Below are positions 1-64,000 of a stretch of DNA of 64,000 bases, in pieces; the first letter of the stretch is position 1, and each line of letters begins with the position of its first letter. The notes under the pieces were generated by a model that saw only the letters and a list, made by a program, of their open reading frames with translations, did not search any database and was not told the DNA's origin. This DNA is from Apiotrichum sp. Y4204 (taxonomy: Eukaryota; Basidiomycota; Tremellomycetes; Trichosporonales; Trichosporonaceae). The translations under genes and the position numbers were made by a program. The DNA lies in contig JAMYHL010000085.1 of NCBI GenBank assembly GCA_025531455.1, forward strand, positions 93,259 to 157,258, given 5' to 3'.

Positions 1-99
1 TTGGCATCCGGAAAGAGAAGAGATTGACAGTATAGTGAGTACGCAGAAAGACAGGAGTGAAACGGCATAAGTGCATCAAGTCGCACGGGGCTGGGCAGA

Positions 100-106
100 T
101 ATAAAA
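100..106 (+). promoter_or_regulatory. TATA box of the Lys/Glu-repeat GPI protein gene
   Basis: TATAAAA stands 259 bp upstream of the ATG at 365, followed by a C/T-rich leader (about 130-360) of the kind common in fungal 5' UTRs. It is the only good TATA-like match in the leader. Assigned by sequence and position alone. Confidence 0.5.
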
Positions 107-364
107 GGTGGGCGCGCACCGACAAGAGCTTCTTCTCATCATTACTTCACATCCAACCACACCACATCACATCAGCAGAAGTCGCATCCCACGCCAGCGA
201 CCTCATCTTTCGTTCGACTCTTCATTTTTTTTTTTCTCTTGTCTCTATCTCTTTGACGAGTGACTACTTTTCTTTCTAGTCTCTTTGTCCTCCACCTCTT
301 TATCTAACGCCAACTTTACGACCCAACTCCAATCCCACTCCCACCCCACATACACACTCCCATC

Positions 365-2935
365 ATGCCCGCCGTCAACGCTCTTGCTGGTGCAGTCACC
401 CTCACGCTTGCCCAGTTCTCCACTGCGTGGGTCGCGAATGCGGCGCCGACGCCCGCCGATGATGCCGCCATGCCCAAGGAGTCGGATGGGTCCGAGGGCT
501 CGTCGCAGATCTCCGATGACTCGGCTGTGAAGCCGAAGGGAGCGGCCCAGGACGAGGGAGATGACGATGGTGCCGACGACGACGGAGACGACGACGACAA
601 GGACGGCGACAAGAAGGACGCCGACGCCAAGAAGGACGACGGGGCCAAGGACGACAAGAAGAAGGATACCGCCACCCAGAAGCAGGACGGCGAGGGCGAC
701 GAGGGCGGCAAGGAGGCGGATAAGCCCAAGGACGAGAAGCCCGACTCTGAGCTCACGGACGAGGAGCGCAAGAAGAAGGCGCAGGAAAACCGCCAAAAGT
801 CCGTCGAGGATGCGATCCAGAAGGCCGAGGCCGCCCGCCAGGAATCTGCCGAGGCCCGCAAGAAGAAGGAGGAGCGCAAGAAGGAGCTCGAGGCCATGTC
901 TCCCGAGGACCGCAAGAAGGCCGAGGCCGAGGACAAGGCCGCCGAGGAGAAGGCCAAGGCTGAGAAGGCTAAGGACAACGCGAACAAGCCCGCCGACCCC
1001 AAGGCTGCCGAGGAGCTCAAGAAGGCCGAGGATGAGGCGAAGAAGAAGGGCGACGAGCTCAAGAAGAAGGAGGAGGAGGTTAAGAAGGCCGCCGAGTCCG
1101 AGGAGCGCAAGAAGATGTCTCCCGAGGACAAGAAGAAGGCTGAGGAGGCGGACAAGAAGGCCGTCGACCAGCTCAAGAAGGCTTCAGAGGACGCCAAGAA
1201 GAAGGTCGACGAACTCAAGAAGAAGGCGGGTGGCGACAACAAGCCCGCTGCCGACCCAAAGGCCGCCGAGGCGCTCAAGAAGGCCGAGGAGGAGGCTAAG
1301 AAGGCCGCCGAGGCGCTCAAGAAGAAGGAGGAGGAGGTGAAGAAGGCCGCCGAATCCGAAGAGCGCAAGAAGATGTCTCCCGAGGACAAGAAGAAGGCTG
1401 AGGAGGCCGACAAGAAGGCCGTCGACGAGCTCAAGAAGAAGGCCGACGACTCCAAGAAGAAGGCCGAGGAGCTCAAGGCTAAGACCGGCGGAGACAACAA
1501 GACCGCTGCCGACCCCAAGGCTGCCGAGGAGATCAAGAAGGCCGAGATCGACGCCCAGCAGAAGCTTGACGTTCTCAAGAAGAAGCAAGAGGAGGTCAAG
1601 AATGCTGGCGAATCTGAGGAGCGCAAGAAGATGTCGCCCGAGGACAAGAAGAAGGCTGAGCAGGGCGACAAGAAGTCTCTCGATGAAGCCCAGGCCGCCG
1701 TTGACCAGGCGTTTGGCAAGGTCGAGGAGCTCAAGAAGGCCGCCGGTGTCCAGGGCGGCAACCCCGACGAACTCAAGAACGCAGAGGCCGACGCCCAGAA
1801 GAAGCTCGACGTTCTCAAGAAGAAGCAGGAGGAGGTCAAGAAGGCCGGCGAATCCGAGGAGCGCAAGAAGATGTCCCCCGAGGACAAGAAAAAGGCCGAG
1901 GAGAGCGACAAGAAGTCTCTCAACGAGGCCCAGGCCGCCGTCGACCAGGCCTTCGGCAAGGTCGAGGAGATCAAGAAGAAGGGCGGCGGCGAGGGCGGCG
2001 ACAAGGGCCAGCCCGGCCAGCCCGGCCAGCCTGGCGGCGCCGACCCGAAGAAGGTGGAGGAGGCTAAGAAGGCTTCCGACGAGGCCAAGAAGGCCGAGGA
2101 CGACTCCAAGAAGGCCGCCGACGAGCTCAAGAAGAAGGAGGAGGAGGTCAAGAAGGCCGCCAACTCTGAGGAGCGCAAGAAGATGTCTCCCGAGGACAAG
2201 AAGAAAGCCGAGGAGGCCGACAAGAAGGCCGTCGACGAGCTCAAGAAGAAGGCCGACGACTCCAAGAAGAAGGCCGATGAGCTCAAGAAGAAGGCCGACG
2301 AGCTCAACAAGGCTGCCGGGGGCGACAAGAAGGACGGCGACAAGAAGGACGGCGACAAGAAGGGTGACGACAAGAATTCCGGGGACGACAAGAAGCCCGG
2401 TGACGACAAGAAGGGCACCGACAAGCCCTCGGCCGCGGACGAAAAGAAGAAGAAGGAGAACGAGGAGTCGAAGAAGAAGAACAACGGCAATCTCGTCGAC
2501 GCCAAGGGCAACCTTGTCGCTCCTACTCTCGGCTGGGACTCGTCGTTTAACAAGAGCCAGCAAGTCTGTGGTTCCTCCAACGACAAGGCCACCCAGGACT
2601 GTTGCACCAAGTTCAAAGGCACCCTCAAGCAGTTCGAGTACAACAACGTCTGTCTCATCTCCGTCTCTGCCGACGAGTTCACCAAGTGTATCAAGGAGAA
2701 GACCAAGGACGATAAACAGCAGATCAAGTGCTCCAACGGCGGCAAGTCCTCGGGCGACAAGAATGCCACCTCGACAGCCAGCCCGGACAAGCACAACGAG
2801 ACCAGCAAGGACGAGCCCAAGGACGCCGAGAAAAACAAGAAGGACGAGAAGAACAGTGCCGGCGCGGCCCGCCTCCGCGGCATCTCCCTCGCTCTCGTCG
2901 CCTCCCTCGCCGGTGCCGTACTCACCCTCTTCTAA
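365..2935 (+). CDS. Secreted Lys/Glu-rich repeat protein with six-Cys domain and GPI-like tail
   Basis: Single-exon gene of 856 aa. The first ~25 residues (MPAVNALAGAVTLTLAQFST...) form a hydrophobic signal-like segment. Residues ~60-120 are Asp/Lys-rich; then a long charged, helix-prone stalk carries five copies of a unit with the core SEERKKMSPEDKKKAE plus one earlier degenerate copy (MSPEDRKKAE). Two unit types alternate: one continues with KKAVDELKKKADDSKKK, the other with KKSLDEAQAAVDQAFGK. Around residues 722-793 lies a compact domain with six cysteines in the pattern C-x-CC-x-C-x-C-x-C, beginning GW..QQVCGSS. The last ~20 residues are hydrophobic and end at the stop, as in a GPI-anchor signal. 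The gene at 4835-5440 repeats the same six-Cys domain and tail, so the two look like a duplicated surface family. I recognise no named family. Inferred role: a wall or membrane-anchored protein whose charged stalk presents the Cys-rich domain. Confidence 0.85.
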   Translation: MPAVNALAGAVTLTLAQFSTAWVANAAPTPADDAAMPKESDGSEGSSQISDDSAVKPKGAAQDEGDDDGADDDGDDDDKDGDKKDADAKKDDGAKDDKKKDTATQKQDGEGDEGGKEADKPKDEKPDSELTDEERKKKAQENRQKSVEDAIQKAEAARQESAEARKKKEERKKELEAMSPEDRKKAEAEDKAAEEKAKAEKAKDNANKPADPKAAEELKKAEDEAKKKGDELKKKEEEVKKAAESEERKKMSPEDKKKAEEADKKAVDQLKKASEDAKKKVDELKKKAGGDNKPAADPKAAEALKKAEEEAKKAAEALKKKEEEVKKAAESEERKKMSPEDKKKAEEADKKAVDELKKKADDSKKKAEELKAKTGGDNKTAADPKAAEEIKKAEIDAQQKLDVLKKKQEEVKNAGESEERKKMSPEDKKKAEQGDKKSLDEAQAAVDQAFGKVEELKKAAGVQGGNPDELKNAEADAQKKLDVLKKKQEEVKKAGESEERKKMSPEDKKKAEESDKKSLNEAQAAVDQAFGKVEEIKKKGGGEGGDKGQPGQPGQPGGADPKKVEEAKKASDEAKKAEDDSKKAADELKKKEEEVKKAANSEERKKMSPEDKKKAEEADKKAVDELKKKADDSKKKADELKKKADELNKAAGGDKKDGDKKDGDKKGDDKNSGDDKKPGDDKKGTDKPSAADEKKKKENEESKKKNNGNLVDAKGNLVAPTLGWDSSFNKSQQVCGSSNDKATQDCCTKFKGTLKQFEYNNVCLISVSADEFTKCIKEKTKDDKQQIKCSNGGKSSGDKNATSTASPDKHNETSKDEPKDAEKNKKDEKNSAGAARLRGISLALVASLAGAVLTLF

Positions 2936-4834
2936 CCCGTGATTGACATTGCGGCTGATGCTTGCTTGGAGTACTCACAGCTACTGAACCCCGACAAAAA
3001 CGCTAAAAAGCCCCATATCATACCCTCATACCCCCCCGGCTTTCTGGCACGACTGCATTTGATCCTGGTTACCTTAGACCCCTAGACTCGGCCCCGGCCG
3101 CCTCGGCAGCTGTGCTGCCCTATAAACTAGACGGACCCTGCTTCTTGTTTGTACACGTTTGATGAAGACTTGCAAAAACTGTTAGCTCTGAGCACCTCCG
3201 AGAGCAGACTCGTACTGCAGCGAGTAACCTTTGGGGTGATTAGTGCAAGTTAAGTCATCGATATCGCCTACTTGACATGCATGCGGTGCAGGCCGGGCTC
3301 CCCAATCGCACAGCGGTGCGGCGGCTAGTTTTGCAACGATCATCCTCAAGGGGCAGGGGCAACTTGTAATCGGCACAGCATCGACAGGCAAGGGTCATGA
3401 CATGGGGTCCAAATTCGCGTTTACATACCCTACCTCCCCTGTGGGGACACGGGGGAGCATGGACGCGAGCATGTCTGTGCTTAGAAAAGCGAGGGTTGGA
3501 GGGATGTATCCTCGCCCGTGCAGGAGCACGCGATGCAGTAGCGTTCAAAGGATGGTGGGGTCCGGAATTGTAAGAGTGCGTTTCTTGCACGGGCGGCTGT
3601 GAGAATACAGCAGCTAGCATAGCGACAGACTGACACAGGTGTGAGACATGATTCGACACGCGAGACGCGACACGCGACCAGAGATGACGACGACGACGAC
3701 AATCGCGCGGCCCGCGCATGCCGCATCCTACATGGTACATCGGTCCAGATTCCTTCCCGTCAACATGCACAAATAGCCACCACCCGATCCTGTGAGCTGT
3801 AATCCTATCCTGTGCATCCTGTGATCCTGTTGTCCTGTATGATCGTGCCCTGCCCTGCCCCGTGAGCAACAACCTAGAACCCTCCTGATCTCCTGCCCAG
3901 AGTATGCCTAGCAGGCCTAGAATGCCTAGCACATGCCCAGCATGCAGCACAGGAAACTGCGTCGCAAAATAGCTCTCCAGGAGCGCCACATTCGGGGGGA
4001 ACCACCTGCACGGGTTCCTCGTGCCTGTTGTTTCAAGGTGCAAACGCGTGTCCCAGCACGCTCTGCGGCTCGGGGGGCTGTGGGCAGTATGCCAAGCTGC
4101 CAAGCTGCTGTAGTGTACAAAAGTGGGTTCGCTGTGTGACACACTGCGGCGACATGACCCCCCCGGCCCCCGTGTACCCCCCCGCACAACCCCTCCGGCC
4201 CGCATCTCTAAAACCAGATCCATCTCACCTGAGATCCGGGTGATCCTGGGTTATTCCAAGGTGCAAGACGCGTACATACGCCCATATCAACACGCCCACA
4301 CCCTGGGTTCCCGAAAGGGGACAATTCCTTCCAACACACCGCTCATGCCAGGCATCACACAGCATGCCAGCTTCCCAGCGTCCCAGCGTCCCCTGTTGTG
4401 TGGAAGAGGACCACCCGGCGGGCCGTATACGGATAACATTCTAACGTATCTAACGGTATAACGGCAGGCACAACTTCCCTGGCGCTGGCGGGCGGACACT
4501 CAAACCGAACGGATCGCAGGAACGCAGGAACACAACACAGGAAATCAGGAGAAAAACTCTGCGCTCGGAGTTTCTGGCACCATAAAACCTCTCATTCTCT
4601 GATGCTGGATCACGGAGCTGCAGGCCCATAGGGCATGTATTTCGACAGAGTATATATATGGATCACCCTCTTTCGTTCTTGCTTCGCACACTCACCCATA
4701 CTGGCCGCGCCAGTCCTACACTCGTTTCTTCACTTCGTCGCTCCTTCACTGTTCGTCGCTCACTTCGCTCCGTCGTTCTTTCGTCCCTTCGCGCCTTTGG
4801 CCCTTCGCCCCATCGCTCCTCACTCCTTTTCACG
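2936..4834. other. Intergenic spacer, no supported gene
   Basis: About 1.9 kb between the two six-Cys-domain genes. Open stretches exist on both strands (for example 3255-4223 on the minus strand), but none has recognisable domains, fungal splice signals or a matching partner frame. The left end is presumably the 3' UTR of the first gene. From about 4650 it becomes the promoter of the second. Confidence 0.6.
4651..4659 (+). promoter_or_regulatory. TATA box of the second six-Cys gene
   Basis: TATATATAT about 175 bp before the ATG at 4835, followed by a strongly C/T-rich leader. An in-frame ATG at 4658 overlaps this element and so is unlikely to lie in the transcript. This decides the start in favour of 4835. 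Confidence 0.5.
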
Positions 4835-5440
4835 ATGCCCTCCACTTTTCACCCGACCCGGCACCACGCCGCCGCGATTGAGCGGAGCATCCTCGACGCT
4901 GCGCCCCACGCCCCCGGCTCGCAGCCCGCTCCCGAGCGCCGCGACGCTGCCATCACTGCGGACTCTGCGGTCCGCCGCGCAAACATGCCGGACGGAGACG
5001 CACCCGTTGGAGGCGGCTCTACCCCGCCGAACCGGAGCAACGGCGACGGCGTAGCGTATCCTCCCATCGGGTGGAACGGAACAATCCCGGACGGGCAGCA
5101 GGTATGCGGGTCGAGCGACGACGACCAGATGCGCATTTGCTGTCGCGGGACGTACGGCGCGTGGGGGCGGCACGCGATGTGTCTTGTTGATTCGGGGGAC
5201 GCGACGGCCAAGAGCCTGTACGACTGTATCGCCAGCAAGACGACTATCGTTCGGGCCGGCGGCGTCGGCGTCGCGTGCAACACTGGCGGGAACAGCAGCA
5301 CAGTCTTCGTCAACTCTAAAGGCGTCGTTAGGCCGGATCGCAAGAAGGATGACCTGTACTACAACAAGAGTGGCGCGGGGCGGGTTACCCTCGGCGCGGG
5401 GATCGCGCTCGTTGCCCTCGGTGTGCTTGCCGCGTTTTAA
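4835..5440 (+). CDS. Six-Cys-domain protein with GPI-like tail, paralogue of 365-2935
   Basis: Single-exon gene of 201 aa from the ATG at 4835. Residues ~1-75 are a low-complexity Pro/Ala/Arg/Gly-rich head. The next ~80 residues align with the end of the first gene: GW...GQQVCGSS, then CC, CL, DCI..KT and a final C before GG, giving the same six cysteines in the same order. The C-terminal 18-20 residues are hydrophobic and end with the protein, as in a GPI signal. Oddly, the 201-aa form has no convincing signal peptide. The in-frame extension to an ATG at 4658 supplies one only weakly and starts inside the TATA element, so an upstream coding exon or a wrong start is possible. The gene lacks the Lys/Glu repeat stalk of its neighbour. 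Function unknown. The shared domain is seen directly; surface location is inferred. Confidence 0.75.
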   Translation: MPSTFHPTRHHAAAIERSILDAAPHAPGSQPAPERRDAAITADSAVRRANMPDGDAPVGGGSTPPNRSNGDGVAYPPIGWNGTIPDGQQVCGSSDDDQMRICCRGTYGAWGRHAMCLVDSGDATAKSLYDCIASKTTIVRAGGVGVACNTGGNSSTVFVNSKGVVRPDRKKDDLYYNKSGAGRVTLGAGIALVALGVLAAF

Positions 5441-7104
5441 GCCGAGACCTTTCTTTATTCTTCGTTTCCTCATCGACTCGACTCGATAATGGCACGACCG
5501 GACACTGGATGCACTGGACTCTTCGCTCAACACGACACGGATCGATGACAAACTCGTCAACGCTTTTAAGCCTCGCCGCTCGGGCCTAAGCGGCCGCATG
5601 CTTCCCCCATCTCCCACTATATCCCCAACTCTATCCTAGACTTTACGGATCCTTCACTACAACACTTCTTAGATTGCTAGACACATCACGTGCATGTACG
5701 ACATCTTCATTAGCAGCGCACAGTTGGGAGGTCGGCTCTTGGCATTGCCTCACCGAACGGACTCTTGCGATTACAATTACATTCCGCCACTGACAAGTGA
5801 CGAACGCTGTGGCGATGGTGAGGCAACACAGTCTGTGCCCCTGTCCTAAACTACACCTTTCGGGTGACATCCAGCAAGTAGCGCGAAATCGAGACACAAT
5901 TGAGCATTGCAATGTGACGAGTAGGAAGGTGCACGTGCCCGTTTCTTGAATGAATGGTAGTCACCAAGAGCGACAAGCTACTGTACGAGCTAACAGGTGT
6001 GAGTGGACCATTGGGTCAAGAGCTGGCTACTCTTCGGCGGTGTCACTAGAAAAGAATGGGCGTGACGTGACGCAATCCAGTCAAGGCAGTTACGAAAGCT
6101 ACTACCACGACCCAACGGAAGTCAGAGCGATACACCTTCAGCAAGACATAATTCCGCCCTGGTCTACCTCGGTGACATCGAGCGGTACATGATTGATGGG
6201 CATAAGATTGGGATTGGGACTGCCCCAACGTTCCGAGATATCGCGTTCGAGTTCCATCCAGCTCTAGCTCCTCGGAACACTCGGAGCATTTTCGTTGGCC
6301 CGGCAAGTACCTCGGCGCGCCACAAGCGGAATGCGTCTTTCGGGAGAGTAGTGGGACTGCTTCTTCTGGGCGTGTCGGCCTGCCTCTGCCGCGGGGAATT
6401 GTGAACCTGCGTTGTGGTCTGCGGCATCGGAGGACTTGTGACATGAACGATGCTGTCCAAAGAGGAGATCCGCAGCGGCCAGTAGGGGAAGGCGAGGACA
6501 CGGTCACCGCCCGACCCCGTTCCGCTTCGCCCTCAGTGCCGAAATCCCTGCAGCATGTAGTGTCGTCGTTTTATTGCCATATTGCGTCGAGGCTGGTGTG
6601 CTGTGATACATATGTGAGCTGTGATATGTGAGCTGTGAGAGTGGTGAGAGGGGAGGTCTGTGGCGTTGCGTGTGACGCGTTTCGCCCTGGCCTTCGGCAC
6701 ATCTCCTGGCTTCAACTCTACGCTCCAGGCTCTTGTTCTATCCTCGTCTTCGGGCGGTGCAATGTGATGCATAATGTATTGCACGATGGATGCAGTGTGG
6801 GCGTCCGGGGGCTGCACATGCGGCGCGCGGCATGTATCGAGCGTGTAGGAGAGGGAGTTTCAACTCCAACTCTGTGTGCTGCATGGGTCCGAGAAAAGAA
6901 ACAGATCGGCCGAGATCTCGTCATTAATGGGATAGAGTTTGTGTTCTGGCCGACCGGGGCGTGCATAGCCCATGTCATGCATGGATTGCAGTGCTCAGCG
7001 CTCAGCGTGCAGCGTGGACGTGCGACAGCGACAGGGGGAGAGTGCAGGGGGTTGAGAAGATGTAAGAAGAAGAAGTACGTACGTGCATTGCATGGGGTCG
7101 GGGG

Positions 7105-7135
<31 letters not shown>

Positions 7136-7564
7136 TCGGATAGCCGGATTACAGGGACGCGAAGGAGAGAGAGGGACCATCCGACGCCACCCACATGATG
7201 GCTGGCCACAGGACAAAAGTCCATGGCATGGGATCTCTGGACTGGATGACTGTGGTACTATGGGATCTTTTGGGTCACGTTCCACCATCTCCCCTTCTGT
7301 CCAGATTACTTTATAATGTCATCCACTGCATGAACATTACCTTTCCTCGTCTCGTCTCGTCTTTGTCATTCTCATCTTTCGTGTTTCGTTCGACACATCG
7401 TCCGCATCTCATCCGTAGGTCCGCCTTCTATCGACACCCGACACTATCGACACCGCCGCTGGTCTCTGCCTGCTCGCCCCTGCTCTTTACAGCTGCCCCT
7501 GGCTTTCCCCGCGCAGGTCATCTCTTCATCCTATCACCCACCAGCCGCATCTCGACATCCCATA
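5441..7564. other. Intergenic spacer with a GA microsatellite
   Basis: About 2.1 kb without a supportable gene. Short open stretches on both strands lack domains or splice-compatible partners. The clearest structure is the (GA)14 tract at 7105-7132. The last ~250 bp are C/T-rich and are probably the promoter and leader of the gene at 7565. Confidence 0.6.
7105..7132. repeat. (GA)14 dinucleotide microsatellite
   Basis: Fourteen uninterrupted GA units, seen directly, preceded by a G run. It lies ~430 bp upstream of the Kre9-like gene and could influence its promoter, but nothing shows that it does. Confidence 0.9.
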
Positions 7565-9152
7565 ATGCTCGTCTCCACCGCCGCCGCCGCGCTTGCTCTC
7601 GCTGGGTCCGTCGCCGCCGCCCCGCCCATCTTGAACCTTGCCGGCTCATATGGTGAGTGCCTGCCTCCGTCCTGATCGCGAGCGCCACTCGAGCTGCGGC
7701 TCCATGACATTGGCATAGGATTTGCGCAGACCAGGATTCACAGCGGCCCCAGAACACACGCTGATCCCCCAGAGTCCAACATTAAGGTATCCGTCGAGAA
7801 TGTTGCTCAGTGCAAGGACGCGACCATTACGTGGACCGGTACCGAGGTGAGTGCCATGTTCCGTGCGATTGTGGTGCTCCGACACATGGGCAAGCTCGTA
7901 CCCCACTACTACCGGCCTTCTTCCAGCTCCTTTCTCAACCCTCTCTGCTTCTCTATTCCCGTCACTTTCTCTTCCAAAGGCGCGTTCATTGTCGAATGGC
8001 AGCTACTCATCGCTCATCGACTACCAGCCCCCCGCTCGTCCAGTGGGGGGTCGAACCCTTGGCGTGTTGCGAGAACCCTGACATCGCGCCACATCCCTTA
8101 ATTGTCTATGTCGCGCGGCTTTCCGCAGCTCGTCACTTTCCATTCATTCAGTGCACCCATGGACATGCACTAACATCATCCAGGGCGATGCCACGCTGCT
8201 GATTGGTACGGGCGGCATGTACATTGGCCCGATCAAAGAGATCCAGACGTTTGGCCCCACCTCGGCCGGCAAGCAGACCTGGAAGGTGAACCGCGCCGCG
8301 GGCTCGGACCACCTCATCTTCCAGGTTACCGACTCGAAGGGCAAGATTGGATACACGCAGGACATTTCGATTCAGTCCTCGGACGACAGCTCGTGTCTTG
8401 ACGGCGGCGGCAAGGGTTCCCAAGTAAGCGGCCCTGCACCCACCTCGACCGGAGCCACTAGCACTAGTGCTGCCGCTGAGCCAAGTGTCCAGCCTACGAG
8501 CAGTGCTGAAACGGAAACTGATCACTCCTCTCAGACTCCCTCTCAGGCCCCCACTAGCGAGAACAAGCCCGAGGCGCCCAAGACTGAAGAGCATAAGAAC
8601 GACCAGCAGAGCCAGGCGCAGACTTCGCCTGCCGGCCAGCAGCCTTCCACCGAGCAGCAGCAGCAGCCGACTAGCGAGGAGCACAAGGATGCGCACCCCA
8701 CCTCGTCCGACAAGCCTGCCGAAGCCGCCCCCGCCCCGAGCGACAAAGCTACCCCGGCGCCGGCCCCGGCCCCCGCTCCCGCCAACAACCAGGACAGCAC
8801 GACGAATAACAACGGCAACAGCCAGGCCGTCGCCCAGCCGCCCGCCAACGCGTCCGCCAAGCCGACCGAGGGCCCCGCCGGCGGTGCTGCTTCCCCGTCT
8901 GGGACGAATAAGGACGCCGCCGCCCCTAACCTCGCGACCAAGAGTGGCGACGTCGTCGTCACTTTCTCCGAGGCCGGCAAGGCTGTCACCAAGACCTTTA
9001 CCGGCCCCACCGCGTCGGCGGCTGCGGCTTCGGCCGTGGCTAGCGCCGCCAAGGCCAACACCAGCAACAGCTCGGGTAACGGCGCAGGCGCCGTCCGTCC
9101 CGCTTCGGTTGTTGTTGCGTTGGCTGCGCTCGTTGCTGCCGCCGTCTTCTAG
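7565..9152 (+). CDS. Kre9-like/Ser-Thr-rich GPI-anchored wall protein
   Basis: Three exons: 7565-7652, 7719-7846 and 8184-9152, giving 394 aa. An alternative first-intron acceptor at 7772 keeps the frame and gives 376 aa. The start MLVSTAAAALALAGSVAAA is a clear signal peptide. After it comes the basidiomycete Kre9/Knh-type N-terminal domain: a VQC/AQC-like cysteine followed by ITWTG, a variable middle, KQTWKVN, and the closing block YTQDISIQSSDDSSCL. From residue ~150 the protein is a Ser/Thr/Pro/Ala/Gln-rich stalk, probably heavily O-glycosylated. The final hydrophobic stretch (VVVALAALVAAAVF) ends at the stop, as in a GPI signal. The family acts at the cell wall or surface; Kre9 relatives are linked to beta-1,6-glucan, but this sequence does not show that activity. 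Intron 2 is unusually long for this genome (337 nt), with a textbook CTAAC branch site 10 nt before the acceptor. Confidence 0.85.
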
Positions 9153-9434
9153 GCGAGATAGTGTCGGCCCGCTGTGCGGGTGTCGCGTAGACCCTGGACA
9201 ATTATGTAGATAGTTAGTTTAGTGTATGCAGACTGTATGCCAGAGATTCTGTGCGAGGGTTTTTCAAGGCTGCTTTCGAGAGCTTGCCATGTCAATTGAA
9301 GGTGCTATCCATACAATACTACACACTGATCCTACAACACCCGGAGGACGGGCGGACACCACATGCGTGGCCAGCTCCTTATATACTATAATCATGTTCC
9401 CTGCTCCCAATCTCCAACCTCCAACCTCCATCTA

Positions 9435-12400
9435 TCACTTGATCTCCGGCAGCTCGCCGACGACGCCAATACCCGCGAAGTGTTCGGTCGGGCCGACGCT
9501 CGGGTCCTCCTCAGGTAAGGAGGGCAGCACGGGTGTGACGTTGGCAGAGTCCTCGGTTTGCCCCGACCCCGTCCGGCTCTTGACCGTCACTGTTGTGCCG
9601 CGCCCGCTGCCGCTGTGGCTCTTTACGCGACCGAGAGAAGCCTTCTCGTCGTGGAACTCGTGCATGTCCGCCGGATCGCGGTCGGGGTTCCGGTCGTAGT
9701 CGCGCAACGACCGAGCGCGCTGCAGGGCCGGCTTCTCCTCGTGCCTCGACTTCACGCTCGCGGCCGATATTGAGGTGCGGCCTGCCGAAGGGCGGAAGGG
9801 GCCACGCGACCACTTTGGGTCCACGAAGCGGCGGAGCGTCGGCGATGCAGCCAGCACGATCGGGTACAGCGCCTGAATGAAGCACATGACGACAACGAGA
9901 ATCCATGCAGTACGGATGTCGCCCGTGCGCGTGTAGATTGCCCACGTGGACGACTGCCACACGACGGCGAGGCCGATGCTCGCTGTCAGCGCTATTGAGG
10001 CGCGCTTCGTCCACCGGCCTTGACCCCGGAGCGCGGTCGCGAACAGAGTCGGAAAGACAGGGCCCTCGAAGAACAGCGCGAGGAGGACGCACACGTATGC
10101 GCCGTTTCCCTTCGGCAACACGACGGTCAACAGCGTTGTGATAAAGGTGGCGGTGCAGCAGATGTTCAGGATGAACCGCGGCGTAAAGCCGATGTAACAC
10201 ATCCCCGCTGCGATAAATCGTGATGCGGCAAACAGGCCGTGCGCGATGGTGAGGTCCCAAAATGGCCTGCGGCTAGCCGACGCCTCGGTGATCTTGATGA
10301 ACGGCGCCCAAAAGTATGAGAGAGACTCCTGAGCACCGACGTAAAACATCATGGAAACCGTGCCCGCAATGATGATAAACCAGCGTGCGGAGATGTGTCG
10401 ATTGTACGCCCGGGAACCGAGGTTGAGGCCTGCACGCTCTAACCGCCCGACCGTCTCTGCCTCGAGCTCGTCGTCGGTCGCTTCCGAGAGCGGCACGTAG
10501 AAGAAGACGAACGCGAGGAAGAGTACAAAGAGTGCGACGGCGAGGTAGCACCACTGTACGTCAAAGAGCGACACGCGTCCGCGCACGCCGACCGTGCGGA
10601 AGAAAACCTTTTCGGCGAGGATCGGTGAGACGATGCTTGCAATCGCTTGGATACCCTGCGAAAAGTTTAACCGCGCCTCGGAGAGCTCGCCGGGGCCAGC
10701 GAGAGCAATGAACGGATTCGCCGCGACTTCGAGAATGGAGAGCCCCATGGCGATGAGCAGGTTGCAGAACACGAATCCGGCAAAGGACGCGAGGACAGAG
10801 GACGGCCAGAAGCACATCGTCCCGCAGCCATAAATGACCAAACCTGTCATGAACGTCGCCTTGAATCCGTGCTTTGTAAGCGTGTACGCCCCAATGGTCG
10901 ACGGTCCGATGATGTATCCCAGCCAGTACGAGTTTTGCAGGGCCAATTGCCGTGCAGAGGTCGAGTGGGGTATAACAGTCATTATCTGGTTGTTGAGGTT
11001 ACCAAGCAGACCGTAGCTGAATCCCCACAGGAAGAAGAGGATGTTGACTACGCGTTAGCGGTGTTCCCAGGGACCACTCGTTACATACCAAACATCACAG
11101 GCCACCACGCCTCGCGCGGTGTTAGCTCGGTGAGGGGTTTCCGACGCCCGAGATCGAAGAAGTCGAAGAAGTTCTGGGTCGGCTGCTGGGTCTGGTCGAT
11201 GTGATGTGGCCCTTCGTTGGTCACCCACCGCATCGGTGCGGTGAGCATGGACCATCGCCGCATGCTGATGCGTGTTGGTGCGGAGACGAGGGGTGCGCCC
11301 ATCGTATCCGAGGATGCGGGTGATTCGTCGTTGCCGTTGCCATTGTCGGCGCCAGGGGACCGCGACTTTGACAGCCCAAGACCGAAGTGTCCAACGCCTA
11401 ATCGTGGTGATGAGGGGCCGTCGCCGCCAAACCCCGAAGCACGATTGAGCTGTCCTGGCTCTGCCGGACCAGCGGCGAAGAATTCGGCGAGATCCATACA
11501 GTCTTCCTCATTCGTGTCCGGATCGCATTGGAGTATTGCGTGAATCGGCATCTGCTGCAGAGATTTGTGCGACAGCACACTCATTTCTGGCCCCTGGCTT
11601 GGTGCCTTGCGGTGATTGTTGGGGCTATTGTTATTATTGTTGTTGTTGTTGTTGTTATTGCAGTTTCCGTTTTGCTGTCCACCCGACACGTTGCCCGAGC
11701 CGCTGTTACGGTTTCTGCTACGCAGGATTCGCGAGCCCGTCTGGCTGAAAAATGTCGAAGGCCACAGCTTCTGGAGGAATGGCTTGAGGACGAGAGCACA
11801 GCAACATGCAATGCGGACCGAGCACTCGATCGCAGCCCACATTACACCCCAGCTCGTGGACCAGTAGTAATTGGGCGGGCGATCAGACGCCGAGACATGG
11901 TCGCCTCCTGCGATGAGCTGCGCCTTTAGCGCAGTCTGGAGATATGCGATGCGAACTGAGGTCAGTGAAAGTCTTGAGGCGCTCTAGCGCGTATACCCAC
12001 CGACATCGACGACGGCAACGAAAATGCCGCACAGAAACGCCAGCACGAGGCCGATCTTGGCCGTGCGCTCTATGCGGAGCCCGGTAATGATGGGTAGGGG
12101 AAGGTAGAGGATCGCGAGGTCCGAGAGGATGTTTATCGGTGATGACGAGAGGAAGAGCGTGACCGAGTCAAAGCACTGGCCGCGACCATCCCAGGTCCAT
12201 GCTGCCGCGAGTGGTCGGCATTGCTGCACAGTAAGCAATTCACTCAGGTTCCGTGACGCACAAAGATGTTCATGAGAATGAGCACCACCCCAGAAATGTC
12301 GACGATGACGAGCACGACGTAGCTGGCATATCGCAGAAAGGTATGTGCGCGGGCCATGCGGATATAGAGAAGCAAAGCGGCAGACTTGGCCGTCATTGCG

Positions 12401-13140
12401 CTGAGGTGGTAGAAGATGGGGAACACATAGACACTTTTCTTCAGTGGGCTCCACCATTCCGGGTGTTGTCGGAGGACTAGAGTGTGAGTTCTGAGGCACA
12501 GACATTCAGCAGAGATGAGTGAGCTCACCAGTATCTGGCTGTCCGAGGCCATGCGCCGCGCCAATGATGACAGTGACAGAGAGCGCGACGGTGAAAAGCT
12601 GTGCGTGTGAGTAAGACAGCTCTTAGAAAAGGAGTGGCCGACGGGCAATCTTGGCCGAACGCCGAACACATCGTGTCAAATCGCTCTCAAAGCTGGTGAC
12701 TGCTGATAATGACCATGTTCATCTTGACATGGAGAGATAACACGCCACTGCCGGTCCCGTTGTTGCAGACTACGGGTTGCGGGCTGCTATCTGCTCCGGA
12801 GATAACCCATGAATGAATGAACAACCTGAGGTGGGCGGCGTGGTGACGTCGGCGGCGGCGGAGAGGCCTTGGCCCCCGCGGACCCCCATTAACGGCGCCC
12901 CCACAAGTCGCGGCCCATGGCCCAAAAAAGAAGTCTGGCACTCACCCAGGCTAGTATAATCACGCCGTCGTCGACGTCGGCACGTTTCCGAATGCCAAAC
13001 TTGGACACGGATCGCATGACGATGAACACTGTGGCAATTGCGAGAAAGACCGCCGAGGTTACAAGGACGCGCGGGGATCGGTTCCTGTAATGCGGCGTGT
13101 CGGCCCCGCTGGCCCCGCTGGTCCCGTCCGGCGTGTCCAT
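9435..13140 (-). CDS. Fungal rhodopsin/PTH11-like 7-TM domain fused to an FHS/FucP-type MFS transporter
   Basis: Six exons on the minus strand: 13140-12946, 12598-12529, 12476-12262, 12223-12001, 11955-11089 and 11047-9435. Phases agree at every junction and give 1,060 aa. Residues ~20-310 match the fungal rhodopsin (PTH11-like) membrane domain: a DDGVIILAW second-helix motif, GAAHGLG, the CRP...W tract after the third helix, then VVDVVRIAYLQ and W..IEC. Residues ~310-510 are a low-complexity linker with a poly-Asn run. From ~510 the sequence is a FucP/FHS-family major facilitator (VNILFFLWGFSYGLLGNLN, then ILEVAANPFIALAGPGELSEARLNFSQG), with 12 predicted helices and a ~130-aa charged tail. 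Exon 5 alone carries the end of the rhodopsin domain, the whole linker and the start of the transporter with no stop. PTH11-like proteins are putative receptors and FHS proteins carry sugars such as fucose or glucose; a combined sensor-transporter is inference. A separate transporter start at a Met in the linker cannot be excluded. Confidence 0.8.
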
Positions 13141-15051
13141 GGCGGCCGGCGGAATGGGCGAGGAGAGGCCAGGAGGGCGGGGAACAGGCGGGTGGTGAGA
13201 GCGCGGCCCGGACGCGAACAAGCGGTGGTTCGATCGATAGACGCGTGGGGTTGTAGGTGGTAATGTATGAGGGAGATTAAAATGGTCGGCAGGGCAATCG
13301 GCGACGGCCTGGCGGCGAGTGGAACGAGGCGGAGACGATGGGCCAAGACGAATATGTCACAGGAGGAGAGCTGCACGCAACGAAACGGTGTATTTACAGG
13401 TAGGCCGGGCGGGGGAGAGGCTGGTGGTTCGGCGTTCGCGAAGTGTCGGCTAGATCATATCGGCCGTCGCGGGTGTGGTGGGGTGGGGAGGGAAGGGGAG
13501 CGATACGGTGATAGCGAGCGCGCGCGAGGTGATCGACAAGGCGAGGTGTGGAGAGGTGTCAAGAAGGCAGCGAATGTGGATGAGTAATGAGGTTGAAGAG
13601 TGCAAGATTGTGTGGTGTGTAATGGTGCGAGGATGCGAGACAAAGAGTTGTCGTGCATGGAACCCAAAGAACGATTGCAGATTGCAATGCCCGATCGCGG
13701 TTGTTCCGAACGTGAAGGGGTTCGTTGCTGCTAGTCTGTCAAAGCAAGAGGCGAGATGACACGGTTTACGGGTGTTGCCTTTGCTTTGTGGGTACTTCTC
13801 TGTTCTGTTTTCTCCCGACGCCAAAAGGCCGGGGCCGCGCACAGGGGAAGTGGAGGATATGCACAGGATACGTAGGGTTGCGGCAGGGTATGCAGGGTGT
13901 GTAGGGTGTGTTGCGCAATGTCGAAACGTTATTGGGGACGAGAGACAGATTGGGGACCAGAGGAGAGAGCCGAGCGAAGGCGAGCTCTTGGCGGGCAGTG
14001 CTGGATCCAACGAGCGAGGTAAAAAAGGCCGCAAAGGCACAGGATCTCTGCGCCAAAGTATGACTGCAGGGGAGGGCGGACTGTGTGGATATCGCCGACT
14101 GATCGCAGGTGATGCCGGCACGCGATGAGGATGATGATGGAGGGAGCAAAAGAGAGCGGTTACTGGGAGCTCAAACGTGAGCCACTATATAAAAAGTGGA
14201 AGAGTGACGATAGGAAGAGTGCCAAGCCATACAAATGAGAGGTTGCACGATCGTGCACGAGGTTACAGTCGCCAAGTTCCGCGTTTATACGGCGGTGGGG
14301 GGTAGATGAGATCGATGGGCTATACAGGTCTCAGAATGGTAACAACAGAGTAGCGCCATCTGTTCCACCACCAAGATTCAAGACGGCATACGAGGACGGC
14401 GCGCCAAGCTGCAGTGGAATGCGCCACCACTGTAGTACTAGCTTGCTGTCCACGCAGGTGGTGAGGGGATCATTCAAATAGCAGCACTGGATTAGTATCA
14501 TACATCTGCTGTCACACCAGAAACTATAACAAAACTAACAGTGGGCTAGTGAGCCAGAGTGACAACCCACCGCCCAGTAGATTGAAATGCCTCGGCTGTG
14601 AGTATTCGAACACTGGATCACAGAGGTTGTGGGTCAAGCTCACAGCCGAACCAATCTCCGCGAGCACTTGATTGCATCATAAGCGCCTGCAGCTAGCACA
14701 ACTCCTCACCCTCAAATCACGATGTGCCGCACCGCGGCAGGGCAGGTCACGAGATGCCGGGTGGCCCATAAGGCCACATGAGTGGCCTGGGGTAGACATC
14801 TCAGTCAGCGGATCAGCGGGGCTCTGATGGTGAGCCCAGATCACGATCACTTCTCAGATCCTTGGCTTTGCATGCGAAAGAATAGGCTCGGCAACAAGAC
14901 AAATAGGAACGACTACCACAAGGCTCCGGGACCATGAACCAGGGCTGCCACCCCACAGTGCTTTGCTGTACGTTATGCGGGGGCCTGTTGTACGTGATCC
15001 CACTTTGCCACTTGTTACCTCCGCCCTCCCGGTAACAGGCCCGTGGGGGAA

Positions 15052-15067
15052 GGGGGGGGGGGGGGGG
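15052..15067. repeat. G16 homopolymer
   Basis: Sixteen consecutive G on the plus strand, preceded by a further G-rich stretch. The exact length is the kind of thing sequencing can misjudge. Confidence 0.85.
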
Positions 15068-16130
15068 CGGCTCCCAGCTTGATCAAGCGGCCGATGCAGA
15101 TAGGCGAGTATTCTGCCCCAGTTTACGCACTTGATTGTGAAGCTCAAGCTTGCGTGAATGAACCGCGGCCCGAGCAGGAGTTGGGTATACAGAGCGCCCA
15201 TCTCTGCTAGTGTCGGATCGCACGGGAAAGAGTAACAAGCTTGTTGAGCCCGAGAGACTTATAAAACTAAAAGTACCGGAGCGGCGAGGACTTATGAACT
15301 TTGGCCTTGAACCTCGAGGGCTGTCAGCTTGGACCACGTTGGAACCGTGCGCGTCCGTGCCACCGGTGGGTTTCCGCGCTTAGCACCCAGAGGCCAGAGG
15401 ACCAGAGAGAGAGAGTCCCGTGCGCCCGTGGGCCCGTGCACAATTGTCCGCGTTCCTCAACGTCCTTCGATGGTCTTCGATCGACACATTTGCCGATGCC
15501 CGAACGATGTCACACACTGCACAGGCCTATGATCCTACGATCGTGTCCGTGGATCCGTGGCCGTGGCCCGTGACCGTTGAATCCGGGATCATGGATCGGT
15601 ATGGGGCTCATCGCACGCAGTGTGCATTGTGCGTACTCATCGGGCCGACGGAGAGCATTACAGCATTCCAAGCGAGGTGCGGAAACGATACAGCATCCAT
15701 GCCATTGCCCCTGTGGCTCCTCGGTGCCCGGTGTCCGGGCCGATGGCCGACCGGATTGCGCCCCGAGGCCCGATCGCCATGATGGAGCCTGGCTCCAAGC
15801 AGTGGGCACAACGCCGACAGGGCCTGCAGACCACGCCGCTTTACATAAACTCACGCACAGCAGTAAAAACGTGGCATGACGTCAGCTGAGGGGTGGGAAG
15901 AGGAACAGAGGCGGATCTGAGGAGTACTACTTCCGAGCTGGTGGCCTGGTGGTCTGGCGGTATCATCGACAAATGGGGAGGGGGAGGATCAGAAGGTGAA
16001 CTAACTAAAGCGATGGTTCGCGACAAGACTTTTATGGATCCGAACAATCGCAAACGACAGCAAACCCGAGACATTATGCGCGCAACTCCCGCACGCTAAC
16101 ATTATATATAACCTGCACTCCAGATTAGTG

Positions 16131-16180
16131 GCGACTGACGGCGACTGACGGCGACTGACGACGACTGACGACGACTGACG
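16131..16180. repeat. Five tandem copies of a 10-bp unit
   Basis: The unit GCGACTGACG repeats five times (copies 4 and 5 begin ACGACTGACG), followed by a degenerate copy. It begins ~40 bp after a TATATATAA motif and lies ~380 bp upstream of the small secreted-protein gene at 16563. It could be a repeated binding site or simple slippage. Confidence 0.8.
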
Positions 16181-16499
16181 GAGACTAACAGGTGAGTGGT
16201 TGCCATGCCGCCGGTCCCGCTCAGCTGAACGTAGCAACAGTCTTATGCCTTGGGAGCGCCAAGCAGATGGAACGTCTGTGCCAGACGACGGCCTGGAACA
16301 CCATTACCACACAACGGCGCCTATCTAGCTCTACAGTACCGGCTTAATGATCGGTAGCAATCCAGCTCCCACAGCTCGCAGCTGATCCTTATTCTTATCG
16401 CTCCCGGTTGTCAGCTTGCGTGGGACTTTGGCGAGATCTTGCATCATCGCCGCTGGAGACGTGGTATGGCTGCCAGAGCGCATCGTTGTCGCCAATGCG

Positions 16500-16509
16500 T
16501 ATTTATAAG
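16500..16509 (+). promoter_or_regulatory. TATA-like element of the small secreted protein
   Basis: TATTTATAAG 54 bp before the ATG at 16563. Its spacing supports the existence of the downstream short gene. Confidence 0.45.
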
Positions 16510-16562
16510 AACGGGGTAGCATTTGCTGTGGGAATGCCCCGACTCATGTCGCTACCCCCGTC

Positions 16563-17033
16563 ATGAAGCTCACAGCATCGCTTTTGCTCATCTCCGCAAC
16601 TCTGTCGGGTACGTCAATCAACCGATTGAACCTGACACCAGGCGCGCTCGCGCATCCCCTCGACCACCTGGAACGCATGGCCCAGCTGCGCGACTGGAAG
16701 CCTCGCAACTGGGAACCCGCGCCGAGCAAGTGGTCGACATCCGCCACCGAGTCGGCCCCAACGTCTCCCTGCACCACCATTACCACCGTAACCACCATGA
16801 CTACCATGACTACTATGACCACCATCACAGCCTCAGCCTCCCGCAAGTGCTGGCCTCTGCACTTTCACGGCGTACTTTCCAGTATTTGCTTTACTGGCGC
16901 GACGCTCACGATCCCCGAGCCGACTCCGACCCCCGAGCCCACTGGGCCCACCCTGACCCCCAGGCCGACCGGAGGCTCGCCCACCGCCGAGCCGGAGTCG
17001 ACGTGTACGGATCAGTCAAGTGCACATCACTGA
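16563..17033 (+). CDS. Small Thr/Pro-rich secreted protein, hypothetical
   Basis: 156 aa if read straight through, or 145 aa if the 33-nt in-frame intron 16609-16641 (GTACGT...CTGAC...CAG) is removed. MKLTASLLLISATLSG is a convincing signal peptide; removing the intron joins it directly to GALAHP, a plausible cleavage region. The mature part contains a TTITTVTTMTTMTT run likely to be O-mannosylated, and a Pro-rich stretch of PTPEPT type. There are four or five cysteines and no GPI-like tail. A second frame over the same bases is also open (16523-17185), which lowers certainty. I recognise no family. The signal peptide, the TATA-like element and the canonical intron support it being real. Confidence 0.5.
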   Translation: MKLTASLLLISATLSGTSINRLNLTPGALAHPLDHLERMAQLRDWKPRNWEPAPSKWSTSATESAPTSPCTTITTVTTMTTMTTMTTITASASRKCWPLHFHGVLSSICFTGATLTIPEPTPTPEPTGPTLTPRPTGGSPTAEPESTCTDQSSAHH

Positions 17034-18547
17034 GAGGTGCGGGTAACCACCGCCATTTGGACGCACGTTCGAGTGGCACACCCAGTCTTTGCAGCAGGGG
17101 TTGCATACATCAAGACGGGATAGGCGTGGAGCTCGAACGCGATGAGCCTCCAGACTTTGCGAGAACGGAATATCGTAGAACGTAAGTAACACGTCAAGAG
17201 AGGCAGCAGATCGTGACGGGGATCGAAACTGTTCCTTGTCCACGGTGAATGGGATGCTGACTGCGGAGATGGAGGGAAAAGGTGTTCAGGGAGGGCGATA
17301 ATATCAGAAGTGCAGCCAGCTATTACTCGAGATGGAGGTTGGAACCATGAAATAAAGACGTGGTGATACTGTAGAAGCTGTTAATCGGGCGACTGGTGGA
17401 TTGGCTAGGGGATGTAGACGCGAGCCTTGAATGTTCGAAGAGTGCACATCTTGCAGGAGGATGGTCGCAAACAGTGGCGGAAACCAAAGATGGGGATAGG
17501 ATTGGCTGTCGTGTAAGCTGAGATACACCGTACCTCAGACTGAGTCCAACCGTCCGCCGAAACCATCAGCCCTCACTGCTGGAGGGTGGATCTCGGCTCT
17601 CTGAGGGTGACTATTCCCCAGCAGCGGCCTGGACTTGGGACGGTAGGCATGGATCTAACAGCGGTGCGATGTGATGGATGTGACGGACTGTATCTTGTCC
17701 GTGTACCAAGCACGATTTCCCATCCTCCCATCACCATTTCCCATCCCCTTGCCGCCCATCGCCGCCGACCACCGGCGTGCGCACGCCCCTCGCCGGCGTC
17801 GTGTGAGGGGTGCGCCGTTGGGTAGGGCAACTCCCTGCCCCGAAACACCGTGATCTATGGCGCTGAAAGTGCCTGCAAGGCGATGGCACAGTAATCTGTT
17901 GGATGTGTATTCTTTTCTCCGGGGCGGTGCGGGGTAGAGACAGATACAGATACAGATATCTGGACTGGAATCCGCCGCCCAGGGCTCGGGCCGGAGGTCT
18001 TCATCATACACCAGATCTGGAGGAGTTCGGGGGTGACGGAAGTATCTTCAGGAAATCTGGGCAGTGCACAGAACACTGGGAGAGAGTGAGATTAGATTTG
18101 GGGTCAAGTCTGGACCCGATAGCTGAAACGCCAAACACGCACGAGTGTCCACATGCACGCATGACATATGGCACTATCTTACCCGATGTGACGTGCTCGC
18201 TGCGCATGTACAGCCGTGCACTTGATATTGCACGTTGCATTCACCGCCATCAAGGAGACGAGATGCGCGAGATGTTGCAGAGTGGCACATGTACAGTATA
18301 CAGTATGCCTTCGGAGTCCCAGTTGGAATGTAGATACTGCTATACTGGCAAGTCGCCTAGCTGCACCTGCAGTCAGGAGCTATCTACGGCTCGAGAAGGT
18401 ACTTAAGGCCCCATCCTCCGTCCGATATCGACCAACATCCCAACGAGAGAAGCTCCGGTAGCCATTCTCCCACGAAACGACAGTCACCAAGCCCTACATA
18501 ACGACCCACACTCCTTACAGCATTTTATCACTCCAAACCTCATCATC
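17034..18547. other. Intergenic spacer
   Basis: About 1.5 kb with no coding sequence I can support. Open stretches on both strands are short and compositionally random. The end is the leader of the collagen-like gene. Confidence 0.55.
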
Positions 18548-19156
18548 ATGCAGATCCCCGCCCTCGCAGCCCTTCTCGTCCTCCTCGCCGCCCCTGGCCT
18601 GGCCGGCCCGGTCCCAGTCAAGTGCAAGGCCAAGGCCCCCAGTGCTGGCGGCGCGTCTGGTGCTCCTGGTGCTCCTGGTGCTCCTGGTGCGCCTGGTACT
18701 TCCTCCGCTTCACCCGGTGCTCCCTCCGGTGTCACCGGTGCTCCCGGTGCTCCCGGTGCTCCCGGTGCTTCCGGTGCTCCCACTGGCGCGCCCGGTGCTC
18801 CCACCGGTGCTCCTGGCGCTCCATCTGGTGCTCCCGGTGCTTCCTCCGGCGCCCCCGCCCCGTCCGGCATCACGTCCTCGAGCGCTGTCACCCCAACCCC
18901 CGGCCCCAACGGCAAGCCCCCCGGCCCGGAGGGTGGCGCACCCCCTACACCCAGCGGCCCTCCTGGTGGTCCAGGTGGCGACGGCAAGCCGCCCGGTGGT
19001 GATGGAAAGCCTCCCGGTAGCGAGGGTGGCAAACCTCCTGGGGGCGACGGCAAGCCTCCCGGCGGCGGCGAGGGTGCACCTCCCGGTGGTGATGGCAAGC
19101 CGCCTGGTGGTGACGGAAAGCCTCCAGGCGGTGACGGCAAGCCCCCCGGCGCGTAA
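18548..19156 (+). CDS. Secreted collagen-like Gly-Ala-Pro / Gly-Lys-Pro-Pro repeat protein
   Basis: Single-exon gene of 202 aa. MQIPALAALLVLLAAPGLAG is a clear signal peptide. Residues ~35-110 are Gly-X-Y-like triplets dominated by GAP (GAPGAPGAPG and SGAPTGAPGAP). A short Ser/Thr-rich hinge follows, and from ~130 to the end the repeats change to G-D/S-GKPPG units (GGDGKPPG repeated). Only one Cys is present, early in the mature protein. There is no hydrophobic tail, so it should be released or trapped in the wall rather than GPI-anchored. The Gly-every-third-residue pattern is collagen-like only in part of the repeat. Function unknown; a structural wall or matrix role is inferred. The opposite strand is also open across this gene, an effect of its GC-rich repeats. 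Confidence 0.75.
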   Translation: MQIPALAALLVLLAAPGLAGPVPVKCKAKAPSAGGASGAPGAPGAPGAPGTSSASPGAPSGVTGAPGAPGAPGASGAPTGAPGAPTGAPGAPSGAPGASSGAPAPSGITSSSAVTPTPGPNGKPPGPEGGAPPTPSGPPGGPGGDGKPPGGDGKPPGSEGGKPPGGDGKPPGGGEGAPPGGDGKPPGGDGKPPGGDGKPPGA

Positions 19157-20705
19157 ACCCCCTTCTTGCCTGGCCCCCCCCCCCCGGGGCACACCCTGAC
19201 TTCGCACTCGGCGCGGGCTGGCCCCGACGCTTAGATTTCTGTAGCGCTAGTTTATGCGACGTGTTCTTTGACGCGGAGAAGATCAGCGCAGCCGAAGGAT
19301 CGGAGGGGCTCGGCTAGTTATGTGGAGAGGTTTCGACTCCAGACGAGTGTTGTGAAAAAACTGTCTTGAACCGATTATGTTAGTGTCAGTGTAAGTATGG
19401 GGAATGATATCAAGTCAAGAACGGTTTGAACCAAACTCAACTTGACAAGTTAGAAAGATGGTGTGTTGGCAAGAAAGTGTGTCCGAGTGTAGAAGTGGGG
19501 ATCAAACGTGGGCCCTTCGCCACCTTGCACACAGTGCACACTCCTGCCGTTCGGCGCGCTCGGGCGCATAGCGCCCATCCGATAGGCGGTCTGGGACGCG
19601 ATCACTCCGGCGTGTGCCGCTCCAAGCTCCACGTTCGTTGATGGAGCTTGCATGAATGGCGTTAAGTCGCGTCGCTTGTCGTGGTATGCATATCCGCGCT
19701 TGTACGTAGTCACGGGGTCGTTACGGGATACGGGAGTGGTAGAGAGAGGGGAGTTTGCCACCCTGCTGGCTGTTGGCTACCGCCCATGGCCGCAGCCCGT
19801 GTCGCGGCGTCGGTGGCACGCGCCTCGCGTCCCGAAACCCTAAACAGGGCCACAGGGCCGGTCGGGGATGTCGCGTCACAGCCAGAGGCAAAAGCACGCA
19901 GAACAAAGCCAAGCAAGCCACGTCTTGGAGATGTGTGCATGCATTTGTGCATGCACAATGCTTGCTGCTTGCTGCTTGTTGCTGGTGGAGTACAGCCCGC
20001 ATTCCCTGTCTGTGACACACGCACAGGCCCTCAGCACAGATGAGGCCGATGAGGGATATTCCGGACGCAAGCGAGACACTGAGGGACAGAGACAAGGGGA
20101 CACGTCGAAACCCATGACCAGTAGCAAAAGAGAGACGCGCACACATCCCCCGACGACGTGCTCCATCGCCAAACCTTTGGGCCTTTTGTATCGTGAACCT
20201 GTTTTGCTCCGGGTTGATTTCTGGGAACTGGGAACCACCACGCCTGCGCAACCTTTACGGTTCCAAGTTAGTTCCTTTTGTTGTTGGTAGATTGTTGTTG
20301 CAAAGAAGTGGTGGGTGTATCTGAATCCATCAGCAACCGCTCCCGTACTCCGCGTGTTAGCGAACCACCGCTGCTCGCTGCCAGGGACTGGTCTCATCCC
20401 ATCCCATATCCCATCCCATTGCACGTTCACTCGTCACTCTTTCCTTCTTCCCCTCTCTTCACTCTCCTTCTCGTCTTCGCCAGCTTCCAGCACCACCCTC
20501 TATTCCTGCTCCTCTCCATCACTCCCCCTCTCCTTCCCCCTTTTGAACCTCCCTCCTCGCTTCTCCTCATCTCATCTCATCTTTCCCCCCCACATTCGTT
20601 TCTCCCCTCCCCCGATCATATACCTGTGCGCTCTTGATTCTGCGATTCGGCCCCAGTGCCAGCACACTGCCTCCCGAGCACACCTCTGCGACTCCGCCCC
20701 TTGCC
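19157..20705. other. Intergenic spacer with a C12 run
   Basis: About 1.5 kb without a supportable gene. It holds a C12 homopolymer at 19174-19185 just after the collagen-like gene. From about 20400 it becomes a long C/T-rich tract, probably the leader of the gene at 20706. Confidence 0.55.
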
Positions 20706-23700
20706 ATGTCCGTCGTTGACCAGTCTCCCGTGTCGGCGCTCGGCCTCGACAACCTCCAGCCGGCCGCGGACGAGGCGAACGGCGCCGTCGAGGCCTCTAC
20801 CACCGCCCTCGACGACCTCGCCGACGCGCTCACCGCCAACGTGGCCGAGGGCGAAAAGGAGACCGATTTTGAGACCGAGGCGAGCGAGACACCCGAGGAT
20901 AACGACATGGACAAAGAGACCACCGCTGAGCACGCAGAGAATGGCACCACTGATGCTACCGCTGCTCCCGGTGGAGCCGATGCCGAGGCGCTTGCGCAGG
21001 GATCGACGCCCCGCAAGGACCGCGGCGAGGACAAGGAAAACGGCCTCAAGGAGGGCGGCGTTCGCAAGGTCCTAAAGAGCGGCGTCTTTGGGGGTACGTG
21101 GAATGGGACGCGTCCAGGCCAATACTGACTTTAGCTTCACCCAAGGCCCCTGTGCCCGCGCGCAAGACTACTGCGCTGGGCAAGTCGGCTGCGCCTCGTA
21201 TATCGCTCGCGAACCGCAAGCCGTTGACCGCGCCGACAGCAGCGTCTGCCGCGCGTGTCAGTCCGGCGACCGCCCACCCGGCGGGAGCGATTCCCGACGC
21301 CGCCCAGGTATCGCGCCCTAAGACTGCTTCGTCGTCGTCGACTGGCCCGGGATCGCCCTCACTGAAGCCCCGCCCACTGGCCTCCTCCACCGCCAGCAAG
21401 CCTCGCGCGTCCCTCGCCCATTCTACCTCCACGACGGCTGCCCGGGCCCGTGCGGCCACTTTGGCCAAGAGCGCGTCCGCCACTACAGCTAGGAGCAGCA
21501 CTGCTGCCACTGCCGCGAAGAGCACCACGGGCACCACCACTGCGGCCCGCTCGGCAGTTACGTCCGCCAGCGCTGCCCGGGCCGAGGAGATGCGCAAGGC
21601 GCGCGAAGCTCGTGAGGCTGCACGCGCGACCACCCCCTCGGCTCCCACCGCAACGCCCACCACGCACCGCACTCGTCCCAGCATGGCTTCCTCGACCGGT
21701 CGTGTTTCTGTCGCCACGACCAAGGCGCCCTCCGTCGCGTCCGCTACTCCCCGCGTTGCCCGAACCACTCTGGCTCCTCCCGCTTCGGCGACTGCCGCCC
21801 GCAAGGCTGCACAGGAGGCGGAGACCCAGGCGCGCATTGACGAGCTGACCAAGAAATTCGACGAACAGCGGGCTGAGCTCGAGGCAAAGATTCTTGCCGA
21901 CAAGGAGGCGGTCGAGGCCCGTATTGCGGAGATCACTGACGAGGCTTCTAAGAAACTCGACGAGGAGAAGGCCGTGCTCGAGGCCAAGATTGCAGAGCTC
22001 ACCGCCCAAAGCGCCCAGTTGGAGGAGAAGTGAGTGCAATGTCGGTCCGGTTCTGACGACAGCCTGGCAAGGATCACCAAGGAGCACGCCGAGGCCAAGC
22101 ACGCCCATGCCACCATCGACGCGAGCCTCGCAGAGGTCAAGGCTGCCCACGCAAAGGAGCTCGCGGCTCAGGACGAGTCGCGCTCGGCTCTTGCTGCCGA
22201 TTTTGAGGCCAAGATCAACGAGTGAGGGAAAAGGTGGAGCATGCCCTGACATTAGACTCACTATCACTCGCGACCAGCACCAGACGGACGCCGAGACTGC
22301 CCGCTCTGCCCTCGAGTCAGCCTCGACCGAGCACTCTGGTGTTGCCGCTGCACTGGCGGCTACCCAGGCGGAGCTCGCTACTAAGGCCTCCGACCACGAG
22401 TCTGCTCTTGCGGCTGTGAGAGCCGAGAAGCAGGCACTGGAGAAGAAGCTCGCCGAGGTGCAGGAACTCAACACCACGCTTCAGTCCAAGGTCACTGAGC
22501 AAGCCGAGAAGTCCGATGAAAGCACTCGCGGTCTGGGCGACCTTGAAACCCAGGTCAAGGAGCTGCAGAAGGAGATCGCCGAGCTCCGTGCAGAGCTCGA
22601 GTCTGAGCGCAAGGCGCATGCAGATGACAAGGCCTCGTGGGATGCTGAGCGTGAGGTGCTCGAAGGCAAGCTCGCTACCCACGATGAGGAGAGCACGGGA
22701 CACGCCAACAAGCTCGTGGAGTCGGCCACCGCCCTGGAGGAGCGCAACGCAGAGCTCAAGACGCTGCAGGAGGCACACGCTACTTTGTCTGCCGGACATG
22801 CCGACCTAGTTACCCGCTCCGCTGCGAGTGAGGAGACCCTTGCCGACCTTCAACGTCAACTGTCCGAGGCCCAAACCAAGGCTGAGGCTTCTCTGGCGGA
22901 TGCCACCTCGGCATCTGCCGCCGAGACCGAGGAGCTTCGTGCTTCCCTGGCCGCTGCCCAAGCGAAGGTTACAGAAGCCGCTGCCGAGGTCGCCGGTCTC
23001 AAGGTCGCTGCCGCTGAAGCGGAAGCCAACGAGCAGGTGCTCCAAGGAATGATCGAGTCTCTGAAGAACGACCTCGAGACCGCCAAAGCTGAACATGAGG
23101 CGAACGTGGAGAAGGCCACTCGCGACGCGAAGGCGGCCCTTGCTGCTGAGCACGAAGCTGCGATCTCCGCGCTCAAGACCGAACACGCCGAAGCCGTTTC
23201 TTCGCGCGCCGTGGAGATCGAGGGCGAGGCCTCCACCAAGCACGCTGAGGAGATTGCGTCTCTTACCGCCAAGTACACCGCTGAGCTCGAGGCGCTCAAG
23301 GCTGAGCATGAGGACAAGCTTGCGGCAGCATCGGAGGCGGCTGAGAGGTCGACTGCGTCGCACGCTTCAGAGGTCGAGGCTATCAAGGCGGACTATGAGG
23401 CCAAGCTGGTGGCGGCTTCCGCCGATGCATCGGCCACCAAGGAGGCCGCTGCCGCTCATGAGGCCAAGATTGCCGAGTTGACCGCCGAGCACGAGAAGAA
23501 GGTTGCCGCCCTGATCGCTGAGCACGAGAACAAGGTCGCAGCCGCCGTTGCGGCCGCCAAGGAGGCCAACTCTGAGTCTGCAGATGCCGTCAACTCCCTC
23601 AAGGCCGAGTACGAGGACAAGCTTTCTGCCGCAGGGAAGAGTGCCGAGGAGATGGCTGCCGCGCATGCGGAGGAGCTTTCGAAGCTCAAGACCCAGCACA

Positions 23701-24582
23701 AGGACAACCTCGCGCAATACGAGGACAAGCTCGCTGCTGCTGCTGAGGAGGCAACCGGCCACAAGGACGCGCGCGACGCAGCCCTTGCTGTCAACACCAA
23801 GGAACTCAACGCTTTCAAGGCTGAGCACGAGGCCAAGCTCGCTGCTGTTACTGCTTCCGCCGAGGAGGCTGCTGCCTCCCACGCCAAGGCCCTCGGCGCT
23901 CTTAAGGCCGAGTACGAGGAGAAGCTCGCCGCAGCTGCCGCCAAGGACAGTGAGGAGGCCACCGCCGCGGACAACCATGCCAAGGAGCTTGAGTCTCTCA
24001 AGGCCAAACACGCCGCCGCTCTCGAAGAGGCCAAGGTCAATCACGAGAACGCCCTTGCCGAGGTCAAGACAAACAGCAAAAGCCTTCACGAGGAGCTCGA
24101 CGACGCACGCGCCGACCGCGAGCAGCTGACCGAACAGCTCGCCACTGCGAACAGCAAGAGCGCCGACGCCGAGAAGGTCATTGCTCAGCTGCGCGAGGAG
24201 CTCACCAAGGCCGTCAAACGCACGCCCCCGCCGTCGCCCTCTAAGCCCAATCCCGAGCTGGCGACGCTACGCCGCGAGCTCGAGGCGCGCACGGACGAGC
24301 TCGAGGGCATGAACCTCGTAAGTAGGAGTCGTCGTATTCTTCTGACAGCAGATGCTCGAGATGAACCGCGACGAATTCCAGAAGGCGCTTGAGGACATGC
24401 AATGCAAGAACGATGAGGCTCTCCGCGCCGCGTCGGCGGCGTCGGCTGCGGAGATCAGCCGCCTCGAGGAGCTGCTCGCTGTCGAGCGTGAAAAGATTGC
24501 CTCTCTCACGAAAGGGTTGCAGCTCGACGCGGGCTCGGCGACCGCGACGCCGGCCAGTGATGTGCGTGCAACCGGTACATGA
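20706..24582 (+). CDS. Large Ala/Glu-rich coiled-coil protein, function unknown
   Basis: Five exons: 20706-21093, 21135-22029, 22072-22221, 22256-24317 and 24349-24582, for 1,242 aa with phases agreeing at each junction. Residues 1-125 are acidic and disordered, ending in a basic patch (VRKVLKSGVFG). Residues ~125-360 are Ser/Thr/Ala-rich and basic, a disordered linker that could bind microtubules or nucleic acid. From ~365 to ~1,200 the protein is almost continuous coiled coil, with a recurring heptad-based unit resembling AEHEAKLAA/AEYEDKLAA that recurs many times at similar spacing between residues ~760 and 1,030. There is no motor, kinase or CAP-Gly domain. The architecture suggests a cytoskeletal, spindle or organelle-tether scaffold, but I cannot name an orthologue. 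Intron 2 has an alternative acceptor 9 nt upstream that also keeps frame. Confidence 0.8.
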
Positions 24583-24953
24583 CGGGTTAGGCTGACCAAA
24601 TAGCTTTGATGTTAGACCTGTAGGAACCACAGGCATGGTGGTGCGGTGCGCAGCCGCATCAACATGAGTTACCACTACACCATACGCTCGAGTCTATGAC
24701 GGAATACGACGGAGGATGAGGACCGACCGGACCGAGGACATGACACGCCACGCGATGCTATTTTAATATTAAATCTTATGATGCATACTGTACAGACGCG
24801 CGGGCCCGGGGCCGCAGGTCGGAGATAAGAGGTGGATTAGCATGGCTTGGTGCATGTCAGAGCTGCCAGTGAGGCAGTCATAAGCCATGTGTAGCGAGTT
24901 CCAGTCCTCGTAGAATCTTGGCGCGCCTGGGAGCTGTGCGATCGCTCGCTAAT
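24583..24953. other. Convergent 3' spacer
   Basis: 371 bp between two genes that point at each other (the coiled-coil gene and the Mpv17-family gene). Nothing is seen beyond an AT-rich stretch (about 24760-24785) that may serve 3'-end formation. Confidence 0.5.
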
Positions 24954-26029
24954 CTACTTCGCGTCACCCTCGACAAAGTGGTGCACGCGATCCTCCACCG
25001 CGTCGATTTCGTGGTCAATGATCTTGACGGCCTTGGTATCCTGCCTGGGTCCATCAGCCCAAGATACCCTCTAAAAACCCTTCTGCTCCTCACTCACTTT
25101 GCATTTAGCAACGACAAATACGCGCTCCACGCAATGCCGCACGTCTGCTGGAACGGCAAGCGGTAGGCAAGGGGCACGAGGCCAAAGTTGATGGCCTGGA
25201 TCGCGGGCCACACCTTGTAGTTTGCCACGAGTGCCTCTGAGAAAGTGTGAGCAAAGGTCGGGGAGAAGAGAGGAGACAACGCCAGCACGCACTCCAGTAC
25301 ACGTCGTCAAACTTTTGCTTGAGCTCGGCCTTGGACTTGCCCTCCATCACGCCCATCACGCCTGTAAATGTTCCCAACTGAGAAATATAGATGAGAGGTT
25401 TACGTGGGTCAGACAATCAATAGAATAGAGAGCAATATCTGTGTCAGCAAAAGCGACGCAGCTAGGGTTCATGGGGCTCACGCCAATAGGGGCACTGCGG
25501 TCAGCACATTACGCTGCTAAGACGTACAAGACAACCTGGTCGGCCAAGACGCGCTTAATCGTTGCGGGAACGGCGGAACCGGTGGCGGGAAAGGGGAACG
25601 CGCGGTCGAGGAGCTTAAGCCACGCGCCTGGAGTTAGTCACGGCTCAGCAAAACAGATAGCGATAGAGGCACGGGGACACCAGCACCCACCGATCGGCGG
25701 GCCCATGCTCATCCCGAAGAACGCGAAGCGGCCGGTACGCGCCCAGTCGTACGGCCTGTCGTGGCCTTCGAGCTGCAGTCAGAGCGCTGCTGTACTTGGG
25801 AACGCACGTATTTGGCGAGGTTTTGCGCCTGTCGTCAGCAATGAAGGAGGGGGCAGATGTGGGATACACACAAACACGTCAGCCAGAGACACGAGCGTGC
25901 CGTTTGCAATAACGAGGGTTGCGACGGGGCGCGTGTCGAACTGTTGCGCGTAGTACGCGTTGAAGCGTGCGAGGGCTGCGGTCAGAAACGGAGACGGGAG
26001 ACTCGGAACGGGGCGCGCGTACCGGCCAT
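24954..26029 (-). CDS. Mpv17/PMP22-family membrane protein
   Basis: Nine exons on the minus strand: 26029-26023, 25975-25872, 25828-25808, 25772-25691, 25627-25528, 25494-25482, 25377-25293, 25236-25098 and 25044-24954, for 213 aa. The family signature is clear in order: LARFNAYYAQQFDTRP, LADVFAQ, the DWARTGRFAFFG helix, GPPIGAWLKLLD, ADQVVFAPIG, FTGVMGVMEGKS, and the C-terminal NYKVWPAIQAINFGLVPLAYR signature ending in WSAYLSLL. Known members (Mpv17, Sym1, PMP22/PXMP2) are four-helix proteins of the mitochondrial inner or peroxisomal membrane. Sym1 is needed for respiration under heat stress; which compartment this one occupies is not evident. A 28-residue charged tail follows the last helix. 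Two features are odd: the first coding exon is 7 nt, and the sixth exon is only 13 nt, encoding part of the APIG motif. Confidence 0.9.
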
Positions 26030-26665
26030 TATACCGATTCTCTGATGCAAGAAAGCTGGCGATGAAGATACAAGATGCAAGATGCAAGAGAATGTAGATG
26101 CGCGATATTCACGATGCAAAGGCCATCTTGTGGGGTGTGATGCGGCCTGGATCTTTTATATTTTCGTCTGCTCGTTGCGGGGGAACAATCGTGACGTCAA
26201 CTTCGGTCGCGGTCTCGGAGTAGGGCCGACCAAAACATCGGTGACGGAGTGGCGAGCATGGTTCTCGATGAGCATTACCTCACTCCGCATCATCCATCTT
26301 TTTCTATCCAGTTGCGATGGTGCGTCGTGTCTGTGGGTGGCTGCTGTGGCGGCCCCTTGTTCCACTTGTCCCACTGGTTCAGTATCGACTCTGATTACAT
26401 TGAGGGGGTAGTGTTCAGACGCGCACTGGTGTCCTGGCCCCTGGTGAAAGGGAGCACGTGCGAGGTCTGATAGTGCTACGCATCACTCACGACCCGCCCT
26501 GCGAATCCACTGATCCACTGTGACCTTCGCTCCCCAAACTCACTAGTCTGCATTCTTTGCACACTCATCTCATCTCACTCCCAGCTGCTCCCAGCTGGAT
26601 ACAGCGTTATCAGTCGGCCGACTCTCAGTGACGTGCCCAATACCGATAGACGATCCGTAGGGCAG
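26030..26665. other. Divergent promoter region, 636 bp
   Basis: Lies between the start of the Mpv17-family gene (minus) and the 75-aa ORF (plus). No coding sequence is supported. Nothing repeated or palindromic stands out. Confidence 0.5.
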
Positions 26666-26893
26666 ATGGACAGCACAACGCCATCACTCCAGTCCCTCAT
26701 ATCCACCCGCGCCGCCGCCGAGACCGACTTCGACGCCGCGTGCGATGCGTACAGCACCGCCCTCGAGGGACTGCGCAAAGCGGAGGGGATGGCCGCGGTA
26801 GATGCCGCGCAGACCGCGATGGAGCGCGCAGAGGCGGAGGTGGGGCGGCTCACGGTGTTGATAGATGCGATTGTAGAGAGCCGCGCAGGGTAA
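26666..26893 (+). CDS. Small 75-aa helical protein, hypothetical
   Basis: A single uninterrupted ORF starting MDSTTPSLQSLISTR. Its Ala/Glu/Asp-rich composition (for example AEAEVGRLTVLIDAIVESRAG) predicts one long amphipathic helix or a short coiled coil. There is an in-frame ATG 33 nt upstream at 26633. I chose 26666 because the helical pattern begins there. Codon choice is GC-rich at third positions, as in the neighbouring real genes. No known family recognised. It could be noncoding, but the composition is protein-like and no competing frame is open. Confidence 0.4.
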   Translation: MDSTTPSLQSLISTRAAAETDFDAACDAYSTALEGLRKAEGMAAVDAAQTAMERAEAEVGRLTVLIDAIVESRAG

Positions 26894-27096
26894 TATGGGT
26901 TTGATGTACTTATCGAATGTTCAGTTTTGGTCGCCGTCGTCGAGCCTCTTCAGAGATCGTAAGACCGGAGTTATGAGATGTGTAACTGCAGGACAGAGCA
27001 AAGAAGAGGCGGTCAATGCCGAGCCGGTGGAGGTGACATAAACAATTTGTGTAGCTAAGACCAGATTTCAACAACACACTCATCACGTTCGTCGCA

Positions 27097-28224
27097 ATGT
27101 CCTTTGAGACGTTCGGCATTCCACATGGTACACAGGAAGACGAAGCTGCTGCCCGACAATTCCGACTCGAGATATGTATAGACTCGCTGACCTCGGCAAT
27201 CGCGTAAGTACTCCGCCATCAGCCCCATTGACCACAGTGCCGGGCCCCATCTCCGTCCGGGCGATCGGTTCGAAGTCTGCGGCAGCCTCCTTGCTGGTGA
27301 GCCGAGGGCAAAGTCGAACAGTGCTGATCTCAGGCGGTGGGACAACGCCGGGTATCGGGCTGGTCAAGTCGATCCGTCGTGAGGTACCGCACGTCGCACT
27401 GATGGTGAGCAGGCCATCAGCGGTCACAGACGGCAACCACTGTCAAGAGCTTATGTTAATCCCATCAGGTCATGATTCGGCCTCGGCCGGGCTCATTTGT
27501 CTACTCCTCCGCCGAGATCGACGTTATGCTGGCGGAAATTGAGGCGGCGGGGGTGGCGGGTGCCGCCGGAGTCGTGTTTGGCTGCCTAACGCGGAATGGG
27601 GAGGTCGATATGATGGCTACTCAGAGGTATGATCATGTCTCAGCTTAGCTTCCCTGCATCTCTGAGTCCATGCTGACATTAGGCTCGTTGAGGCTGCAAA
27701 AGGAATGGAGGGTGAGATCCTGCTTTTGTGTCGCCTGAGAACCACTAACGAAAGTTACCTTCCATCGCGCTTTCGACGTCACTCCATCTTGGGAGCAAGG
27801 TAGGTCGTCGCCAATCATTATCACACTTGCTTCCCCGGAGCGACGACCTGGAGATTATGCGCAGCTGAATCGGAACTAACAACCAGCCCTCGACGCGATT
27901 GACTCCCTAGGCATCCGCCGCGTCCTGACCTCAGGTCACGCTCGCACCGCGCTAGAGGGTGCCGCAGAGATCGACGCGATGACACGACACCCGACAGGGG
28001 TGACGATCCTCCCTGGTTCGGGAATCAACGCCGTCACGCTCGCCGATCTCAAGAAAGGCGCACCTCTGCTCACTGAGGCGCACTTCTCCGCTAGCTCTGC
28101 TCTTGCGCGTGACGAGGGCGAGGCGGTGAAGCGAGGAGAAGAGCTCGGATTCGGAGGCGCACAGATCTGGACGCTTGATGGAGAGAAAGTGCGCGCTGTC
28201 CGGAACCTTGTAGACTCGTGGTGA
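27097..28224 (+). CDS. cutC: CutC copper-homeostasis family protein
   Basis: Seven exons: 27097-27203, 27238-27296, 27334-27404, 27469-27626, 27683-27711, 27755-27799 and 27887-28224, for 268 aa, close to the usual CutC length. The TIM-barrel family motifs appear in order: [12 protein letters not shown], then [78 protein letters not shown] and [10 protein letters not shown]. CutC proteins were linked to copper tolerance in bacteria and bind Cu(I); the enzymatic role remains uncertain. The protein is presumably cytosolic. Six small introns (34-87 nt) split the motifs, so no single exon shows the family on its own. The downstream tRNA-Phe begins 108 bp after the stop. Confidence 0.92.
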
Positions 28225-28332
28225 CCGAGAGCGTGGGATATTTGACCTAGAGGTACTGATAGGAGGCTCGTAGAAACGGCATGCGAGTCTGGGTGATCGT
28301 CGCGAACGCGACGCGATCTACCTGTTGGAGAA

Positions 28333-28431
28333 GGAGACATAGCTCAGCTGGGAGAGCGAGCGACTGAAGTTCAGTTACAACGATCTTCATAGATCATCGC
28401 TAGGTCGGGTGTTCGATCCACCCTGGCTCCA
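28333..28431 (+). tRNA. tRNA-Phe (anticodon GAA) with a 26-nt intron
   Basis: A full cloverleaf can be drawn. The D arm is GCTC/GAGC; the anticodon stem AGCGA/TCGCT has loop CTGAAG-A and anticodon GAA at 28366-28368; the T arm is GGGTG-TTCGATC-CACCC; the discriminator base is A. The intron (28370-28395) sits after position 37, the canonical site. It begins TTCAG, complementary to CTGAA of the anticodon loop, as expected for tRNA endonuclease recognition. The acceptor stem (GGAGACA with TGGCTCC) pairs at six of seven positions, with one A-G mismatch at pair 5-68. Internal A and B boxes are intact. The mismatch may mark a weak or decaying copy, but every other element is normal. Confidence 0.9.
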
Positions 28432-28962
28432 ATATCCAATCATTTTTGATGCATGGACCGTTGTCCCTGCCCATCCGCTGATCAAACGTTGTTAAACGAT
28501 CGATGGGAACGATCGATGGGAACGATCGGATGGTCGCCGATGATCCAGAAGAGCGGATCGTGTGTTGAACAGCGTGTTCTGGCGTTAGGGGTTAGAACAA
28601 TTCAGCGTGCAGATCAGAGACATGAAGCGCGTAGAAGGCACGGCCGACTGCGAACTAGTGTGGGTGGCAAACCAATTTCATCGCCCCTGGGCCGCGGTCC
28701 CGTGGCCTCCACTCCGAATGTCCGGACTGCTCGGGACGGTGTTTGCTCCGGGCAAGTCTGACGTACATACAGTACGACGACACGATCCTCCCGTAGATCC
28801 TGTATTCCACTTGCTCCCCAGATTTCCGTAACGGTCGATACGAAAACGCTGCTCGTCCTGTTTTCCTGTTTGTGTGTTCTTCATCGCCGACTGTCCGATC
28901 TATAACCCTCGACCCCCTCGACCACTCTACAAGAGCCACCTTCTCCCCTCTGCCCATTTGCG
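28432..28962. other. Spacer with a short 13-bp triple repeat
   Basis: No coding sequence supported. AACGATCGATGGG occurs twice in tandem at 28495-28520, followed by a near copy to 28533. The remainder is the promoter of the gene at 28963. Confidence 0.55.
28443..28447 (+). terminator. RNA polymerase III T5 terminator
   Basis: Five T on the plus strand, 12 bp after the tRNA-Phe discriminator base, the usual Pol III stop signal. Confidence 0.7.
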
Positions 28963-29622
28963 ATGTGTCACCGCGTCGCGTGCCCCAACGACGGCCGCCC
29001 GACCTGGTGGGGCTGCGGACACCACGTCGAGTCAGCGCTGAAGGGCGTTCCCGCAGGCGAGCGCTGCGTGTGCCCGCACGAGCGCGTCCCGTACCTTCCG
29101 CTCATGCAGCGCGTCAAGAAGATGGCTGACGTGCCGGGGACGAGCGACGATCCAGACCTCGCCCTCTCGGTCAGCAACGCGGCCGAACCCGTGCTTTCCG
29201 TCGCGAGCAACAAGGACAAGACGTGTCTCCTCGGCCTCGAGATCACGCTTCCGCCCTCGATCGCGTTTGGTGCCCTTCCCCCCGGCATGACCGCCGACAC
29301 GGAGAAGAACATGCTCAAACTCGCAACCCGCATGAAGCCCCACACCCCGCTCGCGCTCCCTCTCAAGGTCGTCAAGGCGGGTGACGGCGCTCTCGCCGTG
29401 TTTGGACCGGATGCCGGCATTGTTCGCCGCCAATGGAGCTGTATCGGAGATGAAACTAGCAAGACGGAGTTCGAGGACATCCATGCCCGCCTCGACGTTG
29501 TTCCCCAGTCGGGTTTTCTCTTTGGCGGCGGTAATAATCCCACGATTGCTGTCGCCTTCCTGCTCGTTCTGTGGGTCTTATACCGGATGTTCTCCGCGGA
29601 GGAGAAACGGAAGAGGGAATAG
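28963..29622 (+). CDS. Small Cys/His-domain protein with a C-terminal membrane anchor
   Basis: Single-exon gene of 219 aa. The first ~38 residues (MCHRVACPNDGRPTWWGCGHH..., then a CVCPH end) match the compact fungal Cys/His module in which GCG-H-x-E-x-AL..GVP is flanked by CxxC-like cysteines; I know it mostly as free-standing proteins of 50-80 aa. Here it is joined to ~140 residues of unfamiliar sequence containing three more cysteines, then a single hydrophobic helix (about residues 194-211, AVAFLLVLWVLYRMF) and a basic EEKRKRE tail. With no signal peptide, this looks like a tail-anchored protein with its Cys/His head in the cytosol. The metal ligands are suggestive, but zinc binding is not shown. 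Function unknown. Confidence 0.75.
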   Translation: MCHRVACPNDGRPTWWGCGHHVESALKGVPAGERCVCPHERVPYLPLMQRVKKMADVPGTSDDPDLALSVSNAAEPVLSVASNKDKTCLLGLEITLPPSIAFGALPPGMTADTEKNMLKLATRMKPHTPLALPLKVVKAGDGALAVFGPDAGIVRRQWSCIGDETSKTEFEDIHARLDVVPQSGFLFGGGNNPTIAVAFLLVLWVLYRMFSAEEKRKRE

Positions 29623-29746
29623 AAGGGTGGAGCGTCGCGAGAACATGTTTCATTTGGTGCTTTCATGAGATGCGACTGTATTTTATTTCATACTACTACA
29701 GGCTAAAAAGATCAACGACTAAGCTGCGAAATCTTAGTTTTACCCA

Positions 29747-32700
29747 TTACCGCCCCCATTTCTCTCCGATCTCAGACACCTTAACCACGACAGCTGCCGC
29801 TGCGGCTCGAATGCGTCCCTCACGCGTTCCGCCGCCGCCACCTGCGCGCAGTCCATTGTTCTCAGCCTCAAATACAGATCCAGCCCATTCGCCTATCGCA
29901 AGCACCAGTTGTGGGGCGTCAGTCGCGAGGCTGCGGCCAGTGTCGAGGTCGACGGAAGCATCCAAGACCGCGAGAGAAAGTTCGAGGGCTGAGCCTGTCA
30001 CCTGGGCATCGGCACCTTCTGTGTCTGGTTGGGCCAGATGTCTGGCACCCACGGTGACAGCCAGTTCCAGAACCGACGGAGCAAGTACAGCAAGGAACGT
30101 CGGTGCGTGGCGTGCAGCATGTGCCAGGAGAGCGAGTGTGAGGAGAAACTTGTCGAGCGCGGTGGGGCTGAGCACCAGACCTGTGCCTGCCCCGCGGAAT
30201 CGAGCTCCAAGAGTCACCGCGCGCGACTCCCGTACACTTGCATCCTGGAAGTAGTTCCAGAAGTGATTGATGAGGGGAAGGATGAAGTATTCTGCTGCCA
30301 CCGACGTGTACGGCACCACTGGGTCTTGTTGGGGTGTTGGGGCGTCCTTGTCGTCCACATCCATGCTGTCCAGTGCCACAGCCGTCGATCCGACCTTGCG
30401 CCGCTTGGATGTCACGCGCAGCCGGCGCTCTCGAGCAATCTCGGGTACAGCTTCTGCACGCTCAGCACCTTTGGCAAGCAGCAGGCTGCGCATGCCAGCC
30501 ACGGCGTCTTCCAACTGTGGCCCAAACGTGTCGCCTGCCGTGATGTACTTGTTATGCAGCGCAGCCGGAAGTGTCTTGGTGGGAAAGTCGATGCGGCGGT
30601 TCACGCGAGGCTCGGGTGCAGGCAGACCTGCGAGCTCGCGGGCGCCCATTGCGAGAGCCGTGAGCATGACACTCTTTTGGTGAAGACCATATGTCGACGA
30701 GAAATACTGTTCGGCGAGGAATCTGGTATCAGGTCTCATTCCACTCAATTGCACTCACGGTGGCACCTCGCGCGGTGCACAAGCAACGAGCGCCGTGACC
30801 AGCCCTTGCCGGCGTGTCTCAAAGTCGTCGAGATTGAAGGGGTTGGCCAACGCAATGGCTGCTGCCGCCACAGCAACCGCATTCTCGCTGACCTCGGTGC
30901 CAAAGTTGCGCTTTGCACGAATAAGGCCCTCGCCCCACTGAAGGGCGAGCTCAATGCTGTCAGGCTTCTCCTTGTCCCGCAGGAGCTCTGCGACTTGACG
31001 GACGTAAACTGGGCGTTTGAGAGCCCGCTTCTTCGTGGCATCCAAGGCGAGCGAAGGATCTGCCGCCACCTCGTCCAGGAACTCGGGTGTCGGCGACGGA
31101 GAACGGGACGAGGAAGGCGAAGACGTGTAACCTGATAGCGGGTCCGCGGCCTGGTCGTCATTGAGCATCACAATCATTGGTTTCTTCGCTTGGGGCTTCT
31201 TCTTCGTCTGCGCTGGGCGCGGCTGCCGCCGGGCTTGGGGCTCAGGCTTCGGTTCCGGTACCTCCGGCACTGGGACGTCCCATCCCAGCATCCAGGCGGA
31301 GGCGTTGTCCGAGAGCACGGCATCGGCATCCTTGACCCCCACACAGCTGCGGAGCCACCGTGCCTCTTCCCTCCCGTCCCCGCTTCCATCCCACATGTCG
31401 GTGAAACGTAGTCTTCGCGGTCCGCGTAACGGCTTAGGTTCTGCGCGTTTCGGCTCCCCGGTCTCCTCATCTACTTCGAGCTTGGCCTTTAGCTCCTCCA
31501 GCTCGTCATCTGGAGGAGCAGTATCACTCGTCTCGGCGATGGTCCGTTCCGAGACCACTTCTGCAACGAGCATACCCAGCCTACGCAGTTTGGCATCAGG
31601 ATGTGAGAGAAAGGCCTGAATGGCCTGGATGAACCGCGATCGCCGGGACATTTCGACGAGCCGGGAGTCCATTGGCGGGAGCAGTGAGATGGAAAGAAGA
31701 AGCGTATGGGTCAGATCTGGTGTCAGTTGAATTTCGGCGTCCGACTCACTAAATTGTTGGGCATATGTGCCAAACCGAATATGAGTTGGATCAGACCACG
31801 CGTCAAGCGTCCTGTCAATGAGCGATGTGGCAGCTGGCGTCAGCATGAAGTGCACAATATTCCCACTCACCGCTCCTGCCTCCAGTCGCAGTCCACGCGA
31901 CGACCATCCTCCGAGCAGCAGCCTGAGGCTGGTCCCTGTCTGTGCCCGCGTTCTTCTTCAGCAATGGGAGGAGAACGGCACTCCATGCCTCCCCCGTCGG
32001 CTCGCCAAGGAAGAGGCCGAGTACTTTCGCCGCACGACGAACACGCTCTTCCGGGCGGGTGGGGTCAAGATCTGGCGGTGCCAGACGGAACGGTAAATAG
32101 GTGAAGAGGGCGGTACCAACACGTCCAAGAACCGAGAGGGGAAGGGGGTTGAACAGGGAAGGGAAGAATGTTGGAGGATACGGCGGCGCGATTGCTGGTG
32201 GGTGGAGATGCTCCAGAGCGCGCGGAAGAAAGCCAGGGAAAAGCGCCGGCTGCCGGCCCGATGTGGGAGGTGCATCGAGCAGGCCGAGTGCCGTGAGCTT
32301 TTCAATAACAACGTGTAATGCGCGTCTCTGAGCCGCCGAAGTGGAGTGCGAAAGCGCGATCTCGTAGCTCATGCTTTCGAAGCGCTGGGCCAAAAGATCA
32401 AAGTATGCCCGTGGAACGAGGATCGCAGGCACATCTCCCGCCCATCCACCCTCCTTCCATCTCCCGGCAGCATTGGCCACCTTGACCGGCACGCCCGCTG
32501 CGGTGCGGACTGCCTCCTCCCATGCAAGAGCTGCAGGCGCTTCATCTGCCCCAAGGCCCCACACGATGGAGTACAGCCTGTCAATTCCATATGTTGTGAC
32601 CACGTCAGCAAGAGTCGTGAGCACAAAGTCGCGTGCTCCCGGAGACAGCGGCGGCGCAGGTGCCAGCGCGCCCGTCAGCGTTAGGTAGGCTGCCAGGGCG

Positions 32701-33038
32701 ACGGCATTTGCTGCGTTTCCACTTGCAGGTGGCGGGGCAAATAGTGAACCAAGAAGCGCCCGCCCGCGATCATCTAATGCGGGAAGAAAGGTGGGGACTG
32801 CGGCGATGAGCGCCTGCTGTACTCCTGGAAGATGGCGAGAGACGGCCTTGGCCACGGCTTGCGGTGATGCCGGCTGCTGCACGTCTACCGGGATCTGTAT
32901 GCCTGTGCGTGGTGGGGCGATGCCAAGCGTATCGAGCACGCCAGCAAGGCGGAAAGCGAGATCTTCTGCGTCGGAGATGGTGTTGCCCCGCAGAGCATCG
33001 CGCAGGCTGCGGAGAGCGGCCACTGCGTCGTCGGCCAT
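29747..33038 (-). CDS. TEL2: Telomere length regulation protein Tel2 (TELO2/Rad-5/Clk-2 family)
   Basis: Three exons on the minus strand: 33038-31871, 31833-30759 and 30722-29747, for 1,072 aa. A further 33-nt in-frame intron (31749-31717: GTGAGT, CAACTGAC, CAG) would reduce it to 1,061 aa. The N-terminal two thirds are alpha-helical repeats. The conserved Tel2 C-terminal region is recognisable from the acidic MIVMLNDDQAADPL...Y stretch, through KRPVYVRQVAELL, to SVMLTALAMGARELAG. Tel2 forms the TTT complex with Tti1 and Tti2 and works with Hsp90 to mature PIKK kinases (Tel1, Mec1, Tor). A Ser/Pro-rich linker with SSPSSSRSPSPTPEF sits before the conserved part, at a position comparable to the CK2-phosphorylated linker of yeast and human Tel2; phosphorylation here is inference. 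Starts 248 bp from the divergent PAC3-like gene. Confidence 0.9.
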
Positions 33039-33286
33039 GTCGATGGGAGAGTGGTGACGAAAGTAAGGAGGACCTCCACCTGCGATGATGGGAGATGGAG
33101 GCCAAACTGGCTAACAATATGACGACCGTGATCTGTCCTAATTAAAGATCACGTGATGTGTCGCAAGCTTGACTGGATTGTAATGTTACATTACACCATC
33201 TGCTGGCCGAAGTGTCATCGTCTGGTCCAGGTACAGTACGCTCAACAGGACCGATCATTCACTTGTCCACTACCTCAACATCAACA

Positions 33287-33881
33287 ATGTCGTCGCTCCT
33301 TGAGGGATCGTTCGCACCGCCACTCCCCAAGCCCGAGCCCACAGGTCCGCCGCCGCCGCCGATCCCGACATACACCTGTCGACGGGACATTGGTGGCACT
33401 GAGACGGAACTCGTGGTTCAGACGTTTGACGACCGCATCCTCGTCGTGGTGACGCAGAACGATAAGGTTGGGTGTTTGGTGAGTGGTGCCTCTGCATGTC
33501 CAAGCTATCCAGTATAAGCCTGCAGTTTCCATCTCTTTAGCGGTCATTAACAATCAGACCCAAGCTGCTCTCCCTCCTGTTCATCCCCTCCTTGCACCAC
33601 CAGCATCTGGGGGCGACAACCCTGAGCTCGCGGCACTTCCCCCTCCGCCTGCAAGCATTGCACTCACCCCGTTGTTCGGCTCTCCACCGGATCCAGTTAT
33701 GCACGATGTGTATGTTAGCCAGATCGCCACCCTCATCTGGTGGAGCCTGCAGCTCGCCCATGCGCCTCGTCGTCCGGTTGTCATTGGTCTCGCGCTGAAG
33801 CGCATACAACAGGAGACGGAGAGAGAGAGGTTCGCTGGTATAATGGGTATTGTAGCCAGCTGGCCTGGTCCCCGCGTTTAG
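33287..33881 (+). CDS. Proteasome assembly chaperone 3-like protein (PSMG3/PAC3)
   Basis: Two exons, 33287-33478 and 33513-33881, for 186 aa. The intron is 34 nt with GTGAGT and a CCAG acceptor; the nearer CTGCAG would break the frame. The N-terminus is Pro-rich (PPLPKPEPTGPPPPP). The conserved core begins at TELVVQTFDDRILVVVTQNDKVG and ends with MHDVYVSQIATLIW and RPVVIGLALKR, which fits PAC3: a small beta-sandwich that pairs with PAC4 to seed the 20S alpha ring. Length exceeds human PSMG3 (122 aa) because of the Pro-rich head and an internal Pro/Ala loop. Probably cytosolic or nuclear. It shares a short promoter with TEL2. Confidence 0.75.
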
Positions 33882-34082
33882 GTTTGTACAGCGTATTACT
33901 TGGCCTGTCATGGTATGCAAGTCATTTGCCGCAGTACCCAGTCTACCATGCCTGTCATATCCAAAGTCCGTGCATAATTGAGTTCAGTGCTAAAGCTATG
34001 GCGTATCTTGGTGGCGGTGGTGTGTATGAAGCCACCACGACGTATCTATGCAATTGTGTAATTGTTCGCAGGAAGTGCTATC

Positions 34083-36017
34083 CTAGGAGCGACGACGCTG
34101 CGACATCTCGACATCGTACACTCCGTGCTGCGACTCGCCATGAGAGCCGTCATAGCCGGTCGTGTCGTACATGGGGTATGTGTCGTAACCAGCGTACTGG
34201 TTCTGGTTCTGGTACTGATACGTTTGAGGTCCTCGCCGTGTGTCGTACAGTCCTGTTTCAGAACCACCGGTGGGATTCGGTTGCACAGGAGGAGCTGCCT
34301 CGACAGGGGTCTTCTCGTTCTGCATGGCGGTGGTAGCAGTGGCGGCTGCGGAGTTAGTCGATTGATGAAGGGTGAGCCAGTCCACAGTAGTACTCACGGT
34401 CTCCGATACCCGAGCGAGTTCCCCATCCAGTCTTGTGAAGAGTGAAAAGAGCGTAGAGCTTCATGATAGCGAAGTAGTAGCCGAACAGAATGAAGACGGG
34501 AACGTAAATAATGTCCTGGGGGCGAGACCAAAGATGGGGAAGGACCTTGAGAGTACGGGTGCAGAGCAACCAGACGAGGTAGGAGACGACAACAACCCAG
34601 GCTTTCAAGTGGTAACCGCCCTGCGTCGTCTTGACAATGAGGTAGATGACAAGACAGGGACCGACGAGCAAAGTCAACGGGTTGATGAACTTATCCAGCA
34701 TGGTGTAACAGACGTAAGGGTGCTTGGTCCACACGTAGCGCTCGGTGAAGACAGAGCGGAAGTCTGAACGCCAAGTGTTACGGGTCCAACGCAGAACCTG
34801 TTTAAGGAAGCGCCAGTTGGGTTTCATGGTGGAGAGAAGCTCGGCCTCGTGGCACACCTGAACATAGGTGTTCCAACCATGAGAAACCATCCAACGAGTG
34901 AGGAACTTGTCGTCGCCTGAGTTGAGGTGATACTTGCCCAGCCAAAGGTCGTTGGTAAAGCCGTGAAGGAAGTCGGGGTCCTTGAGAATAATAGTACGGT
35001 ACGCCGCAGTACGTCCCGAAAGACACGGGATACCGCCGTCGATGTGAGTCGACGAAGCAATTTCAATGTTGCGGATAGTGAGACGGAAAGCAGCAAGAAC
35101 CTCCCAAACAGTCATTGTGGGACCGCAAGGTTTGACACGCTGTGAAGTACCAACACCACCAACCTGCTGGTCCTCGAAACAGGCAAGAACGTAAGGAAGG
35201 AGCTGAGGAGGCCAGATAGCATCGTCGTCGGCGAACACGATGATGTCCGTCGTGGTATGGCGGATGCCATGGGCCATTTGAAGACGTTTGTTGGCGAAGG
35301 GCACTGTCAAAACGCGAATACGCGTGGGGTCGACACTGTTGGCCAGCTCCTGCAGAGGGCCCTTCATTTTCTCTTCGGTGACGATAATAATCTCCTTGGG
35401 CTTTCCGACGAGCCACGAGAAGGCAGCCTCTGGGCATGGTCAGCCTGACCGAAAAACAAGTGCAAGGAGATGCGTACCGCGGAACTCCTCTCCGGCGTCG
35501 ATCGTCGGGACAATAATAGTCACATCGTCCTCAGCATGGTCTGGGCGTTTAGTAACAGAACACTGTGAAGACATTGCCTTGATTACTTACAAGACGGTGT
35601 CTCTGGTAGGGGAATTGGGCGATACACGTAGCGCGCAATCAAACGAATAATGTACCACAGGTAGCGGTAAAATCTGGATAGGTCAGTAAGCGATCAGAGC
35701 GCAATTCGTAGATGGCTGCCAACGCTCTTCGGAGTTTTCCAAAGAGGCGGTGTCGGAGAGAACCACCAAACCTAGGAAACATACCCGATGACGCCGAACG
35801 GAACGACTGGATGTGTTAGTAAACTGGAGCTACAGAACTGAGGTGGTTTCACTTACAAACCGGGAACTTGTCGGCGGTTAGATCTGAAGCAGTGTCAGCT
35901 AGAAAGTTGAGGGTGACCGTTGGTTCCCATCAAGAAGCCTCGGCGGGGAGTACTACGTGCCCTACCCGGGCATGGTTTGCGATTCGCGATGGCGCGAACT
36001 GCCTACGTACAAAGCAT
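34083..36017 (-). CDS. CPS1: Family 2 glycosyltransferase, Cps1/hyaluronan-synthase-like polysaccharide synthase
   Basis: Seven exons on the minus strand: 36017-36011, 35883-35857, 35806-35785, 35673-35591, 35540-35478, 35429-34398 and 34345-34083, for 498 aa. Residues ~1-40 hold an N-terminal hydrophobic segment and a basic YRYLWYIIRLIARYVYR stretch. The catalytic GT2 core starts at DDVTIIVPTID; the nucleotide-binding and metal motif is ADDD (~134-137), the acceptor-side motif is GDD (~239-241), and QVLRW (~278-282) is the QxxRW signature of processive synthases. Several membrane helices follow, and the last exon encodes a Tyr/Gln/Asn-rich cytosolic tail. Cryptococcus Cps1 is linked to hyaluronic acid synthesis at the plasma membrane; the product here is inferred from that. 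The first coding exon is only 7 nt. Confidence 0.9.
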
Positions 36018-39000
36018 GGTGGTGCGCTACCGCGCGCTGCGGATTGGAGGTGGACCGTCTAGCAAATCAATGGAAAGGGGGAAAAAGTGGTTGAGAAAAG
36101 TGTTCTGGCTGAGATGGGAGGAGTGAGAAAGGGGTAACGAAGCGGTATATAGCGGGGTCGTTAACGTGAGAGTTTTGGAAAAGATCTCGTGTCTGTCGTA
36201 ACGGGGCAAGGGGCGAGGGCCGCTCGCGGTGGTGGCGGCAGTGTCGCAGCGACGGTGATGACAGAATAGATGAAAGGGAAGAGAGAGAGTGGGAGAAGGA
36301 GCAGTCGGGAGAGTAGGTAGAGAAGGATGGGTAGATGGATGGAGAGAATGAGCAGACGATTGGAGAATGGAGAAAGAAAGGCACTGAGAGATGGAAGGAC
36401 GAGAGATACGAGAGCGAGAATTAGCACGGCCAGGAAATGATGCTCGTGGAAAGAGGGTGGTGGGAGCTGTGGGCCTGTGTGTGTGTATGGTGTGGATGTG
36501 ATGTGGGGCGGGCGAGGGGCGGCAAGGAGGAGAGGAGCTAGAGGAGGAGTGTGTGCGTGCACGACAGGCGATGCAGGCCAAGGTCGGACGGCAACCTGCC
36601 GGGCCAAAAGCGTGCAAAGTGGGTGGTACCGGTCTATAGTCTACACAGTAGTTGGTATTGGCCGTCTTACGTGCCTGCTTCTGTCCTTTCTCCTTGTATG
36701 CACTCCCGTCTTTCTGTGCAGGTGATTTTTTTTTTTAGAGTTGAGGCTGGGCGCGTGGAGGACGGTGTGGTGAAAAGCGTCTCCTGGGCATAGGGACCAA
36801 GCCAGAGGCTAGAGGCCAGAGGCCAAAGGGCCAGCCGATGGAGAACATCAGAGGCCGGCATGCATCGGACGGCGCTATGGCGGGGGGGAACGGAGGAAAC
36901 AGACAAGGCACAAAAGGGGGAAGAATGAGATCGGGAGCTCACGGGGGGACGCCAGCGCAGCACGGCCGTACCAGGCCCTGCGCCCTGTGTCCAAGTGCCT
37001 CTGAAGCGAGCGACACCGACATCACGATCAGGGCCGTGGGCAGCCCGGCCAAGGATTTTAACAGTCATGTTACCAAAAATATCACGCGCCAACACTGCCA
37101 TGACGACGATCACGTCGGGCTCAGCTTCAGGCACACTAATGGATCTTGATGGACACGGCAAGGACTAATACAAACCATGAGTACCGACTGACAAGTCGTC
37201 TGCCATCTGTTCAAGTGTCAAGCTCCGAGGAAGAGATCCACTTTGGGCTACTATGCTATAACAATGTCCAGTAGTGAGATGTAATCGGGGTGCCTGATGG
37301 TCTAAGAGCCCAGGACGGTAAGATGTACGACTGCTCGGCAGTAGGATGCAATGGAACGATTCGTCGTTGACCACTACTGGTAATGCATACGCAGATGAGT
37401 GGACAAGTCACATTGCATTCATTGACCGGCTCTTGTACTGTATTTTTATTCTCAAACAAGAAGGGCTTTCTCTTGGCTCTACAGTTTGTCGCGGACGTCG
37501 CGGGCCCGACCATGCGACTGGCCACTACTGGCACAAAGGCCCAAGGAATCCAGGGGGGAGGGATTAGCGCGAAGGAATGGGAACACGGCAGGCTACCTCT
37601 CTAGCCCCGGCTGTATTAAACCTCCAGTATTGCCCTGAAAGAAGTCAATCTCTGTGCCTCCAATCTCTCTCTCCCCTTGTCTTGTCGCCCGCGACCCTGA
37701 CAGTCAGCGTTAGCCGCAGCCCGCGGAAGGGTACTGGCTCACGCGTGGATCATGCACCGTTCGCTAGGAAGCGAGGAAACAGCCTGGAAGATGTTCTCCC
37801 TAGTCCCTGTCCCCTCTCGTATGGAAACAGCGATCGCCGAACTCTGCTTCCAAAATGCAAAGAAGGTTTCCTATAATTTTTCTTTTTACCAAGGCCTCTG
37901 CAGCCGGTCATTGCGCATCGCGGCCTGCTGTGGCTATCATGCACGCACTGGCATGGATGTGTTTCACCACCGTCCATGTCAAAGGTATCGTATTTGACCC
38001 TGGCCTGATCTTTCGGATCTCGCGGCCACATTTACCTAGTTCTGGTAGTCTACAGCTACCCTCGGACGCCGGATAATTCGCCTGTAACAGATTAGAATCC
38101 GACATGTCTGGCGAGTTGGAGAGCATAGCAGCGGCCTGCTTGTCGATCACCTCGTCACGGTGTAGTACGGCATACCCTCACAGGTCGCCCGAATCCCGTG
38201 GCTCGCGGACCTCTGAGGTTTGGTGTTCTCGCCTCACGTCATAGTCCAAGTCAGTGTTACAGATCGGGTGGCCAAGGTGTTCACCGCAGTTTCTTGACTG
38301 TTGGGTCCAGGAGTTCATAATACATCAGGCCGGCAAGCTGGAAAGCTGATGACCGCCGAGCTCCATGAGGGCTTTACGAGTGGTATGGCAGGAATATGGC
38401 AGAGATGTGGCGACTGGGGCGTGACCACTCGCCACTAGGCCACTAGGCAGCTGTTGCACTCGCGCATTGGTCTCGGTCGGTTGGGTTCTGACCGCTGGCA
38501 CGACTGCGCAGTACGCAGTGGCGTAGCCATGTTGCATGTTTACTTGCGACGGTTCTGATGTGTTCAATGTGGATGCCCGGCGCCTGGACCCGGGTCGACG
38601 CGCTTACAATTCAGGGTGTATGCAAGGGGGTCGGGTGTCTGCAGTTTGCTGCGCGCCAGCAGCTGCGGGCATGAACACAGAGGCTTTCAGGCTGTGGAGC
38701 TGGGGCGATTATCAGGCAATACGCGAACGCGATCGAGACAAGAGTGTTTACGCGTTACCCACGCGCGCACGCGATTGCTCCTCCCCTCGTATCCTTTCGT
38801 GCATTTGGCACAAGTCTTCCCGCCCGCACAGCATAGAGTTGGGAATGCGTCCCGGTTAATGCGCTCGACGGGGGTGCGGCACGCTTTTATACTTTTCGAG
38901 CATGGAGTTTGGCTGCGTCCGAGTTCTCTTGCATCATGTTTTTTGGAGTAGAAGCTGGGACACTGACAGGCGCACGGCCCATCAAACAGCCAGCAGGACA

Positions 39001-40274
39001 GTTAGTTAAGCCAGCAACATTGCGTCTTCCCACCTGGCAGGCCATAATGCAGCCATGTGGCGAGCGCCATCAGGATCCAGGCTGTCCTCAGGACGCTAGT
39101 CAGGCCTTTCGGAGGCACACTCGGCACCTGCTCCGGACCTAAAGCTCACCCTGTGCACCCTATACCGTCTACCATCTGCCCCGTTTTGGAGAAGCTCGCC
39201 CGGCAGGCAAACGGGTACATCGTTCACCTTGGGATTTCAGAATGTCAGCCCCTTGGTCCCTGTAAGCGCGAGACTAACTTGCAGAGCGAACTATCCATAC
39301 CGCGGAGTGGTCGATCCATCCGCGGCCATGGGCAGAGCATGGCAGAGTGTTGAATGGATGGACAAGGGCCGTGAGGTGGCGTTTTGACGATTCAACCTCT
39401 GTGCACTGCGCATTGGGCAGCGCATATCTGCCAGACAGAGAGCTATTCTTGCCCCTCACCTCTTGGCAGCGGAACACTCCACGTCATATCCTTAAACCTG
39501 CAGGGAACAGCAGAATGGCCAAGCCACGCAACCCGTACAGTGAGTACAGCGACCTGTGATGGAGCCCAATGGATGGGCTGTCGTTCGTGCAGGCTCATAT
39601 TGGGGGGGGGGGGGGGGGGGGGCTCGATGCACGACGGCGACGCGACGCGACATGGCCAAAGTTGTATTTCCACATTTCCCCACCATGTATGCATTTTCAT
39701 GCATTATAATTGCAGATTTGTAAATCTGAGATGTCCCTCGATGAATGCGCTTTCTGCACCAGTTCAAAGGATATGAGACACGGCGGTGTTTGGAAGCGCG
39801 AAGAATGGCTTGTGTAGGCCTGTGGGCGATTGAATATGAGAATGTCGGCATTCGATCGTGGCCTCACGACTGGAAGGATGTGTGGCGCTGCCACTCTACT
39901 TTTCACTACTCTCTCGCTTCTCCATGATCACTATGCCTCTCTGCCTCTTTCCCTCGCTCTCGCTCACACATGTACACATTCAAGCCCGAGAGCGAACTGG
40001 ATGTATCCAGAAGAGCGACGCAAATAGGTCGGCTCGATGTCTTTCGTGAAATCTCCCGAGCGCGGGCTCCGCCCGATGTCACTCACTCCGCCTGCGCTTC
40101 CGCCTCGCGCTCGTAGTACCGCTCATCAACAGAGTCAGAGGCTCCTTTGTTCACCAGTTAGGACAAGAGAAAGACCTTTCTGGTCTTCACCTGTGGGCTC
40201 GATAATCAATGAATTCGATATATCTGCATCATGATATTATTACACTGCGTCTACCGCGAAAGAACTAAGACTCC
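36018..40274. other. Gene-poor spacer of about 4.3 kb
   Basis: No coding sequence supported on either strand. Many short open stretches lack domains, and none can be joined by good splice sites. The left end (36020-36600) is purine-rich on this strand and is the promoter and leader of the glycosyltransferase. It contains a poly-T tract near 36728 and a G21 tract (39602-39622). A long noncoding RNA or a gene of very low complexity cannot be ruled out by eye. Confidence 0.55.
39602..39622. repeat. G21 homopolymer
   Basis: Twenty-one consecutive G, seen directly, in the gene-poor spacer. Could form a G-quadruplex-like structure; length may vary between isolates. Confidence 0.85.
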
Positions 40275-42150
40275 TCAAACGTCCAAGCGATCCACATTCT
40301 CCTTCTCGACGGACGACGCATCGCCATTCTGCTCCGCGATAAGCTGGCGAGTAATGCGCTCCATCCGCTCCGCATCGTGGGTCGCGTCGCTGGACTTGAA
40401 TACCTTGTCCATGGCCTCAAGACTGACGTTACGGGTCTCGGGCAGGATCCAAACCGCGTAAACGACACCGAGCGCCATGAAGCCAAGGAAGAAAATGTCT
40501 GCTTGTCAACTAGAGGCCTCACACAGTAGAATGAAGAAAGGAATACTCACAAGTACCATACTTGATGCCCTTCATCATGGGAGGAACCATGAGCGAGACG
40601 CAGAAGTTGGTCATCCAGTTGGTCGACGCACCAAGTGCGGTACCCGGCCCACGAGCAGACAGCGGCATGATCTCCGAGATCACCACCCACGAGACTGGGC
40701 CCCAGCTGAAACCGAAGCACGCGATGTAGATCCAGAGGAAGACGGCGCATGCCCAGCCCGCAGCGGAATTGGTGTCCATTTCGTCATTGTAGCGACCCAT
40801 GACACCAGCCACGATGGCAAGACAAGCAATCATCCCAAGACCACCAACAATCAACAGCGGGCGTCTACCGAGCTTGTCGATAATGAACAGAGAGGGGAAA
40901 GTCGCCAGGAACATGGCAATACCGATAACTCCAGAGGCAAGTAGTGAGATGGAGGTTGCACCAAGGTGCCTAGAGAAGGTCAGTAGCTGTACATAGCGAT
41001 GAACAGGCCTCGAAGAACTCACATTGTCTCGAAAATCAAAGGTGCCTGGGGGGGTCAGCGATTTCGTTCTTGGTGACGTAAATCCACGGCTGTGGTGTGA
41101 TTACGTAATCTCGCGTGGCTTACGTAAAAGACAATTGCGTCAATTCCTGACATTTGCTGAAAGAACATCATGAGACAGGTGATCGCTGTGCGGCGGAACA
41201 TGGGCCAAGACTCGAAGAGGGAGCGGAACCTTGCGAACTGGAGGGCGAAGGGGCGGTCGAGGAGCTGCGGGTGCTTCTCTGCGGTAACCTCCTTCTCAAA
41301 GACGGCGTCGGCCTTGATCTCGAGGTACTCGATACGGACGTTCTCGTCGTCGACGGGCCGGTGGCGGACGCGAGCGAGGACTTCGAGGGCCTCTTGGTCT
41401 CGGCCATGAGCCAACAGCCACCTAGGGCTGTAGGGGATGGACAGGGTGCCAATGGCGAGGCCAATAGCGGGGATAGCCTGGAACGCGAGCTTTCATTAGC
41501 ATGCGAATAGGCAGCCTGATACCCACCGGAAGCCTCCACGACACCGAGTTGGTGTGGGAAATGTAATTTGTGCCAAAGCCGGCAAAGTAGCTGACCATGA
41601 TGCCTAGGGTGACACTAAGCTGCCACGTTCCCACCATCGCGCCGCGCACCTCGGGCGGGCTGATTTCCGAGTTGTACATCGGCACCGCGGTACTGAGCGA
41701 ACCGACTGCGACACCGATAAAGAAGCGGCCGGCAAAGATCATCTGAGCGTTCATGGCGGCAGTAGTCAGGATGGCACCCAAGAGACACACCATCGCGCCC
41801 CCCAGGATTGACCAACGACGCGAGAACCGATCACAGCAGTAGCCGTTAATCAGCGATCCGACCCAACCGCCAAGACCAAGGATCCTGGGGGTCAGCAGTA
41901 GTCAAGACGACGCCACTCACGCCATGACCCAGCCCTTGTAGTCCTCGTCGTGAACGATACGGTGGAACGCAGGCACGCTCCGAAACGCTGGCATCACGAG
42001 GCACTGGCCAAAAGCGCCCTGTTCATAGCCATAGTTGAGGCCGCCGAGGGCAGTCACCATCGAGATGCCCAGCAGGCGCTTGTTCTTGAGGAGGCCGGCA
42101 ACGCCTCCCGGCCCAGCGGTCGCGGATCGCTTAGTGTCGAGTTCGTCCAT
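40275..42150 (-). CDS. MFS sugar transporter (sugar porter family)
   Basis: Six exons on the minus strand: 42150-41921, 41884-41527, 41477-41124, 41045-41023, 40969-40551 and 40498-40275, for 535 aa. Sugar-porter signatures are present: YGYEQGAFG in helix 1, DRFSRRWSILGGA between helices 2 and 3, GRFFIGVAVGSLSTAVPMYNSEISPPEVRGAM, FFQQMSGIDAIVFYAPLIFE in helix 7, DKLGRRPLLIVGG, and PETRNVSLEAMDKVF at the C-terminal end. Twelve helices are expected, with both termini cytosolic. The substrate cannot be read from sequence. The gene is divergent from a ribokinase with a regulator beyond it, so ribose, another pentose or a nucleoside-derived sugar is likely. The fourth exon is only 23 nt. Confidence 0.9.
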
Positions 42151-42667
42151 TATGAGATCTGTGGAGACAAGTTTCTTCTGATCGCGATGTGGGGCCGTGG
42201 TCCAAGTTTTATATGCATCCTCGTCCCCCCGGCACCCCGCTGGGCACCACCATGTTGCCTCCCGCCTTGGCAGAGGGTTGGTCCCCGGTGCCTACAGACT
42301 CCAAAAAAATGGAGACCAAAAGCCGGGCTGACGGCACTACTGAGGTGAAATGCCCGGGAGCCCACATGGTCCCACCATTGGAACATATGGAACATGTGAT
42401 GGCAACCCGACGGCACGGCGACCAGGTAGTCGCCGCGGTCACCGAGACTCCAAAAGTCACCGGCCGGTGACTTGTGTTGCGACTATTGTTTTTCTTTCGC
42501 ATGACGACAATGTTTTACGGTAGAGGTCACACATCTTGGGGGGAGCAAGCGGAATTAAAAATCCCCACCGGGGGATATTGCAGAAATCGAGTGGGACAGA
42601 GGTCACATATGACTTTCATGCCACTCGCCTATCAGGCACCTCTCCATTGTATCAATCGCATCCAACC
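42151..42667. promoter_or_regulatory. Shared divergent promoter of transporter and ribokinase
   Basis: 517 bp between two start codons pointing apart. It contains the 20-bp palindrome (42454-42473), an isolated GGTCACCG half-site at 42437-42444, and an inverted repeat ATCCCC-ACCG-GGGGAT at 42561-42576, 92 bp before the ribokinase start. The last resembles a Mig1/CreA- or stress-type GC box with an A-rich flank. Confidence 0.6.
42454..42473. promoter_or_regulatory. Perfect 20-bp palindrome, candidate Zn(II)2Cys6 operator
   Basis: AAGTCACCGGCCGGTGACTT reads the same on both strands. It contains both a CGG-CCG inverted pair with no spacer and a CCG-N2-CGG everted pair, the half-sites typically bound by Zn(II)2Cys6 dimers. 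It lies 303 bp from the transporter start and 194 bp from the ribokinase start. The Zn(II)2Cys6 gene at 43779-45819 is the obvious candidate to bind it. The palindrome is seen directly; binding is inference. Confidence 0.65.
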
Positions 42668-43725
42668 ATGGTTTCTTGTCTAGTTGCGGGGTCTATCAGT
42701 GGGTGGCTCGAGACGTCATCTAGCTTACACCAGACATTGACGAGTTCTACACCGTCCCACACATTGTTCGTCCCGGTGAGACACTCTCGTCACTGCACTA
42801 CTACCGGCGAGGTGGAGGCAAAGGCGGGAACCAAGCGGTGTCAGTGGCGCGCGCGTCTGGCAGTGTGAAGCTCGAGGCGGCGATCGGAAAGGATGGAAAG
42901 GACCTGCTGCCGTTCATGAGCGAGGTGGGAGTCGATGTCACAGGTGTCGACGTTGTAGAGACGAGCACTGGCCGCGCGATCATCCAGCTGAGCGAAGACG
43001 GGGAAAACAGTATTGGTAAGTAAAGGAAACCGACGTATACTTACTCAGTGCTCTTCGCGGGTGCCAATCACCTCCGGTTCCCGTCTTCAAACGCGTTCGA
43101 CGGCGTGTCCCACCTGGTCGTACAGAATGAGATTCCCTTCGAGGCAACGCTCCGGTACCTCGCAACGGCGCGCGAAAAGAATGTCACGACTCTGTTCAAC
43201 CCGTCCCCCATGCCTTCTGTCGAGCAGCTCCAAAAGTTCCCGTGGGAGACCATCGACTGGCTGCTGTTGAACGAAGGCGAGGCGGGCGACATTGCGAGCG
43301 CGTTCGATTCCGCGTCGCCTGAAGGGACAGCGAGCGTTCAGCCAGACCTCCCTGCAGCGGCCAAGACTGCCATGGCCATTCTTGTCCGTCTCCGCAATCT
43401 GCCCAAGTTCAAGGGGATCAACCTCGTTTGCACGCTTGGCGCCGCTGGTGCAGTGGTGTATCCCACGAGCTCTGAGGTCATCTATCGTCCTGCTGCGCCG
43501 CTGCTGAACCCTCTCCGGGATACGACGGGTGCTGGAGACTGCTTCACTGGGTACTTTGTGGCGGGGTTGATGAGGGGGGACGACCTCGTTCAAGTCATAA
43601 CCGAATGCCTTACGGTAGGTCTCGCCGCGGTTCCATGCTGACAATAGGCGTGTTCCATTTGCGTTGAGAAACCCGGAGCGGCAGAAAGTGTCCCGAGGCG
43701 CGACGACGTGATGATGAGGTTATAG
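42668..43725 (+). CDS. RBK1: Ribokinase (PfkB family)
   Basis: Four exons: 42668-42698, 42734-43015, 43049-43614 and 43648-43725, for 318 aa. It opens MVSCLVAGSINIDEFYTVPHIVRPGETL, the ribokinase N-terminal signature, followed by GGGKGGNQAVSVARA, the PfkB signature 1 that closes over the sugar. Later come NPSPMP, LLLNEGEA and the catalytic TTGAGDCFTGYFVAGL (GAGD ~265-268, Asp the catalytic base). The reaction is D-ribose + ATP to ribose 5-phosphate, feeding the pentose phosphate pathway or nucleotide salvage. All introns are 33-35 nt. It starts divergently from a sugar transporter and ends 53 bp from the converging regulator, so a small sugar-use module is likely. A related pentose kinase is possible, but the motifs favour ribokinase. 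Confidence 0.9.
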
Positions 43726-43778
43726 CTGGTAGAGTGGTGGAGATTGTAGTTCGTTCATGAAAGAGTATTCCATTCGAT

Positions 43779-45819
43779 TCACGTCAAGTTGGGCTGGATG
43801 CCGAGCAGGACCGCGTCCCAATCAGCATCCCAAGCCAGTCCAGAAAATTGCTGATCACCTATCGCCGAGTTGGTGTTCAAAGGTGTACTCATCGCGCCGG
43901 CCAGCAGTGGGAACCCATCCCAGAACACTTGGTGCTCTGGCGCCAGCGGCTCCTGGTACGCGAATTGTCCCTGCCGTCAGGATCGGTTCATGCTACAAAC
44001 ACTCACCACTTCATCCCACCACTGATCCGGTGTGGTCTTTTGCTGCACTGAGGGTGAGAGGTCCAACACGCGAGTCGGAGTCGGGGCTCGCGACTGGTGA
44101 GCTTTATCGAGAACCGCGTGAATAAACCGGGCAAGATATGCCGGATGAGACTGTTGATCACCGCGGGCAGCTTCGCGGCAGACAATAACAACTGCCATCA
44201 GCAAGGGTCAAAACACTCCAGAACTTCAGCTTCCTCACCTTTCGTCAACTTCCGGAGCACATCTGCTTTGGCAGATGTATCCAAGTAGGACATGAAGCGG
44301 ATCAGACGAACGACAGTGGACGCCACCGCGACTGAGTGCGCATCCTCGATCATGGGCATGATGCCCTTCCGTGCAAATCCATCCACGACGACATCCAGCA
44401 GGTCGAGACTCGTAGAGACGCATGCGTGGAGAAGACCAATTCGATGCTTCCGCGGGGCAAAGGAAAGTGATGTGCACTCGACGAGCAGCTGTGTTGCCAA
44501 CGTGCTAAACTTGTTGATGCTCACAGACGTCGAGGTCAGTTTCACTGGATAGTCATCTGAGCTCAAATCCTGATGCGAGCGATGGAGATCTTCAACCACG
44601 CGGCGCAACCCGGAACGAAGGATCTCGTACTGTCCCTTGCAGCTTTGCAGCTGCCGGACCTGAGAGCTGAGCAAACTTGTCTTGACAGCAAAGTCCAACT
44701 GCCCATCCGAGGGCAGCGGGTAAGGTATGTCGCGAATCCAGGCCGACGCGTCGGGCGGCAGATGCATCATCGACGGTCGGTCAGAGAGCTGTGTCATGGT
44801 GGAGTCGAAACAGAAGAGGGATATCCATGTTCGCTCGCGATCAATTGCCAGCCGCGCCGACCTCTCGTCTTCTGGAAGCTTGCCCCTTCGGGGAAGGTGG
44901 AGATCCAATTGATAGCCCAGCCGGATCGCATGTCCCAGTCGAAGCCAGCCGCGACCGTCGGTGGGCTTTTTCCAGTAGTGTAGAAGACATATCGCCTGCA
45001 CGACCTCGATAGCGCAGACACAATCCGCTATCGCCTGGTTCACAAGACGATTTGCCACCGCCAAGAGTGTTTCATAAAGTTCTGGCCGGAAAAAGTTTGA
45101 CGCCACCGTCAGCACGGCGGTGAACAGCTGGAGCGAAGAGTCACGAGTGTAACTCGCAGTGTGTATCGCCGGATCCAGGAGACAAACACATGTTTGCAAC
45201 TGATCAAAGTAGTGCCCGAATAGCGAGTCGCATTCCGCCATGGACAGCAAGCCAAGGGCAATGGGATCGTTCCCGGGAGTGACCGCCGGCGCAGGAACGC
45301 CATGCCCATTCGGCTCCATAACCCCAGCAATTGAGAAAACAGAGCGATCGGCGACATCGTGATACACCGAGTTCGCCGGCGGAGCTTGCGGCTGGTCCTG
45401 GTCGTCCGAGCCGCTTTCCGACGACGACTTGTAGTATCGCATGTTGGACACCGGCGTCGTCAGGGATGCCAAAGACGCAGAATCAGTGTCGCGCCTCCGT
45501 TTTGGTGGTCGCGGAGATGTTCCGGGAATCGAAACATCCTTCCGTCTCCGACCGCGTTGGTGGGCTTGGTAGACGCATTCAATGTCCAGTCGCGTGCAGC
45601 GCTTGCAACGAGTGGAACCGGTTTCCTCCACACATTTGCACTTGAGATTAGTCCTGTCCTACCCCGTCGGATCTTGTCGCTCACCTTGGCACTCCGGCAA
45701 GCCGTGCAGCTCCTGAATGTCAACGTCTTCCCTCCACTCATGACCCACACTTTGTTCTCTCCGGTCTCCGTCTTTGGTGCCCGACGCGTCGGGTTTGATG
45801 GTCCTGCTATTGTCTCCAT
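43779..45819 (-). CDS. Zn(II)2Cys6 transcription factor with fungal-specific regulatory domain
   Basis: Four exons on the minus strand: 45819-45685, 45640-44239, 44191-44007 and 43970-43779, for 637 aa. The binuclear cluster is C38-x2-C41-x6-C48-x8-C57-x2-C60-x6-C67, split by the first intron after SAK, and is followed by a basic GRRRK stretch. The middle-homology region includes WLRLGHAIRLGYQLDLHLPRRG, typical of the Fungal_trans domain. The C-terminus ends in an acidic/aromatic segment (LAWDADWDAVLLGI) of activation-domain type. It sits tail to tail with the ribokinase. The candidate operator between ribokinase and transporter, and a related site in its own promoter, suggest it controls the module and itself. 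The ligand is unknown; a sugar is inferred from context. Confidence 0.88.
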
Positions 45820-46219
45820 TGTTGTGGAATGGATGCCAAGATGAACGGCGACTTGGGAGTTATCAGTTCTTAGACGGTGTTTTTGTTGAACACCGGCTGG
45901 TTGCCGTCATGTTCGCTGAAAACGGGTCTGTCGATGCTGCTCCACTGCCTTTTGGTTTGCAGTTTGTGCCTGCTGCATTTTAGTCCCGTTCCTTCGGCTT
46001 TCCAGTACTGCCGTGCGGGGCCTCCAATGCATGCATCGACCGCTCCGCGCATTTGGTCCGCCCCGCTCTGTAGCACCGGACGATGTGTGGGGCCCATGGA
46101 GTCGGAGTGGCCAAGAAAAGGCATTTTGATGGCCTAACCGAGAGCCCCACTGTGACGGAAAGAGATCCCATTCAGACCACATGTGCATCTCTACGTTCTA
46201 TAATCTACACTCCGTTGCA
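45820..46219. other. 400-bp spacer between regulator start and NOC3 end
   Basis: Promoter of the Zn(II)2Cys6 gene and 3' region of NOC3. Besides the site at 45891 nothing is evident; open stretches here are not supported as genes. Confidence 0.5.
45891..45902. promoter_or_regulatory. Imperfect copy of the module palindrome upstream of the regulator
   Basis: CACCGGCTGGTT matches the 12-bp core CACCGGCCGGTG of the palindrome at 42454-42473 at 10 of 12 positions. It lies 72 bp upstream of the regulator's ATG at 45819. By a rough count with equal base frequencies, such a match is expected about once in 65 promoters of this size; GC-rich DNA makes it less surprising. Autoregulation is inferred. 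Confidence 0.4.
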
Positions 46220-49125
46220 TTACAAGAAGTTGGCCTCCTGAAGGCGCCTTGCTTCGGCGCGCACCTTGCCGTCCCAGTGAGTTTGTGCGAGCGTGTCGAG
46301 CTCGTACAAGCTCGTCGTAAACGGATTGGTAAGCTGCGGGTCGTCCATGTCTGGGCGGTACACGCCGTCAAACATGCGCTCCTCGGTGTCAAGAAGGTTG
46401 GCAAGCTTGGGCTCCTTGGCAGCGAGGCGGCGAACAAAGTTGACTGCGTCGCGTGCAGTAGCCGGAGGGAAGGTGAGCGCACATTCACACATACGCTTCG
46501 CAAAGGCTGCTGTGCGAAGTGGCGGCATCTGGCGGCCAAAGTAGCGGGGGAAGAAGATTGCGTCGAGGCAGCGGAAGAGGAGCCCGGCTGTGGACAGTGT
46601 GTGAGCCGGTGGTCGGTCCGCCGTGGCGCGGGAGGCACCTGCCCGACGCTGCCTGGCGGCAGCGGCAGCGGTCGCCTCAGTGAGGTCCGGGGGGTCCTCG
46701 ATGGAAGTGTCGACTGCAAGTGGGCGCAATAGTCCAAAAAGCTCGGTGACAAAGTCCGCGAGGTCAATGTTGAGCGACTCGCCCTGACCAGACAGCAGGT
46801 CAAAGGCAGTGACAATAGCAAGCATTCGAATGCGCACACGCGCACCAGCACCAACAGGATCCAGGGTGTCAATGTCCTCGTCCTCGTCATCGTGCGCCTT
46901 GCGGTCCGCAATAATCTTGCGTAGGACCTGGAGGAGATCGCGGAAGAAGTCGACGTTGATCAACTGCGTAAAGTGCGAGATGCCCTCCAACGCAGCGGGG
47001 AGTAGTGGCGACCTGCCGGGGAACTTGAGGATGGAGAAATAGAGAACGAAGAGATTTTTCAATGTCTCCGTTTGCTACCCTGTCAGCCACATGTCCAGAC
47101 TTGCACTCACAGTTTGAGCTCGCTCCTCAAGATCAACCTCGGCTTCAGCCTCTGCCATCTCCTTGCGGATTTCCTTCATCTCCTTCTCCCTCTTCTTTTG
47201 ATTCTTCGTCTGCCACTTCTTGCGGACTTCCGACTTGTACTTCTTCTCCACCTTGTCCTCATGGCGGTTGCGCTGGTGCTTCTTGCCATCACGCATCTTG
47301 TCGAGTTCGGTACGTAGACGAAGGTGCAGGAGACAGGATAGCACATTGGGATGCACTTGGAATTTGCGCTCCTTGATCATGCGCGCAATGAGGCGAACCA
47401 GAGCCTGCGAGTAGGTCGCCGCCAGATCCATGCGGAAGACTGCCACAAAGGTGTTGAGAATAAGTTCGCTATCCTCATCCCACGACCGGCGACCAATCCG
47501 CGCGACGAGCACTGCCATGATGTTCTCGCTAAAGTTAAAGTGCGGCACGGCAGCAAGCAGCTCGCAGAGAGACTTCAGCGCGACCTTGGAGAGCGGCGTC
47601 TTGCCTGAGGTGTAAGAAAAGCTGTTCTCATGGTGACTCCGTCCCACCATACTCACGCTTGACTTCAGCCTCAAGAATTTTGAGGAAGGCCTTGTAGTTC
47701 CGGACGAGCATTTTCTCGCCTTCACGCATGCGGCGTACCTCGTCACGGACCTTCTCCGCTTCCTCCTGTGCGGTCAATTGGCGGATACGGTATCCTGGAA
47801 TCAAGTCCTTGTAGACCGCCAACTGAGAGAGAATCGCCAGGGCGCGGATCGAGTTCGGCACCGGCAGTGTGCTTTTGTCGCTTTCGGAATCGGGGTTGGG
47901 GACCGTGGGAAGCGCCCATGTTGAGAGACGGGTGATGATGGGCCCAACGTCGACCAGCTCGCCACCAGCAAGGATCTGGGCACCGATCTCTGCCATCTGC
48001 TCCTGAGCTGCGGCAAGTCGCTGCGCATTCTTCCAACCTTTGGCAGCGACAATCTCGCCAACGTTCATGCGTCCAAACCGGCCAGGCTGTCCGGCCATAC
48101 GTGCAGCCTCAACGCCTGTGTCGCTCGCCTCGGATTCCGACTCGCTCTCAGTCTCTGGTGCGGCCGGACGGACTGGCTGCTTCTTCGGCTGTGGCACAGC
48201 AATCCGTGTCGAGCCCTGCACGAGCTTGACCTCGCCACTGGGAAGCTTGATTGGCAGGCGGCCAACCTCCACTTCGGTTTTGTCCTGCTCCTCGTCCTCC
48301 TGCTCAGCCCACCGAGCCCGACCGGCGACTTCATACTCGGCTTCCTCCTCTCGCTTTTTCCGTTTTCGCGGCGCCTCGTCCTCGGTGTCGGCGTCGGAAG
48401 CAGTAATGTCGTCAAACTCCGCGTTAAGCACGGACTGGTTTGAGTCGTTACTGCCGTCGCTGTCGTCATCCGAGCCAAGTCCGGACCCGATGTCCGAATC
48501 CAAATCCTCATCATCGCCATCGACCTCCAAGTCGTCATCCGAAAAGTCCACCTCGGAGTCAAAGTCGTAGTCGGAAATATCAGACGCACTCGGCGGAGAC
48601 GGCTCGCGCTTCTTCGACACAGGCATGGTGTTCCGCGCCTTCTCAAGTTCGTGGATACGCTTGGTCTCCTTGACAGTCCTTAAACAGTTAGCCTACTTCA
48701 AACAGCAGGACTCACCTTGACAGTGTCGCAGGTTCAAGGCTGGCGAGGAAACCACCGGCGTTTCCTACCTCAAATCCCTCCTCTTCTCCAAGGTCCTGCA
48801 TACCGTCGCTATCGCTATCATTGTCGCCTGCAAACGCGGTACGCGGAACGGGAATGAACTTCTGATCGCGCAGCTTGACCTTCTTTGGCTGATCGGGTCG
48901 CCGTTTCGGCTTGCCTGTCGGACCGAGCTCGGGGCCATTGGTCTCCTTCTCCTTGCCCTTGCCCTTCGGGGCAGGCTTACCAGCTTTTGCGGGCTTGGCT
49001 TTCTTCGGTGCCTGTCGTCAGTTTGACTGGAAAGCATACCTTCCGCGACGCGAGACACTCACCCCGCCTGATGGGCCAGAAGGAGCTTTGCGCTTCCCGA
49101 GCGCCTTTCCTGATGGACGTCCCAT
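46220..49125 (-). CDS. NOC3: Nucleolar complex protein 3 (Noc3/FAD24 family)
   Basis: Five exons on the minus strand: 49125-49063, 49011-48716, 48678-47657, 47604-47111 and 47074-46220, for 909 aa. The N-terminal third is Lys-rich, then acidic (SDISDYDFDSEVDFSDDDLEVDGDDED), as in many ribosome-assembly factors. The conserved NOC3p domain starts near PGYRIRQLTAQEEAEKVRDEVRRMREGEKMLVRNYKAFL and continues through KTPLSKVALKSLCELLAAVPHFNF. A basic coiled coil (QTKNQKKREKEMKEI) is followed by the CBF/Mak21-like C-terminal region with ETLKNLFVLYFSILK and LLFRCLDAIFFPRYFGRQMP. Noc3 acts with Noc2 in 60S pre-ribosome export and has been tied to replication licensing in yeast. The first two exons, missed by a single-exon view, supply the start. 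Divergent from the SNARE gene by 483 bp. Confidence 0.9.
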
Positions 49126-49608
49126 GCCGGTGAAGGTTTTGATGGTGTGTAACACGAGAGATGTGGACGATATTGACCTCGATGAGTTGTGGGTGTCAAC
49201 GGTGGACAGATTGGGCCAGAAATTCTTCACGTGATAAGAACCAACATTTTTGCTGCTTGGCGGCGCTCGCCGCAGGACGAAACACTGAGGCGCTGAGGCG
49301 CTGAGGCTCTGCGGCGCTGAGGCCTCAGGCCTGAGGTAGCGTGGATTAATATGCTTCCGTTGTGAAAGGACTCTGGCGAGCCTGGATGCCAGGAGGCCAG
49401 CGGAGGGGTCGTCATCGTCCGTCTCGGATCCCACAAGTGTTGTCAGACGGAGATGTGGGAGCGAGCCATCACTTACCACTAGCTCAACTCTTCAACTTTC
49501 AATCTCTAGCAGCAACTGGCCACGACTAACACCGCAAGAACGGATTGTTCATCGATTCCCTCCGCATCCACATATTCTTCTCCCCCTTATCCGCACAGTT
49601 GCCACCCG
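49126..49608. other. Divergent promoter of NOC3 and the Qc-SNARE
   Basis: 483 bp containing a GAGGCGCTGAG-type imperfect direct repeat at 49286-49330 (GCTGAGGC units in several phases). No coding sequence seen. Confidence 0.5.
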
Positions 49609-50549
49609 ATGTCTGTTGCGTCCATTTCGAGCCGGCTGACGTCGGCACAATCGCAGCTCTTGGAGCGTTCGCGCATCATCTCGCTTGGCCTTGTTCCCTC
49701 CCCTTCTTCCAGCACAGCACTGGTGCGCATACTCACCACTGTGCGTGATGAGCTTGCCAAGGCGGAGGATGAGGCCGCTCTAGAGCGCACGGGACTCTCC
49801 GTCGGCAACAGCGGCAAAGGGAAGAGCGCCGACGCGTCCGCGCAGGCTGCCCTGGACGATCTTGGAGCCCGGTATGACCGCCTTGTGGAAATGTTGCAGG
49901 CAGACGATGATGGGCGAGAGCGTGCAAAGCCGTTGATTCGAACGCGGAGGTATGTAGTGATCCGGCTCAAGACGTGTGCGAACCGTAAACTCACTTCATA
50001 GGGAGGCTTTACCCTCACCAGAGCCATCACCGCCGCGCTCCCCTTCCCCTCCCCGTTCACCGTCACCACCTGCATCCGCACCTACGGTGGTTCGTCCATT
50101 TAGGGATTACGACGACGACGAAGATGACGGGCCTGAATCACACCACGAGATCCTTCAACAACAGCAGCGTACAATGGACGGTACGTTGTTTGCTCGTCCG
50201 AGCTCTAATCTTGCAGACCAGGATGAGCGTCTCACGCTTCTTTCACACTCGATCGGACGGCAGAATCATCTCAGCGTACAGATCGGTGATGAGCTGGACA
50301 TTCACCACGACCTTCTAGAGGATACGGATGCTGCCATGGACCGCACCGCACATCGCCTCAACGTGGCGCGGAGAAAGCTGGATACCTTTGCGGACAGTGC
50401 AAAACAGCATGGTGAGTGGGAGTGTTATCCTTCGCGAGATAGGACGCTGGCCGCTGGATAGTAGATCGATCTAACCGTCAGGAAGCACCATCACGATTGT
50501 GGCCCTCATTATCATTCTGCTGCTCTTGATTATCGTGTTCAAGACATAG
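49609..50549 (+). CDS. SYN8: Qc-SNARE, syntaxin-8-like
   Basis: Four exons: 49609-49949, 50002-50180, 50217-50411 and 50482-50549, for 260 aa. An N-terminal helical region (residues ~1-115) and a Pro/Ser-rich acidic linker precede a SNARE motif starting at MDDQDERLTLLSHSIGRQNHLSVQIGDELDIH. The central Q of VQIGDEL is the zero-layer residue, and heptads continue to LDTFAD. The C-terminus is a single hydrophobic helix (TIVALIIILLLLIIVF) with a two-residue KT end, a tail anchor. The family acts in endosome and vacuole fusion as the Qc partner. The last 22 residues come from a small exon across a 70-nt intron, so a single-exon reading loses the membrane anchor. Intron 2 (36 nt) is in frame and stop-free, so its retention would give a 12-residue insertion. 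Confidence 0.85.
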
Positions 50550-50851
50550 TCAAAGGCTTTGTTTTTCTCATTCCATATCGAACGGTCAGCCATTCAAGTT
50601 GCTTGACCTTCACAATTGTCACATCCTAGTCATTTGTATGCAAAGATTACTAGTATCTCGCCGACGAGAATCTCAACAAGACGGATTGCGATCCAAGTGT
50701 TAGCGTGCCTGCGATAGTTGTGAGTGCCCAGCTTACCACGCCATCGCAGTTTCAGCATAAATACATGATCTAGGCAACTATTTGAAGTACATACATCTAC
50801 TCAGTATCGTCATCTCCGCACAGTCCAACATGTGCCCTGATACTCTTACCA
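50550..50851. other. Convergent 3' spacer
   Basis: 302 bp between two converging genes, with AT-rich stretches suited to 3'-end processing. Nothing else seen. Confidence 0.5.
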
Positions 50852-51802
50852 CTAAACGGGGAGTCGAGAGAGTTCATCCTGAACAACGTGGACGCGCTTA
50901 GCGCGCTCAAGCTGCTGCGGTGCAGCCTGGAACGAGCGTCAGTCAACTGGAAGAAAAAGACCTTCTCAGAGTCCGGGGCCAAATGGTCGGGCCTTGGGTT
51001 GGGAAACACACCTTTACAAGATCAGAAAGATTGCTGACCACGGTCGAGAACGTTTCAGCGACCTGTTCGTGCCGTGGTGGCACTGGGACATCTGCGGCAC
51101 TAATGTCGCCTGTCGTCAGTTATTGTTCCAATTAGGACAAATGTTGAGAATGTAGCGGCCAGCGGACCGAGCAAACGCCTTGGCCCCCATTTGTCCATTC
51201 CTTCCATTAGAGCAACTCACCTTGCGACACCTCCGCCTGCCGATCAGATGCGCTCGGTTGCCATGTCGCCGCGCTACGCCGCTCCTCGATGTTGTACAGA
51301 AGATCGAAGACTTGGTCGGGCATGTGCCTCCGGCGTTCGCGCACTTTCGTCTCCCATGATATGCGCTCCGTATTGAGGGACCAGATTTGACGGTCGAGAG
51401 CCTCGTCAAATGGTTCAGTTGCTAATGTCAGAACACGTGTCTGAAGTTGTGATAGTGTGGTAACGTCGAAAACAGCGACTCCAACGCTCTCAAGCTGAAG
51501 AGCAGGCTATACTGAGTTCTAGCCCCATGCCAACACTCACTCTCGACAAAGTCTTCATAGTTGAATCCATTGACCCGGAGATTCGGTTTGGCCATCTCCC
51601 ACATGCGGGTTCGCAGCGCATTGATGCGCTCCTCAAGTGCTGGTCGAACACGCTTCGCAGTATCTCCCTGGCTCCCACCGGGCAGCGTCGCAAGTCGCGC
51701 CTCTAATGCTTCCGTGAGAGCTGCGTCCGCATTTCCTTGGACGCGTAGCCAGTCACCTTCCTGCTCTATTGTTATGCGCTGAATCTCACTCTGAGGCTGC
51801 AT
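50852..51802 (-). CDS. NSL1: Kinetochore protein Mis14/Nsl1 family
   Basis: Four exons on the minus strand: 51802-51541, 51421-51221, 51109-51012 and 50926-50852, for 211 aa. The start MQPQSEIQRITIEQEGDWLRV is followed by the conserved RVRPALEERINALRTRMWEMAKPNLRVNGFNYEDFVE helix. After the intron the family's TEPFDEALDRQIWSLN and the heptad-rich RRRHMP segment appear. The C-terminal part is coiled coil. Mis14/Nsl1 is one of four subunits of the Mis12/MIND complex, which links centromeric chromatin to the Ndc80 complex. The first intron has no early stop, so the open frame continues through it and hides the true exon end. An upstream Met (51958) would add 52 residues of unlikely sequence; I prefer 51802. 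Confidence 0.8.
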
Positions 51803-52899
51803 TGCGAGGAGAGAGCACGGATAAAGCAGCACGGAGATTGGAATAGACCAAAGACGGGTCGCGGTTGGCAGGATGTAGACTTTGGAACGGGATGGAGAAG
51901 GGTTGTCGTGATGATCGTAACTGTTGTTTGTGGGTGCTGCTTGTTGATTGTTCACCACCTTTGTTGTTGTCCGAGGTTGGCTGGCCTGGAAGACTAGAGG
52001 TTGGCCCAGTTTCCCACGGGCGTCTCAGGATACCAGGAGACCAGCTTGTGAGTGCAAAATGATGACGATGCAATACAAGGGCACTTTTTGGTTCCGGGTG
52101 GAGTCCCCTGCGATCGAAATGACGTGTGGTTCGATCGGACACCATCCCCTGTCGTGCTTCAGGTCGTGTGTACCCTTGCGCCCCAGGCGCCTCCTACGTC
52201 CTTCGACCAGCGCGACCAGTGTGCCACCTTGCGCTAATCAGTGGATCACCGGATCAGCGCTTCGTCTGGACTCACTGCACTCTCAGGATTGCAGAGGTGC
52301 AAAGGGGATGTCGTGGATCGTGGTCGATCGGCAGGAGATGAAGGCCGAAGGGGAATAATAGATCTCTGGGGATTCCGTCGTCGCTGTGCGCAGCTGAGCG
52401 CGCTGAGCTTGCTGTGACCTTGCGCCGCGCTCCGAGTATCATTTAAAGTCGCGGTCCCGGTACATCGCCCTGCGCCCCCTGCCCCTGCCTGGGCCCCCTC
52501 CACCTCATTCCACCACCACGGCCACACCACCCAACTGCAACTGACTAGTAGTGACTCATCGTCGCGCGTTCCCATCCCCTCTCCACCTTCCTTCTTGTCC
52601 CTACAACAATCAACAACAACAACAATAACAACATCCATCCTACATCACCATCAGAAACAACTTCTCGGGGCGATAACAACATCAACCCTACTATTGGCAT
52701 AAAGGAAACTCTCCTTTCCACACGCGGCGCTCCCACAGTAGCTTGGTCTCTGACGCGGCTGCGCTCAACCTTCTCGTGATTCAAAGCTGTACTTCCACCT
52801 CACCAGCTGGTTGAACGTCTAGGCCTCCACTCTGGCTATCCCCCTCTTCCCCACATTGACTTCGTCTCTTAACACACACTTGCAACCAATACACTCACC
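51803..52899. other. Divergent promoter region, 1.1 kb
   Basis: Between Nsl1 (minus) and the CaMK gene (plus). The last 400 bp are C/T-rich with a CAA/AAC-rich tract (52595-52630), typical of a leader. No coding sequence supported. Confidence 0.5.
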
Positions 52900-54919
52900 A
52901 TGTCGAAGCAGCCCGTCACCGTCCCTTGCCAGGTGGGTCTATTTGAGGGGGACCCATGGTTTCCGACTCTTAATCGGCTCTGATAGACCAACTAACTTTT
53001 CCAGTACAAGACCGGCAAAACTCTTGGAAGGTAAGTGGGATTGTGTGCAGCCAAGACCCCCCGAAGAGCTTAATGCTGACAACACAGTGGAACTTAGTGC
53101 GTTCACACCATCAGGGTCTGGTAGACCCTCCTCTCCCAATTGCTCGTGGTCATAGCCGATTACGATGGGGATTATGTCAAGTTACTAACACATTACAGCG
53201 CTGTCGTTAAAGAATGTGTTCACATCAAGGTATGCACGTCTGCTTGAGCGAAGACTGACGTCCCAGACTGGCCAGTATTACGCGTGCAAGGTTCTCAACA
53301 AGAAGTTTCTCACTGTAGGTCTATTCACCGCTTAATCCTCACCGCTTCGTTCCACTGACCATCGCAGGGCCGCGAACACATGGTGTGTATTTTCGTCATA
53401 CATTCCTCCATGAAACTGACAAAGGAATAGGTCCGCAATGAGATCAACATCCTCAAGAAGGTTTCGGCGGGCCACCCCAACATCGTCCAGCTCCACGACT
53501 TCTTTGAGACCAGCCACAACCTCTATGTGCGTACTCACGTTGAACATAACTACTCGTCCGCAGCTGGGATTATGGACTCTAACCTGATTAGCTCGTGTTC
53601 GATCTCTGCACAGGCGGAGAGCTGTTTGACCGCATTTGCGCACGTGGCAGCTACTATGAGAAGTAGGTCTTACCGTGAAAAATCACCGCTGACAGTTAGG
53701 GATGCTGCCAACATTGTTCGCACTATCGTGGACGCCGTCAAATACCTTCACGACCAGGGTATCGTCCACCGTGACTTGAAACCTGAGAACATTCTGTTCA
53801 AGTCGAAGGCCGAAGACGCGGAGCTCATGCTCGCCGACTTTGGCGTGAGTGCCTCGAGACAAATGAAGGCTTACATTGCAGCTGTCCAAGGTGCTTGACG
53901 AAGAGAACTTCTCCATCCTTACAACTACCTGTGGAGTGAGTCATCCGACAAGTATTAGAGCTGATATACCAGACCCCAGGCTACATGTCTGTGAGCACGA
54001 AGCGACTTGTATTGCGGATATCCGCTGACATCTAGCCTGAGATTTTTAAGAAGGCCGGTCACGGAAAGCCTGTTGATATCTGGGCCATTGGCGTTATCAC
54101 GTATGTGTCGCGCTCTCCTCCCTCATGTGTGCCGTCAATTTGCCTAACTCACTATCCAGTTACTTCCTCCTCTGCGGATACACGCCATTCGACCGTGACT
54201 CGCAGTACGAGGAGATGCAGGCAATCTGCAATGGGGACTATAAGTTTGCCCCCGCAGAGTTTTGGGTTGGTGTCTCAGACACTGCGAGGAGCTTTGTGTC
54301 CGCTTGCCTCACTGTTGATCCGACAAACCGCCCGACAGCACTTGAGCTCCTCAACCACCCCTGGCTCAAGCTCCACGACACTCCTTCCGTCCAGGACCCT
54401 GCCAGCGCAACGGGTGCCTCAGTGAACCTTCTCCCCAACGTCAAGAAGGCGTTCGATGCAAAGAAGACTTGTGAGTGTGAATCTCCACTGAATCCCGTGA
54501 CTTGTTGTTGTGGTCTGGCCCGATGTTATCATCGCCATCGTGCCCGTGACAGCCAACGACCAGAGTGAGATGAGAAGGCACAAGACCTACCGCTGGAACG
54601 CAACTTATCCCTTACTACCTTCCTCCATGCCCGTGTGCCCGCTCGCACTTGGGCTGCCTGCCAATGCTACATGTCAGGTGCATTGCTAACACTCAGTCCG
54701 TCGTGCGGTTCTTGGTATGATGGCCGTCCACAGGCTACAGGACAGCTCCCAGCAGCACGCCGGTGCGGAGCGTACGCCTGCCGAGAACGAAAAGCTCAAG
54801 GCCGAAGTTGCGATGTTCAAGGCCGAAGCCGAGCGGGTGAGTCACAGCATGTGGCAATATGCGGCCGCGCTGACATATTGCAGGAGGACGTGAAGGAGGT
54901 GCTCGCTGCGCAAGGCTAA
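52900..54919 (+). CDS. CMK1: Calcium/calmodulin-dependent protein kinase (CaMKI type)
   Basis: Fifteen exons: 52900-52932, 53005-53030, 53088-53096, 53199-53229, 53267-53314, 53368-53382, 53431-53526, 53592-53662, 53700-53844, 53882-53935, 53973-53990, 54036-54100, 54160-54470, 54697-54836 and 54884-54919, for 365 aa. All phases agree and rebuild a complete kinase: GSGTYAVVKEC Gly loop, Lys41 in YYACK, HRD at 133-135, DFG at 156-158, the activation loop TTTCGTPGYMSPE with a Thr in the position targeted by CaMKK, and the [19 protein letters not shown] helix. The C-terminal [21 protein letters not shown] matches the CaMKI autoinhibitory/calmodulin-binding segment, then a short coiled tail. Unusual features are a 9-nt third exon encoding part of the Gly loop, and exons of 15 and 18 nt. 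The kinase should be calcium-regulated and cytosolic. Confidence 0.92.
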
Positions 54920-57900
54920 AATACTTTGGTCCTCTTGTCCTCCATACTCTGATCCTTCCCCGCTATGCGGTAGGGTGGAGTATACGCGTTGATCGTACAG
55001 CAGGAACTGTAGAATCTGGATGCAGAGTTAACTATGCCGTCCGAAGCCGAGCAAATTAGAACAACGTGGATGCTCGTCGAAGCAGGATACCCCCTCGAAG
55101 AAACAACGTGGTGACAACTGACAAACTCGTGCTACATAGGCGCCAAAACGCAGCTGAAATCCCCTGAATGTGGACGCTCAGCTAGAGCTCTGCGTATTAG
55201 TGAACGATGGGAACAATCAGCCGCCCTTGTCACAGCTTGGTCATCGCTTAGTACTTGATCATACCCGCGTGACATTCTCAAATTTGCGTCAACAAGCACT
55301 TCAACGCTGCCCTCATACGACGCCATGCTCAGAACGAGATTCTGCAGACGGGTGGCAGACAACCTACCGACTACTCTGACAAGCTTTGAGGACTGGGAAT
55401 GTCCTTCGAACTAACTCAACTCGGACCCTCTTATCAGGCTACGCGAGATCATGTCAGTGACTTCGTATCGGCATCAGAAAGCTGTCAGTGGGAACATATG
55501 TCGTATCGCCGTCCACTCATTGGTGACCAAACTACCATGACTGTGTGAGGCACAACCGCACTTGACGCCCGGGGGCAGAGTATCCGTTTCCCCTTTCCCG
55601 AATGCTTCGCAAGGCATCGTTCTGGAGATGAAGCTGAGGTTTGGGCTAGCTTTCAGCACGACAACAGATCAGAAGGCCAAAGGGCCAGGAACTTGACCGG
55701 TATCAGCCACTCACATGTGGTGCCTCGGCCATTATCGTCCGGGCCCGTTGCGGCATACCCATCTCGTGATGGCAGTCCGCCCTTTACTGTACCGCTGAGC
55801 CACTGCTCGGACCAGGGCATCCCGTGATACACACCGGGGTCGGAAAGTGCCTTGTTCCTTGAGGACCTCGAGGAACTGGTTCACTTGGGCGAGGCACCGG
55901 GAGACAGTGTGTAGGGTAGGTACCACAACGCAAGTCGGGCGGAACCTGGGCCTCGTCGCCCTTCTTGGTATGCTGCGCAACGGTGCAACGCATTTGTTGC
56001 TGTTGTTGAAAAGAAACGGCAAGTGCGAGCATGGCCGCGCAATTGCAACTGGCCAGGCTCCGCCCACACAGTGACACGCTCTGGCAACAGGCAACCCAGC
56101 GCACCAGGTGTGTGCCGGGCCCGACCCGAAGCGTGAGTGAACCCACAATTCATAGCGGGCAAGCGTGTACGAAGCCCTGCGACGGCAGAGTCTGAAGCGC
56201 GGAACGAGACGTCCAGAGCGTCTGGAGCGAGCCTGGTCCGAGGATCCGTGGGGCTGGAATCTGGACCCGAACAGAATGCCATAAACGACGATCGTCTAGG
56301 GTCAGCTAGCGCCAGGGGAGATCGGTTCGTGCTTCCCGCGTACATTCTGCCCTAATGCCGTGTCACTGCAGACGCGACAGACATGTTTTCGTCTGTGGAT
56401 CGTCGGATCTCGGATCGCCGAACCGCGCATTCCTTAGCTTGTGCAGTCAGTCATTGGCTTATGCAATTGTGTGGCTGCTATTGGCTTATGTGATTGTGGC
56501 GGGGCGAGCGAGGTCGTCGGCTGCTGTGAGAGTGCCATCGTCACTTTGTAGGAGGCCAACAAACTCCCTCTGTCCATCTCCGGTATACGGGCACGCTAAC
56601 CAAACCCCGAAGGGAGTGCAGCTCCGTGCCCGTGTGCGTCCCGAGAGAAGGCTTTCTGGTGACGTTGGTGCTGGACATACCGGCGACATATGCAGAGCCG
56701 TCCCTCAGCTGCCGTTATGTCTGTTGCCATGATCCACTGGGGCTGCCTGTAGAGTTGTGCACTCCTCGTCGTCATCCCTCTGAACTTGAAGAAATCTCAT
56801 GCAATGCTGAAACTGAACGCCTTGGTCCTGCCAAGGTGAGACATCATTATTGTTCGCCATCCCGCCCTACTTACGAGGCCCTGCACGGTGCAACCAGAGT
56901 TTGCTTTTTCTCAGGCTAGACATAAATAAACTCTATGCTAGACAAATTAAGCTCAATCGCCCGAGCGCGTTGTTACGTGGCCTTCTTACCTGAGAATCGT
57001 GATGCGGGGTCCTGTTCCGTAAAGGCGAGCGCAGCTTACGGGGTGTTGTCTCTTGCATTATTGACAGCTCGTCTATCACCCTCTCGCTCATTCCTTTTAT
57101 ATTTCGGGTATCTGTTTATTTTCCTGCGCCTGTCTCTTCTCCTAGCCCTCCGGTGTGCTTCCTCCCTGGTGTGGGTCTGTGAGACACGCAGTCTCGTAAC
57201 TGAGACAAATGGCGTTGAGAAAGATTCTGTGACTGACGCCACCCTCTGATACGTAGGCGTTCCAGCGCGAACTCACAAAGACGGCGGTTACCTAGGAAGC
57301 AGTGCCAGAATAGTGGGAACTGGGCCCACAAGAGGTGAGGAGGCGTAAGATGGCCGAGCAAAGGGGCAAACCATGAAAGAGGCAGAAGGGGAATCTCACC
57401 CAGGACAGCCTCGCATTCCGCTACAGCGACACACCGGCAAGGTGGTGTCGACATCGGCCATCGATCATCAAGCACGCCCTCAAAATCGGACCGCCGCCTT
57501 TTTTGTTGAGCTCCCACTCCCGGCCAGAGCGGTTCATGGAATTGCATATTGTCTCCCAGCCATGGCGCACTGCCCTGCGGGCCGTATTGTGGTGAATCTT
57601 CTACCTGATACGAGATCTGGTGCACGGAATGTGGCGATGGTCACCGACTAATTCGGAACTACACTTCCACCTGTCACAAGAAAAGCAAGCAAGCCTGTCC
57701 AGTCTAACTTATCGATTACTTTGAGAAACACAGGAGCGCAAGCAGGCCGTGATTTGTAAGCGGTTGTTTGGTTCCCAAAATGCCATGGAGACTACTGTGA
57801 TGGCTCACGGTCCATCAACCCAGTCCCGGTGCTGGACAAGGGAAATATTGTCAGCGTCGAGTGGCGAGGTGTACTGTACAACATAGCAGGTACCCGCTTG

Positions 57901-58452
57901 TGCCATGCCGAGCTGTTGAATTGAACAGTGCGCTCTATATCAGGTCCTGCAGCAGTTCTGAGCTATTGGATAGCCCTTGTATTGTATACAGGACACAGGT
58001 ACATAGGAGCTGAATGCAGCAATTTTGTCGGCAACTCCTATCATATCCTTGGGAAGTGAGGACATGCCGTATGACTGTGCCTCGAGGCACGCCAGCCTCC
58101 TGGACCAGTCTCCTGGATTCCAAGACTGCGCATAAGAGGTTTAGGGCTACACAGGCTACAATAAGAGGTGGTATGCCAAAGAATAAAAATAATAAAGCGA
58201 AAGTCTGACGTAGGACCAAAGAGCTATGAGGGTGACGATTCGACGGGAATGTAAAGCGAGGGTATCTGGCATCTTAAATGCCATAGTAAATATCCGCAGA
58301 CATGACCAAGGTAGATGAGGACGATGAGACGGGACTGAAAATGAGATGAGGAAACTTTTACGCAGAAATGCAGTATCAACTGAGGGTACTTTGCAACCGA
58401 GAGGTATCATGAACCAGGGTGGCTGATGGCAATATGGTATACCCATCTAGTT
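54920..58452. other. Gene-poor spacer of 3.5 kb
   Basis: No coding sequence supported on either strand. Open stretches of up to ~170 codons exist but lack domains, signal peptides or compatible splice partners. No tRNA or repeat family recognised. Confidence 0.55.
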
Positions 58453-60620
58453 CTAAAGCTCCCACGCGCGGAAAACTCCTTGCGGTGTTTGTGCTTGGGA
58501 TGGCTGAGCAGGCGGCTGCTGTTGATGCGGCGAATGATGAGAACGTTGGGGAGACGATGGAAGCGGCGGTGGCGGATACGACGCATGACGGCCGACCGAC
58601 GTCGGCTGATGTGATTGCAGGGCAGGGGGTCCTGGAGGTGCTGAGCGTCGCCAGTCTTCGTCACGCGCACGCTCCCACTCTCGGTCCCGTTCGTGCATTC
58701 TTTCGCGATCATCTCGCAAATCAGACGGACCACGAAATTCCCGAAATTCCCGCGGATCGCGGGGCTCAAGACGATCACGAGAGTCTCGCTCACGAAAGGT
58801 GTGATCCCGAGGGCCTCCATATCCGGGAGGCGGAGGGTACGAAGAATATGGTCGAGGATAGTGAGGAGGGCTGGGAGACGTACGTAAAGGCATCGGACCT
58901 GGATAGCTTGCTGACCCGCTAGAAGTGTGACCCGCTCGAAAGGGAAACGTGGAAGGTGGTGCCCGAGATCCAGGACCTACATGACCTAGAAATGGCGGTG
59001 GTTGTCCGGTAACAGACGGAGGAGGGCCGCCAGTGGTGGGCCCTGACAGAGACCGATAAGGATAGGGAAGCGCGTCCGACCGTTCTCGTTCTCGCTCACG
59101 CAGGGAGGAAATATCGGCCTGCGCCGCGACGGAAGAGAAGGAGGAGAGGGCGTGCGGTGGCGGAGGTGGAAGCGGCGTCGAAGGGGTTGTTGGGAACTGT
59201 GCCACACGACGAGGAGTTTCGGAGGGCAAGTCCTTGGGCGACACAAGAAGGCACGAAACGACCAGATAAATCTGTCCCAACGTCTCTGGTTGCCACAAAT
59301 TCCCGCCCAGTCCGCCGCCGAGATGGAGGCGAACATTGAACATCGAATACCCAATATCAGCCCGATGGAATCGCACATTCTGGTGAGGATATGGCTCGGG
59401 CATGCCTATTGCGGGAGATAAGAGGTCGCGTTCGTTCTGGTTCATAATCGCGGCGTGCGTTTCCCTACTACTTTGGAGCGATGAGGGAAGATGAGGGACG
59501 GCCAAAAGTCGTGATCGCTCCATTTCTATCAAGTGGCGGTCCGAGGGTTGAAGCCAATCAAGAAAACTCATGTTAACAAACTCGTGAGGGAGGACCCCGG
59601 TAAGGGGAAACGAATTGGAGGTCGCGCGTAAAACTTTCAAATCTGTCGAACAAAACAACGTGAACATGAGATCTTCTGGCGCAGGACTGGCTGGACGCAT
59701 GGTGGCAGTGGCCGGTGCTGAAGTTGGGTACGGGCTCATTGATGACGAGGTAGACTGGGCTGAGCGCACAACGCTAGCAAGTGATCCCGGACGAGGAGGT
59801 GACGGTGGGCGCGGCAGCACAGACACTCCCGGCAGCTGTTGAGGACTTGTGGTGAAAGCCTGATGACTAGGTTCATAACCAGAGGGTCCTTTCCACTTTC
59901 CTCCAACAGTGTGGTCATCCGAGGGAGCAAGACGAGGCCGCTGGTAAGGCTCCGACGGTGTCTTATTGACCTTGGGACGCCCCCGTTTCTTGTGCTAAAC
60001 ATAGGTGATCAGCTCAAGAGCACACACAGCGTGGCGCCCAAACTTTAGGGGTCGGCCGCCATCTGACTTACGGGAACATCTTCACATTGGTCCTCCTTGC
60101 CCACTGTCACACACCGCTTGCACGGACGCGCCACATCACATGCCAAATGCGCCCGTTTACATGGCCCACATGCACTTGAAACGTTTGCTTTCCCGCCCAC
60201 TCGTTTAACTGCAGGGGCCGCAGTCATCGTCGTCGCTGCCGTTGTGGTTGGAGATGACGACGGCACAGTCGTGTGACTACTACTAGTAGGTCTACCAGAT
60301 GAATCGTGTGGAGGGTATGACCGTCGTTGTGGCGACAAGTGAGGGTGGGCCAGTTGTCGAGGAGGCGATGGGTCTTGTCTGGAGATAAGGCGAGCCTCTG
60401 GGCTCGACGGGTATGGTTGACGCGACGGGTATTCCGAATGCTGCTCTGATTTCCAAGGGTACGATGGACGATCGCGGTCATGGTAATGGGGCGAGGAAAG
60501 CTCGGACGCTGCTGTTACTGAAGGCGATTTTGCAGCTGCAGAGCTGGAAGGGCCCGGTTCTCCAAGAATCGGACGAGCCCCAGGACCGTCAAATCCAGCG
60601 CCCCGAGGCTGGCGCTGCAT
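58453..60620 (-). CDS. Zn(II)2Cys6 plus PAS-domain regulator, ERT1/Rds2-like
   Basis: Two exons on the minus strand, 60620-60072 and 59994-58453, for 696 aa. The zinc cluster begins SSACGPCKRAHLACD and its cysteines are at 151, 154, 161, 167, 170 and 179 (C-x2-C-x6-C-x5-C-x2-C-x8-C). CKRAHLACD..RPCKRC is the form found in the ERT1/Rds2/AcuK group of gluconeogenic regulators. The intron falls right after the cluster, and the second exon opens HKKRGRPK, an AT-hook-like element. A PAS domain follows (about residues 270-400, with EDLMFTLFCSTDLKVLRATSNSF and FLDWLQPSDR), as in that group. The C-terminal half is a Pro/Ser/Arg-rich disordered tail longer than usual, including an ER/DR-rich charged stretch. 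Inferred role: a nuclear regulator of carbon-source switching. A Met at 60677 in the same frame could extend the N-terminus by 19 residues. Confidence 0.85.
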
Positions 60621-63600
60621 GACGGAGGGAAAGCACAACGAAAAGTGACTGATTTGCTTGCTGAAACACAATGTCAAGTGCTCTCGAGGTAATGGAGGAA
60701 TCGCACCAGATGCGTGGCCCGTACTTCAATACACGCCTGAATTTTGCCGAGACGTCCAGATTTTAGAAAGGATCTAGCCCAGAGATCACTCAGATGCTGG
60801 CAGTTCTGCACTATACCCAGTCGGCCACCGGGAACGGATCGCGTTCCGTGCAGTTGGGATCTAGGTCCAGTTGTGGACTGAGGGTGACCGGGGGCTTAGG
60901 GCGTCTGAAGGGACCGAAAGGGTTTGGCGTCGGCGGATTACTCGGAAGAATGAGGTCAGGAATGGGTATCTTGTGACTCCCAACCAACGGAGCGAGAATG
61001 GCAGAAGTCGCAGTGCGGAGAGCAAACGTCTAACAATCGCGGAATGAAGTCCGGGAGAGAAGGAAAGGGAGCAGAGTACGGAGTAGTTTGTGGACCGGGG
61101 AAGCGAATTGTTCGTGGCTCGGGTCCAGGGTTCGGAGGGAGTACCTTTGCGCCAGGGTGCAGCACCGTATGGGCTGAAGTCTGTTCGCCACGGACTTGTT
61201 TCGTGTATGAAGAACCGGGCGATGAGAAAACGTGCTGATGCCGCGCAGCCAGGCGTCGGTGGCGTGTGGGTAACTGTACGAGAGTGGGATACGATCAAAT
61301 CTCGTCCAGATGCGATAACCGAAAGAACAGAGCTGTGAGGAAGGAGAGTGTGGTAATAGCGGCGTTGGCTGTTAAGCTTGTGCCTCCCCTCCAGAGTTGT
61401 GAAGACTCGAATTGGGTCAACTCCTACGTGCGGGCTATTGTCTCGTGGGCCGGAATTTCATAGAAACAAACTATTTGTGTCAGCATCAAGACCCGGCAGC
61501 CGGCTGTTTAGAGTTGGAGAACTCACCTTGTCAGGTAAGCGTACAAAGCAGTAAGGTGCGCAGTAGCTCCTCGCCTGCGTCCTTGGTGAACGTAGAGCAA
61601 TTCTTGGCCCAGGATGAGGCGGCTCGATGGCAATGTCCAAGAAATCTGGTATTCGTTCTCAGTATTGGTGTCTGCTAGAGGCAAGGGCAATGCAAGAGAA
61701 TGTCCGACGAAGAGGTGTCAGCGAAACGATCGACCGGTAACAGGGTGGAGGGCGATTTGAGGTGTGGAGATGAGAGTGTACGTGTGCGGATTGTGTGTGT
61801 GTGTATGTGTGTGTGAAAGGGTGAGGGGAGCGTGTGTGTCTTTACAGTGAGATAAAGATGCGCAATGGTTTCTGTGTGTACAATGTACAACAGATTGAGT
61901 TGAACGGCCCGACGCAACTCGGACTGGTAAACAGAAACACGAGAGAATGGAGTGACGATATGATGATGAGGCAGGGGGGAGACAAGTTCGGAAGCTGTTA
62001 GGTGATCGGCTGTGCTGCATGTGCTGCAGTTCCAAACATTTGGCTGAAACGCCTGACGAGTATGTGATGTGCGCTGCCACTCGCAAGCACAAAGAAACCG
62101 CAACAAGTCGCTGCGCGTTGCAGATGTTGCTTGGACGTTGCTTGGCGTGAGTGCGGTGATGGATGGGATCTTGAGATCGGGGAATGCCAAAAAGACAGGG
62201 CGGCTTTGAGAGAGCGTGCGGCAAACGAGTAAGGGTCGGAGGAATGGAGTGGCTGCCCAAGGGCAACGTCGGCGACGAGCGGCGTGATGGTGGCTTGCGA
62301 GAGGCGTTGAGGAGGCGTTCCAAGGCGCTTCTGGCGCTTCTTGCCAGCAAAGGGATGGTGACCAGGAAAAGGGGAAAGCAAGGAGAGAGATGGGGCAAGT
62401 AGTAATGTGGGACAAGGTAGCAGGAAAAGCGAAGCAGAATGAACCGGCTGTTGCGGAACGTGCTTTTTGGGAGAGTCGGAAGAGGAAGGGTCTCTGCAGA
62501 GCTTGGGAGAGCACGGAGCCGTGTGTTCAGGACCCGTTTGTCTGCAACACCGATGACAACTAACGCCACTTTGGGAGCAGTATGCTCAACACACAAGGTG
62601 CAAGGAACAAACTACCCAAGTCGACAGACTGCGAAGGTGGGGGGCAAGAGGTGGAATTGTCGGTCAACAGTCGAGTCGGCTGGAAACGGACGAGAAGGGT
62701 GGAGAGGAGACTGCGAGACCAAGGAAAGGGGATAATGGGAACACGAGGAACACCTTACCTCACAAGATTGCGAGATCGATTTTGTCGATTGCAAGAGTGC
62801 AAATTCTTGCGGTCGTTGCTTGCACAAATGAGGTCGTCGCGGCTGGCTCCAATGATGCACAAGGTGTTTGTTGAAAAGAGGAGAAGCAAGAACGCAAACC
62901 ACACGTTGGTGTCATCTGCTCATTTCGATGGCAGGTAAACAGCATGGACGTCGCTGTTGCACCCACATTGCGCACACCCACAGTTTGCGCGCCGTCTCGG
63001 CGCGCAGCAGCAGCAGCAGTAGTAGCAGCGGTAGCGGCGGCGACGGCGGCAGCGGCAGGAGGCTCTGCTGCTGCACGGGGGGGGGGGGGGGGGGGGGGGA
63101 GGGGGGAGGGAGGGAACATGGGCCAGACCAAAATGCGTCCACACTTTTGGCAAGGGACAAGGGACGGATGGAGTGCGTTGCATTTTTGTACGTATACGCA
63201 GGGTAAGCCTGCGAGGCCGGACGTTCCATGAATGTGCCTCGATTTCTGCTCCTGAAGCTTGTTCCCTCCGCCCCTCCTCCCTGGTCCAGTGCACCGGCAC
63301 CAACTCCCGTCTGTCCACAAAGCCGGCAAGGCCACAAGGCCGCAAGCCCGACAGTGCGCCAGCGACCAAACTTCGGGCTGCCCCTTATCCTCCTCCTTAT
63401 TATTAAAATCAGCCAGATCCTGGCCGGCCACGGCTGGCCCCGGCGGGCCTGGCTGGCTAGCTGGCTAGAATGGCCCGCCTGGCCCGCTGGCTGCGTGTCT
63501 GTGCCGAAAGCGGCCACCTAATAGTGAGTACGTGATGCCCATTATTACCATAGGAGCCGGCTGTTGCAGGTAATGTACTGTATGTACGGATGCCCAGGCA

Positions 63601-63896
63601 GCTGCTCAGGAACTGCTGTTTCTTTCTTCCTTTTTTTTTTTTTTTTCTTCTCCTCTCCCACACTTTCTGATCCTTTCCATTCTTCGGAGTCGCAGCTAGG
63701 CCTGTGAAGAGCAGTTGGCCCGCGTCTCTACTTGCATTGGCACACCGCTCTGTTGCTAACTCTCGATCGGAGCTGCACTGCTCGCACTGCCCTCGGACTT
63801 CCCGATTTCGCGCTGTCGGCCTGTCGGATTAGGCATCACCCCACACTCCCCCTTGTTTACCCCTGGTCCCTATTGATCCTCTTCAGACCTTCTTCT
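60621..63896. other. Spacer of 3.3 kb with microsatellites and homopolymers
   Basis: Upstream of the Zn2Cys6-PAS gene. The minus-strand C/T- and CA-rich part (61675-62600) may be a long leader. It contains a (TG)n/TGTA microsatellite near 61790-61815, a CAG/GTA/GGC trinucleotide region near 63005-63058, a G23 homopolymer (63077-63099) and a T-rich run at ~63630-63646. Long open stretches on the minus strand (62760-63517) come from these repeats and are not supported as genes. Confidence 0.55.
63077..63099. repeat. G23 homopolymer
   Basis: Twenty-three consecutive G directly after a trinucleotide-rich stretch and followed by more G blocks. A strong candidate for slippage and for length error in sequencing. 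Confidence 0.85.
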
Positions 63897-64000
63897 ATGG
63901 TTCAGAAGTCTCTCATCTTACCGGCAACCAAGCCGGCACAGTTACGTTCGGGCTTTACGGCTGCACAGAAGATGCATCGGACACTACCCCGGACACGGCA
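63897..64000 (+). CDS. Possible 5' end of a gene running off the window
   Basis: An ATG after a C/T-rich leader opens a frame that stays open to the window end (begins MVQKSLILPATKPAQLRSG). At 34 codons it cannot be identified. It is listed only because leader composition and frame are compatible with a gene start. Confidence 0.25.
   Translation, partial: MVQKSLILPATKPAQLRSGFTAAQKMHRTLPRTR

Follow-up and report, generated by a model that had tools for sequence, protein, structure and literature searches.

A PTH11-type seven-helix domain and a FucP-like permease in one predicted protein of Apiotrichum sp. Y4204, a putative single-chain nutrient sensor

Introduction

Receptors of the PTH11 class (class XIV) are described as stand-alone proteins of about seven helices and, in the accessible parts of the papers, only from Pezizomycotina (PMC1088943, PMC5526305, PMC12842992). 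Kulkarni and others placed the class in Pezizomycotina alone and reported none in three basidiomycetes (PMC1088943, accessible part). According to the parts available, the surveys of 2017 (PMC5526305) and 2025 (PMC12842992) retained proteins of seven-helix topology, the later one requiring 6–7 helices and matches spanning more than 75% of both proteins. Filters of about seven helices, as given in these parts, would exclude a chain with 19 helices. Most fungal GPCRs are orphans whose ligands are not known (PMC13308352, accessible part).

The FucP/FHS symporters (3o7p, 3o7q; TIGR00885) are a second group of interest here. In FucP, Asp46 is believed to be essential for proton-driven transport, and Glu135 is possibly involved in substrate recognition (PMC3824880, accessible part). 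Asp46 has also been named a putative H+ site (PMC4882079, accessible part).

The question of how transporters signal has a long history in the study of nutrient sensing. Gap1 is a transceptor and Snf3/Rgt2 are glucose sensors that do not carry, all of them carrier-fold proteins that signal. To our knowledge, Pho84, Gap1 and Snf3/Rgt2 are single carrier domains with no seven-helix receptor domain in the chain. What the yeast Pho84 transceptor shares with the protein described below is the concept of one carrier-fold protein that signals as well (PMC3824880, accessible part). The oomycete GPCR-bigrams (GPCR-PIPK and others) carry an N-terminal seven-helix domain and a second functional domain in one chain (PMC6033456, accessible part). 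In that text the bigram partners are catalytic, whereas the C-terminal partner of our protein is a 12-helix transporter. The terms "transporter" and "12 transmembrane" are absent from the main text of PMC6033456, as far as it is available. We found no description of a receptor-transporter fusion in the literature searched, in which subscription journals are thinly covered.

Here we analyse a gene of Apiotrichum sp. Y4204 that lies in a stretch of 64,000 nucleotides (the window) and is predicted to encode such a fusion.

Results

Gene structure and reading frame

The features of the gene are collected in Table 1. The sequence-only reading had given one 1,060-aa protein from a spliced frame in which every intron is canonical. 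Its coordinates and joins held under predicted splicing: five introns, all GT-AG, leave 1,060 aa and one stop, and the second genomic copy keeps the frame. Exon 5 alone was said to carry the last rhodopsin helix, the linker and the start of the transporter, and indeed no stop interrupts it between a point ahead of the last receptor helix and the beginning of transporter helix 1. The phase of intron 5 matches. The unspliced frame stops at once within this intron, so its removal is required to join the two halves. The linker, called Asn-rich in that reading, is long as claimed; its Asn-richness is mainly one run of 11 residues.

Table 1. Features of the predicted fused gene, with positions in the window
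Feature	Position	Strand	Basis
Whole gene: 1,060-aa single frame in six predicted exons	9435..13140	-	Spliced reading, second copy C35
Exon 1: N-terminus and first receptor-like helices	12946..13140	-	Spliced reading
Intron 1, 347 b, GT-AG	12599..12945	-	Spliced reading; second copy
Exon 2	12529..12598	-	Spliced reading
Intron 2, 52 b, GT-AG	12477..12528	-	Spliced reading; second copy
Exon 3	12262..12476	-	Spliced reading
Intron 3, 38 b, GT-AG	12224..12261	-	Spliced reading; second copy
Exon 4, contains conserved third cytosolic loop LPLPIITGLRIERTAK (12103-12056)	12001..12223	-	Spliced reading, loop conservation
Intron 4, 45 b, GT-AG	11956..12000	-	Spliced reading; second copy
Exon 5: last receptor-like helix, entire linker, start of transporter helix 1	11089..11955	-	Spliced reading
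Intron 5, 41 b, GT-AG, at junction	11048..11088	-	Spliced reading; 21 metagenome pieces break at same position
Exon 6: FucP/FHS-type 12-helix transporter and C-terminal tail	9435..11047	-	Sequence match; P0001 model
Run of 11 Asn in linker (residues 334-344)	11627..11659	-	Linker sequence
Juxta-transporter block FFDFFDLGRRKPLTEL, fixed spacing before transporter helix 1	11123..11170	-	Motif scoring, 91 proteins
Residue 539 Gly, replaces FucP Asp46 (proton-coupling)	11001..11003	-	Alignment with FucP
Residue 630 Glu, FucP Glu135 equivalent (substrate recognition)	10728..10730	-	98/98 fused relatives
Residue 657 Gln, replaces FucP Asn162	10647..10649	-	Gln 93/98 fused; Asn 80/80 bacterial stand-alone

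The receptor-like half

The first half had been taken for a rhodopsin/PTH11-like domain. Residues 42–297 match PF20684 (Fung_rhodopsin, the PTH11 class) over the full profile, 1–237, with an E value of 1.2e-47 and 162.8 bits against a cut-off of 27. With the PTH11 class the protein shares this domain, seven helices in this half (in the model of its relative P0001) and charge counts that fit an N-terminus outside and a C-terminal end, with the linker, inside. It differs from the class in the 12-helix permease behind the domain, in the basidiomycete host and in having no CFEM domain, which some members of the class carry at the N-terminus: CFEM gave no match at E ≤ 1 in the window protein, where about 22 residues stand ahead of the first hydrophobic helix.

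In the P0001 model (83 sequences, pTM 0.76) the seven helices are followed by one more, then by a disordered linker and, directly ahead of the transporter, an ordered stretch; 12 helices complete the chain. The roughly 19 membrane helices expected beforehand thus reappear as 7 + 12 predicted ones, a count that departs from the seven-helix total of the published surveys. The predicted topology would place the N-terminus outside and both the linker and the C-tail inside. A second model, covering the seven-helix part and linker of P0213 (37 sequences), reached a pTM of 0.71, and its best structural rows are mostly GPCRs. Comparable scores went to a designed bundle of GPCR-like form (16.5), to adiponectin receptors (15.6), to microbial rhodopsins (about 14) and to an unrelated filament of designed helices (15.7), and Foldseek returned no match for the seven-helix model at E ≤ 0.001. 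For these two reasons we call GPCR kinship of this predicted helical bundle only likely.

Of the loops in this half, the third cytosolic one is the most conserved (3.39 bits). On average the cytosolic loops are more conserved than the outer ones (2.85 against 2.04 bits, p 3e-4). The contrast is due to loop 3 together with a poorly conserved outer loop 3; cytosolic loops 1 and 2 (2.36 and 2.43 bits) do not stand above outer loops 1 and 2 (2.28 and 2.52).

The permease half and its transport residues

The assignment of the second half to FucP/FHS-type MFS transporters is supported both by sequence and by fold. By sequence its best match is FucP, with hits to NCBIfam TIGR00885 fucP (E 2.3e-25; 89.6 bits, far under the curated cut-off of 280.4) and the solved FucP 3o7q (E 3e-15), and the best fold match of the P0001 model is FucP (3o7p; TMt 0.79, E 5.9e-12). 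Pfam MFS_1 gave no match on the window protein at E ≤ 1; it is present in 117 of the best 120 of 303 relatives in the full-length search. Since the fucP cut-off is missed and MFS_1 is silent, the label "fucose carrier" is unwarranted. Judged by its sequence, the second half is a relative of FucP, and fucose carriage is not implied. The charge counts in this half are mixed.

What the window permease has in common with FucP is Glu135 and the AANPF after it. The Glu135 equivalent is invariant, both among the 98 fused relatives and among the 80 bacterial stand-alone rows. The differences from FucP are the receptor-like domain ahead of the permease, the score below the fucP cut-off and two replacements, Asp46 to Gly and Asn162 to Gln. 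Asp46 is gone in 71 of the 98 fused relatives: in all 34 Tremellomycetes (Gly 29, Val 3, Ser 2; the window has Gly) and in 37 of the 64 Ascomycota (Asn 34, Thr 2, Ala 1, with Asp in the other 27). The stand-alone paralogue in the same genome (L003) has Asp. The 80 bacterial rows have Asp 53, Pro 25, Gly 1 and one gap, so that 27 lack Asp if the gap is included. With stand-alone rows counted, the Asp/not-Asp state changed at least six times on the permease tree. The Asn162 site holds Gln in 93 of 98 fused rows; all 80 bacterial rows have Asn. This residue pattern suits kept binding and relaxed proton coupling in many lineages, that of the window included.

Two candidate markers were given up. 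Loss of Asp46 does not mark only the fused family, as the 25 bacterial rows with Pro show, and loss of Tyr365 was dropped because 80 of 80 bacterial rows have Phe there too. A 27-residue probe from helix 1 gave no matches.

The linker and the second genomic copy

The 48.9-Mb genome contains two copies of the locus, C167 (the window) and C35, with 95.2% DNA identity. C35 keeps the frame, all splice sites and the stop, and shows one in-frame difference of a single residue. The synonymous to nonsynonymous differences between the copies are 22:3 in the seven-helix part, 17:2 in the linker, 2:0 in the juxta-transporter block, 39:1 in the permease and 7:1 in the tail, the permease being the part under the strongest selection. 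In the linker dN/dS is about 0.03, and two or fewer nonsynonymous changes among 19 have a chance of 1e-8 under p = 0.74. Exon identity is 96.9–98.6%, and introns 1–5 have 95.3, 96.2, 89.5, 84.4 and 78.0%. Introns 1 and 2 are nearly as alike as the exons; therefore the codon pattern, and not the contrast with introns, carries the coding argument. By that pattern the linker is coding and is under selection as protein.

Ahead of the transporter the linker contains a block, [FY]F[DG]F and then, in most cases, VNM or something close to it, 30 residues before the helix-1 pattern. This block, defined after inspection of the sequences, occurs in 85 of 91 scored proteins, in 83 of them at exactly 30 residues, while shuffling gives an expectation of 0.8. 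None of the seven stand-alone rows that we inspected (five bacterial ones and two own-genome copies) has it, although the own-genome reading ends 12 residues upstream and an exon may be lacking from it. A looser motif in the middle of the linker is found in 44 of 91 proteins against 2.8 expected.

Outside the window gene and its copy, no other PF20684 match was found in this genome. On this ground we rejected a recent fusion of a local PTH11 gene.

Relatives of the fused protein

Our searches cover proteins of 0.55–1.75 times the query length that share 5-residue words. About 8,000 candidates were scored in each of the full-length and permease-half searches, and the counts refer to the best 120 of each. 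In the full-length search, 111 of the best 120 of 303 relatives carry both Pfam domains, six MFS only and three PF20684 only. Proteins with both Fung_rhodopsin and MFS, which the sequence-only reading had proposed to look for, are therefore many, and the two halves are not always separate genes in relatives. The same count rules out a fusion unique to this genome. The nearest named relatives among these 120 belong to Cutaneotrichosporon and Vanrija (52–55% identity). In the analysed set the named hosts, which span two fungal phyla, are Tremellomycetes (34 proteins) and Pezizomycotina (64); five host placements were looked up, and the remainder we take to be so from general knowledge. The fused proteins are public in databases as "Rhodopsin domain-containing protein" or "fucose permease". 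As far as the literature searched reaches, they are public yet undescribed as a family.

The seven-helix half alone gave 28 matches of 184–513 aa, all of them metagenome pieces. No annotated separate seven-helix protein was among them (no ncbi, uniref or nr source); distant stand-alone PTH11 proteins of Pezizomycotina lie outside the reach of this search, given its length and 5-residue-word limits. The junction with the transporter is reached by 24 of the 28 pieces. Of these, 21 (17 by pattern, four by eye) run via the linker to the intron-5 position and go on in unrelated letters, like an unspliced reading, and three (P0215, P0230, P0231) continue through the junction into the transporter in one frame. 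The other four (P0228, P0235, P0236, P0238) show neither the intron-5 break nor the transporter. Seven of the 28 come from a source contig equal in length to that of a permease-half row, which suggests that those seven pieces are probably intron-split.

The permease-half query gave 465 relatives, and 60 of the best 120 are without PF20684. Eleven of the 60 keep the linker and block upstream; 49 begin at or after helix 1, and for many the start lies no more than 20 residues from it, a position to be expected of pieces cut at intron 5. By their sequences these 49 may be intron-cut pieces or true stand-alone permeases. Two of the 60 are ncbi-sourced. P0195 (619 aa) starts within the seventh helix and includes the linker and block; P0158, an annotated protein of Saitozyma podzolica (359 aa), starts after helix 1 and may be incomplete. 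Some short contigs carry whole fused frames and are transcript-like in look, for example P0113 (872 aa; contig of 2,805 bases).

Shared history of the halves

In a permease tree of 51 fused and 10 stand-alone rows (SH-aLRT support), the fused halves lie on one side of a branch supported at 100; Tremellomycetes are supported at 99 and Ascomycota at only 74. The seven-helix tree splits Tremellomycetes from Ascomycota at 98. Distances across the two trees correlate with r 0.84 (the largest of 1,000 shuffles gave 0.25), and 24 of 48 splits are common. By these trees the halves share one history, which is not evidence of interaction or coupling between them. The pattern fits one fusion older than the radiations of both groups, perhaps than the parting of the two phyla, or one early transfer; given the support of only 74 for Ascomycota, either may be the case.

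Discussion

Judging by sequence comparison, the locus almost certainly encodes one conserved fused protein. We propose that the whole is a putative single-chain nutrient sensor ("transceptor"), a reading to which we give not far short of an even chance. That it senses through the permease half is tentative, somewhat below even. The kept substrate-contact Glu, the proton-coupling Asp lost in many lineages and the block at fixed spacing are hints towards this reading, though none of them demonstrates signalling. In the proposed mechanism a sugar-like solute would bind to the permease half; from FucP kinship, the first guess is a hexose or deoxyhexose. Binding would move transporter helix 1, and the block at fixed spacing before it may relay this movement. 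The seven-helix half would pass the bound state to intracellular signalling, and its conserved third cytosolic loop may engage a partner, either a G protein or something else. Without Asp46, any transport would be proton-uncoupled or abolished, which would suit sensing better than bulk uptake.

Several observations weigh against a sensor. The 27 of 64 ascomycete relatives that keep Asp46 could be ordinary symporters, and loss of this residue also occurs outside the fused family, as in the bacterial stand-alone rows with Pro (25 of 80). The very strong selection on the permease (1 nonsynonymous change in 40) is equally expected of a working carrier. Half of the listed permease-half rows (60 of 120) are without PF20684, 49 of these begin at or after helix 1, and P0158 is annotated. 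The GPCR-like fold rests on helical-bundle matches, cytosolic loops 1 and 2 do not surpass their outer counterparts in conservation, and co-inheritance of the halves means one history, not coupling.

The protein may instead be a working sugar carrier whose seven-helix half is a module for trafficking, dimerisation or stability without signalling. We consider this unlikely, although Glu135 in 98 of 98 relatives, the proton-coupling Asp in 27 of 64 ascomycete relatives and the strongest selection on the permease (39 synonymous to 1 nonsynonymous) are what such a carrier would show. Going by FucP, proton-driven uptake would suffer from the loss of Asp46 seen in all 34 tremellomycete relatives and in 37 of the 64 ascomycete ones, and a passive anchor has no obvious need of a third cytosolic loop conserved at 3.39 bits.

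Still less probable, in our estimate, is the reversed direction, in which an outside ligand would be sensed by the seven-helix half, and this half would directly gate or sort its attached transporter. The anatomy would be the same, the fixed-spacing block could gate helix 1, and for oomycete GPCR-bigrams a link of the receptor to its own effector domain has been proposed (PMC6033456, accessible part). However, the outer loops as a group average less conservation than the cytosolic ones (2.04 against 2.85 bits, p 3e-4), although outer loop 2 is an exception, and this direction comes without a ligand candidate.

Two separate proteins, from neighbouring genes joined as an annotation might join them and with a promoter, poly(A) site or internal start concealed in the linker, are very improbable: the halves do meet at an intron and 49 of 120 listed permease-half rows do begin at or after helix 1, but the linker has a dN/dS of about 0.03 with the frame intact in the second copy, independent annotations make the same join, P0215, P0230 and P0231 cross the junction in one frame, and a conserved fixed-spacing block lies inside the linker.

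Returning to the single-chain sensor, a broader form of it is more doubtful. The fused proteins might represent an undescribed receptor class, an old single-chain receptor-transporter of Tremellomycetes and Pezizomycotina that GPCR censuses missed for its 19 helices. In this class a proton-uncoupled carrier would be the ligand-binding head of a PTH11-type receptor, that is, a built-in sugar sensor.

The fusion in a basidiomycete contradicts the confinement of PTH11-class domains to Pezizomycotina. It also exposes a filter in the published GPCR surveys, as their accessible parts describe it, that would hide such proteins. A natural chain of permease and receptor-like domain ties a candidate ligand class, that of the permease, to one receptor, which opens the questions of how transporters signal and what orphan receptors bind to direct tests in laboratory fungi that are harmless. 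If the proposed sensor is real, the fused protein would be the only PTH11-type receptor found in the genome of this yeast.

Paired copies and neighbouring genes

In the assembly of the source genome, loci are present as paired copies (contigs C167/C35, C173/C122 and C153/C57), an arrangement like that of diploid or hybrid yeasts. The two copies of the fusion locus, on C167 and C35, share 95.2% DNA identity. The reading frame convergent to the fusion gene looks like a GPI-anchored wall protein, and a Pfam search of this frame gave no match.

Features of the window around the fusion gene
Feature	Position	Strand	Remarks
Ser/Thr/Asn/Pro-rich frame with hydrophobic end	8082-9149	+	convergent to fusion gene
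Tel2-like gene	30758-31957	-	Telomere_reg-2 (PF10193) match
Family 2 glycosyltransferase domain	34357-35439	-	PF13641, E 6.6e-32
Fungal-specific transcription factor domain	44201-45658	-	PF04082; Cys-rich start ahead of domain
Noc3-like gene	46223-48692	-	CBF/Mak21 and NOC3p matches, frames adjoining

Permease and fused families

Among the 80 bacterial stand-alone FHS rows compared with the fused permease halves, 25, including loci L061 and L062, have Pro at the position of the FucP proton-coupling residue Asp46 and make up an FHS subgroup.

The single species Saitozyma podzolica has at least five different fused proteins among the matches listed (P0018, P0019, P0026, P0034 and P0039). Thus, the fused family is enlarged in some lineages.
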